A stretch of DNA of 47,033 nucleotides from Frankia torreyi (GTDB lineage: Bacteria; Actinomycetota; Actinomycetes; Frankiales; Frankiaceae). Of this stretch, positions 1-47,033 are shown piece after piece. The translations under genes were made by a program, and so were the position numbers. Positions within the stretch are counted from its first letter, which is position 1. Every line of letters starts with the position of its first letter. The notes beneath the pieces are model-generated. The model worked only from the letters and a program-made list of their open reading frames with translations, made no database searches and was not told the DNA's origin. Location: NCBI RefSeq assembly GCF_000948395.1, contig NZ_JYFN01000004.1, positions 1 through 47,033 of the forward strand, in the 5' to 3' direction.

Positions 1-220
1 GGTCCCCGGCGGTCGTCGACACGGTCCGTTCCCGGGAGCCGTTGCGCTGCGTGGTCCGGGCTGCCGACCGTTCGTAACGGGCCGCGCCGACGTGCGCGTC
101 GGCTTCCGCGTCCACGAGCGCCTGCAGACCGAACCGCAGCAGCTCCCGCATCACCTGACCAGCATCGGTATGCCGCAGCAGCTCCAGCAGACCGGATAGG
201 GCAGAATCATCCAAGGCCAT
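1..220 (-). CDS. IS256-family (Mutator-type) transposase, N-terminal part, cut by window edge
   Basis: The reverse strand reads from an ATG at 220-218 to the window edge without a stop, giving 73 residues that begin MALDDSALSGLLELLR. The segment LQALVDAEADAHVGAARYER followed by TQRNG and ending TVSTTAGD is the typical N-terminus of IS256/Mutator transposases: a helical region, then the basic RNGxRxRTVST stretch just ahead of the DDE catalytic domain. The catalytic domain lies outside the window, so it cannot be told whether the element is intact. The gene is divergent from the hipA-like frame at 237, only 16 bases away, so both 5' ends lie within one IS end. Family assignment is from sequence pattern and is fairly safe. 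Confidence 0.85.
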   Translation of the reverse strand, partial: MALDDSALSGLLELLRHTDAGQVMRELLRFGLQALVDAEADAHVGAARYERSAARTTQRNGSRERTVSTTAGD

Positions 221-305
221 CGCGTGTGTCCTCTCCGTGGAACTTTGGTCGGTTCACACAGAGCTACACGCGGTGGCCGTCTTTGTCCCGGAGCGACACA
301 CCCCA
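1..305. mobile_element. IS256-type insertion sequence, end region
   Basis: The transposase starts at 220, so the end of the element should lie some tens of bases to its right. Read on the reverse strand, 290-305 gives a GGGGTGTGTCGCTCC-type sequence, which would suit a terminal inverted repeat beginning with a G run. The other end is outside the window, so neither the inverted repeat nor a target duplication can be confirmed and the boundary at about 305 is an estimate. Confidence 0.45.
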
Positions 306-1586
306 CCCCGGACGATCAACCAGCCGATCCCGATCTACACCACGCGGTGGGACTCACCCCACGGACGGCACGTCGGGGTTCTGCGGCAGCGCGGGGACCA
401 CACGATGTTCACCTTCACCGAGGAGTATCTGAACGACGAGTCCCGTCCCGTCCTCGGTCTGCGATTCGAGGAGGATCTTCGCGGTCGGTATTCGGCTGCA
501 CTGCGCCTACCACGGTGGTTCTCGAACCTGCTGCCTGAGGGGCCGCTACGCGAGTGGATCGCGGCGGACCGGGATGTCGCGCTCGACCGGGAGATGGAAC
601 TGCTCGCCCAGGTCGGGCATGATCTCCCCGGCGCCGTCCAGGTTCTCCCGATGGCGGTCGCCGCGGAGGCCTTGGAGTGGCCTGCTGAGCGCCTGGACAG
701 ATCGATCGGAGCCTCTTCCGAGGCCACAGCGTCGCCGTGGCGATTCTCGCTGGCTGGGGTTGCGCTGAAGTTCTCGATGCTGGCCGCTGGTGATCGTCTT
801 ACCGCTCCCGCCCTGGGTGAGCACGGTGACTGGTTGGTCAAGTTTCCTGATCAGCGGTTCGGCGAGGTCCCGCTGAACGAGTTCGTGATGATGTCGCTCG
901 CGGCCGAGGTGGGGCTCGACGTACCCGAGGTCCGGCTCGTCCACCGGGACGAGCTTCAAGGCCTGCCGTCCCGGATGTGGCTGAACTCCGAGGAATGGGC
1001 GTACGCGGTCCGTCGTTTCGACCGGCGCGGCGAAGGGAATCGGACAGCGATTCACATTGAGGACTTCGCCCAGGTCCGAGACAAGTATCCGGACGCGAAG
1101 TACGAGGGGACGTTCGAGACGGTGGCGGCGCTGGCCTACCGCGGCCGCGATCTGCTGGCACTGCAAGAATTTGGTCGCCGGCTGGCCTTGAACGTGCTGA
1201 TCGGTAACGGGGACGCGCACCTGAAAAACTGGTCGCTGATCTACCTCGACGAACGCCGACCGACTCTCTCACCGGCCTACGATCTGGTCTCGACCGTCGT
1301 GTATGGCAGGCAGGGCGGGCACCTCGACGATCTCGGTCTCAAACTTGGGGGCAGCAAGCGGTTCGACTCTGTCCGACTCTCCTCTTTCGCGCGGCTCGAA
1401 GCGCGGCTCGATCGCCGTTTCGGGGTGACCGGGGCGGATCTGCGCGCAGTCGCGTCCGAGGTATGCGAGAAGCTCCCGGCGGCGTGGGAGCGCCACCGGG
1501 GCGCCTTCGCCCGCAGTACCGGGCTCGGCGCTGACATCGGGGAATGGATCAGCCGGATGCGAACGGCGCTGACCTCGGCGCGGTAG
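237..1586 (+). CDS. HipA-like serine/threonine kinase (toxin family), N-terminus probably altered by IS end
   Basis: The 449-residue frame matches the HipA kinase fold. An N-terminal HipA-type segment (GRHVGVLRQRGDHTMFTF, then RLPRWFSNLLPEG) is followed by a nucleotide-binding lysine in WLVKFPD. The catalytic loop LIGNGDAHLKNWS lies near residues 320-333, with its aspartate at about 326, and SPAYDLVST supplies the metal-binding aspartate. In the known family HipA phosphorylates targets such as glutamyl-tRNA synthetase and is neutralised by HipB. No HipB-like gene adjoins it; the upstream side is the IS256 end. Similarity to HipA begins only around residue 32 (IPIYTTRWDSP), so the first ~25 residues, including both candidate starts (ATG 237, GTG 273), appear to be read from the IS end. 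The native start and antitoxin may have been lost. Catalytic motifs look intact. Confidence 0.82.
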   Translation: MELWSVHTELHAVAVFVPERHTPPRTINQPIPIYTTRWDSPHGRHVGVLRQRGDHTMFTFTEEYLNDESRPVLGLRFEEDLRGRYSAALRLPRWFSNLLPEGPLREWIAADRDVALDREMELLAQVGHDLPGAVQVLPMAVAAEALEWPAERLDRSIGASSEATASPWRFSLAGVALKFSMLAAGDRLTAPALGEHGDWLVKFPDQRFGEVPLNEFVMMSLAAEVGLDVPEVRLVHRDELQGLPSRMWLNSEEWAYAVRRFDRRGEGNRTAIHIEDFAQVRDKYPDAKYEGTFETVAALAYRGRDLLALQEFGRRLALNVLIGNGDAHLKNWSLIYLDERRPTLSPAYDLVSTVVYGRQGGHLDDLGLKLGGSKRFDSVRLSSFARLEARLDRRFGVTGADLRAVASEVCEKLPAAWERHRGAFARSTGLGADIGEWISRMRTALTSAR

Positions 1587-1595
1587 CCGCTGGAG

Positions 1596-3782
1596 TCAGC
1601 GGGGCGGGGTGGCGATGCCGGGTGGGGCGAAGCGTTCGCCGGTGACGGCCTCGCTGATGCCGGTGCGGTCCAGGTAGGGGGTGATCCCGCCGAGGTGGAA
1701 CGGCCAGCCGGCGCCGAGGATCATGCACAGGTCGATGTCGGCGGCCTCGGCGACGACCTTCTCCGCGAGCATGAGGTGGATCTCCTCGGCGAGCGCCCGC
1801 AGGGCGGCCTCGCGCACCTCGGCGGCCGTGGGCGGCTGCGCCCCCGTGGCCGAACGCGGCGCCCCTGTGGCCGAACGCAGCGCCGCGGCGGCCTCGGGGT
1901 CGACGATCTGGGCGCCGTCCGGGCCGGTGGTGTAGACCGAGCCCCGGCCCGCCTCGACCAGCCGGGCGAGGCTCGTCGGCGCCCGGAACCGGTCCGGGAA
2001 GGTGGCGTGCAGGTTCTGCGCGACGTGCAGCGCCACCGCCGGGCCGACCAGCGACAGCAGGACGAGCGGCGACATCGGCAGCCCCAGGGGATCCAGGGCG
2101 TGGTCGACCTGTTCGATCGGCGTGCCCTGCTCCGCGGCGCCGAGCACCTCGCCGAGGAAGCGGGTAAGCAGCCGGTTCACGACGAACGCCGGCGCGTCCG
2201 CGACGAGCACGGCGTCCTTCTTCAGGGTCCGGGCGACCGCCAGGGTCGTGGCGACCGTCGCGTCGTCGGTGCGGGCGGCGCGGACCACCTCGACGAGCGG
2301 CAGCACGGACACCGGGTTGAAGAAGTGCAGGCCGGCGACCCGTTCGGGATGCTCCAGCCGCGCCGCCATCTCGGTGACCGACAGCGCCGAGGTGTTCGTC
2401 AGCAGCACCGTGGTGGGCGCCACGACGGCCTCCAGCTCGGCGAACACCGCCTGCTTGACCGCCAGGTCCTCGAAGACCGCCTCGATGACCAGGTCGGCAT
2501 CGGCGAAGGCGTCCACGGTGCGCGAGCCGGTCACGTTCGCCTTGTAGCGGTTGGCCTGGTCGGGGGAGATCCGGTGGCGCAGCAGCAGGTTGTCGATCTC
2601 CCGGTGGACGTTCGCGACCCCGGCGTCGAGGCGGTCGGCGTCGATGTCGGTGAGCACCACCGGCACCTCCAGCCGGTGCGCGAACACGAGCGCGAGCTGG
2701 GCGGCCATCAGCCCGGCACCGACGACCCCGACCTTGGTGACCGGGCGGGCCAGCGCCGGATCCGGGCCGCCGGCCGGCCGCTTCGCCCGCTTCTGGACCA
2801 GGTCGAAGGCATACAGCCCGGCGGCGAGTTCGCCGCTGACCGACAGATCGGCCAGCGCCTGCGTCTCGGCGGCGAAGCCACTGTCGCGATCGGCGGTCTC
2901 GGCGAGCGCGATCAGATCGAGGGCCCGGTAGGCGGCCGGCGCGGCGCCGTGCAGCCTGGCGTCGGCGAGCGCCCGGCCGCGGGCGACGGCCTCGGCCCAG
3001 GCGTCGCCCCGCTGCACCGGGCGACGCTCGGCAACCGGGTCGATCTCCCCGCGCAGCACCCGGCCCACCCAGGCCAGCGCCTCCTCCAGGAAGTCGGCCG
3101 GCGCCAGCAGCACGTCCCCGATGCCCAGCTCGAACGCGGTGGACCCACGCAGGGTGCGGTTCTGGCTGAGCGCGTTGTCGACGATGACGGACACCGCCCG
3201 GTCGGCGCCGATCAGGTTCGGCAGCAACTGGGTGCCGCCCCAGGCCGGCACCAGGCCGAGGAACACCTCCGGGAAGGCGAGCGCGGGAATCCCGGTGGAC
3301 AGCGCCCGGTAGTCGCAGTGCAGCGCCAGCTCCAGGCCGCCGCCCAGCGCCGCCCCGTTGACCAGCGCGAAGGTGGGTACCTTGCGCCCGGACTCGAGGT
3401 TGCGCCCGCCGAGGCGACCGGAGCCGAGCCGGGCGAAGGCGTCGTGCCCGAGCCGGCCGAGCGCGTCCAGCGACGGGCGCAGCCGGTCCGCCTCGGTGAT
3501 CGACGACCGGAAGCCCAGGTCCGCCCCGACGCTGAAGATGAACGGCTTGCCGGTCACGGCGATCGCGGCGACCGGGGGGTCGTGCGCCTCGATCTCGTCG
3601 ACGGCGGCGAGCAGCCGGCGCAGCCCGGCCGGGCCGAAGGTGCTCGGCCGGGTGTGATCGTGGCCGTTGTCGAGGGTGACGAGGGCGACCGGGCCGGCCA
3701 CCCCGGGCAGCGTCACGTACCGGACGTGCGCGGCCGTGACGACCTCGTCCGGGTAGTCCAGGGTCACCTCGTCGATCGTCAT
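1596..3782 (-). CDS. fadB: Fatty-acid oxidation complex alpha subunit (enoyl-CoA hydratase / 3-hydroxyacyl-CoA dehydrogenase)
   Basis: The 728-residue protein has the normal FadB/FadJ length and order. The crotonase domain comes first, with GALGGGLELALHCDYR and FPEVFLGLVPAWGGTQ providing the two catalytic glutamates. An NAD-binding Rossmann domain follows (KVGVVGAGLMAAQLALVFA), then the dehydrogenase motif LHFFNPVSVLPLVEVV with its catalytic histidine, and C-terminal helical domains. It hydrates enoyl-CoA and oxidises the resulting 3-hydroxyacyl-CoA in beta-oxidation. It lies 40 bases downstream of fadA on the same strand, so the two are almost certainly one operon encoding the two subunits of the complex. 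A duplicated ATGAPRSATGA segment near the C-terminus is low complexity and looks like a local expansion. Its stop is only 9 bases from the convergent hipA-like stop. Confidence 0.95.
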   Translation of the reverse strand: MTIDEVTLDYPDEVVTAAHVRYVTLPGVAGPVALVTLDNGHDHTRPSTFGPAGLRRLLAAVDEIEAHDPPVAAIAVTGKPFIFSVGADLGFRSSITEADRLRPSLDALGRLGHDAFARLGSGRLGGRNLESGRKVPTFALVNGAALGGGLELALHCDYRALSTGIPALAFPEVFLGLVPAWGGTQLLPNLIGADRAVSVIVDNALSQNRTLRGSTAFELGIGDVLLAPADFLEEALAWVGRVLRGEIDPVAERRPVQRGDAWAEAVARGRALADARLHGAAPAAYRALDLIALAETADRDSGFAAETQALADLSVSGELAAGLYAFDLVQKRAKRPAGGPDPALARPVTKVGVVGAGLMAAQLALVFAHRLEVPVVLTDIDADRLDAGVANVHREIDNLLLRHRISPDQANRYKANVTGSRTVDAFADADLVIEAVFEDLAVKQAVFAELEAVVAPTTVLLTNTSALSVTEMAARLEHPERVAGLHFFNPVSVLPLVEVVRAARTDDATVATTLAVARTLKKDAVLVADAPAFVVNRLLTRFLGEVLGAAEQGTPIEQVDHALDPLGLPMSPLVLLSLVGPAVALHVAQNLHATFPDRFRAPTSLARLVEAGRGSVYTTGPDGAQIVDPEAAAALRSATGAPRSATGAQPPTAAEVREAALRALAEEIHLMLAEKVVAEAADIDLCMILGAGWPFHLGGITPYLDRTGISEAVTGERFAPPGIATPPR

Positions 3783-3822
3783 GCCGCCCTCTCCTGGGAC
3801 TGGGTTCTCGCGCGGGGCCCGG

Positions 3823-5043
3823 TCAGCTCGTCGCCGTGGTCGCGGCGCTGTGGTGGGGGTTCTCCCAGATCGTGGTGGCCCCCATGCCGAGGCCCACGCA
3901 CATCGCCGTCATGCCGTAGCGCACCTCGGGATGTTCGGCGAACTGCCGGGCGAGCTGGGTCATCAGCCGCACCCCGCTGGAGGCCAGCGGATGGCCCAGC
4001 GCGATCGCCCCGCCGTACTGGTTGACCCGGGGATCGTCGTCGGCGATGCCGAAATGGTCGAGGAAGGCCAGGACCTGCACGGCGAACGCCTCGTTCAGCT
4101 CGAACAACCCGATGTCGTCGATCGTCAGGCCGGTGCGGGCGAGCGCCTTCTCCGTCGACGGGATGGGGCCGATGCCCATCACCTGCGGCGCGACCCCGGC
4201 GAACCCGTAGCCAACCAGCGTCATCCGCGCCGGCAGGCCCAGCTCGGCGGCCACCTCCGCGGCCGCGAGCAGGCACCCGGTGGCGCCGTCGTTGATCCCG
4301 GCGGAGTTGCCCGCCGTGACCCGGCCGTGCGGCCGGAACGGGGTGCGCAGTCCCGCCAGCCCGTCGAGGGTCGTCGTCGGGCGCGGCGGCTCGTCGGCGG
4401 TGACCAGCTCCCAGCCGCTGTCGGCGTGGCGGGCGGCCATCGGGACCAGGTCGGGCTGGATCTGGCCGTTCGCGTAGGCCTTGGCGACCTTCTCCTGGGA
4501 GGCCAGGGCGTAGGCGTCCGCCCGCTCCCGGGTGATCGCCGGGAACCGGTCGTGCACGTTCTCCGCCGTCGAACCCATGACCAGCGCGGACGGGTCGACC
4601 AGCCGCTCGGCGACGAACCGCGGGTTGAGGTCGGCGCCCTCGCCCATCGGATGGCGGCCCATGTGCTCCACCCCGCCGGCGACGGCGACGTCGTAGGCGC
4701 CCACGGCGATCGACGACGCCGTCGTGGTCACCGCGGTCACGGCTCCGGCGCACATCCGGTCGACGGCGTAGCCGGGCACCGATTCCGGCAGTCCCGCCAG
4801 CACGCCCGCGATCCGGCCGATCGTCAGGCCCTGGTCGCCGATCTGGGTGGTGGCCGCGACCGCCACCTCGTCGATGCGCTCGGGCGGCAGGGACGGGTTG
4901 CGGCGCAGCAGCTCCCGGATCACCCGGACGATCAGGTCGTCGGCCCGGGTCTCGGCGTACACGCCCTTGGCCTTGCCGAACGGCGTGCGCACGCCGTCGA
5001 CGAAGACCACGTCGCGGACCGAACCGCGGGCTGAACCGAACAC
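3823..5043 (-). CDS. fadA: Acetyl-CoA acyltransferase (3-ketoacyl-CoA thiolase, beta subunit)
   Basis: The 406-residue protein is a full-length thiolase. The nucleophilic cysteine lies in DRMCAGAVTAV (Cys98). The C-terminal half has NEAFAVQ, GGAIALGHPLASSG (catalytic histidine) and CVGLGMGATT (proton-transfer cysteine). It cleaves 3-ketoacyl-CoA to acetyl-CoA and a shortened acyl-CoA, the last step of beta-oxidation. It is the first gene of the fadA-fadB pair, an order that differs from the enterobacterial fadBA. The ATG at 5043 gives a standard N-terminus, with DVVFVDGVRTPFGK starting at residue 11. The 192-base gap to the rnd stop upstream contains a perfect palindrome that could be a regulator site. 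Confidence 0.94.
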   Translation of the reverse strand: MFGSARGSVRDVVFVDGVRTPFGKAKGVYAETRADDLIVRVIRELLRRNPSLPPERIDEVAVAATTQIGDQGLTIGRIAGVLAGLPESVPGYAVDRMCAGAVTAVTTTASSIAVGAYDVAVAGGVEHMGRHPMGEGADLNPRFVAERLVDPSALVMGSTAENVHDRFPAITRERADAYALASQEKVAKAYANGQIQPDLVPMAARHADSGWELVTADEPPRPTTTLDGLAGLRTPFRPHGRVTAGNSAGINDGATGCLLAAAEVAAELGLPARMTLVGYGFAGVAPQVMGIGPIPSTEKALARTGLTIDDIGLFELNEAFAVQVLAFLDHFGIADDDPRVNQYGGAIALGHPLASSGVRLMTQLARQFAEHPEVRYGMTAMCVGLGMGATTIWENPHHSAATTATS

Positions 5044-5182
5044 GGTGGCCTCCCCACCGGCGGCTCGCGGCCGCCGGCACCTCGCCGTGGGACACCGACT
5101 GCCCGCGCCGACCCGACGGGACCGCGCGGGCGGTCAGCACCGGCGCGGACATCGCCGGCACCGGCTAGCCTACGGCAGCGGT

Positions 5183-5194
5183 TACCGGCCGGTA
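5183..5194. promoter_or_regulatory. Palindrome TACCGGCCGGTA in the fadA upstream region
   Basis: A perfect 12-base palindrome about 140 bases upstream of the fadA start, in the gap between rnd and fadA. Beta-oxidation operons of actinobacteria are often controlled by TetR-type repressors binding such palindromes; which regulator might bind here is unknown. In DNA this GC-rich a CCGGCCGG core is not rare, so the call is weak. Confidence 0.3.
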
Positions 5195-5235
5195 GGACAC
5201 TCGTCCCGTCTGCCCTTGGTGTCGCGCTGAGCTGG

Positions 5236-6876
5236 TTACCGGTCGTGGGCGGGGGCGGTCGGGGCCCCACTCGTCGGGCCGGAGGCCGGGCCCGACGCTG
5301 CGGACGGCTTTGCCGCGCTGCCGCCCGACGCGGCCGGGTCGGTGGAGCCGCCGCCGGCCGGAGCCGCGCCGACCGAGGAGGCGCCACCGCCGTCCGACGA
5401 CGTCGCGCCGACCGGAGAACCGGCGGTGGCCCGCCCGGCCGCCCCGCGCACCGACCGGCCGGCGCCGGCGCGCCCACCGCGGGAGCGGGTGCGATCCGCC
5501 CCGCCGGCCCCGCCGCCGCGGCCCGCCCGCCGTCCGCCGGCGCGCTCGGGCGCGGGCGGGGCGGCGTCGTCGGCGTCGTCGGCGGGGTCGGGTTCCGGGT
5601 CGACGAGCGCGGAGCTCAGGGCCGCCCGGGTCAGCTCCCGCTGCCAGGCGCGGGCGCCGCTGGCGCGCAGCGTCTCCTCCACCGCCGACTCGGTCAGCGG
5701 ATCGGGCGGGGACCAGGCGATCCGTCGGGACAGCGCGGGTTCCAGCAGGTTCTCCACCGGCATGGTGTGCGTGGCGGCGAGAGCGGACAGCTTCGCCCGC
5801 ACCCGGGCCAGCCGGGCGGCGGCCACCGGATCGCGCTCGGCCCACCGGTTCGGCGGGGGCAGGCCGTCGCCGCTGGGGCCGGCCGGCGCCGGCAGTTCGT
5901 CGTCGGGCAGCGCTGCGGCGCTGCGCAGCGCATCCAACCAGGTACTCGCGGTCCGCCGGATCCGTGGACCCGAGAAGATGGGCAGGCGGATCAGCGCCGC
6001 GGTGTCGGCGGGGGCGTTGAGGACCGCGTCCATGATGGCGCTGTCGGGCAGGACCCGGCCGGGGGCGACGTCGCGGGTCCGGGCCATCCGGTCCCGGGCG
6101 GTCCACATGGCCCGCACCGCCGCGAGCTGGCGGCGGGACCGCGCCCGGTGGATGCCGCTGGTCCGCCGCCACGGTTCGGCGCGGGGTTCCCGGGGCGGCG
6201 CCGCGACGATCGCGGCGAACTCCTGCCGGGCGAACTCGATCTTGTTCTGCTCGATGAGTTCGGCCTCGAGCGCGTCGCGCAGCTCGACCAGCAGCTCGAC
6301 GTCGAGCGCCGCGTAGCGCAGCCAGGGCTCGGGTAGCGGCCGGGTCGACCAGTCCGCCGCCGAGTGGCCCTTCTCCAAGCCGTATCCGAGCACCCGCTCG
6401 ACCATCATGCCGAGGCCGACTCGCTCGTAGCCCAGCAGCCGGCCGGCGAGCTCGGTGTCGAACAGCAGGGCCGGCCGCAGCCCGAGCTCGGCCAGACAGG
6501 GCAGATCCTGGCTGGCGGCGTGCAACACCCATTCGGCGTCGCCCACCGCCTCCTGGATGACGGTGAGGTCACCCAGCGGGACCGGGTCGATCAGCAGTGA
6601 ACCGGCCCCCCGGCGGCGGATCTGGACCAGGTAGGCGCGCTGGCTGTAGCGGTACCCGGACGCCCGCTCGGCATCGAAGGCGACCGGGCCCGTCCCGGCC
6701 GCGAGCCGTTCGGCTGCGGCGGTGAGCGCTGCGGCGTCGACGATGACGGGTGGGACGCCGTCCACAGGAGCGAGCAGCGGGATGGGCTCACGGGCGCTGG
6801 TGCTGGGCTCTCCCTCCACCTTTGCGCTTACACCCCCGCTGACCTGCTGTGTTGGTTCAGGAACCGTCGACGTCAC
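5236..6876 (-). CDS. rnd: Ribonuclease D-like 3'-5' exonuclease with HRDC domain
   Basis: A 546-residue DEDDy exonuclease. Exo I is VAFDAERASG, Exo II is HAASQDLPCLAELG with DTELAGRLLG after it, and Exo III is LRYAALDVELL with the tyrosine and last aspartate. An HRDC helical domain follows at about residues 235-310. The last ~100 residues are acidic, then Arg/Gly/Ala/Ser-rich, and are probably disordered; they are absent from compact family members. The expected role is 3' trimming of structured RNAs such as tRNA precursors. DUF3000, next upstream on the same strand, and the heme genes further on form a neighbourhood common in actinomycetes. A TATAAT-type promoter lies ~65 bases upstream of the ATG. 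The C-terminal tail boundary is clear because the frame has a single stop, at 5236-5238. Confidence 0.92.
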   Translation of the reverse strand: MTSTVPEPTQQVSGGVSAKVEGEPSTSAREPIPLLAPVDGVPPVIVDAAALTAAAERLAAGTGPVAFDAERASGYRYSQRAYLVQIRRRGAGSLLIDPVPLGDLTVIQEAVGDAEWVLHAASQDLPCLAELGLRPALLFDTELAGRLLGYERVGLGMMVERVLGYGLEKGHSAADWSTRPLPEPWLRYAALDVELLVELRDALEAELIEQNKIEFARQEFAAIVAAPPREPRAEPWRRTSGIHRARSRRQLAAVRAMWTARDRMARTRDVAPGRVLPDSAIMDAVLNAPADTAALIRLPIFSGPRIRRTASTWLDALRSAAALPDDELPAPAGPSGDGLPPPNRWAERDPVAAARLARVRAKLSALAATHTMPVENLLEPALSRRIAWSPPDPLTESAVEETLRASGARAWQRELTRAALSSALVDPEPDPADDADDAAPPAPERAGGRRAGRGGGAGGADRTRSRGGRAGAGRSVRGAAGRATAGSPVGATSSDGGGASSVGAAPAGGGSTDPAASGGSAAKPSAASGPASGPTSGAPTAPAHDR

Positions 6877-6922
6877 GATCGGCGATCGTACGTCTGAATC
6901 CTCGCGGAGGCAGCCGCGCTGT

Positions 6923-6944
6923 TCAGCGAATCACGCTGATTATA
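6923..6944 (-). promoter_or_regulatory. rnd promoter: consensus -10 with overlapping inverted repeat
   Basis: On the reverse strand 6944-6939 reads TATAAT, a perfect -10 hexamer and rare in DNA this GC-rich, ~65 bases before the rnd ATG. Overlapping its downstream edge is the inverted repeat TCAGCG-AATCA-CGCTGA (6923-6939), placed where a repressor would cover the start of transcription. No clear -35 was found at the usual spacing. Confidence 0.5.
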
Positions 6945-7048
6945 CGCATCGTGACACCATCGCCGGGTAAGGTGGCCGGCTCCCGATCCGAACGGGGTAC
7001 CGCAAATCCCCTGGATGTGGTCCCACGGCGGGGCCGCGGCCGGCGGAT

Positions 7049-7708
7049 TCAGCTCCGGCGCTGGGGCAGCGACACGACGCCGGACAGTGCCGGTGGTAGG
7101 CCGGCCATGGCGGCCAGGAGGTCACCGAAGGCCAGCACGTGGGCCGCCGCCCCGTCGGGACTCCAGGCGGGTCGCGTCGGCTCCGGGCCGGTCGGGCTCG
7201 CGGCGCCCATGTCGGCACCGAGCGCGGTCTCGGCCCAGTCGGGCGACCAGGAGCAGCGCAGTTCGACATCGAAGCTGTCCCCTTCCGCCCGCAGCAGACC
7301 GAATCGCCGCGACGAGGTCGTCGTCACCGCGCCGCCGAGCGCACGGACCTGCGCGCCGTGCGCGTCGAGAGACTCTCGCAACCACGACCAGGCCACGTCG
7401 GCCAGCAGGGGATCGGTGGCGATCTCCGGGTCGACGCTCGCCCGGGCGTAGCAGACGATGCGGGCGCTGCCCTGCCAGGCCGGCTGTCCTTCCGGATCCA
7501 TCAGGACGATCAGTCGGCCGGCGGCGAGGTCGGCGGCGTCGCCGGTCAGGCCGCCGGCGAGCGCGAAGGCGTAGGGCGCGAGCCGGGTCGGGGCCGCGAC
7601 CTCGTGCATGCTGATCTCCGGGCGCAGCCGCGCCATTCCGTCGCGCAGGGCGTCGGTGCTGGCGAGGAAGATCGGCGGGCTGGCCTCGTACGACTGCGCC
7701 GCCCCCAT
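7049..7708 (-). CDS. DUF3000 domain protein
   Basis: A 219-residue protein of the actinobacterial DUF3000 family, recognised from the conserved stretch RLAPYAFALAGGL near residue 43 and its usual position next to RNase D and hemE. Function is unknown for the family. The frame stays open far upstream (to 8377), but that part is low-complexity shadow of other features. The ATG at 7708 (MGAAQSYEASPPIFLAST) gives the normal distance to the conserved block. No strong ribosome-binding site precedes it, so the start is likely but not certain. No membrane segment or known catalytic motif is visible. The 172-base gap to rnd holds the rnd promoter, so the two are transcribed separately at least in part. 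Confidence 0.8.
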   Translation of the reverse strand: MGAAQSYEASPPIFLASTDALRDGMARLRPEISMHEVAAPTRLAPYAFALAGGLTGDAADLAAGRLIVLMDPEGQPAWQGSARIVCYARASVDPEIATDPLLADVAWSWLRESLDAHGAQVRALGGAVTTTSSRRFGLLRAEGDSFDVELRCSWSPDWAETALGADMGAASPTGPEPTRPAWSPDGAAAHVLAFGDLLAAMAGLPPALSGVVSLPQRRS

Positions 7709-7950
7709 GACGGCAACGTTAGGGCGTCGACCTTGATCGCGCTGGGTGGACGCCGGAGCGTATGGCTTCGACCCCGTTGCGTGCGGACGGGCGCCGATGA
7801 GGCGATGGCTGGAACGGTGTGCCGTGTCCCGCAGGACCGGAACCTCCCGGGGCCCGGGGGCCGCCTCCGTCGCGGCTGGCTCGCCGTAGCTTCCGGGGGG
7901 ACGGCCCGCAGCGGCGCCGTAATCGGGACGCGCGGCGGGATTGTGCAGGC

Positions 7951-8241
7951 TCACGCCGGGATCCGGGCGGCGGCGCGTTCGCGGCCGCGATGGTCCCGCG
8001 CCCCGGCGCCGGTCTCCCGGCCCGCTCGCGGGTGCGCCGCCGACCTGGCCACCGGGGGGACCTCCCCCCCGGGCTGGACCGGCCCCACGAGCACCGCCGC
8101 ACCGCACTCGGTGCAGGCCCACTCCGGACAGTCCGCCCCGTGCCCGTCGGCGCACGGCGGCTGCTCGAACGGCCGCTCCTCGCCGCATTCTGCGCAGGTC
8201 AGAACGATGTGATCGTCGGAGCCCACCCGGACCAGTTCCAC
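7951..8241 (-). CDS. Small CxxC zinc-ribbon-like protein, function unknown
   Basis: A protein of 96 residues from a GTG at 8241 that follows GGGGAG at about ten bases. The N-terminal half contains IVLTCAECGEERPFEQPPC and then CPEWACTECGAAVLVG, i.e. several cysteines in CxxC pairs plus a nearby histidine, which suggests metal binding. The C-terminal third is Arg/Ala/Pro-rich and probably disordered. An ATG at 8364 would extend the protein by 41 low-complexity residues; the GTG is preferred because conserved-looking sequence begins there (VELVRVGSDD). The gene is 242 bases upstream of DUF3000 on the same strand. No family name is offered and no function can be assigned. Confidence 0.6.
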   Translation of the reverse strand: MELVRVGSDDHIVLTCAECGEERPFEQPPCADGHGADCPEWACTECGAAVLVGPVQPGGEVPPVARSAAHPRAGRETGAGARDHRGRERAAARIPA

Positions 8242-8604
8242 TCGAACACCACTCCCCGCGCACGGCTGCTGCGTGTTGCGTCCCCTCGGGTGCGATGGGC
8301 GCCTGCACCACGGATCCTGCGCCCCCGCGACTGCCGGCCGAGGGGGAACGCGGACGACGCGCACCCTCTGCCCTCATTCCGACCGGACTGACGGTGCCAT
8401 GGGACGGACAGATGACCGCGCATTCTCTCCGGCGTGTCGCGTGCGCCCGTCTCGATGCGGTGTGGGTGGGAGATCCCCTGTCGCGGGACTCGCCCCGCTT
8501 GGGTGCGGAGCGCAGGTGCGGCGGGGTGCGGGTGCACGCGGAGGTGCGGGTGCACGCGGCGGTGCGGGTGCGCGCGAGGTGAGTCTGGGGCGTTGAGCGG
8601 GGCG
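8242..8604. other. Gene-free stretch between the CxxC protein and DUF3817
   Basis: About 360 bases with no convincing reading frame. It holds the upstream region of the CxxC-protein gene and the 18-base tandem repeat at 8525-8578. Nothing else was recognised. Confidence 0.6.
8525..8578. repeat. Tandem repeat, 18-base unit, three copies
   Basis: The unit GGTGCGGGTGCACGCGGA occurs at 8525-8542 and again, with only its last base changed, at 8543-8560. A third diverged copy follows at 8561-8577. It lies just downstream of the DUF3817 stop (minus strand). A simple minisatellite; no role is suggested by its position. Confidence 0.85.
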
Positions 8605-8991
8605 TCAGTTCCGGCGGGCGGCGGCCTGGGAGACCGGCCGCGTGCCCGGACCGGCTGGCGTGGTCTCGTGGCCCGGAGCGCCGGCGTCGCCCCGCAACCA
8701 GTGCCGCTCCACGAAGAACGGGGCCACCGGCAGCACGGAGGCGATCAGGGCCAGCACGGTGCGCCGGCGGGGCCAGCGCCCGGCGAAGGCCAGGTAGCCG
8801 ATGAGCGCGCAGTAGGCGAGGAAGAGTGTGCCGTGGATCGGGCCGAGGATCTTCACTCCCTGGGGATGGTCGGCGCCGTACTTGATCCCCGTGGCGATGA
8901 GCAGCAGGAGGAACGACGTCGCCTCGGCGAACGAGACGGCGCGGGCCGCGGTCAGGACGCGGGATCCGCCGTGCGGGGCCTGATCGATCAT
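8605..8991 (-). CDS. DUF3817 integral membrane protein
   Basis: A 128-residue protein with the DUF3817 pattern: an N-terminal helix with SFAEATSFLLLLIATGIKY, then GVKILGPIHGTLFLAYCALI and a third hydrophobic helix TVLALIASVLPVAPFFVERH. Three membrane-spanning helices are predicted by eye, with a short Pro/Ala-rich cytoplasmic tail. The family is widespread in Actinobacteria and some Firmicutes and has no established function. It is divergent from hemE. Its upstream DNA carries a four-copy minisatellite and a palindrome that might influence either gene. Confidence 0.85.
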   Translation of the reverse strand: MIDQAPHGGSRVLTAARAVSFAEATSFLLLLIATGIKYGADHPQGVKILGPIHGTLFLAYCALIGYLAFAGRWPRRRTVLALIASVLPVAPFFVERHWLRGDAGAPGHETTPAGPGTRPVSQAAARRN

Positions 8992-9028
8992 CTCAAGTCC
9001 TCAATCGTCGTGGCTGTCGGACGTCGGT

Positions 9029-9106
9029 GGTGGCCGTCGGAGGTTCGCGGTGGCCGTCGGAGGCTCGTGTGGCGGTCGGAGGTTCGTGTGGCGGTCGGAG
9101 GTTCGT
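9029..9106. repeat. Tandem repeat, 19-20-base unit, four copies
   Basis: Four head-to-tail copies of a unit like GTGGCGGTCGGAGGTTCGT lie at 9029-9048, 9049-9068, 9069-9087 and 9088-9106. The last two copies are identical and the first two differ at a few bases and are one base longer. The array begins about 40 bases upstream of the DUF3817 ATG. There are no unique spacers, so it is not a CRISPR array. Confidence 0.85.
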
Positions 9107-9273
9107 ACAGCCCGGCCGGACCGCCCGGCCGGACCGGTGTGCCGCCCGGACACGCCGGCCGCTCACCTGGGCGGACAGCGGATTTCGTCACATCCCAGCG
9201 GCCTGCGGTCGGCCCGGTCGGCCCGGCCGGTCGGGCTGGTCCGGACCGGCGGGCACCGGCTGGACCAGCAACT

Positions 9274-9294
9274 TCTTCTACTGAAAGTAGAAGA
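9274..9294. promoter_or_regulatory. A+T-rich perfect inverted repeat upstream of hemE
   Basis: Arms TCTTCTACT (9274-9282) and AGTAGAAGA (9286-9294) are perfect complements around a GAA centre. A 9-base A+T-rich palindrome is out of character in ~73% GC DNA and looks like an operator. The core TACT-n3-AGTA resembles sites of HxlR/DUF24-type MarR-like regulators (pattern resemblance only). It lies 130 bases before hemE and ~280 bases from the divergent DUF3817 start. Confidence 0.5.
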
Positions 9295-9423
9295 TAGCTG
9301 ACGCCGGAGGACCTGATCAGCCCGGACCGTGACCACGCCGACGCCGGTCATCACCCGCCCGTGCCGATCGGAGTGACCCCGGTCGCACCGGCACAGGTGC
9401 GGCGGGCATGCAACGATCGAGGC

Positions 9424-10665
9424 ATGTCTGTCGTCCACATCGACGCCGGCCCCGGGTCCGGGTCGGCCAGCGTCCAGACCGCGCCGAGCGGCGTCGCGGT
9501 CGCCTCGGCGCGGGTCGCGCCCTCGCGGGACGGCGACACCCTCCATCGTCCCGGCCGGCCCGCCGCGTCGACCGGCCTCCCGCCCGCCGACGCCGCCTTC
9601 CGTGCCGGTGCCGCCGCCGCCCGTTCCGCCGCCGCTCGCCGGCCCGGCCTCGCCACCACCGCCCCGTTCCTGCGGGCCTGCCGGCGGGACCAGCCCGAGA
9701 CCACCCCCGTCTGGTTCATGCGCCAGGCCGGTCGCGTCCTGCCCGAGTATCGGGCTCTGCGCGCCGACGTCCCGATGCTCGACTCGTGCCGCGACCCCGC
9801 GATGATCACCGAGATCACCCTGCAGCCGGTGCGCCGCTTCCGGCCGGATGCGGCGATCTTCTTCTCCGACATCGTCGTGCCGCTGGTGGCGATCGGTCTG
9901 AACATCGACATCGTCGCCGGGGTGGGGCCGGTCGTCGCGGAGCCGGTGCGCGACGCCGCCGGGCTCGCGGCGCTGCGCGCGCTGGAACCGGACGACGTCC
10001 CCTACGTCACGCAGGCGGTCCGCAGCCTGCTCGGCGAGCTCGGCGGCACCCCGCTGATCGGGTTCGCGGGCGCGCCGTTCACTCTGGCCAGCTACCTCGT
10101 CGAGGGCGGCCCGAGTCGCAACCACCTGCGCACCAAGGCGATGATGTACGGGGAGCCAAAGCTCTGGCACGACCTGCTCGACCGGCTGGCCACCATCACC
10201 ACGGCCTTCCTGCGGGTCCAGGTCGACGCCGGCGTCGACGCGGTGCAGCTGTTCGACTCCTGGGCCGGTGCGCTCAGCGAGGACGACTACCGGCGCTACG
10301 TCGCGCCGCACAGCGCGCGGGTGCTGGACGCCTTCGCCGAGGAGGTGCCGCGCATCCACTTCGGTGTCAACACCGGCGAGCTGCTCACCGCCATGGGCCA
10401 GGCGGGCGCCGACGTCGTCGGGGTCGACTGGCGGGTTCCCCTCGACGAGGCTGCGCGCCGGATCGGGCCGGGCCGGGCCGTGCAGGGCAACCTCGACCCG
10501 GCGGCGGTGTTCGCGCCCGAGCCCGTGCTCGCCGCCAAGGTCGGCGACGTCCTCGCCCGCGGTGCCAAGGCGGAGGGGCACGTGTTCAACCTCGGCCACG
10601 GCGTCCTGCCGGAGACCGATCCGGGAGTGCTCGCGCACATCGTCGACCTCGTCCACGCCGGGTGA
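9424..10665 (+). CDS. hemE: Uroporphyrinogen decarboxylase
   Basis: A 413-residue UroD. The signature [17 protein letters not shown] (residues ~94-110) holds the substrate-binding arginines, [10 protein letters not shown] the catalytic aspartate, and [13 protein letters not shown] the C-terminal histidine motif. It decarboxylates uroporphyrinogen III to coproporphyrinogen III. The ATG at 9424 is used; a GTG at 9361 would add 21 residues. Even so, about 60 low-complexity Ala/Arg/Pro residues precede the conserved FLRACRRDQ, an extension compared with typical UroD (~345-360 residues). The gene heads the heme set hemE-hemY-hemQ on the plus strand. A perfect A+T-rich palindrome lies ~130 bases upstream. 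Confidence 0.95.
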
Positions 10666-10828
10666 ACCGGCCGGCGACCGACGGCCGGTTACCGATCCAC
10701 CACCATCGGGGCCCGGTCCACCACCACAGCGTGATCCGCCGCCGGGGCGCGGCCCACCTCCGGGCGGGCGCGACGCGATGGTGAATCCTGGTTGGACGGC
10801 ACCACTCATCGTGAAGGGCGGCAGGAAC

Positions 10829-12280
10829 GTGCGGGTTGTCATCGTCGGTGGGGGAGTCGCCGGGCTTGCCGCGGCCCATGCCCTGTCCGGCCACGCCGAG
10901 GTGACCGTCCTGGAGGCGGGAGAGCGCGTCGGCGGCAAGCTGCGCACGACCCCGATCGAGGGGATGGACGTCGAGGAGGGCGCCGAGTCGTTCCTCGCCC
11001 GCGTCCCCGACGGGCTGCGGCTGGCCAGGCAGATCGGCCTCGGCCACGACATCGTGCATCCGGCGACGACCTCGGCGTCGCTGTGGATCCGGGGCCGGCT
11101 GCGGCCGATCCCGCCGAACACCATGCTCGGCGTGCCGACCGACGCGTTCGGCCTGGTCCGCTCCGGGGTGCTGTCCCCCTGGGGGCTGCTGCGGGCCGCC
11201 GCCGACCTGGCCCTGCCGCGCACCCGCTTCCCCGACGACCCGACCGTGGGTGGCTTCGTCGGCGCCCGGGTCGGGCGCGAGGTCGTCGACCTGCTGGTCG
11301 ACCCGCTGCTCGGCGGGGTGTACGCCGGGCGGGCCGACGCGCTGTCGCTGCGGGCCACCGTGCCGCAGCTCGTCCCGATCCTGACCGAGGACCGGTCGCT
11401 GCTGCTCGGCGCCCACCGGGTGCGGGCCCGCACCGCCCCGGCCGCCTCCGCGTCGACGACGCCGCTGTTCGCCAGCCTGCGCGGCGGCCTGGGGTCGTTC
11501 GCGACGCGGCTGGCCGAACGGTCCGGCGCGACCGTGCGCACCGGCGTGCTGGTGCGCGCCGTGGAACGCGCCGCCGGCGGCTGGCGGATCGTCTGCGACC
11601 GGGTCGGCGGTGGGGAGACGCCCGAGCCGCTGACGGCCGACGCGGTGATCCTCGCCGTGCCCGCCGGGGCAGCGCGGACGCTGCTGAGCCCGCTGGCCCC
11701 GCACGCGGCGGCCCCGCTCGCCGGCGTCCCCTACGCCTCGGTCGGTCTGGTCACACTGGTCTACCGGGACATCACCCCGCCGCCGGGCAGTGGCTTCCTG
11801 GTGCCGGCGCGGGCGGGTACGTCGGTGAAGGCGGCCACCTTCCTGACCACGAAATGGCCGCACGTCCGCGCCGGCCGGTTCACGGTGGTCCGGGCCAGCA
11901 TCGGCCGCGCCGGGGCCGAGCACGACCTGCAGCGCGGCGACACCGAGCTCGCCGGCGTGGCCGCAGCGGAGATCGCCCAGATCACGGGGCTGACGGCGCG
12001 CCCCATCGCGACCAGGGTGAGCCGGTGGGGCGGCGCGCTGCCGCAGTACCTCCCTGGCCATCTGAACCGGATCGCCAGCGTGCGCCGGGCGCTGCCCGCG
12101 GGCCTCGCGCTCGCCGGCGCCGGCTACGACGGCGTCGGCATCCCGGCCTGCATCCGCTCCGGGGAGGCCGCCGCCGCCGCGGTGCTGCGCGCCGCCCGGA
12201 CGGCCCAGGGCAGTCCGGCCGATCCGGTGGGTCCGGCCGATCCGGTGGGTCCGGTGGGTCCGCTGGGTCCGGGAGTCTGA
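10829..12280 (+). CDS. hemY: Coproporphyrinogen III oxidase / protoporphyrinogen oxidase-type flavoprotein
   Basis: An FAD-dependent oxidase of 483 residues from the GTG at 10829. The dinucleotide-binding motif VVIVGGGVAGLAAAHAL starts at residue 3 and is followed by EAGERVGGKLRT. The C-terminal FAD contact GYDGVGIPACIRSGEAAA is intact. In actinobacteria this enzyme (also called CgoX) oxidises coproporphyrinogen III to coproporphyrin III; the adjacent hemQ supports that pathway. Starts at ATG 10778 or GTG 10811 are also in frame; GTG 10829 is preferred because AGGGCGGCAGG precedes it and it places the FAD motif at the N-terminus. The C-terminus carries an unusual Gly-Pro-rich tail (PADPVGPADPVGPVGPLGP) encoded by 9-base tandem repeats at about 12220-12275. 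Confidence 0.93.
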   Translation: MRVVIVGGGVAGLAAAHALSGHAEVTVLEAGERVGGKLRTTPIEGMDVEEGAESFLARVPDGLRLARQIGLGHDIVHPATTSASLWIRGRLRPIPPNTMLGVPTDAFGLVRSGVLSPWGLLRAAADLALPRTRFPDDPTVGGFVGARVGREVVDLLVDPLLGGVYAGRADALSLRATVPQLVPILTEDRSLLLGAHRVRARTAPAASASTTPLFASLRGGLGSFATRLAERSGATVRTGVLVRAVERAAGGWRIVCDRVGGGETPEPLTADAVILAVPAGAARTLLSPLAPHAAAPLAGVPYASVGLVTLVYRDITPPPGSGFLVPARAGTSVKAATFLTTKWPHVRAGRFTVVRASIGRAGAEHDLQRGDTELAGVAAAEIAQITGLTARPIATRVSRWGGALPQYLPGHLNRIASVRRALPAGLALAGAGYDGVGIPACIRSGEAAAAAVLRAARTAQGSPADPVGPADPVGPVGPLGPGV

Positions 12281-12333
12281 GGAACGACCCGGCCGACCGG
12301 TCCGGTCGGTGCGGGGTGATGGAGGAGACGGGT

Positions 12334-13029
12334 ATGCCGGAGTCCACGAAGTCCGTTCAGGAGCTCAACGCCGAGCTCCTCTACACCGGGTGGTCGGTCT
12401 TCGCCGCCGACCGCCCGCTGCCCGCCGATCGGACCCCTCTGATCGACGAGGCCGACGCCCTGCTCGAGGGGGCCCTGGCGAAGGACGTCTACACCCGCGG
12501 AACGTACGAGATCTCGGGCTACCGGGCCGACGCGGACCTGATGGTCTGGTGGACCAGCCCGGATCCCGACCTGCTGCAGGAGACCTACCAGCGGTTCCGC
12601 CAGACGGCGCTGGGCGGCCACCTGCGGCCCGTGTGGTCGGCGGTGGGGCTGCACCGCCCCGCGGAGTTCAACCGCAACCACATCCCGGCGTTCGTCCGCC
12701 GGGAGGACCCGCGCGGGTACATCTGCGTCTATCCGTTCAACCGGTCCCTGGAGTGGTATCTGCTGCCGGACTACGAGCGGCGCGGGCTGCTCGCCGAGCA
12801 CGGGATCATGGGCCGCGAGTTCGAGGACGTCCGGGCCAACACGGTCGCCGCGTTCGGCCTGGGCGACTATGAGTGGCTGCTCGCGTTCGAGGCCGACGAG
12901 CTGCACCGCATCGTCGACTGCATCCGCCATCTGCGCGGAAGCGCCACCCGCCGGCACACCCGGCTGGAGACCCCGTTCTACAGCGGCGCCCGCAAGTCCC
13001 TCGCTGACATCGTCGCCGCCCTGCCCTGA
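12334..13029 (+). CDS. hemQ: Coproheme decarboxylase (HemQ/ChdC)
   Basis: A 231-residue chlorite-dismutase-fold protein lacking the catalytic arginine of true chlorite dismutases. CVYPFNRSLEWYLLP carries the reactive tyrosine (about Tyr133) and LLAEHGIMGREF the probable proximal heme histidine (about His156). It converts coproheme to heme b in two peroxide-dependent decarboxylations, the last step of the actinobacterial route. The ATG at 12334 has GGAGG seven bases upstream, so this start is preferred over ATG 12319. It closes the hemE-hemY-hemQ run, 53 bases behind hemY. Ferrochelatase is not in the window. Confidence 0.95.
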   Translation: MPESTKSVQELNAELLYTGWSVFAADRPLPADRTPLIDEADALLEGALAKDVYTRGTYEISGYRADADLMVWWTSPDPDLLQETYQRFRQTALGGHLRPVWSAVGLHRPAEFNRNHIPAFVRREDPRGYICVYPFNRSLEWYLLPDYERRGLLAEHGIMGREFEDVRANTVAAFGLGDYEWLLAFEADELHRIVDCIRHLRGSATRRHTRLETPFYSGARKSLADIVAALP

Positions 13030-14184
13030 CCGGTAGCGGGCGCGCTGTGTCGCTCGCACGGCTCCGCTGCATGGTCGCGCGCCGCACGGCCCCCGGTGCG
13101 GAGGCTCGGCACAGAGCCGCGCCGCATGGCCCCGCCGGCATGGCCCCGCCGCACGGTCACGCGGCTGGTCGCGCCGCATGGCCCCGTGGCTGAGCCCGGT
13201 CGCGCGGCCTGCCGCCTACCTGGCCCGCGGCGCGCCCTGCCGCCTACCTGGCCCGCGGCGCGCGCCGCCAGCCGGCCGACACTCGCAGCCGGCGCCTGCC
13301 TGGGCGCCCCCACCCGTCCGGCAGGCGCCGGCCGTCCCGTTTCCGTGCCCTCCAGCGTCGCGCAGGCGCGAGCCGGATCGCACAGTTCCCACCCCGACGG
13401 CGCCCGTACGGGCCGGGCAGCCGACGGCTCTCCGGCCGAAGCCGAAGAGCCATAACGCACAGTAGCAGTCTAGCCGCTTCCTGTATACGCAGCGTGCGGC
13501 CGGCGCGTGCTGTCCGGAATATCGGTATCCACCATTGAACGCGGGAATTTCGCTACGGCGGGTTACCGGCGATCGACGTCATCTCTGCTACCTTGAGTCG
13601 CCACAAACGGACGGATGACGCCGCCGCAACGGTCGGCGGTCACGGCCCCGCCCCGCACCTGCTCCGCGGGCCCCTGGCAGATCGGCTGAGGAGAGCCGGT
13701 AACGTTGCTCGTGACCAGGAGTGCCGGCCGTGTCGGTGGCCGACGGTCCGGTTCGTTCCGGTGTGCACCCCGGCGCAACGCCGGGCAGTGCGCGAACAGC
13801 CGGCCCGCCGTCCGTGGTGGCCCACAGTCAGTGGCGGGGGAAGATCGCTGGAGGTCCGGTCGATGCATCACCGATGGTTGAGCTCTCGGCCGTCCAAGCG
13901 AGGCATACCGCGAACCGCGACAGGATGGGGTCGACCCGAACCACACCCGAGATCCGACGCGCTGTGGCGACCACGGAACGGTCGACGATCGGCGCAGTGC
14001 GGGGCATCTTCATGACCGCCACCATCCGACCCGGACGGACGACTCGTACAATTCGGGCGATCCGTATATTTCGGTCAATTGTCGCGATAGAGGCGACGGC
14101 GTGGCGCTCCCGCGGACCACGTCCTTGTGGCGGACCGGCTGGGCGGCGTCGTCCCGCGGGTCACGCTCCTGGGGAGGGGCACGC
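13030..14184. other. Long non-coding stretch before the sugar transferase
   Basis: About 1.15 kb without a convincing gene. 13030-13440 is very GC-rich and repetitive, including a perfect 28-base tandem duplication whose unit is not a multiple of three. 13450-13610 is less GC-rich and could hold a promoter (for example TTGAAC near 13536). The frames through 13700-14180 are Arg/Thr/Gly-rich and match nothing I know. A long leader for the transferase gene, or a structured RNA, cannot be excluded. Confidence 0.5.
13208..13263. repeat. Perfect 28-base tandem duplication
   Basis: 13208-13235 and 13236-13263 are identical and directly adjacent; each begins CCTGCCGCCTACC and ends GCGGCGCGC. The unit length shifts the frame, supporting the view that this stretch is non-coding. 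Confidence 0.9.
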
Positions 14185-15858
14185 GTGACGGAGACGATGT
14201 CGGGGGACGCCCGCGCCTCCGCCGGGTCGAACTTCGTCTCGCGATCCCGGCCCGGCGCGGCGCCCTACCCGCCGCAGACCCGGCCCGGGGCCGCCGGACC
14301 GTCGAGCCCCTCCGGACCGACCCCGGGCGGGCAGCCCGGCTGGACCGGGACCGGTGGCCGCCACAGCGTCGCTCGCGCACACTCGGTCGCGGCGCTCGAG
14401 AACGTGGCCTACCGGGCGCAGGTCAGCTGGGAGCGCCGCTACGTGCGGCTGCTGATCCTGTTCGACGCGGCGGCCTGCGTGGTCGCCGCCGGGCTGGCGT
14501 TCTTCGTGCGGTTCGGCGACCTCGTCGACTTCGAGACCAAGCCGGTGTCGATCAAGCCGTACATCCTGATGACGGTGCTGCTGCCGCTGGCGTGGGTGCT
14601 CGCCATGTCGCTGAACCGGGCCTACGAGACCCGGTTCCTCGGCGGCGGGTCGGAGGAGTTCCGCCGGGTGGTCAACGCCGCGGCCAGGTTCACGGCCGCG
14701 CTCGCCATCATCTCGTATGCGACCAAGGCCGAGATCGCCCGCAGCTACGTCCTCATCGCGTTCCCCGCGGCGACCCTGCTGTCGGTGGCCGGCCGGGTCA
14801 TCGGGCGCGGCATCCTGCACCGGATGCGCCGCGCCGGGCGCTGCCTGCACCGGGTCCTCGTGGTCGGGGCCGGCGAGTCCGCCGCCACCCTGGTCCGCCT
14901 CGCCCAGCGCGACCCGACCTCCGGCTGGTCCGTGGTCGGCGTCGTGCTCGACCGCTCGCCGGGCCGACACAGCCACGACCGGCCGGAGCGCAGCGGGTTC
15001 GACCTGCTCGGGGTGCCGATCGTGGGCACCTCGGAGACTTTGCACACCGCCATCACCGCCACCCATGCCACCACCGTCGCGATCTGCCCACAGATGGACG
15101 GCGAGACCTTGCGCCGGGTGCTGTGGACGCTCGAGGGCAGCGACGTCGACGTGCTGGTCTCCTCGGCGCTGACCGACGTGACCGGCCCGCGGATCTCGAT
15201 CCGCCCGGTGGCCGGGCTGCCCCTGCTGCACATCGAGGAGCCGGAGCTCAGCGGGACCCGCCGGGTCATGAAGGGCGTGTTCGACCGCTGCGTCGCGGGC
15301 ACGGTGATCCTGCTGTTCCTGCCGGTCCTGCTCGGCCTCGGGATCGCGGTCCGACTGACCAGCCGCGGCCCGGCGCTGTTCAAGCAGACCCGGGTCGGCC
15401 GGGGCGGCGAGCACTTCACGATGTTCAAGTTCCGGTCCATGTACGTGGACGCGGAGGCGCGCAAGGCCGAGCTGGAGTCGCGCAACGAGCGGGCCGAGGG
15501 CCTGCTGTTCAAGATGCGCGACGACCCGCGGGTCACGCGGGTCGGGAAGTTCCTGCGCAAGTGGTCGCTCGACGAGCTGCCACAGTTGATCAACGTGCTC
15601 AACGGCAGCATGTCGCTGGTCGGGCCGCGCCCGCCGCTGCCCTCGGAGGTCGCCCGCTACGAGGACGACGTGCACCGCCGGCTGATGGTGAAGCCCGGCC
15701 TGACCGGCCTGTGGCAGATCAGTGGGCGCTCGGACCTGGAGTGGGACGAGTCGGTCCGCCTCGACCTGCGCTACGTGGAGAACTGGTCGCTGGCGATGGA
15801 CTTCGTTATTCTCTGGCGGACCGTCTTCGCCGTCCTGCGTCGCGAAGGCGCCTACTGA
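14185..15858 (+). CDS. Polyprenyl-phosphate sugar-1-phosphate transferase (exopolysaccharide initiation, WbaP/CpsE/WcaJ type)
   Basis: A 557-residue membrane protein from the GTG at 14185, which has GGGGAGGGG about six bases upstream. After a Pro/Gly-rich cytoplasmic leader of ~75 residues come hydrophobic segments (LLILFDAAACVVAAGLAFFV, then ILMTVLLPLAWVLAM and two more). A soluble Rossmann-like domain has VLVVGAGESAATLVRLA. A further membrane helix follows (VILLFLPVLLGLGIAV). Last is the bacterial sugar transferase domain: FTMFKFRSMYVDA, KWSLDELPQLINVLNG, SLVGPRPPLPSE, KPGLTGLWQISGR. It would load the first sugar phosphate onto a lipid carrier at the inner membrane. No other capsule genes lie nearby, so this initiating enzyme stands alone. 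Confidence 0.92.
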   Translation: MTETMSGDARASAGSNFVSRSRPGAAPYPPQTRPGAAGPSSPSGPTPGGQPGWTGTGGRHSVARAHSVAALENVAYRAQVSWERRYVRLLILFDAAACVVAAGLAFFVRFGDLVDFETKPVSIKPYILMTVLLPLAWVLAMSLNRAYETRFLGGGSEEFRRVVNAAARFTAALAIISYATKAEIARSYVLIAFPAATLLSVAGRVIGRGILHRMRRAGRCLHRVLVVGAGESAATLVRLAQRDPTSGWSVVGVVLDRSPGRHSHDRPERSGFDLLGVPIVGTSETLHTAITATHATTVAICPQMDGETLRRVLWTLEGSDVDVLVSSALTDVTGPRISIRPVAGLPLLHIEEPELSGTRRVMKGVFDRCVAGTVILLFLPVLLGLGIAVRLTSRGPALFKQTRVGRGGEHFTMFKFRSMYVDAEARKAELESRNERAEGLLFKMRDDPRVTRVGKFLRKWSLDELPQLINVLNGSMSLVGPRPPLPSEVARYEDDVHRRLMVKPGLTGLWQISGRSDLEWDESVRLDLRYVENWSLAMDFVILWRTVFAVLRREGAY

Positions 15859-15860
15859 CC

Positions 15861-15894
15861 CCGGCCTGACCGGCTACCCGGCCTGACCGGCTAC
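15861..15894. repeat. 17-base perfect tandem duplication in the convergent gap
   Basis: CCGGCCTGACCGGCTAC occurs at 15861-15877 and again immediately at 15878-15894. The second copy contains the cysC stop codon (reverse strand 15893-15891). Each unit has the inverted match GGCC/GGCC-type pairing but no T tract, so it is not a clear terminator. Confidence 0.85.
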
Positions 15895-17759
15895 GCGGGG
15901 GCGAGCCAGCCGGCGACGCGCAGATGATCGAGGATGCGGTCGACGGCCTCGTCTCCCGACAACTGCGCGGTGTTCACCGTGACGTCGGCATCGGCCGGTT
16001 CCTCGTACGGGTCCGACACTCCGGTGAACGCGGGGATGACGCCGGCCCGGGCCTTGGCATACAGGCCCTTGCGGTCGCGCGCCTCGCAGACCTCGAGCGG
16101 CGTCGAGACGTGGATCAGGACGAAGCCGCCGCCGGCCGCGTGGACCATCTCGCGGACCTGCGTGCGAACCTCCGCGTAGGGGGCGATCGGCGCACAGACC
16201 GCGGTGCCGCCCGCCCCGGCCACCTGCGCGGCGACGAACCCGATGCGGCGCACGTTGGTGTCCCGGTCGGCGCGGGAGAAGCCCAGGCCCTGGGACAGGT
16301 GGGTACGCACGACGTCCCCGTCGAGCAGGGTGATCCGCCGTCCGCCCTGCTCGAGCAGCCGGCAGACCAGCAGCCCGGCCAGGGTCGACTTGCCGGAACC
16401 GGACAGCCCCGTGAAGAAGATGGTCAGCCCGCGCTGGGACCGCGGGGGGATCGCCCGGGCGAGTTCCGCGGCCACCGCGGGCGGGGTCAGCTCGGCGGGG
16501 ATCGGCCCCCCGGCGTCGAGCAGTGAGGCCAGCTCCTGGCGGCCGGGCGCGCCGATGGCCGGGCCGATCAGGCTGCCGGACAGGCCGTAGCTGCTGGCCA
16601 TGTGCGCGCGCTGGGCGGTGAGCCGGGCCAGCCCCTCGGCGTCCCCGTTCGTCGGCGACGCCCCGCCCGCGGCGCCGCTGTCCGGCTCGAGCGGAATGCC
16701 CGCCGGTGACAGGCCGGCGGGGGACAGGGCCGCCGGTTCGAAGCCCGCCGGTTCGAAGCCGGCCGGGCCGGGGGCCAGCGGATGGCGCGCGCCGCCGGCG
16801 GGTGGCAGGACCGTCGCGCTCATCCCGGGCTCCCGGGGGGTGGCCAGCAGCGACGAGGGGACGGCCGGGACGAGGACCAGCAGGCTGCGGTGGCGCGGCC
16901 GGTGGTCGTCGGCGCCCGGGCGGCGGTAGGGGTCGGGCGCCGGCTCGTGCCGGCGGCCCGCGGCGCCCGCCGCGATGGCGTCGGAGGCCACCGCCTCGGA
17001 GGCCAGGGTCGCCTCGCTCGGGCGCAGCGGCGCGTCCACGGCGTCCAGCGCGGCCTGCAGGCAGCGGACCCGCAGATGATGCCCGGCGTCCGCCGGGTCG
17101 GCGCCGCCCACCGGGGCGAGCACCACGCACCGCTTGCCCTGCCGGGTCAGGGCCCGGATGCGCCCCACGTCCGCGGTGTGCAGCAGGCCGTCGGCCCAGA
17201 CCGCCCACGCCGCCCCGGCTCCCACCTGCGGACCGGTCCAACCGCGGGCGCGCAGCTCGGCGCGGAGCTGGTCCGGGGTCAGCCGCAGCGCGGGGTGGTC
17301 CGGGTGGTGCGGCAGGCGCACCCCGTCCAGCGTGCCGACCAGGCGCACGGTGGACCCGGCCGGGGCCGGGAGCAGCGTGCGCAGGTGCAGGGCGGCGATC
17401 ATCACCCCCTCCGGGTCGCGCAGGGCGACGGTGGCCCCCGCCGCCAGCGGCTCGGCGTCGGCGGCCGAGACGGCGAGGATCGGCACCGGCACGCCGGCCA
17501 GCTCGTCCTCCGCCGGGTAGCCGGGGTTCGGGCCGAAGGCGCCGACGAGCAGCAGCTCCAGCTCGGCGAGCTGCAGCGGCGTCAGGGTAAGCGACGGCCA
17601 GCCGAGCGAGGCCGTCGTCAGCTCCGCGGCGCGGTCCGAGGTCACCAGGGACAGCAGGGGATCGTCGGCGGCGGGCCCGTGGGCCGGGCCGGCGGCGCCC
17701 ACGGCGCCCGGCTTCGGGAGGCGGTCGGGATCGGGATCCGGATGAGAGGTGGCACTCAC
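15891..17759 (-). CDS. cysC: APS kinase fused to a degenerate ATP-sulfurylase-like N-terminal region
   Basis: A 622-residue fusion. The C-terminus (about 440-622) is a complete adenylylsulfate kinase: Walker A GLSGSGKST at ~450-458, DGDVVRTHLSQGLGFSRADR, and CEARDRKGLYAKARAG with FTGVSDPYE. It would phosphorylate APS to PAPS. Residues ~50-250 align by eye with single-chain ATP sulfurylase: LTLTPLQLAELELLL, LRLTPDQLRAELRARGW, then VGGADPADAGHHLRVRCLQA. However, the catalytic QxRNxxHxxH segment is replaced by GAGAAWAVWADGLLH, and the later GRxHAG-type region is missing, replaced by a Pro/Ala-rich linker with AGFEP/AGLSP repeats. ELASLLDAGGPIPAEL matches the end of the sulfurylase domain. The region is therefore probably non-catalytic. 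The GTG start is only 17 bases from the divergent cysQ start; CysDN, encoded nearby, can supply APS. Confidence 0.9.
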   Translation of the reverse strand: MSATSHPDPDPDRLPKPGAVGAAGPAHGPAADDPLLSLVTSDRAAELTTASLGWPSLTLTPLQLAELELLLVGAFGPNPGYPAEDELAGVPVPILAVSAADAEPLAAGATVALRDPEGVMIAALHLRTLLPAPAGSTVRLVGTLDGVRLPHHPDHPALRLTPDQLRAELRARGWTGPQVGAGAAWAVWADGLLHTADVGRIRALTRQGKRCVVLAPVGGADPADAGHHLRVRCLQAALDAVDAPLRPSEATLASEAVASDAIAAGAAGRRHEPAPDPYRRPGADDHRPRHRSLLVLVPAVPSSLLATPREPGMSATVLPPAGGARHPLAPGPAGFEPAGFEPAALSPAGLSPAGIPLEPDSGAAGGASPTNGDAEGLARLTAQRAHMASSYGLSGSLIGPAIGAPGRQELASLLDAGGPIPAELTPPAVAAELARAIPPRSQRGLTIFFTGLSGSGKSTLAGLLVCRLLEQGGRRITLLDGDVVRTHLSQGLGFSRADRDTNVRRIGFVAAQVAGAGGTAVCAPIAPYAEVRTQVREMVHAAGGGFVLIHVSTPLEVCEARDRKGLYAKARAGVIPAFTGVSDPYEEPADADVTVNTAQLSGDEAVDRILDHLRVAGWLAPA

Positions 17760-17776
17760 ACCCGCGACCGTAACGG

Positions 17777-18610
17777 GTGACAGACTCCGTCCCGATGAAC
17801 ACCGACGACACCCGCCGGCCGGCCACCGTCCCCGTCGACATCGCGACAGACGAACTCGACGACGACGTCCTGGCCCGGCGACTGGCCACGGATGCCGGCA
17901 AACTGCTGCTCAGAATCCGGGAGGAGGTCGGGTTCGCGGAGCCCGCCACCCTGCGCGACGCCGGCGACGCGCGTTCCCATCAGCTGCTGACCCGGGCGCT
18001 GACCCGCCACCGTCCGCAGGACGCGGTGCTGTCCGAGGAGGGCGTCGACGACCCGGCCCGGCTGTCCGCCGAGCGGGTCTGGATCGTCGACCCGCTCGAC
18101 GGCACCCGCGAGTTCGCCGAACCCGGCCGGTCGGACTGGGCGGTGCACGTCGCGTTGTGGCGCGCCGGCGAGCTCATCGCCGGCGCGGTCGCCCTGCCGG
18201 CGCTGAACGTGACGCTGTCGGCCGGCGGCGATCCCCCGGCCGCGGCCCGGCCCGCCGCGGCGCGCCCGCCGCGGATCGTCGCCAGCCGCACCAGGGCGCC
18301 CCGTATCGTCGGGGAGGTCGCCGAAGCTCTGGGCGCCAGCATCGTCCCGATGGGGTCGGCCGGGGCGAAGGCCGCCGCGGTCATCCGCGGCCAGGCGGAG
18401 ATCTACCTGCACGCCGGCGGGCAGTACGAGTGGGATTCGGCGGCCCCGGTGGCGGTCGCGCGGGCGGCGGGTCTGCATACCAGCCGCCTCGACGGCACCC
18501 CGCTGCGGTACAACCAGCCCGACCTGTTGCTGCCCGACCTGGTCATCTGCGAGGCGACCCTGGCCCCGGCGGTGCTCGCGGCGATTCAGGCGGCAGATCC
18601 GCAGCGGTAG
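17777..18610 (+). CDS. cysQ: 3'(2'),5'-bisphosphate nucleotidase-like (inositol monophosphatase family)
   Basis: A 277-residue member of the Mg-dependent phosphatase family. LSEEGVDD supplies the first metal-binding glutamates, WIVDPLDGTREFAE is the signature motif, and QYEWDSAAPVAVARAAG is the C-terminal motif with the last aspartate. CysQ hydrolyses PAP formed after sulfonucleotide reduction or sulfotransfer, which fits its place between cysC and cysDN. GTG 17777 and ATG 17795 are both possible starts and neither has a strong ribosome-binding site. The gene lies head-to-head with cysC with 17 bases between the assigned starts, so one or both promoters must lie inside the opposite gene or a start is misplaced. 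Confidence 0.88.
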   Translation: MTDSVPMNTDDTRRPATVPVDIATDELDDDVLARRLATDAGKLLLRIREEVGFAEPATLRDAGDARSHQLLTRALTRHRPQDAVLSEEGVDDPARLSAERVWIVDPLDGTREFAEPGRSDWAVHVALWRAGELIAGAVALPALNVTLSAGGDPPAAARPAAARPPRIVASRTRAPRIVGEVAEALGASIVPMGSAGAKAAAVIRGQAEIYLHAGGQYEWDSAAPVAVARAAGLHTSRLDGTPLRYNQPDLLLPDLVICEATLAPAVLAAIQAADPQR

Positions 18611-18677
18611 GACCACGCCCGGTGGCCGCCCGACGTTGCGGGCGGCGTGGCCGGACGCAGACCGCGACCGTCGGGTG

Positions 18678-18707
18678 CCCATCGTGCGACACGTGTGTCG
18701 CGATGGG
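18678..18707. promoter_or_regulatory. Long imperfect palindrome between cysQ and cysD
   Basis: CCCATCG (18678-18684) pairs with CGATGGG (18701-18707), and CGACAC (18687-18692) with GTGTCG (18695-18700), with a 2-base TG insert on the left arm only. The centre is only two bases wide, which fits a protein-binding operator better than an RNA hairpin. It lies ~105 bases before cysD and could also mark the end of cysQ. The regulator is unknown. Confidence 0.45.
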
Positions 18708-18810
18708 GGAATTGGGTCGCGGGTGAGCCGGTTAACGTCGACGAAACCGCCGGTGGGAGGGCGGGTCGGCTACTTTGGACTGATACATCGGCGAGACGAG
18801 GGGTTTTCGC

Positions 18811-19725
18811 GTGCCTGTCACGGGTTACGAGCTCACCCACCTGCAGATGCTCGAGGCCGAGGCCATCCACATCTTCCGTGAGGTGGCGGCCGAGTTCGAA
18901 CGTCCCGCGCTGCTGTTCAGCGGCGGGAAGGACTCGATCGTCATGCTGCGGGTGGCCGAGAAGGCGTTCTGGCCCGCGAAGCTGCCCTTCCCGCTGTTGC
19001 ACATCGACACCGGCCACAACTTCGACGAGGTCCTGGAGTTCCGGGACCGCCGCGCGGCCGAGCTCGGCGCCCGCCTCGTGGTCGGCTCCGTGCAGGCGGC
19101 GATCGACGCCGGTGAGCTCACCGAGGACACCCGGCCCGGGGCCTCCCGCAACCAGCTCCAGACGCCGGTGCTGCTCGACTCGATCACCGACAACCGGTTC
19201 GACGCGGTGTTCGGTGGCGCCCGCCGCGACGAGGAGAAGGCCCGCGCCAAGGAGCGGGTGTACTCCTTCCGGGACGAGTTCGGCCAGTGGGATCCCAAGA
19301 ACCAGCGCCCCGAGCTGTGGTCGCTGTACAACGGCCGGCATCGCCCCGGCGAGCACATCCGGGTCTTCCCGCTGTCGAACTGGACCGAGCTGGACATCTG
19401 GCGCTACATCGCCCAGGAGCGCCTGGAGATCCCCTCGATCTACTATGCGCACAGCCGCGAGACCTTCGAGCGTGACGGCATGCTGCTCGCGGTCACCCCA
19501 CTGACCCAGCCGCGCGCCGGTGAGGCCGTGGTTCCCCGCCAGGTCCGCTACCGCACGGTTGGTGACATCACCTGCACCGGCGCGGTCGAGTCGACCGCGG
19601 CGACCGTCGACGAGGTCATCGCCGAGGTCGCGGCGACGCGGATCACCGAGCGGGGTGCGACCCGGGCCGACGACCGGGTCAGCGAAGCGGCGATGGAGGA
19701 CCGGAAGCGGGAGGGGTACTTCTGA
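18811..19725 (+). CDS. cysD: Sulfate adenylyltransferase subunit 2 (PP-loop ATP pyrophosphatase)
   Basis: A 304-residue CysD of normal length. The PP-loop LLFSGGKDS is at residues ~34-42, followed by HIDTGHNFDEVLEFRD and FGGARRDEEKARAKERVYSFR. The C-terminus TCTGAVESTA and EDRKREGYF is typical. With CysN it forms APS from ATP and sulfate, the first step of sulfate assimilation. The GTG start at 18811 has GAGGGG about seven bases upstream. The stop codon overlaps the cysN ATG (TGATG), so the two are translationally coupled. Confidence 0.97.
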   Translation: MPVTGYELTHLQMLEAEAIHIFREVAAEFERPALLFSGGKDSIVMLRVAEKAFWPAKLPFPLLHIDTGHNFDEVLEFRDRRAAELGARLVVGSVQAAIDAGELTEDTRPGASRNQLQTPVLLDSITDNRFDAVFGGARRDEEKARAKERVYSFRDEFGQWDPKNQRPELWSLYNGRHRPGEHIRVFPLSNWTELDIWRYIAQERLEIPSIYYAHSRETFERDGMLLAVTPLTQPRAGEAVVPRQVRYRTVGDITCTGAVESTAATVDEVIAEVAATRITERGATRADDRVSEAAMEDRKREGYF

Positions 19726-20969
19726 TGGCCGAGCTGCTGCGCGTCGCGACCGCGGGGTCGGTCGACGACGGGAAGTCGACGTTGATCGGCCGGCTCCTCT
19801 ACGACACGAAGTCGCTGTTCACCGACCAGCTCGCCGCCGTCGAGCGGACCAGCCGGGAGCGCGGCGACGGCTACGTCGACCTCGCGCTGCTCACCGACGG
19901 CCTGCGGGCCGAGCGGGAGCAGGGCATCACCATCGACGTCGCCTACCGCTACTTCGCCACCCCACGGCGATCGTTCATCCTCGCGGACACCCCGGGGCAC
20001 GTGCAGTACACCCGCAACATGGTCACCGGTGCCTCGACCGCCGACCTCGCGTTGCTGCTCGTGGACGCACGCAAGGGCATCGTCGAACAGACCTGCCGGC
20101 ACGCGTTCCTGGCCTCCCTGCTGCGGGTGCCCCATCTTGTGCTCTGCGTGAACAAGATGGACCTCGTCGACTTCGACCGGGAGGTCTTCGAGCAGATCAA
20201 GGAGGATTTCCGGCGCTTCGCGGCGAAGCTGGAGATCGTCGACGTCGCCACGATCCCGGTGTCCGCACTGACCGGTGACAACGTGGTGTCCCGTTCGCCG
20301 AGCACGCCCTGGTACGACGGCAGCTCGCTGCTGCACCACCTGGAGGAGCTGCACATCGCCTCCGACCGCAACCTGATCGACGTGCGGTTCCCGGTGCAGT
20401 GGGTGGTCCGGCCGCGCAGCGAGGAGCTGCACGACTACCGCGGCTACGCCGGGCAGGTCGCCGGCGGCGTGCTCAAGCCCGGCGACGACGTCATCGTGCT
20501 GCCGTCCGGGCTGACCTCGCGGGTCGCCGGGATCGACACCTACGACGGGCCGGTCGAGGAGGCGTTTCCCCCGATGTCGGTCATCGTCCGGCTGGAGGAC
20601 GACCTCGACGTCTCCCGCGGGGACCTGATCGCCCGGCCGAACAACCAGCCGACGGTCGGGCAGGACCTCAACCTGATGGTGTCCTGGATGGTCGATGCGC
20701 CGCTGCGCCGCCGGGCCCGGGTCGGGATCAAGCACACCACCCGATCGGTGCGGGCGATGGTCACCGACGTCTGCTACCGCGTCGACATCGACACGCTGCA
20801 CCGTGACGAGAGCGTCGAGACGCTGGGCCTCAACGACATCGGCCGGATCGCGCTGCGGACAACCACGCCGCTGTGCTACGACCCGTACCGCCGCAACCGC
20901 AACACGGGCAGCGTGCTGCTCATCGACGAGGCGACCGGAACCACCCTTGGTGCCGGAATGATCCTCTAG
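19725..20969 (+). CDS. cysN: Sulfate adenylyltransferase subunit 1 (GTPase)
   Basis: A 414-residue EF-Tu-like GTPase. G1 is GSVDDGKST at residues 11-19, REQGITIDVAYRYF is the switch region, G3 is DTPGH, and G4 is NKMD. GTP hydrolysis drives APS synthesis by CysD. The protein ends after the beta-barrel domains and lacks the C-terminal APS kinase found in CysNC fusions such as that of mycobacteria. This fits the separate cysC in the same cluster. It overlaps cysD by one base. The next gene is convergent with a 54-base gap. Confidence 0.97.
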   Translation: MAELLRVATAGSVDDGKSTLIGRLLYDTKSLFTDQLAAVERTSRERGDGYVDLALLTDGLRAEREQGITIDVAYRYFATPRRSFILADTPGHVQYTRNMVTGASTADLALLLVDARKGIVEQTCRHAFLASLLRVPHLVLCVNKMDLVDFDREVFEQIKEDFRRFAAKLEIVDVATIPVSALTGDNVVSRSPSTPWYDGSSLLHHLEELHIASDRNLIDVRFPVQWVVRPRSEELHDYRGYAGQVAGGVLKPGDDVIVLPSGLTSRVAGIDTYDGPVEEAFPPMSVIVRLEDDLDVSRGDLIARPNNQPTVGQDLNLMVSWMVDAPLRRRARVGIKHTTRSVRAMVTDVCYRVDIDTLHRDESVETLGLNDIGRIALRTTTPLCYDPYRRNRNTGSVLLIDEATGTTLGAGMIL

Positions 20970-21023
20970 CGGTACCCGGCCCGCCGCAGCGACCCGGCGG
21001 GGCGCATGGGGCAGTTCGGATCG

Positions 21024-23471
21024 TCATCCGCTCGGCCGCAGCGCCTCGTCCGGCGGGACCCGCGTCTCGCCGAGCGCGGCCGCCCCGGCCAGGACGGGCA
21101 GCCGGTCGTTGTTGGCGACCAGCGCCGGACTTTCCAGCCAGGCGAGGTAGGCGCCCCGTTGCGCCGGCGTCATCGCCGCGCTCGGTCGGGGATCGCCGGT
21201 GGCGTCGAGGAAATCCGTCGTCGGACCGGTGATGTAGCCGTCGACACGCGGATCTCCGGTGTACACCCGCCGCCGCCCGTCGCTGTCGGTCACCGTGATC
21301 GGCCGCAGCGGATCCTCGCCACGGCGCGCCCAGAGCTGGCGGGCGCTCGCCTCGTAGGCCGCGGCCCACCCCGAGCCGAGCCGAGAGGCCTCCCGCAGCC
21401 GGGCGAGGATCCACGCCGGCCGGGTGGTGGACACATCGCGGTAGCGCTGCCGGACGAGGGCCTCGACCATGTCCACCGTGATCCCGACGCCGAGATGGGT
21501 GAACGTGGCGACCGGATCCGTCGGGTCGATCGACGTGACCACCGTGCCGAGCAGGTCGAGGATCACCGCCTGCCGCCGGCGATGGGCGGACCCGGCGTCG
21601 GCGTGTTCGCGCAGCACCGCGTCGGCGGCGTCGCCGAGGGCGTCGGTGAAGAACGCCTGCGCCCGGGCACCCCGCAGGTAGCCCAGTGCCCGCGGGCTCG
21701 ACGGGTAGCCGCCGGCCCCGGCGTTCCAGCCCCGCGTGCGCCCCGCCACCCGCTCGTCGACACCGATCGCGTAGGCCGCGGCGTCCCGCCCGAGCATCCC
21801 GGCGAGCGCACCGCCGCGCAGGCTTTCCCGCAGCAGCGCCCGCCACGCCGCGACCGGGACCTGCCGGGCGGCGGATGCCGTCGTCGCCGGGGAGACCGGC
21901 CCGGGGACGACCGCCGTCACCGCGTCGTACATCTCCTCCAGGTAGGTGTGCAGCGCGGGGACGAAGGCAGCGCGCAGGTGCGGCGGCAGGGCCGGGCCGT
22001 CGGCGGCGTGCACGGCCCCGGCGAGGCGGGCGACGAAGTCCGCCGAGCCGCGCGGATCCGCCCGCCGCGCCGCCGGGCCGCCGGCCGCGGCGAGCAGCCC
22101 GGACCACGCTCGCGCGGTCGCGTCGTCGAGACCGACCGCCACCGGCAGATCCAGGTCCGCGACCGCGGCGCCAGCCAGAACCGCCTTGACGTACCGGGTG
22201 GCGAACCGGGCCGCCAGCCCCGGTTCACCGGCGATCGCCGCCAGCAACGCGACCCGGTAGCCTCGGTCCGCCGTCGCGTTGCGCAGCACACCCGCCACCT
22301 GACCGTCCGCCGGCGCCCGCCGAACCGCCGGCCCGGACCCCGGGCCGAAGGCCAGCCGGCCCAGCCGGTCGAGCAGCGCGCCGTCGATGCGGCCGGCCGT
22401 CAGCAGCGGTGTCAGCAGCACGGTCTCGGCACGGTCGTGACGTCCCCGGGTGTTGAACCGGCCCAGCCAGGAGTCGTCGAGCGTCCGGCCGCGGCTGTAG
22501 GCGGCGAAGGTTCGGCCGAGAATCTCCTCGGCGTCGCGCCGGTTCACCCCGGACGGTGGTGCCGGCCGGTTGACCATCGGCCCGCGGGAGCGTCCCGCCA
22601 CCCCGGCGAGCAGGCGCGCGAGCCCGGCCGGCCCGAGCGCGTCGTAGAAGCCGGCGACGAAGTCGGGGTCGCGGCCTCGCGTGCGCAGCGCGCTCACCGC
22701 CTCCCGCAGGCTGGCCGCGGGTGCGTCGCCGCCTCCCGGCGCGTGGCCGCCCGGTGATCCCAGCCGCCGCCCGGCGCCGGCACCGTTGGCGCGGGCCGGA
22801 CGTCCCGCCGACCCGGCGGGACGGCCGGCCGCGTCGTCCGCTCCCGCCGGGCTGCCGCCGGACAGCAGCGAGCGGGCCGCGGTCCGACCCGCGGCGCGTG
22901 CCGCCGGTCCACCGCCTGCGACGGGGACGGCTCCGAAACCGGCAGCGGTGTCCGCCCCGGGACCAGCCCCATCGCTGGGACGGGCTCCATCGTCGGCATC
23001 GGCGTCGGCGTCGGCGTCGGAATCGGGACGGATGACGGCCCCGTGGAGGGATCCCGTGGCTATGACGGGTTGGGCGGCAGGACCGGGTTGGGTGGCGAGG
23101 CCGGGGTGGTTGTCCAGGAGCGACCGGGAGTGCTGCACGGCCGGCGCGATGATGGCCGCCGAGGGCAGGAGCGACCGCCCCGCGTCGTCGGCGCCCTCGG
23201 CCAGCGCGAGCCGGCGGCGCAGCATCGCGGCGTCGGCGTCGAGCTCGTCGCCGAGCCGGGCCAGCCGTGCCGCCCAGCCAGCCGGGCCGCCGACCTGCGC
23301 CAGGGCGTGGGCGACGATCCGCGCGCCGGTGTGCAGGGCTTCGCCGGCGGACCGTACCGCGGCCGCGAGTGTGTGCAGCCGGGCGGGATCGAAGGCCACC
23401 CGGTTGCCGCCCGTACCGTGCCCGGAGGAATGGCCCGCGGCGAGGTGAACGGGATCACCGAAGCTCGGCAC
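21024..23471 (-). CDS. Large protein of unknown function paired with a WXG100-like protein
   Basis: Begins with GTG at 23471, four bases after the stop of the WXG100-like gene, and runs 815 residues; the frame is open to 23648 but the upstream part overlaps that gene. Residues ~25-105 form a helical segment (FDPARLHTLAAAVRSAGEAL, WAARLARLGDELDADAAML) like the long helices of ESX-type partners. An Ala/Gly/Asp-rich linker follows (~130-290), with an Asp-Ala repeat. The larger part holds DPDFVAGFYDALGPAGLARL, a motif I associate with large actinobacterial WXG/T7SS-linked proteins of DUF6571 type, though I cannot confirm the family. The C-terminal ~450 residues are alpha-helical and Ala/Arg-rich, with AYLAWLESPALVANN near the end. 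No signal peptide, membrane segment or recognised toxin active site is visible. Confidence 0.72.
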   Translation of the reverse strand: MPSFGDPVHLAAGHSSGHGTGGNRVAFDPARLHTLAAAVRSAGEALHTGARIVAHALAQVGGPAGWAARLARLGDELDADAAMLRRRLALAEGADDAGRSLLPSAAIIAPAVQHSRSLLDNHPGLATQPGPAAQPVIATGSLHGAVIRPDSDADADADADDGARPSDGAGPGADTAAGFGAVPVAGGGPAARAAGRTAARSLLSGGSPAGADDAAGRPAGSAGRPARANGAGAGRRLGSPGGHAPGGGDAPAASLREAVSALRTRGRDPDFVAGFYDALGPAGLARLLAGVAGRSRGPMVNRPAPPSGVNRRDAEEILGRTFAAYSRGRTLDDSWLGRFNTRGRHDRAETVLLTPLLTAGRIDGALLDRLGRLAFGPGSGPAVRRAPADGQVAGVLRNATADRGYRVALLAAIAGEPGLAARFATRYVKAVLAGAAVADLDLPVAVGLDDATARAWSGLLAAAGGPAARRADPRGSADFVARLAGAVHAADGPALPPHLRAAFVPALHTYLEEMYDAVTAVVPGPVSPATTASAARQVPVAAWRALLRESLRGGALAGMLGRDAAAYAIGVDERVAGRTRGWNAGAGGYPSSPRALGYLRGARAQAFFTDALGDAADAVLREHADAGSAHRRRQAVILDLLGTVVTSIDPTDPVATFTHLGVGITVDMVEALVRQRYRDVSTTRPAWILARLREASRLGSGWAAAYEASARQLWARRGEDPLRPITVTDSDGRRRVYTGDPRVDGYITGPTTDFLDATGDPRPSAAMTPAQRGAYLAWLESPALVANNDRLPVLAGAAALGETRVPPDEALRPSG

Positions 23472-23475
23472 GGCG

Positions 23476-23751
23476 TCAGCCGATCGCCCGTGGCGGGGCG
23501 CCGGGCGCCGTCGACGGCCCGGCCGGGCCCGAGCTGGCCTGCTCGCAGACCAGCAGGCAGCGGTCGAGCAGAGCGGTCGCCTCGGCGGTGAGATGCCGAA
23601 CCCGGCCGGCCCACTGCTGCGCCGCCCGGCCGTCCCACGCGCCGGCACCGGCGGCCGCGACCCGGTCCAGGGCGGTCATGATGTCCCGCCGGGTGCGCGC
23701 CACCGCACCGGCCGCCGTCGTCCGGGCTCCATCGAAGATCGTCATCCGCAC
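23476..23751 (-). CDS. WXG100 (ESAT-6-like) small protein
   Basis: A 91-residue protein with the WXG100 layout: a first helix (ARTTAAGAVARTRRDIMTALDR), a turn with the literal W-x-G at Trp39-Asp40-Gly41 (GAWDGRAAQQWAGRV), and a second helix (HLTAEATALLDRCLLVCEQ). A Pro/Ala-rich tail follows. Family members are small helical hairpins exported by type VII (ESX) systems, usually as dimers with a partner encoded next door. Here the partner would be the 815-residue protein whose GTG follows this stop by four bases. No ESX core genes (eccC, eccD, mycP) are in the window. ATGs at 23751 and 23745 are both possible. Confidence 0.75.
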   Translation of the reverse strand: MRMTIFDGARTTAAGAVARTRRDIMTALDRVAAAGAGAWDGRAAQQWAGRVRHLTAEATALLDRCLLVCEQASSGPAGPSTAPGAPPRAIG

Positions 23752-23931
23752 ACCACCGCCGTCGGGGTCAGGTTCGGTGCGGCGACGCTAACAACTCGCC
23801 GACGGGTCGCGCTGATCGTCCTTGGATCCTGTGGATGACGGCTGTGGGAACCGCCGACCTGTGGATAAAGCGGGTGCCACCCCGACCCCGCTATCTCGAC
23901 CGGGCGCGGACGGGCCCGGCGCGGGGCGGCC

Positions 23932-24777
23932 TCAGCGCTGGTAGCGCAGGAAGAGATTGCCGTCCTCGGCGAGCACCTGGACCAGCCGCATCGTGGCCGG
24001 CTCGGGCCATGGCGGGCCCTCCACGATGCCCATGCGGCCGGGGCCGGCGAGCATCGGCGCCACGGTCAGGCACAGCTCGTCGAGCAGACCGGCGCCGGCA
24101 AGCTGGGCGTGCAGCAGCGGCCCGCCCTCCGTGAGCACCCGGGTCATCCCCCGTTCGGCCAGGGCTGCGAGGGCCGCCGCCGGGTCGACGGTCGTGTCGC
24201 CGCAGAGGACGACCTCGGCGACCGCCGCGAGCGCCTGCCGCTTGGCCGGGGGAGCAGCGTCGCAGGTGAGGATGATGGGCCGGACCTCGGCGTCGAACAG
24301 CCGGGCGCCGGGATCGAGGCCCGCGGTCGCGGTGACCACGGCGATCGGGGGGACGGCGGCGAGCCCCACGGCCTGCCGCCGGTCCCGCCGTTCGGGCGGG
24401 ACGATCACCGGCCCGTAGTTCTCGTGGCGTGCGGTGCCGGCGCCGACGAGCACCACGTCGCTGAGCCAGCGCAGCAGCCGGAAGACCTGCCTGTCCGCCT
24501 CGCCGCCCAGCGGGCCGGACCGCCCACCCACCTCCGCGGCGCCGTCGACGGAGCTGACGAAGTTCGCCCGGACGTAGCTGGTCTGCCCGGCTGCGGGCGG
24601 ATAGGCGTAGGCCTCGTCGAGATCGACCTCGGCCGCCTTCGCCACGACCTCGTCGCCGGCGGCGGCGGCGGGATCGTCCGCTCCGGCGCCGGCGGCCTCC
24701 GGCGTCGTCGGCGCCGCGACCGGCGCGGGCGTGCCTGGGCTGTCGGCGGGGCCGGGAACCGGGAGGATGCGTCGCAC
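23932..24777 (-). CDS. RibD C-terminal-type pyrimidine reductase family protein
   Basis: A 281-residue reductase from the GTG at 24777 (MRRILPVPGP). TSYVRANFVSSVDGAAEVGG, SGPLGGEADRQVFRLLR, DVVLVGAGTARHENYG and RVLTEGGPLLHAQL match the dihydrofolate-reductase-like C-terminal domain of RibD, which reduces the ribosyl pyrimidine intermediate in riboflavin synthesis. The deaminase domain of RibD is absent. Actinobacterial paralogues of this kind are common and their substrate is not established. The frame is open to 24996, but that part is the minisatellite upstream. The start is preferred because family members begin with MRR-L-P just ahead of the conserved part; ~35 Ala/Pro-rich residues follow it. 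Confidence 0.85.
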   Translation of the reverse strand: MRRILPVPGPADSPGTPAPVAAPTTPEAAGAGADDPAAAAGDEVVAKAAEVDLDEAYAYPPAAGQTSYVRANFVSSVDGAAEVGGRSGPLGGEADRQVFRLLRWLSDVVLVGAGTARHENYGPVIVPPERRDRRQAVGLAAVPPIAVVTATAGLDPGARLFDAEVRPIILTCDAAPPAKRQALAAVAEVVLCGDTTVDPAAALAALAERGMTRVLTEGGPLLHAQLAGAGLLDELCLTVAPMLAGPGRMGIVEGPPWPEPATMRLVQVLAEDGNLFLRYQR

Positions 24778-24866
24778 CGAGCCGACTGTAGCCGGTCGGC
24801 GAGGGGTCACCCGGCTCGTCCCGTCCCGCGACATACGGCCATCCAGCCTGTTCGCACTGCCCCGAC

Positions 24867-24950
24867 CGGCGGCTCTGCGACCCGTGCGCACGGCGGCTCT
24901 GCGACCCGTGCGCATAGCCCCGACGGGCGGCTGTGCGACCCCCGTGCGCA
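24867..24950. repeat. 24-base tandem repeat, two perfect copies and one diverged
   Basis: CGGCGGCTCTGCGACCCGTG plus GCGA-type ending CGCA occurs identically at 24867-24890 and 24891-24914. A diverged copy (GGGCGGCTGTGCGACCC...) is at 24925-24950. The array lies in the divergent gap between the RibD-C reductase and zapE, ~90 bases upstream of the former. No role is known. Confidence 0.85.
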
Positions 24951-25033
24951 CTGTCTCGACCGGCCGGGCACTGTGAGTTCGGTCCCGGCTGCGCACGGCG
25001 GGCGGCCCGCCCCGACCTGCTCCGTAGGCTGGC

Positions 25034-26128
25034 GTGGTGGTGCAGCGCCTCGTCGACCGCCAGCCGCAGCCGCGACCCGACGATCTGGTCGCCGCGCTCG
25101 TCCCACCGCCGCGCTTCGACGCCGTCCGCTTTGCCGGCTACCTGCCCGACCCCGCGGAACCGAGCCAAAGCGCCGCGGTCACCGCCCTGTCCGTGTTCGC
25201 CGGCCGGGTGAACGCGGCCCCCGGTGGGGGTGGCGGCTCCGTCGGCGGGGCCCGGAGCGGCTGGTCGGGGCTGTTCGGCCGCGGCGCCCGTGGAGCCCGG
25301 TCGGGTGGTGCGGCCCGCGGGGCGGGAGTGGCCCGGCCGGGGGTGTACCTCGACGGCGGGTTCGGCGTCGGCAAGACGCACCTGCTCGCCTCGCTGTGGC
25401 ACGCGGTGGCGGGCCCGAAGGCCTACGGCACGTTCGTCGAACTCACCTCGCTGGTGGGAGCGCTCGGCTTCGCGGCGACCGTGCGCGCCCTCGGCGGGAT
25501 GCGGCTGCTCGCCATCGACGAGTTCGAACTCGACGATCCGGGCGACACGGTGCTCGTGTCGACCCTGCTGACCCGCCTCGCCGACGCCGGCGTCGCGCTG
25601 GCCGCGACGAGCAACACCCAGCCGGAGGATCTCGGCGCCGGCCGGTTCGCCGCGGCCGACTTCCTGCGCGAGATCCAGGGCCTGGCCGCCCGCTTCGACG
25701 TCCTGCGCGTCGACGGCACCGATTATCGGCACCGAGGACTGCCGCCCCCGCCCCCGCCCTGCGCCGACGGCGAGGTCGCGGCGCTCGCCGCCGCCCACGA
25801 GGGGGCCAGCGAGGACGGGTTCGCGGCGCTGTGCGCGCATCTCGCCGGGCTGCACCCGTCCCGCTACGGGGCGCTCGTCGACGGGGTGCGGCTGGTCGCG
25901 TTGCACGGCGTGGCGCCGGTCGCCGACCAGGCCGTGGCGCTGCGGGTCGTGGTGCTCGCCGATCGGCTCTACGACCGGTCGATTCCGGTCGTCGCCTCGG
26001 GCGTCGGACTGGAGGAGCTGTTCGGCGCGGAGCTGCTCGCCGGGCCGCATCGCAAGAAGTACCAGCGGGCGGTGTCGCGCCTTGCCGCGCTCGCCCGCGA
26101 CGGCGCCCGCCTCATCGCCGCCGCCTGA
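25034..26128 (+). CDS. zapE: AFG1/ZapE-family ATPase
   Basis: A 364-residue P-loop ATPase. Walker A is GGFGVGKTHL at residues ~108-117 and Walker B is LLAIDEFELDDPGD at ~157-170. ALAATSNTQPEDL supplies the sensor asparagine and IPVVASGVGLEELF lies near the C-terminus. E. coli ZapE destabilises FtsZ polymers; mitochondrial AFG1 handles membrane-protein turnover. Which role applies in actinomycetes is not known. About 40 Gly/Ala/Arg-rich residues are inserted just ahead of the P-loop (~62-102), probably a disordered loop. Three consecutive GTG codons at 25034-25042 make the exact start uncertain by up to two residues. It is divergent from the RibD-C reductase. Confidence 0.9.
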   Translation: MVVQRLVDRQPQPRPDDLVAALVPPPRFDAVRFAGYLPDPAEPSQSAAVTALSVFAGRVNAAPGGGGGSVGGARSGWSGLFGRGARGARSGGAARGAGVARPGVYLDGGFGVGKTHLLASLWHAVAGPKAYGTFVELTSLVGALGFAATVRALGGMRLLAIDEFELDDPGDTVLVSTLLTRLADAGVALAATSNTQPEDLGAGRFAAADFLREIQGLAARFDVLRVDGTDYRHRGLPPPPPPCADGEVAALAAAHEGASEDGFAALCAHLAGLHPSRYGALVDGVRLVALHGVAPVADQAVALRVVVLADRLYDRSIPVVASGVGLEELFGAELLAGPHRKKYQRAVSRLAALARDGARLIAAA

Positions 26129-26300
26129 GCGCACCGGGCGCACCGACCGCACGCCCGCGTCCGGCGCGTCCGGTGCGCTCCCCTGGACTGACTGGTCGGA
26201 TCCACCCGCAGCTTCGGCCTGAGCCGGCTGCCCGCCGGGGCGGACGGACATCGGGGACCGGACCGCCGCGCTCGTCGGTGGACCCTGCGACGATGGACGC

Positions 26301-26402
26301 ATGGGAACCTACGTCGTGCTGCTCGTCATGGTGTTGTTGGTGGGGCTGGCAGTGCTCGGCGGGCTGTATTTCCTGCTGTCCCGCGACCGCCTCCGACGAT
26401 GA
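26301..26402 (+). CDS. Small single-helix membrane protein, 33 residues
   Basis: A short frame from ATG 26301 to TGA 26400-26402. It begins MGTYVVLLVMVLLVGL and ends with a basic tail LLSRDRLRR. One hydrophobic stretch of ~24 residues followed by Arg/Asp/Arg gives a clear positive-inside membrane topology. It lies 172 bases after zapE on the same strand. No strong ribosome-binding site is seen. Composition is unlike the shadow frames around it (few Arg, Pro or Ala), which supports a real gene. Function is unknown. Confidence 0.5.
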   Translation: MGTYVVLLVMVLLVGLAVLGGLYFLLSRDRLRR

Positions 26403-26450
26403 CCGGCAGGCAGGCGATGACCGGCAGGCAGGCGATGACCGGCGGGCGGA
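26398..26450. repeat. 18-base tandem repeat at the end of the small membrane gene
   Basis: GATGACCGGCAGGCAGGC occurs at 26398-26415 and 26416-26433, with a third diverged copy from 26434. The first copy includes the stop codon of the 33-residue gene. The array ends a few bases from the treZ stop (convergent). Confidence 0.85.
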
Positions 26451-26462
26451 CGGCGGCGCCGT

Positions 26463-28226
<1,764 letters not shown>

Positions 28227-28484
28227 AGCTCCTGTCTACCTTCCGCCGCCGGCCGACATGCCGTGTCCGTGACAACGGCCCCCACCGAAGGTGCCCGCAG
28301 GACCCGGTTTCACCGGGCGGGACGGCCCCCTGTGACCGGTCTCATGGCAGCGGACACGCCAGGTGAGATCCGTGATCAGCGTCCAGGGGCGCGCGCCGCC
28401 CCGCCCCGTGCGGACGCTCGACGGTGGCGAAGGTCGATCCGGAGGAGGGGCCCGTTCGCGCCGGGTCAGGAGCGGGCGTCCGGG

Positions 28485-30932
28485 TCAGGAGCGGACGAGG
28501 AGGCTGACGGGGAAGTCGCGCAGCAGGCGCAGGACGTAGGCGGTGCCGCCGTCGTGCTTGCGGCCGGTCAACACGTCGGTCCAGCGGCCCTCGGGCAGGG
28601 GGATGGTCGTGTCGCGCCAGCCGCCGCCGCGGCGCAGGCCGAGGACCAGGCGGGGCACGACGGTGACCACCGACTCGGAGCGGGCGAAGGCGACCACGTT
28701 CTCCGCGGCCGAGCCGGACGCCCACAGCGGCCGGTAGGTGGCCCGGTCGCCGAACCACTCGGGGTGCTCGCGGCGGGTCCGTAGCGTCCGGGCGACGACG
28801 AGCAGCTTCGCGGCGCCGGAGTCGTCGAGCAGCGGCGGGCGCCGCGGCGCGCCGGTGTCCGCGCCCGGCTCGGCGCCGAGCTCGGCGAGCAGCTTCGTCC
28901 GGTCGCCGTAGTTCACCGGGCGGCGGTTGTCCGGATCGACCAGGGACAGATCCCACAGCTCCTGGCCCTGGTACACGTCCGGGACGCCGGGGACGGTGAG
29001 CTGGAGCAGCTTCTGGGCCAGCGAGTTCTGCCGGCCGAGCTCGACGAGGGTGCCGACGTAGCCGGTGAGCACGGCGAGGAACTCCTCGTCCTCCAGCACC
29101 GACTCGATGTAGTTCGTCAGCGCCGCCTCGTAGGCGGGGTCCTGGTCGGTCCAGCTCGTGTAGACCTTCGCCTCGCGGACGGCCTTGAGCATGTACTGGG
29201 TCGCCCGCTCGGTGGACAACGGCCAGGCGCCGACGAGGGTCTGCAGCAGGAAGTAGGCGGTGGACCGGTCCGGCCAGCCCTGCTCGGTGTCGCGGTGGCG
29301 CTCGCCGAGGCGGACCAGGCGGCCGGCCACCTCCGCCCAGCCGCGGGGGTCCTCCGAGAGGACGGCGAGGCGGGCGCGGACGTCCTCGGAGCGCTTCGTG
29401 TCGTGCGTGGACAGGGTGGTCATCGTCAGCGGCCAGCTGCGCTGCACGGTCAGGTTCGCCTCGTGGAACTCGGTGACGGCGCTGCGCGGATGCCCGGTGG
29501 TGAACGCCGGGAACCGCGCCGGGTCGCCGCCGACCTCGTTGAGAGCGATGAGCCGGGAGTAGCGGTAGAACGCGGTGTCCTCGATGCCCTTGGCCATCAC
29601 CGGGCCGCAGGTCTGCTGGAAGCGCATGACGAACTCGGGCGGACCGCTCAGGGCCAGGTCTTCGATCAGGTCGACCTCGGTGGAGCGGCCGGGCAGGTAG
29701 GACCGGGCCTGCTCGCAGGCCCGCACCACGTGGCCGCGCGCCTCCAGGCTCGGGGTGCCGTCCGGACGGATGTAGGCCCGGTAGACGTCGAAGGCGGCCA
29801 GCACCTCGCACAGCGCCTCGCGCAGCCCGGTGCGGGTGAGGTCCGCGCGGGCCTCCCGGGCCTCGCCGAGGGCGAGCGCGGTCAGCCGGTCGACCTCGGG
29901 CTGCAGCACGCCGGCGAGCACGTCGAGCTTCGCGGCCCGGGCCTCGGCCTCGTAGTCGGGATCGGCGCGGGTGATCTCCTGGTAGAGCACGGCGAGGGGA
30001 TGCCCGGCGACGGGATCGAGGAACAGCCGGGTCAGCCGGGCGATCCCCTCGTAGCCGGTGGTGCCGTCGCAGGCCCAGGTGTCCGGCAGATCCTCGTCGT
30101 GCTCCAGGATCTTCTCGACGACGGTCCACACCCCGCCGGAGGCGTCGGCCAGCCGCCGCAGGTAGCCCTCCGGGTCGGCCAGGCCGTCCGGGTGGTCGAT
30201 CCGCAGCCCCTCGAACGTGCCCGCCCGGACCTGCTCGATGAGCAGCCGATGGGTGGCGGCGAAGACGTCGGGTTCCTCCTGGCGCAGCCCGGCGAGGGTG
30301 GTGATGTCGAAGAAGCGGCGGTAGTTCAGTTCGCTCGCGGCGACCCGCCACCAGCACAGCCGGTAGTACTGGGCGTCCAGGGTCGCGGCGACGTCGTCGG
30401 GGTCGGCGGTGCCGGGCGCGGTCGGCAGCACGTGGTCGTAGTAGACGACGACCCACGCGCCCTCGGTGTCCTGCTCGACGGAGATCTCCCCGGCGGCCAG
30501 GCAGTCCGCGAGGCCGGCGCCGAGGATCGGGACCAGCACCCGGCCCGGATTGTCGGGGGCGGCCCAGTCGATGTCGAACCAGGTGGCGTAGGGGGATTCG
30601 GGGCCCTCCCGCAGCACCGACCACCAGGCCGCGTTCGCCGCCTCCGGGGTGACGGACATGTGGTTCGGGACGACGTCGACGACGATCCCGAGGCCGGCCT
30701 TGCGGCACGCGGCGGCCAGCCGGCGCAGGCCGCCCGTCCCGCCGAGCTCGGGGTTGATCTGGCCGTGCTCGACGACGTCGTAGCCGTGCGTCGAGCCGGG
30801 GGCGGCCTCCAGCACCGGCGACAGGTACAGGTGCGACACGCCGAGCGCGGCCAGGTAGGGGACGACCACGGCCGCGTCGGTGAGGGAGAAGTCCAGGTTG
30901 AGCTGGAGCCGGTAGGTCGAGGTCGGGACCAC
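28485..30932 (-). CDS. treY: Malto-oligosyltrehalose synthase
   Basis: An 815-residue GH13 protein from GTG 30932 (VVPTSTYRLQLNLDFSLTDA), which has AGAGGCGAG upstream. Characteristic segments are LGVSHLYLSPVLEAAPGSTHGYD, DVVPNHMSV, FEGLRIDHPDGLADPEGYL (nucleophile), EKILEHDE, and TTLSTHDTKRSEDVRARL. It isomerises the terminal alpha-1,4 bond of maltodextrins to the alpha-1,1 bond of trehalose. The frame extends upstream to 31964 only as a shadow of glgX. It lies 40 bases behind glgX on the same strand, so the debranched glycogen chains released by GlgX feed it directly. A 14-base direct repeat (CGGGTCAGGAGCGG) spans the stop region at 28464-28497. Confidence 0.96.
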   Translation of the reverse strand: MVPTSTYRLQLNLDFSLTDAAVVVPYLAALGVSHLYLSPVLEAAPGSTHGYDVVEHGQINPELGGTGGLRRLAAACRKAGLGIVVDVVPNHMSVTPEAANAAWWSVLREGPESPYATWFDIDWAAPDNPGRVLVPILGAGLADCLAAGEISVEQDTEGAWVVVYYDHVLPTAPGTADPDDVAATLDAQYYRLCWWRVAASELNYRRFFDITTLAGLRQEEPDVFAATHRLLIEQVRAGTFEGLRIDHPDGLADPEGYLRRLADASGGVWTVVEKILEHDEDLPDTWACDGTTGYEGIARLTRLFLDPVAGHPLAVLYQEITRADPDYEAEARAAKLDVLAGVLQPEVDRLTALALGEAREARADLTRTGLREALCEVLAAFDVYRAYIRPDGTPSLEARGHVVRACEQARSYLPGRSTEVDLIEDLALSGPPEFVMRFQQTCGPVMAKGIEDTAFYRYSRLIALNEVGGDPARFPAFTTGHPRSAVTEFHEANLTVQRSWPLTMTTLSTHDTKRSEDVRARLAVLSEDPRGWAEVAGRLVRLGERHRDTEQGWPDRSTAYFLLQTLVGAWPLSTERATQYMLKAVREAKVYTSWTDQDPAYEAALTNYIESVLEDEEFLAVLTGYVGTLVELGRQNSLAQKLLQLTVPGVPDVYQGQELWDLSLVDPDNRRPVNYGDRTKLLAELGAEPGADTGAPRRPPLLDDSGAAKLLVVARTLRTRREHPEWFGDRATYRPLWASGSAAENVVAFARSESVVTVVPRLVLGLRRGGGWRDTTIPLPEGRWTDVLTGRKHDGGTAYVLRLLRDFPVSLLVRS

Positions 30933-30972
30933 TCGCTCGCCTCTGGAGCCGCCCGGCGGCGGGGCGGTCGGC

Positions 30973-33192
<2,220 letters not shown>

Positions 33193-33261
33193 ACGAACGA
33201 AGCCTACGGCCAGGACGGATGCTCTGATCCGGGGGCGCGCGAAATGTGAGGTCAGAGCTTC

Positions 33262-33289
33262 GCCGATCATTGAGGTTTCATTGATCGGC
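33262..33289. promoter_or_regulatory. Inverted repeat between glgX and nfeD
   Basis: GCCGATCA (33262-33269) and TGATCGGC (33282-33289) are perfect complements 12 bases apart. They lie in the 125-base divergent gap, 70 bases before glgX and 28 before nfeD. TAGCAT at 33306-33311 is a possible -10 for nfeD, six bases from its ATG, which would give a leaderless message. Confidence 0.4.
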
Positions 33290-33317
33290 TGCTGACGGCC
33301 GGGCCTAGCATGGAGAC

Positions 33318-33752
33318 ATGGCCGACTGGGCGATCTGGGTCGTCGTCGCCGGCGCCCTGCTCGTCGGCGAGCTGTTCACGCTGGACCTGACGCTGGTGAT
33401 GTTCTCGCTGGCGGCCCTGGTGGGCGCCGCCGTCGCGCTGCTGGGCGTCGATGCGGCCTGGCAGATCGTCGGGTTCGTCGTGGCGGCCGGTGGCTTCGGC
33501 CTCGGGCTGCGCCCGGTGGCCCGCCGGCACCTGCAACGCGCTCCCGAACTGCGCACCGGCGCGGAGGCGCTCGTGGGGGAGCGGGCGCTGGTGCTGGAAC
33601 AGGTCAGTGGCGAGGGCGGCCGGGTGAAGATCAAGGGGGAGGTCTGGTCGGCCCGGTCGTACCCGACCACGACCGTGCTGGAGGTCGGCAGCCAGGCGCA
33701 CGTCCTGCGCATCGACGGAGCGACAGCCATCGTGCACCGATTCGAGATCTGA
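33318..33752 (+). CDS. NfeD-like membrane protein (short form)
   Basis: A 144-residue NfeD family protein. The N-terminal half is hydrophobic ([54 protein letters not shown]), giving two to three membrane helices. The C-terminal half has the OB-fold pattern [15 protein letters not shown] and [13 protein letters not shown] ending [15 protein letters not shown]. Short NfeD proteins act with SPFH proteins encoded next door in membrane-domain organisation, and the next gene is such a protein. The ATG may start a leaderless transcript. Confidence 0.9.
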
Positions 33753-33825
33753 CCCCACGGCCCGGCGTTCCCGGCGTCGGCGGGGTCACGGAAAGGCCCG
33801 CGGGTCCGACTGGGAGGGGTACGTC

Positions 33826-34776
33826 ATGGCAGGTGTCATCGTCGCCGTGGTGGTCGCGGCGGTAGTGCTGATCTTTCTGGCGCGGGCGGTGCGGATCGTG
33901 CCGCAGGCGCGGGCGATGGTGGTGGAACGCCTCGGCCGGTACCACCGCACCCTCACCCCGGGCCTCGCGATCGTGGTCCCCTTCGTCGACCGGGTGCGCG
34001 ACCGCATCGACCTGCGTGAGCAGGTGGTCAGCTTCCCGCCGCAGCCGGTGATCACCGAGGACAACCTCGTCGTCGGGATCGACACGGTGATCTACTTCCA
34101 GGTCACCGATCCGCGGGCGGCCACCTACGAGATCGCCAACGTCATCCGCGCCATCGAGCAGCTCACCGTCACCACGCTTCGCAACGTCATCGGCGGGATG
34201 AACCTGGAGGCCACCCTCACCTCTCGCGACCAGATCAACGGTCAGCTACGCGGCGTGCTCGACGAGGCCACCGGCAAGTGGGGCATCCGGGTCAACCGGG
34301 TGGAGCTCAAGGCCATCGACCCGCCGCGTTCCATCCAGGACTCGATGGAGAAGCAGATGCGGGCCGAGCGGGATCGCCGCGCGGCGATCCTGACCGCCGA
34401 GGGCGTGAAGCAGAGCGAGATCCTGCGGGCCGAGGGGGAGAAGCAGGCGGCGATCCTACGGGCCGAGGGCGAGCGCGAGGCGCAGATCCTCACCGCCGAG
34501 GGCGAGGCGAAGGCCATCGGCACGGTGTTCCGGGCGATTCACGAGGGCGACGCCGACCAGAAGCTGCTGGCCTACCAGTATCTGCAGACGCTGCCGCAGA
34601 TCGCCCAGGGCCAGGCGAGCAAGCTGTGGATCGTGCCGAGCGAGCTGACCGGCGCGCTCGGCGGCCTCGGCGGTCTGCTGGGCGCCGGCGGGTCGGCCAC
34701 CGCCCAGGACGGCGCGCCCGCCCGCGGCGGGCCCAACGGGGCCGCGCCGCAGCGGCCGTATCCCGCGTCGGATTGA
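33826..34776 (+). CDS. SPFH/band-7 domain membrane protein (QmcA/slipin type)
   Basis: A 316-residue SPFH protein. One N-terminal membrane helix (VIVAVVVAAVVLIFLARAV) is followed by the SPFH core (ARAMVVERLGRYHRTLTPGL, DLREQVVSFPPQPVITEDN, VVGIDTVIYFQVTDP, NRVELKAIDPPRSIQDSM). Then comes a charged coiled coil with repeats of the type AEGxKQxxILRAEGE (about residues 185-230) and a Gly/Ala/Pro tail. These proteins oligomerise into ring or cage scaffolds at the membrane. Its place 73 bases behind the NfeD gene is the classic pairing. Confidence 0.93.
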   Translation: MAGVIVAVVVAAVVLIFLARAVRIVPQARAMVVERLGRYHRTLTPGLAIVVPFVDRVRDRIDLREQVVSFPPQPVITEDNLVVGIDTVIYFQVTDPRAATYEIANVIRAIEQLTVTTLRNVIGGMNLEATLTSRDQINGQLRGVLDEATGKWGIRVNRVELKAIDPPRSIQDSMEKQMRAERDRRAAILTAEGVKQSEILRAEGEKQAAILRAEGEREAQILTAEGEAKAIGTVFRAIHEGDADQKLLAYQYLQTLPQIAQGQASKLWIVPSELTGALGGLGGLLGAGGSATAQDGAPARGGPNGAAPQRPYPASD

Positions 34777-34967
34777 CCCGCCCGGATGAACCATCCACGA
34801 GGCGGGGATGGTGGTTGCCCCGAACCGGCGTTCCGCCCAATTAGTCATACTTCCGGAGGGGGGTGGGGCTAGTCCGCCGAGCCGGACCATGGGACGATTT
34901 CAGCAAGCCATACGGGGGCGGGTCGACAGGCGCAGGGGAAGGCGTCCCTCGTCGACGGAGGTCCCGC

Positions 34968-35510
34968 GTGGTCGCAATGTCCTCGACAGCTCGTGAGCTG
35001 TCATCCGGCTCGTCGTCCTTCGCCGTGCCGGGCAAGCTGGCGGTGCTCGCCTGTCCGCCAGCCCTGTGCCCGCATCTGGAGTTCGGCGCGTCCGGCGTGT
35101 TGTCGTCGCCGGTGTCGCTGACCTGGACGGCGCAGCCCGGCATGCCCGGATTCCTGTTCGCCGGGCTGGAGTGGCGCGCGTCCCCGGGCACGGCGGGCCG
35201 GGTTGCCGGGGCCCTGCGCCGGCTCGGTCACATCACCTTCGAGACCGTCGAGGGGCCCTCGCCCGGGTGTGATGCCGAGCGCTATTCCTATACCCCCGAT
35301 CTCGGCCTGCACCGGGCCGCGATCGCCGCCAACGGTGACGTGGTGGTCGGCGAAGCCGCCCTGCGGGCGTTGCTGGAACGGGGCGAGGCTCGCGAGACCC
35401 TCGCCCGCGGCCTGCACCGCCTGCTCGGGACGGCGTGGGACGACGTCCTCGAGCCGCTGCGCCGGGGCGCGCACGGGGCGCCGGTCACCTGGCTGCGGCG
35501 CACTGGCTGA
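34968..35510 (+). CDS. DUF3145 domain protein
   Basis: A 180-residue actinobacterial DUF3145 protein. The family signature is LACPPALCPHLEFG, VSLTWTAQPGMPG, GTAGRVAGALRRLG, PSPGCDAERYSYTPDLGLH and TAWDDVLEPLRRG. Function is unknown. GTG 34968 is chosen because GGAGG lies six bases upstream (34957-34961); ATG 34977 is the alternative. The frame continues upstream to 34863 without support. Confidence 0.85.
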   Translation: MVAMSSTARELSSGSSSFAVPGKLAVLACPPALCPHLEFGASGVLSSPVSLTWTAQPGMPGFLFAGLEWRASPGTAGRVAGALRRLGHITFETVEGPSPGCDAERYSYTPDLGLHRAAIAANGDVVVGEAALRALLERGEARETLARGLHRLLGTAWDDVLEPLRRGAHGAPVTWLRRTG

Positions 35511-35669
35511 GACCCGCGCAGACCGGCCCGCAGGCGTCCGGTCCTGCACCGGGTCGGGCGCGCGGCGCGGATGGTCCGAGCCCTGCGACGCATCGGCGCG
35601 GAGATGGTTGCGAGGGTGTGGTGAAGCCCACACCAGGGTAGCGCGGGTCTGACGGGCACATACCCCGGC

Positions 35670-35697
35670 GGTCGTGCGTTGTGGCTTGCGCACGACC
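35670..35697. promoter_or_regulatory. Perfect 9-bp inverted repeat ahead of the DUF4193 gene
   Basis: GGTCGTGCG (35670-35678) and CGCACGACC (35689-35697) are exact complements 10 bases apart, ending 27 bases before the GTG start and just ahead of its GGGAG site. It could be an operator or a leader hairpin. No T tract follows, so it is not an obvious terminator. Confidence 0.4.
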
Positions 35698-35724
35698 ACG
35701 CACAACCATTCTGGGAGTTATTCA

Positions 35725-36018
35725 GTGGCCACCGATTACGACACACCTCGTACGGCTGACATAGAGGACGCCTCCGAGCAGAGCCTCGAGGCCCTCAAGG
35801 CACGGCGGGCGGATGCGGCGGCTGATCTCGGTGACGATGTCGACCCGTTCGAGACCGAGCTCGGCCTGCCGGGTGCTGACCTGGCCGGAGAGGAACTGAA
35901 CGTCCGGGTGCTTCCGCGGCAGGCTGACGAGTTCACCTGCACGCAGTGCTACCTCGTCCATCACCGTAGCCAGCTCGTGGACGAGCGCCGGATGATCTGC
36001 CGGGACTGCGCGGTCTGA
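35725..36018 (+). CDS. DUF4193 domain protein
   Basis: A 97-residue protein from GTG 35725 with GGGAG nine bases upstream. It matches the actinobacterial DUF4193 family: ATDYDTPR at the N-terminus, EQSLEALKARRAD, LPGADLAGEELNVRVLPRQ, and a C-terminal zinc-ribbon-like FTCTQCYLVHHRSQL with ICRDCAV. Two CxxC pairs suggest metal binding. Family function is unknown. Upstream is a perfect inverted repeat. Confidence 0.88.
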   Translation: MATDYDTPRTADIEDASEQSLEALKARRADAAADLGDDVDPFETELGLPGADLAGEELNVRVLPRQADEFTCTQCYLVHHRSQLVDERRMICRDCAV

Positions 36019-36065
36019 GGAACCGCGTTCGGATGTTCCACCGCATGGCCTCTGGCGTGGGCTCA

Positions 36066-36092
36066 CGACACGCCACGGCCGTGGCGGTGTCG
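36066..36092. terminator. Hairpin between convergent DUF4193 and pncA genes
   Basis: CGACAC (36066-36071) + GCCACG (36072-36077) pair with CGTGGC (36080-36085) + GTGTCG (36087-36092), with one extra G on the right arm. The hairpin sits in the gap between two convergent genes, as expected for a two-way terminator. No T tract is present. Confidence 0.45.
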
Positions 36093-36201
36093 CCCGCTGA
36101 CCGCACGCCTAGACCTACCTGCCACGTCGACCACGTCAACCTGGCCGGCCAGGCACTGACCGATCAGCCACGCTCCCGACCGGGCTGGTGACGAGGCTGC
36201 C

Positions 36202-36789
36202 TCAGCCGACCAGCACGCCCGCGTCCCGCATCGCCTCCACGGCCCGCTCCTCGTCGCCCGGATGCAGGTTGACGAATCTGGTTCGGGCCAGCGGCAGCGT
36301 CACCGTCAGACCCAGCAGCCGCGCGTCCAGCGCGCTCTCCCGGACGCAGTGGTCGCCGGCCAGGCCGACGACGACGAGCGTCGACACCCCGAGTCGAGCA
36401 AGCCGTTCCCCGAGTACCGTCGCCGACCGGTGCCCCGAGGCCGGGTCGCGCACGGAGAAGGCGGAGTAGCCGTCGGCCCCGTCCACCCCCTTGCGGATCA
36501 CCTCGCCCGACACGACCAGATCGGGATGGAAGCTCGCGCCGGCGGTTCCCGCCACGCAGTGCGGCGGCCAGACCCCGCCGTCGGTGACGAAGTGCGGGGT
36601 GCGCGCGGGATGCCAGTCCTGGCTGTAGAACACCGGGGATCCGGCGGCCACCGCAGCCGCCACCTCGGCGTTCACCCCCTCGACGATCTCCTCGCCGCCG
36701 GCCACGTAGAGGCTGCCCGCCGGGTCGGCGAAGTCGTTCTGGACGTCCACGACCAACAGGGCGATTCCCGGTCCGTAGCGTGCGGTCAT
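36202..36789 (-). CDS. pncA: Nicotinamidase (isochorismatase-like hydrolase)
   Basis: A 195-residue cysteine hydrolase from ATG 36789, preceded by GGGAGG at about seven bases. The catalytic triad is Asp15 (VVDVQNDF), Lys100 (VIRKGVDG) and Cys148 (LAGDHCVRESALDA). The metal site is Asp58/His60/His66 (SQDWHPARTPHF). It deamidates nicotinamide to nicotinate for NAD salvage, and in mycobacteria the same enzyme activates pyrazinamide. It is divergent from the DUF3097 gene and convergent with the DUF4193 gene. Confidence 0.94.
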   Translation of the reverse strand: MTARYGPGIALLVVDVQNDFADPAGSLYVAGGEEIVEGVNAEVAAAVAAGSPVFYSQDWHPARTPHFVTDGGVWPPHCVAGTAGASFHPDLVVSGEVIRKGVDGADGYSAFSVRDPASGHRSATVLGERLARLGVSTLVVVGLAGDHCVRESALDARLLGLTVTLPLARTRFVNLHPGDEERAVEAMRDAGVLVG

Positions 36790-36902
36790 CGCCGGGCCTC
36801 CCGTTGCTCCATGTACCGGTGCGATATGTCCCCACTGTCGCATCCCGACACGCCCGCGTCGATATCCCTGATCATGGCGTTCTGGCGGCCTAGGTTCGAG
36901 GG

Positions 36903-37712
36903 ATGCGCAGCCGCGATTATGGCCGGGACGTCCTGGCGCCCGCCGCCCGGACCCGCCCGGCTCCGCCGCCGGAGGTGGAGCTCGAAGCCGATCTGGTGGT
37001 CGAGGAGGTCGCGACCGGCTTCTGCGGCGCCGTGGTCGGCACCGAGCACGGCGGGGTCACGCTGGAGGACCGGCACGGCGCCCGCCGGGTCTTCCCGCTC
37101 GAACCCGGGGCGTTCCTGCTGGAGGGGCGCCGGGTCACGCTCGTGCGGCCCCGCCGGGCGATGCCCGCCGCCCCGGCGCGCACCGCGTCCGGCTCGCTTG
37201 CCGTCGCCGGTCACCGGGCCCGCGTCGCCCGTGCCAGCCGCATCTACGTCGAGGGCGTGCACGATGCTGCCCTCGTCGAGCGGGTGTGGGGCGACGACCT
37301 GCGCATCGAGGGCGTGGTGGTGGAGAGCCTCGACGGGGTCGATGAGCTGCCGGGCGTGGTCGAGGCGTTCCGGCCGGGGCCCGGCCGGCGGTTGGGCGTC
37401 CTCGTCGACCATCTCGTCGCCGGCTCGAAGGAGAGCCGCATCGCGGCCGCCGTCGCCGGCGAGCACGTGCTGATCACCGGGCATCCCTACATCGACATCT
37501 GGCAGGCGGTGAAGCCGGCGTCGATCGGCATCCCGGCCTGGCCGAGGGTGCCCCGCGGTGAGCCGTGGAAGGAGGGGGTGTGCCGGGCGCTGGGCGTCGC
37601 CGAACCCGGCGACCTGTGGCGCCGGGTGCTTGCCTCGGTCGACAGCTACACCGACCTCGAGGTGGGCCTGCTGGGCGCCGTGGAGCGGTTGATCGACTTC
37701 GTCGCGGCCTGA
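36903..37712 (+). CDS. DUF3097 domain protein with Toprim-like motif
   Basis: A 269-residue actinobacterial DUF3097 protein. The N-terminal third contains EVELEADLVVEEVATGFCGAVV, a small beta-rich domain that binds nothing known. The C-terminal two thirds begin RIYVEGVHDAALVERVWGDDL, with GVLVDHLVAGSKESRIA and HVLITGHPYIDIWQAVKP after it. VEGxxD followed by a later acidic VDH resembles a Toprim fold (inference from motif only), which would suggest nucleic-acid or nucleotide chemistry. Function of the family is not established. The ATG at 36903 fits; no strong ribosome-binding site is seen. Confidence 0.85.
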   Translation: MRSRDYGRDVLAPAARTRPAPPPEVELEADLVVEEVATGFCGAVVGTEHGGVTLEDRHGARRVFPLEPGAFLLEGRRVTLVRPRRAMPAAPARTASGSLAVAGHRARVARASRIYVEGVHDAALVERVWGDDLRIEGVVVESLDGVDELPGVVEAFRPGPGRRLGVLVDHLVAGSKESRIAAAVAGEHVLITGHPYIDIWQAVKPASIGIPAWPRVPRGEPWKEGVCRALGVAEPGDLWRRVLASVDSYTDLEVGLLGAVERLIDFVAA

Positions 37713-37833
37713 CGACACCCCGTACCGCCGCCGTACCGCCCCCGTACCGCCGCCCCGTTCGGGCGGGTTTCGGGCATTCGCATACGGTGAGTGCAGACGG
37801 GGCAGCTCGACTCCTCCGTAGGTGGGAGACACG

Positions 37834-38700
37834 ATGCCGGTGTGGGTCAGGCCGTCGATGCTCGCCCAGATCGTCGGCGTGGTCGCCGTCGCCCTGGTGG
37901 CCGGGTTCGGCCTGCGGTTCGCGCTGACCGGCTCGGACCAGCACGGTGCCCCGGTCCCCAGACCCGCCGTCTCGCCCGCCGTCTCGCCCGTCGCCGACGG
38001 CCCATCGGCGCTCGCCGGCCGCACCGTCGTACTCGACCCGGGGCACAACGGCGGGAACAGCCGGGCGAGCGCGGCCATCAACCGACCGGTGCCCGCCGGG
38101 GGCTTCGACAAGGAGTGCGACACCGTCGGTGCGCAGACCGACGGCGGCTACCCGGAGCACGCCTTCACGTTCGATCTCGCCCAGCGAGCCGCCGCGATCC
38201 TGCGCTCCCGCGGCGCGCGGGTCGTGCTGACCCGGCCGGACGACGGCGGGGTGGGCCCGTGCATCGACGAGCGGGCGAAGATCGGCAACAGCGCCGGCGC
38301 GGCCGCGGTCGTCTCCATCCACGCTGACGGCGGGCCCGCCGAGGGGCGCGGCTTCCATGTGATCGCGCCCGCGCTGAGCCCCGACCGGGCCAACGCGGCG
38401 ATCCTCGCCCCCTCCAGCCGGCTCGCCGGGACCCTGCGGTCGGCGTTCGGCCGCGCCACCGGCCAGCCGCTGGCCGACTACCTCGGCAAGGAGGGGATGA
38501 CGATCCGGTCCGACCTTGGGGGGCTGAACCTCTCCCGCGTCCCGAAGGTGTTCCTCGAATGCGGGAACATGCGCAACCGGACTGACGCCGCGGAAATCGT
38601 CGATCCGGCCTGGCGGGCCCGGGCGGCGAGCGGCCTCGCCGACGGTGTGACTGCATTCCTCCTGGAAGCGGATTCACCGTCGGCGGCGCCGACCCGCTGA
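37834..38700 (+). CDS. N-acetylmuramoyl-L-alanine amidase (Amidase_3), membrane-anchored or secreted
   Basis: A 288-residue protein from ATG 37834 with GGGAG six bases upstream. An N-terminal hydrophobic helix (residues ~8-31) serves as signal peptide or anchor, followed by a Pro-rich linker. The amidase domain has VVLDPGHNGG (His71), an acidic zinc ligand in YPEHAFTF (Glu108), VVSIHAD (His153) and the catalytic glutamate in VFLECGNMRN. It cleaves the bond between muramic acid and the stem peptide in cell-wall remodelling. The CDS ends ~105 bases before the tRNA terminator on the other strand. Confidence 0.93.
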   Translation: MPVWVRPSMLAQIVGVVAVALVAGFGLRFALTGSDQHGAPVPRPAVSPAVSPVADGPSALAGRTVVLDPGHNGGNSRASAAINRPVPAGGFDKECDTVGAQTDGGYPEHAFTFDLAQRAAAILRSRGARVVLTRPDDGGVGPCIDERAKIGNSAGAAAVVSIHADGGPAEGRGFHVIAPALSPDRANAAILAPSSRLAGTLRSAFGRATGQPLADYLGKEGMTIRSDLGGLNLSRVPKVFLECGNMRNRTDAAEIVDPAWRARAASGLADGVTAFLLEADSPSAAPTR

Positions 38701-38804
38701 CCCGGCTGGTCGCGGTCGTGCCGTAGCGGGGTGGCCTGTGCCGCAGCGGATCCGCGTGGGGGGCAATGATTTCGGAGCCGGCCGCGCGATCGCGTCGGGA
38801 ACAT

Positions 38805-38831
38805 GAAAACGGCCACTCCGAGGAGTGGCCG
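38805..38831 (-). terminator. Intrinsic terminator of the tRNA cluster
   Basis: On the reverse strand the hairpin has arms CGGCCACTC and GAGTGGCCG (38810-38818 / 38823-38831) with a 4-base loop, directly followed by TTTTC. It lies ~32 bases beyond the 3' end of tRNA-Val(GAC), so it should end the Gly-Cys-Val transcript. Confidence 0.85.
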
Positions 38832-38862
38832 GCCGAAACAGATAAAACGCCGTTCTGCGGGG

Positions 38863-38934
38863 TGGGCGATACTGGGATTGAACCAGTGACCTCTACCGTG
38901 TCAAGGTAGCGCTCTCCCACTGAGCTAATCGCCC
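38863..38934 (-). tRNA. tRNA-Val (GAC)
   Basis: A full cloverleaf on the reverse strand. The acceptor stem is GGGCGAT/ATCGCCC, the D arm is AGCTCAGTGGGAGAGC, the anticodon stem-loop is CTACC-TTGACAC-GGTAG with anticodon GAC, and the T loop is GGTTCAATCC. The discriminator is A. CCA is not encoded. Confidence 0.96.
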
Positions 38935-38947
38935 GCGATGGATCCAG

Positions 38948-39019
38948 AGGCGGAGGCGGGAATCGAACCCGCGTACAGGGCTTTGCAGGCCCTTGCCTAA
39001 ACCACTCGGCCACTCCGCC
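38948..39019 (-). tRNA. tRNA-Cys (GCA)
   Basis: On the reverse strand the acceptor stem is GGCGGAG/CTCCGCC, the anticodon stem-loop is AGGGC-CTGCAAA-GCCCT with anticodon GCA, and the T arm is GCGGGTTCGATTCCCGC. The discriminator is U, as expected for tRNA-Cys. It is 13 bases upstream of tRNA-Val(GAC). Confidence 0.96.
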
Positions 39020-39061
39020 GCGGGAGGCCGCTGGTACGGACCTCAAGCCCCTCTGTTCCCG

Positions 39062-39134
39062 AGCGGACGACGGGATTCGAACCCGCGACCCTCACCTTGG
39101 CAAGGTGATGCTCTACCAACTGAGCCACGTCCGC
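39062..39134 (-). tRNA. tRNA-Gly (GCC)
   Basis: On the reverse strand the acceptor stem is GCGGACG/CGTCCGC, the anticodon stem-loop is TCACC-TTGCCAA-GGTGA with anticodon GCC, and the T arm is GCGGGTTCGAATCCCGT. The discriminator is U. It is the first gene of the Gly-Cys-Val cluster. Confidence 0.96.
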
Positions 39135-39420
39135 GCTGCACCGGGCGTTCTTGGCGGTGCAGGTAGCACTCTAGCGGACGAACGGCCCTCGCGTCGAATG
39201 GCCCGCCAGACGTCGCGGAGATGTTGCGTTGGGTCAAGGCGTCCCACGTGAACATCGGGTTTCGCCCACGGCACGTCCACCGCCCCGGTCGATGCTCGGG
39301 TTCGGCCCCCACCCGCGGCCCGCTGGGCGCTCGCTCGCCCGCGGTAGCCGTCGCGGCGCGCCGCGCGGGCGTGGACGAGTGCCTGCGGGGCAGGGGATCT
39401 GCGGCCGGGCGGGTCCGAGC

Positions 39421-39530
39421 GGGAGAGGCGGTGTCGATGGGGAGAGGCGGTGCCGGTCCGGGAAGGCGATCTCGGTCCGGGAAGGGGGGGTGCCGGTCCG
39501 GGAAGGGCGGTGCCGGTCGGGGAAGGGCGG
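39421..39530. repeat. Imperfect ~20-base tandem repeats before pabB
   Basis: About five diverged copies of a unit like GTGCCGGTCCGGGAAGGGCG run up to the pabB start; the clearest are at 39490-39509 and 39510-39529. Each copy carries a GGGAAGG-type sequence, so several ribosome-binding-site look-alikes precede the gene. Confidence 0.75.
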
Positions 39531-39543
39531 TAACGTGATCGGA

Positions 39544-40644
39544 ATGAGCCGGACGAACGTGGGCGCTCCGGAGTCGATCGTCCGCGGGTCCGTGGCGGTC
39601 CCGCGGTCCAGGCCCCCGTCCTACCTGCTCGCGGGCGACCGGCTCGCCACGGGCGTGGTGGAGATCAGCGACGATCCCGCGGTGCTGGAGCGCGGCGGCT
39701 TCTGGGCCGTGGTCGTCGATTTCGAGGGGGTGCTGCGGTGCGTCCGGTTCGCCGACGTGCGTCCGGCGCCCGCCGCCGGTGCCGCAGCGCTGCGCCGCGG
39801 CCCCTGGCACGGCCCGGACCCGCGGTCCTGGAGCACCAGCCTCGACCGCACCGCCTACGTGGCCGGCGCGACCACCATCCGGGAGCGCATCGCCGCCGGT
39901 GACGTCTACGAGGTCAACCTCTGCCGGCTGCTGTCCGCGCCGCTGCCCCCGGCCGGCCCCGGCGGCGAGCCGGTCGAACCCGACCCCGCCGCGCTCGCCG
40001 CGGTCCTCGCCGCCGGCAACCCGGCGCCGTACGCACTCACGCTGGACGTTCCCGAGGCCGGGCTGCGGATCGCGGGGGCCTCGCCGGAGCTGTTCCTCGC
40101 CCGGGACGGCGACGTCATCCATTCCGGCCCCATCAAGGGCACCGGCCGGACCGTGCCCGACCTGCGGGACAAGGACGTCGCCGAGAACATCATGATCGTC
40201 GACCTGGTACGCAACGATCTTGGGCGGGTGGCTCGGCCCGGCAGCGTCACCGTGCCGGCCCTGTGCGCCGTCGAACATCATCCCGGCCTGGTTCACCTCG
40301 TCTCGACGGTGCGCGCCCGGCTGCGGCCTGGGGTGGGCTGGCCGGAGCTGCTGGAAGCCGCCTGCCCGCCCGGCTCGGTCTCCGGCGCGCCCAAGTCGAG
40401 CGCGCTGCGGATCATTCGTGAGCTGGAGCCGGGGCCGCGCGGTCCCTACTGCGGCGGCATCGGCTGGGTGGATGCCGACAGCGGCCGGGGATGGCTGTCG
40501 GTCGGCATCCGCACCTTCTGGTTCGGCGCGGACCGGCTGTGGTTCGGCACCGGCGCCGCCGTGACCTGGGGCAGCGACCCGCAGGGGGAGTGGCGCGAGA
40601 CCGAGCTCAAGGCCCACCGACTGGTGGGCCTGGCGAGCGGCTGA
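39544..40644 (+). CDS. pabB: Aminodeoxychorismate synthase component I-like (chorismate-binding enzyme)
   Basis: A 366-residue chorismate-utilising enzyme. Typical motifs are VYEVNLCRLLSAPL, ASPELFLARDGDVI, PIKGTGRTVPDLRDKDVAEN, MIVDLVRNDLGRV and CPPGSVSGAPKSSAL near the C-terminus. It should convert chorismate to aminodeoxychorismate for p-aminobenzoate and folate. No glutamine amidotransferase partner (pabA) is nearby. It is shorter than TrpE or full PabB, lacking the longer N-terminal region, as in several actinobacterial homologues. ATG 39544 is used; GTG 39535 is also in frame behind GGAAGGGCGG. A strong hairpin ends the gene. Confidence 0.85.
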   Translation: MSRTNVGAPESIVRGSVAVPRSRPPSYLLAGDRLATGVVEISDDPAVLERGGFWAVVVDFEGVLRCVRFADVRPAPAAGAAALRRGPWHGPDPRSWSTSLDRTAYVAGATTIRERIAAGDVYEVNLCRLLSAPLPPAGPGGEPVEPDPAALAAVLAAGNPAPYALTLDVPEAGLRIAGASPELFLARDGDVIHSGPIKGTGRTVPDLRDKDVAENIMIVDLVRNDLGRVARPGSVTVPALCAVEHHPGLVHLVSTVRARLRPGVGWPELLEAACPPGSVSGAPKSSALRIIRELEPGPRGPYCGGIGWVDADSGRGWLSVGIRTFWFGADRLWFGTGAAVTWGSDPQGEWRETELKAHRLVGLASG

Positions 40645-40675
40645 GTCGAGCGGTCCGCACCGCGCACAGACGACA

Positions 40676-40710
40676 ACCCGCCTGGCCGGACTGGGTCCGA
40701 CCAGGCGGGT
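40676..40710 (+). terminator. Hairpin after pabB
   Basis: Perfect 10-bp arms ACCCGCCTGG (40676-40685) and CCAGGCGGGT (40701-40710) lie 32 bases after the pabB stop, with a 15-base loop. The downstream sequence GGGTGC has no T run, as is frequent in actinomycete terminators. Confidence 0.7.
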
Positions 40711-40855
40711 GGGTGCTCGTCAGGCAGGTGGATGCTTGGCATGCATGGGATGACAACTGCCTCGGATGCAGGAGGCGATGGGGAAGCGGTCCCCCTGTTG
40801 AACAGTGCCCGCACCGGCTAGCCGGGGTCGGGCAGCGATCCCGACCCCGGTGAGA

Positions 40856-41287
40856 TCACCGCTCGGGACCGCCCCAGATCAGCAACGCGAGCTCCGCATC
40901 AAGGTCGATGATGTCGCTCTCGCCACCGAGGGGCACGGCGGAGTACGTCCGCCGCAGGAAGGCCAGCACCTCGGAGCGCGGCATCTCGAACAGCGCGTGC
41001 CCCGACGGACTGGACAGGGACAGGCAGACGATCCGCCCACCGGACTGGGCGGCCGGCCACACCTGCACATCGCCGTCCCCGGCGGGACGACGCACGCCGT
41101 CGCTCAGTAGCTGGCGTGCGAAGGTCCACTCCACGACCTCGTCCGCTCCCGTCCGGAAGCCGATGCTGATCGCGTAGGGGTCGGCCGGCTCGTACCGGAC
41201 CGTCGCGGCAACCGGCACAGGAGCGCCGCCGGGCACGACGAGACGAAGGGCGAGTTCGGCGGTGATCGAATCGTGACGAATAGTCAT
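40856..41287 (-). CDS. ssgB: SsgA/SsgB-like sporulation and cell-division regulator
   Basis: A 143-residue SsgA-like protein from ATG 41287, with GAGAGG seven bases upstream. LALRLVVPGGAPVPVAATVRYEPADPYAIS, EVVEWTFARQLLSDGVRRP, GDGDVQVWP and DIIDLDAELALLIW match SsgB, which places FtsZ at future sporulation septa in Streptomyces. The length is near that of SsgB (~137), so that orthology is preferred over other SsgA-like proteins, but this is a judgement. The presence of the gene suits a sporulating actinomycete. A long upstream region (over 400 bases) precedes tRNA-Val(CAC). Confidence 0.85.
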   Translation of the reverse strand: MTIRHDSITAELALRLVVPGGAPVPVAATVRYEPADPYAISIGFRTGADEVVEWTFARQLLSDGVRRPAGDGDVQVWPAAQSGGRIVCLSLSSPSGHALFEMPRSEVLAFLRRTYSAVPLGGESDIIDLDAELALLIWGGPER

Positions 41288-41723
41288 CGGGCGGCCTCTC
41301 ATGGTGCGTGGTGCGGGCGAGCACCCGTGTAACGGGATAGTTCCCTCTCCGAGTCCCGTTGGAAACAAGATTATGCCAAGACAACATCCGTTACGGCAGT
41401 TCGGGCGAGTTGCCCGGCCCGGAAGGGTGAACCTTTCCCGGGTAGATCGTAGATCGGACGGCCGCGAGATGTACCCCCACCGCAGGCGGGCGGATGGTTA
41501 CCATCCGTAGCGTCCGAACGTCCCCCCGAGCGTCAGGCCAACCTGCCAAGGCCGTTCCACTTTGAGCCTTCCCCGTCCGGGTGGTTCTCAACCTTGGCTA
41601 GTCGCGGCGAACCTGACTCAGTCCGCCCACCGGGCGGGACGGCGGACATCGGTGTATCCGTCCGCCGGGACCCCCTGCGTCGGCCCGGATCGGTGCCGTG
41701 TAAGGTGGTCCTACCACCCGCAA
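41288..41723. other. Intergenic region between ssgB and tRNA-Val(CAC)
   Basis: No convincing gene. It contains a possible ssgB promoter (reverse-strand CATAAT at 41375-41370) and an imperfect hairpin CCCGGAAGG / CCTTTCCCGGG at about 41417-41442. A small perfect inverted repeat GGTGGT-CCT-ACCACC at 41704-41718 lies just before the tRNA. TAAGGT at 41701 could be a -10 for the tRNA. Confidence 0.4.
41370..41375 (-). promoter_or_regulatory. Possible ssgB -10 element
   Basis: Reverse strand CATAAT, 83 bases before the ssgB ATG, within the least GC-rich part of the region. No matching -35 was recognised, so the class of sigma factor cannot be told. Confidence 0.3.
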
Positions 41724-41795
41724 GGGCGTATAGCTCAGTGGTAGAGCGCTGCCTTCACACGGCAGAGGTCCGTGGTTCGAAACCACGTACGCCCA
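41724..41795 (+). tRNA. tRNA-Val (CAC)
   Basis: A full cloverleaf. The acceptor stem is GGGCGTA/TACGCCC, the D arm is AGCTCAGTGGTAGAGC, the anticodon stem-loop is CTGCC-TTCACAC-GGCAG with anticodon CAC, and the T arm is CGTGGTTCGAAACCACG. The discriminator is A and CCA is not encoded. A diverged copy of its 3' end occurs at 43124-43153. Confidence 0.97.
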
Positions 41796-41818
41796 CGCGA
41801 TCTGGCTTGTCATGCTGC

Positions 41819-41833
41819 GCCCCCTTTGGGGGC
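41819..41833 (+). terminator. Hairpin after tRNA-Val(CAC)
   Basis: GCCCCC-TTT-GGGGGC, a perfect 6-bp stem 23 bases after the tRNA, followed by TTG. A plausible terminator of the tRNA transcript. A second G/C-run hairpin follows near 41860-41876. Confidence 0.6.
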
Positions 41834-42968
41834 TTGCCGGGGTCTCGCGTGATGTCTGCCCGGGGGGCGACCCCCCGGACCCCCCGCGTTTCGCGTGGTC
41901 GGGGGTTGGGGTGGATGGGGTGGGTGGGCTTGGTTTGAGCGCATGGGATCCCTTGGTGGTTGGGTCTTTGCGCCGGTTGATGGTGGGGGCGGCTGGGGCT
42001 GGGGTCGATCTCGCAGCCGCCTTGACTCGTTATGGCAGGTGGTGGCGGGGCCCGGTGGGCGCGAGTGCTCGCTGGATGGTCTCGGGGCGCCTGGCGGCGA
42101 CCGGTGGGCACGGTTCGGACCGGGGGTTGAGGCGGCGGGTTCGGCGCCGTGGGCCGGGGGTTGCTCCCGGGGGGCTGAGTGGAGACGGGCCGGGGGCGCG
42201 GGAAGCGTCCGGTGCGGGTGGGTCGTGCTCATGCTCGCGCCTTTGAGTCCTGGTCGTCGGTGATCCGCAGCGGTTTCCCCTTTGGTGTCGGTTCCCAGGG
42301 CTGCTAGGCACCGTTGCGCCGACGAGTTCGCTGGGGGCGGGCCGGCGGCGGGCGACCAGATGAAGATCGCCTCTCTGGTCGATAGCACGCCTCCCACCTG
42401 GGAAAATGCCGCTTTTGTCGCGATCCGGGCGTCTGTATCGGGCGCCGGCCGGACCGGAATAATCTCTGTGCGACCCCACTTTGGTGCCATACCGGTGGGG
42501 GTGCTCGACGTCGGGCCCGCGGACGGGGCGCCCGCACCGCGCCGAGCGTCTCCCGGCGGGCGGTGACGAAGGGTGAGCATCGCCGAGGGTGAACCGCTGC
42601 GGTCCGACGGTCTGGCCGACCGACCGGCGGCCGCCTTTTCGGTTCCGTCGGCCGAGAAGAGTGGCCCAGATTGCGAAAAGCCGTCCGGGCTCGGACGACC
42701 GATTTCACCTGGGTGGGCTACCCCGGGTGGTCCGGGGTGGACGGTGCGCCTCGTCGGTCGATCGGCAGAGGTGCCCGGGGGCCGCCGTCCGCCGGAGTCG
42801 GCGGTGACGGGGTGGGGCGAGCCGATTGCGGTGGCCGATGACGTAGCCGTTGGCCCATCGTGGATCGGCATCGTTGTGCGTCCCGCCCCTTCGGTGAGAT
42901 CGTTGATGTGCCCACGGGTTCAGGTCCGGCGCCGGGGATGTTCGCCCGGTTATTTCCGGTCGGCATGA
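41834..42968. other. Gene-poor stretch behind tRNA-Val(CAC)
   Basis: Over 1.1 kb in which no frame looks like a protein. The long frames on the reverse strand are Pro/Arg/Thr-rich without any conserved motif, and the forward ones are Gly/Trp-rich. Base composition varies along the stretch, with T-rich runs at 42270-42290 and 42405-42480. It may be a degraded insertion or hold an untranslated RNA. Confidence 0.5.
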
Positions 42969-43036
42969 GACCCGCCCTGTACAGATCGGCTTAACACCCG
43001 CTAAGCTGATCAGGCAGGGCGTAGCGGGTCCCTTTT
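42969..43036 (+). terminator. Long nested hairpin followed by TTTT
   Basis: Three stacked stems: GACCC (42969-42973) with GGGTC (43026-43030), GCCCTG (42974-42979) with CAGGGC (43015-43020), and GATCGGCTTA (42984-42993) with TAAGCTGATC (43002-43011). The total is about 21 bp with one G-U and small internal loops. CCTTTTG follows. It fits an intrinsic terminator or the rod of a structured RNA, yet no gene lies upstream of it. Confidence 0.6.
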
Positions 43037-43123
43037 GTCGGTGCGGTGTCTCGCGGGGGTGCGTCGGGAGATCCCTCCCGGGCCGTAGTTCCCTTCGGGT
43101 GCGCCGCCGCGGCAGTCGGGACG

Positions 43124-43153
43124 CCGTGGTTCAAAACCGAATACGCCACTCGA
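43124..43153 (+). repeat. Degenerate copy of the tRNA-Val(CAC) 3' end
   Basis: CCGTGGTTCAAAACC followed by TACGCC and ACTCGA aligns with 41770-41800, the T arm, acceptor end and flanking bases of tRNA-Val(CAC), at 25 of 31 positions with one gap. No D or anticodon arm precedes it. A displaced tRNA 3' fragment is what an integrative element leaves at its far end (attR-like). Confidence 0.45.
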
Positions 43154-43196
43154 GGGAGACTGGCGGCGACCCCCCCACGCCGTCAGTCTCCCTCTT
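43152..43196 (+). terminator. Very strong 17-bp hairpin
   Basis: GAGGGAGACTG (43152-43162) pairs perfectly with CAGTCTCCCTC (43184-43194), and the inner GCGGCG (43163-43168) pairs with CGCCGT (43178-43183) with one G-U. The result is a 17-bp stem with a 9-base loop, followed by TTC. It is the strongest hairpin seen in the window and marks the end of some transcript; no protein gene ends just upstream. Confidence 0.65.
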
Positions 43197-43429
43197 CATC
43201 TGCGGGTACGCATCTGCGCGCGGGCGTCATCGCCCCTGTGGGAGCCCCCTCATCGGTCGACGTCCTGATAAATTGGCAGGATGATGGCCACCCTTCGAGG
43301 GGGATCGCCCGATGCAGGTGGCGGGGTTGGCGCTGGGGGGCGGGCCTGGTCGGCCACGCCCCATCCGGCCGCTCCTACCTGCGGGCTCCCCCGGCCAGGC
43401 CGGGACGACGAGCTCGCGGTGACCACCCG

Positions 43430-43993
43430 GTGACCGCCGAGGTCTCGCCTGGCGGGGTTCCGCTGGAGGAGCAGGCCGGGGTCGGCGGCCCGGACGCCTT
43501 CCAGCGGCTTTACACGCCCCACCGGATGGCCTACATCAAGGGTGAGGGGCGCGGTCGCGACGATGAATGCCCCTTCTGCTCCATCGTCGGCATGGCGGAC
43601 GAGGACGGGCTCGTCGTCGCCCGCGGGAATACCGTCTACGCCGTCCTCAACCTCTATCCCTACAATGCCGGGCATCTGCTCGTCGTGCCTTACCGACATG
43701 TGGCCGACTATGCCGACATGGAATCCGAAGAAATCATCGAGATGGCATTTTTCGTGCAGCGGGCCCTGCGCGCGCTGCGCACCGCCAGCGGAGCCCACGG
43801 TTTCAACACGGGCATGAACCTTGGGCACGTCGCCGGCGCCGGAATCGCCTCCCACGTGCACCAGCACGTGGTGCCCCGGTGGGGCGGCGACACGAACTTC
43901 ATGCCGGTGGTGGGGGCGACCCGGGTGCTGCCCGCCCTGCTCGGGCAGACCCGGGAGATGCTCGCCGACGCCTGGGCGGCCGCGGCCGAGTAG
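43430..43993 (+). CDS. HIT-family hydrolase/phosphorylase (diadenosine-polyphosphate type)
   Basis: A 187-residue HIT protein from GTG 43430. The catalytic motif SHVHQHVVPRW has its nucleophilic histidine at ~144. Upstream are FQRLYTPHRMAYIKG, the metal-binding-like ECPFCSI, and LYPYNAGHLLVVPYRHV. Actinobacterial members act on Ap4A-like nucleotides. In many actinomycetes this gene lies directly before the PIP-synthase gene pgsA; here an EF-G-like gene on the opposite strand sits between them. The frame is open further upstream (to 43046), but that part overlaps the terminator hairpin and has no similarity. The GTG start lacks a good ribosome-binding site, so it is provisional. Confidence 0.88.
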   Translation: MTAEVSPGGVPLEEQAGVGGPDAFQRLYTPHRMAYIKGEGRGRDDECPFCSIVGMADEDGLVVARGNTVYAVLNLYPYNAGHLLVVPYRHVADYADMESEEIIEMAFFVQRALRALRTASGAHGFNTGMNLGHVAGAGIASHVHQHVVPRWGGDTNFMPVVGATRVLPALLGQTREMLADAWAAAAE

Positions 43994-44009
43994 GTCGCGG
44001 TAGGCCGCA

Positions 44010-46223
44010 TCAGCCGAGCAGCGAGTCGGCGAGCCGCGGTGGCATCGGCTCGTAGCCGTGCGGTTGGCGATGGAAGCTCCCCGTTCCGTGGCTCAGCGAG
44101 CGCAGTTCTACCGCGTACCGGGACATCTCGCTCTCCGGCACCTCGGCGTGCACGATGGTGCGCGTCGCGGCGAACGAGCTCGCGCTGCCCGGCGCCGGCG
44201 GCACCGGATCCATGCCGACAACCCGTCCCCGCCGGGTCGACAGGTCGCTGACCACCGTCCCGACGAACTCGTCGGGCACCGACACATCGACGGCCAGCAC
44301 CGGCTCCAGCACGACGACTCCGCCGCTGCGAACGGCGTCGCGCAGCGCCAGCCCGCCGGCGATCTGGAAGGCCATGTCCGAGGAGTCGACGCTGTGCGAC
44401 TTGCCGTCGACCAGGCGCACCCGCAGGTCGGTCAGCGGATGACCGGCCCGCACTCCCTGGGCCATCTGCGCCCGGACCCCCTTCTCGACCGAAGGGATGA
44501 ACGAGCGCGGGATGGCACCGCCGACGACCTCGTCGACGAACTCGAAGCCGCTGCCCGGCGGGAGCGGCTCGACCTCGATCTGGCAGACGGCGTACTGGCC
44601 ATGCCCTCCGGACTGTTTGACCTGGCGGCCCAGTCCCCGCGCCGGTGCCCGCAGCGTCTCCCGCAGCGGAATGACGGTCGGCACCCGGTCGACGGTGGCG
44701 CCGTAGCGCTGGGCGAGGCGCTCCAGTACGGACTCCGCGTGGGCCTCGCCCATGCTCCACAGGACGAGCTGCGCGGTCTCCGGATCCTGGACCACCCGCA
44801 GGGTCGGATCCTCGATTGCCAGCCGGGACAGCGCCGTGGCCAGCCGGTCCTCGTCGGCACGGCCGCGGGCCCTGATCGCGATCGGCAGCAGCGGCTCGGG
44901 CATCGTCCAGGCGGGCAGGTGGCGCGGATCGTCGAGGCTCGACAGGGTGTCGCCGGTCTCGGCGGTGGCGAGCTTCGTCACCACGCAGATGCCGCCCGCC
45001 GGGCAGTCCGGCACGCTGTGCAGCACCGAGCCGTAGGGCCGGGACAGCGCGCCGACCCGCTCGTCGTCGTCGTGGTCGGCATGGCCGGCCGCCGCCCGGC
45101 CGTGCCCACTGACGTGGACGGGATCGTCCGGGCGCAGCGTCCCGCTGAAGACCCGCACGACGGACATCCGGCCCACGTACGGATCAGTGGTCGTCTTGAC
45201 GACCTCGGCGACCAGCGGCCCGGCGGGATCGCCGGTGCCCGGGTCGCAGGCCGTGCCGTCGGGCCGGGTCAGCGCCGGGAGGGGATGCTCCGCCGGCGCG
45301 GGGAAGCCCTGGACGAACAGGTCGAGCAGCTCCGCCGAGCCGAACCCGCCGGCTCGCGCCGGGCCCCGTTCGTCCCTGTCCCGTTGGTTGCTGTCCCGCC
45401 GGTTGCTGTCTCGTTCGTGGTCCGTGCCCTGCTCGGCGAGCAGGCCGATCGGCAGCACCGGGAAGAACGTTCCGCGGGCGACCGCCTTCTCCAGGTCGGC
45501 CAGCAGCAGGTTCGGATCGGGGTCGGCGCCGGACAGGTAGCGGTCGAGCAGCGTCTCGTCCTCGCTCTCGGCGATGATTCCCTCGACGAGGGCCGCCCGG
45601 GCGGCGGCGTGGCGCACGTCGGACCGGCCCGACTCGGCCGCGGACGTGCGTCGCCCGCCGCGGCCGTACTCGACGATCCGGCCGGTCAGCAGCCCCGTCA
45701 TGCGTACGCCGCCGCCCGCCGCGCGGCTGGGCAGCCAGGCCGGCAGCACACCGGTGCCGAAGGCGCGCTGGCACTCCTCGACCGCCGCGGTGAAGTCGGC
45801 CCGGGCCTGGTCCAGGTGGGTGATCGCGATGGCGCGCGGCATGCCGACCTCGGCGCACTCGGTCCACAGCAGCCCGGTCGCGCCGTCCACCCCGTCGACG
45901 GCGCTGACGACGAACAGGGCGGCGTCGGCGGCGCGCAGGCCCGCGCGCAGCTCGCCGACGAAGTCGGGGTACCCCGGGGTGTCGAGCAGGTTGATGGTGA
46001 GCCCGCGGTGGCTGACCGAGCACAGGGAGAGACTGACCGACCGGGAGGGCCGGTGATCGGGGTCGGCGTGCCCGACGTAGCTGGTGTGGGCGAGCTGATA
46101 GTCGCCGTTCTGGCGCTCGGGCGGCCCGGCGGTGGCGAGCAGCCGGTCCACCAGGGCCGTCTTGCCCGCGCCGGTATGCCCCACCAGAACGACGTTGCGT
46201 ACATCGCACGAGGCTGTTGACAT
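44010..46223 (-). CDS. EF-G-like translational GTPase (FusA2 type)
   Basis: A 737-residue EF-G paralogue from ATG 46223 behind a perfect AAGGAGG five bases upstream. G1 is GHTGAGKT. G3 is DTPGYPDF, where canonical EF-G has DTPGHVDF, so the catalytic His is Tyr. G4 is THLD instead of NKxD. Domains II-V are all present, with KQSGGHGQYAVCQIEVEPL and GRVVGMDP recognisable in the later domains. A ~50-residue Arg/Asp/Asn-rich insertion lies near residues 270-310 (repeated RDSN-type segments). Mycobacterial FusA2 proteins share the DTPGY change and are reported to lack ribosome-dependent GTPase activity, so a non-canonical role is likely. It is convergent with the HIT gene and divergent from pgsA. 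Confidence 0.9.
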   Translation of the reverse strand: MSTASCDVRNVVLVGHTGAGKTALVDRLLATAGPPERQNGDYQLAHTSYVGHADPDHRPSRSVSLSLCSVSHRGLTINLLDTPGYPDFVGELRAGLRAADAALFVVSAVDGVDGATGLLWTECAEVGMPRAIAITHLDQARADFTAAVEECQRAFGTGVLPAWLPSRAAGGGVRMTGLLTGRIVEYGRGGRRTSAAESGRSDVRHAAARAALVEGIIAESEDETLLDRYLSGADPDPNLLLADLEKAVARGTFFPVLPIGLLAEQGTDHERDSNRRDSNQRDRDERGPARAGGFGSAELLDLFVQGFPAPAEHPLPALTRPDGTACDPGTGDPAGPLVAEVVKTTTDPYVGRMSVVRVFSGTLRPDDPVHVSGHGRAAAGHADHDDDERVGALSRPYGSVLHSVPDCPAGGICVVTKLATAETGDTLSSLDDPRHLPAWTMPEPLLPIAIRARGRADEDRLATALSRLAIEDPTLRVVQDPETAQLVLWSMGEAHAESVLERLAQRYGATVDRVPTVIPLRETLRAPARGLGRQVKQSGGHGQYAVCQIEVEPLPPGSGFEFVDEVVGGAIPRSFIPSVEKGVRAQMAQGVRAGHPLTDLRVRLVDGKSHSVDSSDMAFQIAGGLALRDAVRSGGVVVLEPVLAVDVSVPDEFVGTVVSDLSTRRGRVVGMDPVPPAPGSASSFAATRTIVHAEVPESEMSRYAVELRSLSHGTGSFHRQPHGYEPMPPRLADSLLG

Positions 46224-46391
46224 CCTCGCCTCCTTGATCGGCAGGTGGGATCCTGTCCGTAACGGCAGAGTCCTCCCAGGTGACGTGGGGCACAAGCCCG
46301 AGGGGGGGGCGTGGTCGGGAATGCACGGATCGTGGCGGCGGTACTGTGAAGACCGCCCGAAGCCGGGTGCACGCGGGACGACGGGACGGAC

Positions 46392-47033
46392 ATGCTCGCT
46401 AGCAAGGCACGACCGCAGATCCAGAAGGTGCTCGACCCGGTGAGCCAGTGGGCCGCCCGGTCGTCGGTGTCGCCCGACGTCGTGACGATCATCGGCACCA
46501 TCGGGGTGGCGGGCGCCGCGCTGGGGTTCTTCACCCGGGGGGTGTTCTTCCTCGGCACGATCGTGATCACCCTTTTCGTCTTCTCGGACCTGATCGACGG
46601 GGTGATCGCCCGAGCCCGCGGTATCTCCTCCAAGTGGGGGGCCTTCCTCGACTCCACCTCCGACCGCGTCGGCGACAGCGCGATCTTCGGCTCGCTGGTC
46701 GTCTGGTACGCCGGTGACGGCGACTCGCTGCCGCTCGTCGTGGCCGCGCTGGTCTGCCTGGTGGCGGGCTCGATCACCTCCTACGTCAAGGCGCGCGCGG
46801 AGGGGCTCGGCTTCACCTGCAACGTCGGCTTCGCCGAGCGCGGCGAACGGCTGCTGATCCTGCTGGTCGCCGCCGGCCTGTACGGCCTCGGTGTGCCCTA
46901 CCTGCTGCCCGCCGCCCTGTGGTTCCTCGTCGGCGCGACCTCGCTCACCGTCGTGCAGCGCGTGGTGCACGTGTACCGGCAGTGGTACCGCGCGGGTGAC
47001 CCGCCGGCGCCGTCCGCGTCGACCGCGGCCCCC
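46392..47033 (+). CDS. pgsA: Phosphatidylinositol phosphate synthase (CDP-alcohol phosphatidyltransferase), 3' end outside window
   Basis: The frame runs from ATG 46392 to the window edge (214 residues) with no stop. The CDP-alcohol phosphotransferase motif D-x2-DG-x2-AR-x8-G-x3-D-x3-D is complete in SDLIDGVIARARG through GAFLDSTSDRVGD. About six membrane helices are visible (VVTIIGTIGVAGAALGFF, FFLGTIVITLFVF, and later hydrophobic segments). The pattern matches actinobacterial PgsA1-type enzymes that make PI-phosphate from CDP-diacylglycerol and inositol-phosphate, the lead to phosphatidylinositol and mannosides. The next genes of that pathway would be expected just beyond the window. Confidence 0.9.
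   Translation, partial: MLASKARPQIQKVLDPVSQWAARSSVSPDVVTIIGTIGVAGAALGFFTRGVFFLGTIVITLFVFSDLIDGVIARARGISSKWGAFLDSTSDRVGDSAIFGSLVVWYAGDGDSLPLVVAALVCLVAGSITSYVKARAEGLGFTCNVGFAERGERLLILLVAAGLYGLGVPYLLPAALWFLVGATSLTVVQRVVHVYRQWYRAGDPPAPSASTAAP

What the first reader, a model, noticed from the sequence alone, without database searches (positions are those of the whole stretch)
41724..43200. Possible relic of a tRNA-Val-integrated element, or an unrecognised structured RNA
An intact tRNA-Val(CAC) is followed 1.35 kb later by a degenerate copy of its 3' end (25 of 31 positions, one gap) with no tRNA body. Between them no gene is convincing. Two exceptional hairpins occur near the right end: a nested ~21-bp one followed by TTTT (42969-43036), and a 17-bp one (43152-43196) that overlaps the tRNA-like copy. 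A displaced tRNA tail is the classic mark of integration, while strong terminators without a gene suggest a non-coding transcript.
Basis: partly seen in the sequence, partly recalled or inferred. Interest (0 to 1): 0.6.

Follow-up and report, generated by a model that had tools for sequence, protein, structure and literature searches.

The report
New Frankia small RNA with C-rich loop
The odd stretch between a tRNA gene and a protein gene in this Frankia genome is most likely an undescribed small RNA gene whose hairpin shows an unchanging loop of seven C's, a kind of loop that related bacteria use to silence messenger RNAs; it is not the scar of an integrated mobile element.

Summary
The anatomy is real: tRNA-Val(CAC) at 41724-41796, a 24-nt near-copy of its 3' end at 43124-43147, and two strong inverted repeats. 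The integration reading fails: the tRNA-to-HIT-gene interval is syntenic across the family, the ancestral tRNA flank still abuts the tRNA in genera lacking the copy, and the copy lies inside a conserved element found in 13/13 Frankia sensu stricto and 5/5 Protofrankia-type genomes and nowhere else searched. That element is best read as a + strand RNA gene of about 185 nt (about 43013-43200). The first 'hairpin' overlaps a conserved promoter-like block (TGTACA-N18-TAAGCT, spacing fixed in 13/13). The RNA folds into a three-way junction: acceptor-like P1, a P2 with three compensatory changes on a tree, and tRNA-tail-like P3. A 17-bp hairpin with a near-invariant A-C7-A loop follows. G-U pairs fix the strand. 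Rfam has no match; 6C and tmRNA lie elsewhere, no 6S is detected. Most likely it is a trans-acting C-rich-loop sRNA that works like mycobacterial 6C/B11 but is not a member of that family. Expression, ends and targets are untested; no conserved perfect 12-mer target was found. Descent from a tRNA-Val duplicate is possible, unproven.

The parts
41724..41796 (+). tRNA-Val(CAC), intact; upstream neighbour and possible ancestor of part of the RNA
   Evidence: ARAGORN; Rfam 71.8 bits; syntenic in the family
   Evidence: TGTACA in 12/13 and TAnnCT in 12/13 congeners, spacer exactly 18 nt in 13/13; read as a hairpin, changes break pairs more often than they keep them (18 breaking, 13 keeping). Function inferred
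42984..43011 (.). GATCGG-N16-CTGATC inverted repeat flanking the -10 box, possible operator
   Evidence: near-invariant in 13 congeners; function inferred
43013..43200 (+). predicted small RNA (about 185 nt), ends approximate
   Evidence: alignment A4 and consensus fold; fold z -5.2; G-U pairs fix the + strand
43018..43023 (+). P1 5' strand GGCGTA, pairs with 43142-43147 TACGCC (acceptor-stem-like)
   Evidence: 97% of cells paired in 13 congeners, mostly invariant
43024..43031 (+). P2 5' strand GCGGGTCC, pairs with 43119-43127
   Evidence: 98% of cells paired; 9 pair-keeping changes (3 double) against 2 breaking on the tree
43119..43127 (+). P2 3' strand GGACGCCGT (43123 bulged)
43152..43194 (+). 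H2: 17-bp hairpin with A-C7-A loop (43169-43177); probable 3' terminator and target-recognition loop
   Evidence: z -7.9; loop identical in 15 of 16 aligned sequences, C8 in the other; pairs kept through double changes between the two genera
43266..43274 (+). putative extended -10 (TGATAAATT) of the HIT gene, downstream of the RNA
   Evidence: conserved in 13/13 congeners; function inferred
43430..43993 (+). HIT-domain protein gene (GTG start), conserved downstream neighbour
   Evidence: Pfam HIT 1.7e-12; orthologues throughout the family

Best explanation
Window 43013-43200 (+) is an intergenic small-RNA gene. RNA polymerase starts near 43013 from a conserved promoter-like sequence and stops after the 17-bp hairpin near 43195. 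The RNA closes on itself through P1 and P2, holds a small tRNA-tail-like hairpin (P3) in the junction, and ends in a long hairpin that displays an A-C7-A loop. Most likely it acts in trans: the C7 loop pairs with G-rich stretches at ribosome-binding sites and lowers translation of its target mRNAs, the way the mycobacterial 6C/B11 sRNA does. Shown here: conservation, covariation, strand, phylogenetic range, exclusion from known RNA families. Inferred: the promoter, the transcript and its ends, the terminator, and the trans-acting mechanism.
For: Element present once per genome in 13/13 g1 and 5/5 g3 genomes (CM E 1e-12 to 1e-21), 0 of 17 in the other five genera of the family, none outside these two genera in samples of 246 class and 396 phylum genomes, and only Frankia/Protofrankia records in 84,980 species. 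The H2 core is 90-96% conserved against 60-75% in most of the interval. Pairs kept: 97.8% for H1+H2, covariation exceeds 500/500 shuffles and all slid versions; full structure 95% paired, 0/500 shuffles reach it; P2 has three double compensatory events on a HIT-gene tree. Strand: 41 G-U cells on + against 5 that would be G-U on -. No coding periodicity. Promoter-like block with fixed 18-nt spacing in 13/13. Mechanism by analogy: C6-C7 loops of B11/6C repress mRNAs with G tracts, shown by compensatory mutations in M. abscessus (PMC10470900).
Against: No expression data were available. H2 is not followed by a real T-run (CTTCATC). No perfect 12-mer complement of the loop is conserved among genomes, so no target is known. 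P1 and P3 are nearly invariant and add little covariation; the U-A/C-G change in P2 partly follows clades. In g3 the 5' part does not clearly form P1/P2. The fixed position before the HIT gene would also suit a cis-acting leader.
Confidence: 0.6

Rival explanations
1. Cis-acting leader or attenuator of the HIT gene: transcripts from the promoter at 42978 run into the HIT gene unless H2 terminates them, so the element tunes HIT expression.
For: The element lies about 180-430 nt upstream of HIT and on its strand in both genera. H2 has terminator shape.
Against: A separate extended -10 (TGATAAATT) is conserved between H2 and HIT in 13/13 g1 genomes. No alternative anti-terminator pairing was apparent. 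Invariant loop letters are not needed for a terminator. Relatives in other genera have HIT without it.
Confidence: 0.2
2. Relic of an element integrated at tRNA-Val, the tail copy being the distal attachment site.
For: 24-nt near-copy of the tRNA 3' end 1.35 kb downstream; in other genera unrelated genes (P450 in g2, Crp-type regulator in g3) lie between tRNA-Val and HIT.
Against: The tRNA's own downstream flank 41797-41885 is conserved next to the tRNA in g2 and g6 genomes that lack the copy. The copy sits in a conserved, covarying structure shared by two genera. None of the ORFs scanned in the interval matched an integrase or any other Pfam family. In one g3 genome the T-loop letters have changed.
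Confidence: 0.04
3. The Frankia counterpart of 6S/Ms1 RNA, binding RNA polymerase.
For: Length about 187 nt, rod-like fold, own promoter-like block; no 6S match in this genome and Ms1 was not found in Frankiales (PMC9130861).
Against: No open central bubble: P1 and P2 are continuous on the 5' side. Synteny is not that of Ms1. Not found in five genera of the family.
Confidence: 0.05
4. DNA-level element only (operators and promoter of HIT), not a functional RNA.
For: Sequence conservation is strong at inverted repeats, which could be protein-binding sites.
Against: G-U-preserving changes on one strand only, 41 against 5 cells, and pair-keeping double changes point to RNA.
Confidence: 0.08

Closest known systems
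6C RNA / B11 (RF01066), actinobacterial C-rich-loop sRNA
   Same: Hairpin with a run of 6-7 C in the loop, actinobacterial, intergenic; same proposed way of acting (loop against G-tract at the RBS).
   Different: One C-rich hairpin, not two; extra tRNA-like three-way junction; Rfam 6C does not match here, and a 6C candidate lies elsewhere in the same genome (G000:C99:60617-60703, 45 bits).
Streptomyces C-rich-loop sRNAs scr5583 and scr1434 (PMC3765725)
   Same: Stable stem-loop with a C-rich terminal loop.
   Different: The model R1 finds no match outside Frankia/Protofrankia in the class sample; direct sequence comparison was not made.
tRNA-Other of Bacillus cereus (PMC3399842)
   Same: A tRNA-like part proposed to sit inside a larger regulatory RNA.
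   Different: There a predicted pseudo-tRNA is present next to a genomic island; here only acceptor-like and T-arm-like parts resemble a tRNA, and no island is present.
tmRNA tRNA-like domain (RF00023)
   Same: Acceptor-like stem and T-arm-like hairpin joined to a long arm instead of an anticodon arm.
   Different: No tmRNA model match or tag frame here, no CCA end, poor T stem; the genome's tmRNA is at C108:20719-21086.

Membership tests
6C RNA (RF01066) | match to the covariance model | tested here: not met
   no hit at E <= 5 in 41600-43500; candidate 6C elsewhere
6C RNA (RF01066) | two hairpins each with a C-rich loop | tested here: not met
   only one C-rich loop
C-rich-loop sRNA (mechanistic class) | conserved C-rich apical loop | tested here: met
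   A-C7-A in 15 of 16 aligned sequences, C8 in one
C-rich-loop sRNA (mechanistic class) | pairing with G-rich RBS of target mRNAs | tested here: inconclusive
C-rich-loop sRNA (mechanistic class) | discrete transcript | not testable with these tools
   no RNA-seq reads available
tRNA-integrated element | direct repeat of the tRNA 3' end at the far boundary | tested here: met
   24 nt, 83%, but explained as part of P2/P3/P1 of the RNA
tRNA-integrated element | empty site in relatives, ancestral flank displaced | tested here: not met
   flank still adjoins the tRNA in genera lacking the copy
tmRNA | covariance-model match and tag frame | tested here: not met
   tmRNA found at another locus, none here
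6S RNA | covariance-model match, open central bubble | tested here: not met
   no match in the genome; no bubble

The most novel reading that the evidence does not exclude
The RNA arose from a local duplicate of tRNA-Val(CAC): its acceptor strands (GGGCGUA / UACGCC) and T-arm (CCGUGGUUCGAAACC) were kept as a tRNA-like junction, while the D and anticodon arms were replaced by a long arm and a C7-loop hairpin was added, giving a genus-level regulatory RNA with a tRNA-like domain.
Probability: 0.2. Interest if true: 0.65.

Novelty: new variant of a known kind. Interest (0 to 1): 0.48.

Why it matters
No sRNA family specific to Frankia turned up in the papers searched, and Ms1 was not detected in this order. 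A conserved, covarying RNA with a near-invariant C7 loop gives a specific, easily tested candidate in root-nodule symbionts. It would widen the C-rich-loop mode of repression beyond 6C/B11 and, if the tRNA descent holds, show how a tRNA copy can become a regulatory RNA.

Tried and rejected
Integration relic: rejected (see rivals). Hidden protein gene: rejected, no Pfam match and no codon periodicity. The 42969-43036 repeat as a terminator or RNA hairpin: not favoured, since pairs break more often than they are kept, although 90.6% of cells still pair and one outer pair covaries. Known RNA families: none. Conserved perfect target for the loop: the roughly one extra 12-mer per genome lies in unrelated places. 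A homologous RNA in g2 and g6: not found by CM, BLAST or a C-run hairpin scan of the interval. Literature on Frankia sRNAs: no description of this element found in the held papers.

Full report
Setting. The window is G000:C77:1-47033 of a 7.6-Mb actinobacterial genome. Contigs of matching length in the named collection are Frankia and Protofrankia, so the organism is a Frankia of genus group g1; g3 is Protofrankia and its uncultured relatives. Gene order is chorismate-binding enzyme, SsgA-like gene, tRNA-Val(CAC), the 1.6-kb gap, HIT gene, EF-G-like gene on the other strand, CDP-alcohol phosphatidyltransferase.

Observation. All listed features exist. The tail copy is 20/24 in this genome and 21/24 in congeners. 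It exceeds Markov sequences (0 of 1000) but about 1% of arbitrary 50-mers of the window match the interval as well, so taken alone it is weak evidence.

Comparison with relatives. tRNA-Val(CAC) lies upstream of HIT in every family genome whose contig reached that far, with one unclear case (g7, where the contig ends 3.2 kb upstream of HIT without a tRNA). The gap is 0.6 to 3.5 kb and holds different genes in other genera: a P450 in g2 and a Crp-type regulator in g3. In g1 it is non-coding. The stretch directly after the tRNA is shared with g2 and g6 genomes that lack the tail copy, so nothing was inserted at the tRNA end that carried its flank away. Part of this stretch (41848-41888) is a repeat that also lies near other tRNAs, but 41797-41847 is not repeated in the genome.

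The conserved element. BLAST and alignment show that the tail copy and the 17-bp hairpin form one conserved block in all 13 g1 genomes and in g3. A covariance model finds it once per genome in 13/13 g1 and 5/5 g3, never in 17 genomes of five other genera of the family, and not outside these two genera in 246 class and 396 phylum genomes. A pattern scan of 84,980 species returned 15 records, all Frankia or Protofrankia. Weak reverse-strand matches (E about 0.004) are the palindromic H2 read backwards.

It behaves as an RNA, on the + strand. H1+H2: 97.8% of cells paired, covariation above 500/500 shuffles and above all slid controls. Between g1 and g3 three H2 pairs changed on both sides and stayed paired. 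Forty-one G-U cells on the + strand would be mismatches on the - strand, against five in reverse. The A-C7-A loop hardly varies, although a hairpin alone would not require it.

The full RNA. In g1 the block 42978-43007 reads TGTACA-N18-TAAGCT with no length change in 13 genomes, the form of a primary-sigma promoter; the +1 would be near 43013. Folding 43013-43199 gives z -5.2. The consensus is P1 (GGCGTA/TACGCC), P2 (GCGGGTCC/GGACGCCGT), a variable arm with its own hairpins, P3 (GGTTCGAAACC in congeners), then H2. The tree is a single-gene one and parsimony near its root is arbitrary, so H2 counts there are not used. Caveat: position 18 of the RNA alignment also covaries with an upstream base in the rival hairpin, so part of the signal follows clades. 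In g3 a -10-like TACGTT/TACGTC sits about ten bases before the corresponding stretch in three of five genomes, but P1/P2 are not clear there.

tRNA resemblance. The 5' end GGGCGTA and the 3' part CCGTGG-TTCGAAA-CC...TACGCC match tRNA-Val(CAC). Since the 5' strand pairs with the 3' strand, these are not two independent matches. The T-stem is poor in g1, and one g3 genome lost the T-loop letters, so tRNA mimicry cannot be essential everywhere. Descent from a tRNA copy remains a possibility.

Function. C6-C7 loops in 6C/B11 pair with G tracts in 5' UTRs; compensatory mutations showed this for B11, and one-base changes in C number reduce activity (PMC10470900). The constancy of C7 here fits such a role. 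Membership in 6C fails. A scan for a perfect 12-base complement gave no conserved target, which does not exclude shorter pairing. A cis role on HIT is the main rival; a conserved extended -10 between the RNA and HIT argues against it.

Verdict. A probable new small RNA family of Frankia and Protofrankia, with an inferred mode of action; not an integration scar.

Noticed in passing
42474-42530 and 42276-42290: Two further non-coding blocks strongly conserved in Frankia genomes (ACCCCACTTTGGTGC...GGGGG and TTCCCCTTTGGTG); the first can form a CCCC/GGGG hairpin and its exact 13-mer is unique in the genome. Possibly another RNA or regulatory site.
   Followed up: partly
41848-41888: G-run/C-run repeat GGGGGGCGACCCCCC trailing tRNA-Val; like sequences lie near tRNA-Met (C124) and tRNA-Ala (C67) in the same genome, probably shared tRNA terminators.
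   Followed up: partly
42984-43011: GATCGG-N16-CTGATC inverted repeat, half-sites 22 bp apart around the -10 box: candidate operator.
   Followed up: no
43284-43320: A conserved small hairpin (CCACCC..GGGGGA) in the HIT 5' region whose GGGGGAUCG could pair with the loop sequence CGACCCCCC of the RNA at 8 of 9 positions in this genome; not seen in g3.
   Followed up: no
L051:1501-1587 (G000:C99:60617-60703): The genome's probable 6C RNA, 45 bits, just below the Rfam cut-off of 47, with an 11-nt insertion in the first loop.
   Followed up: partly
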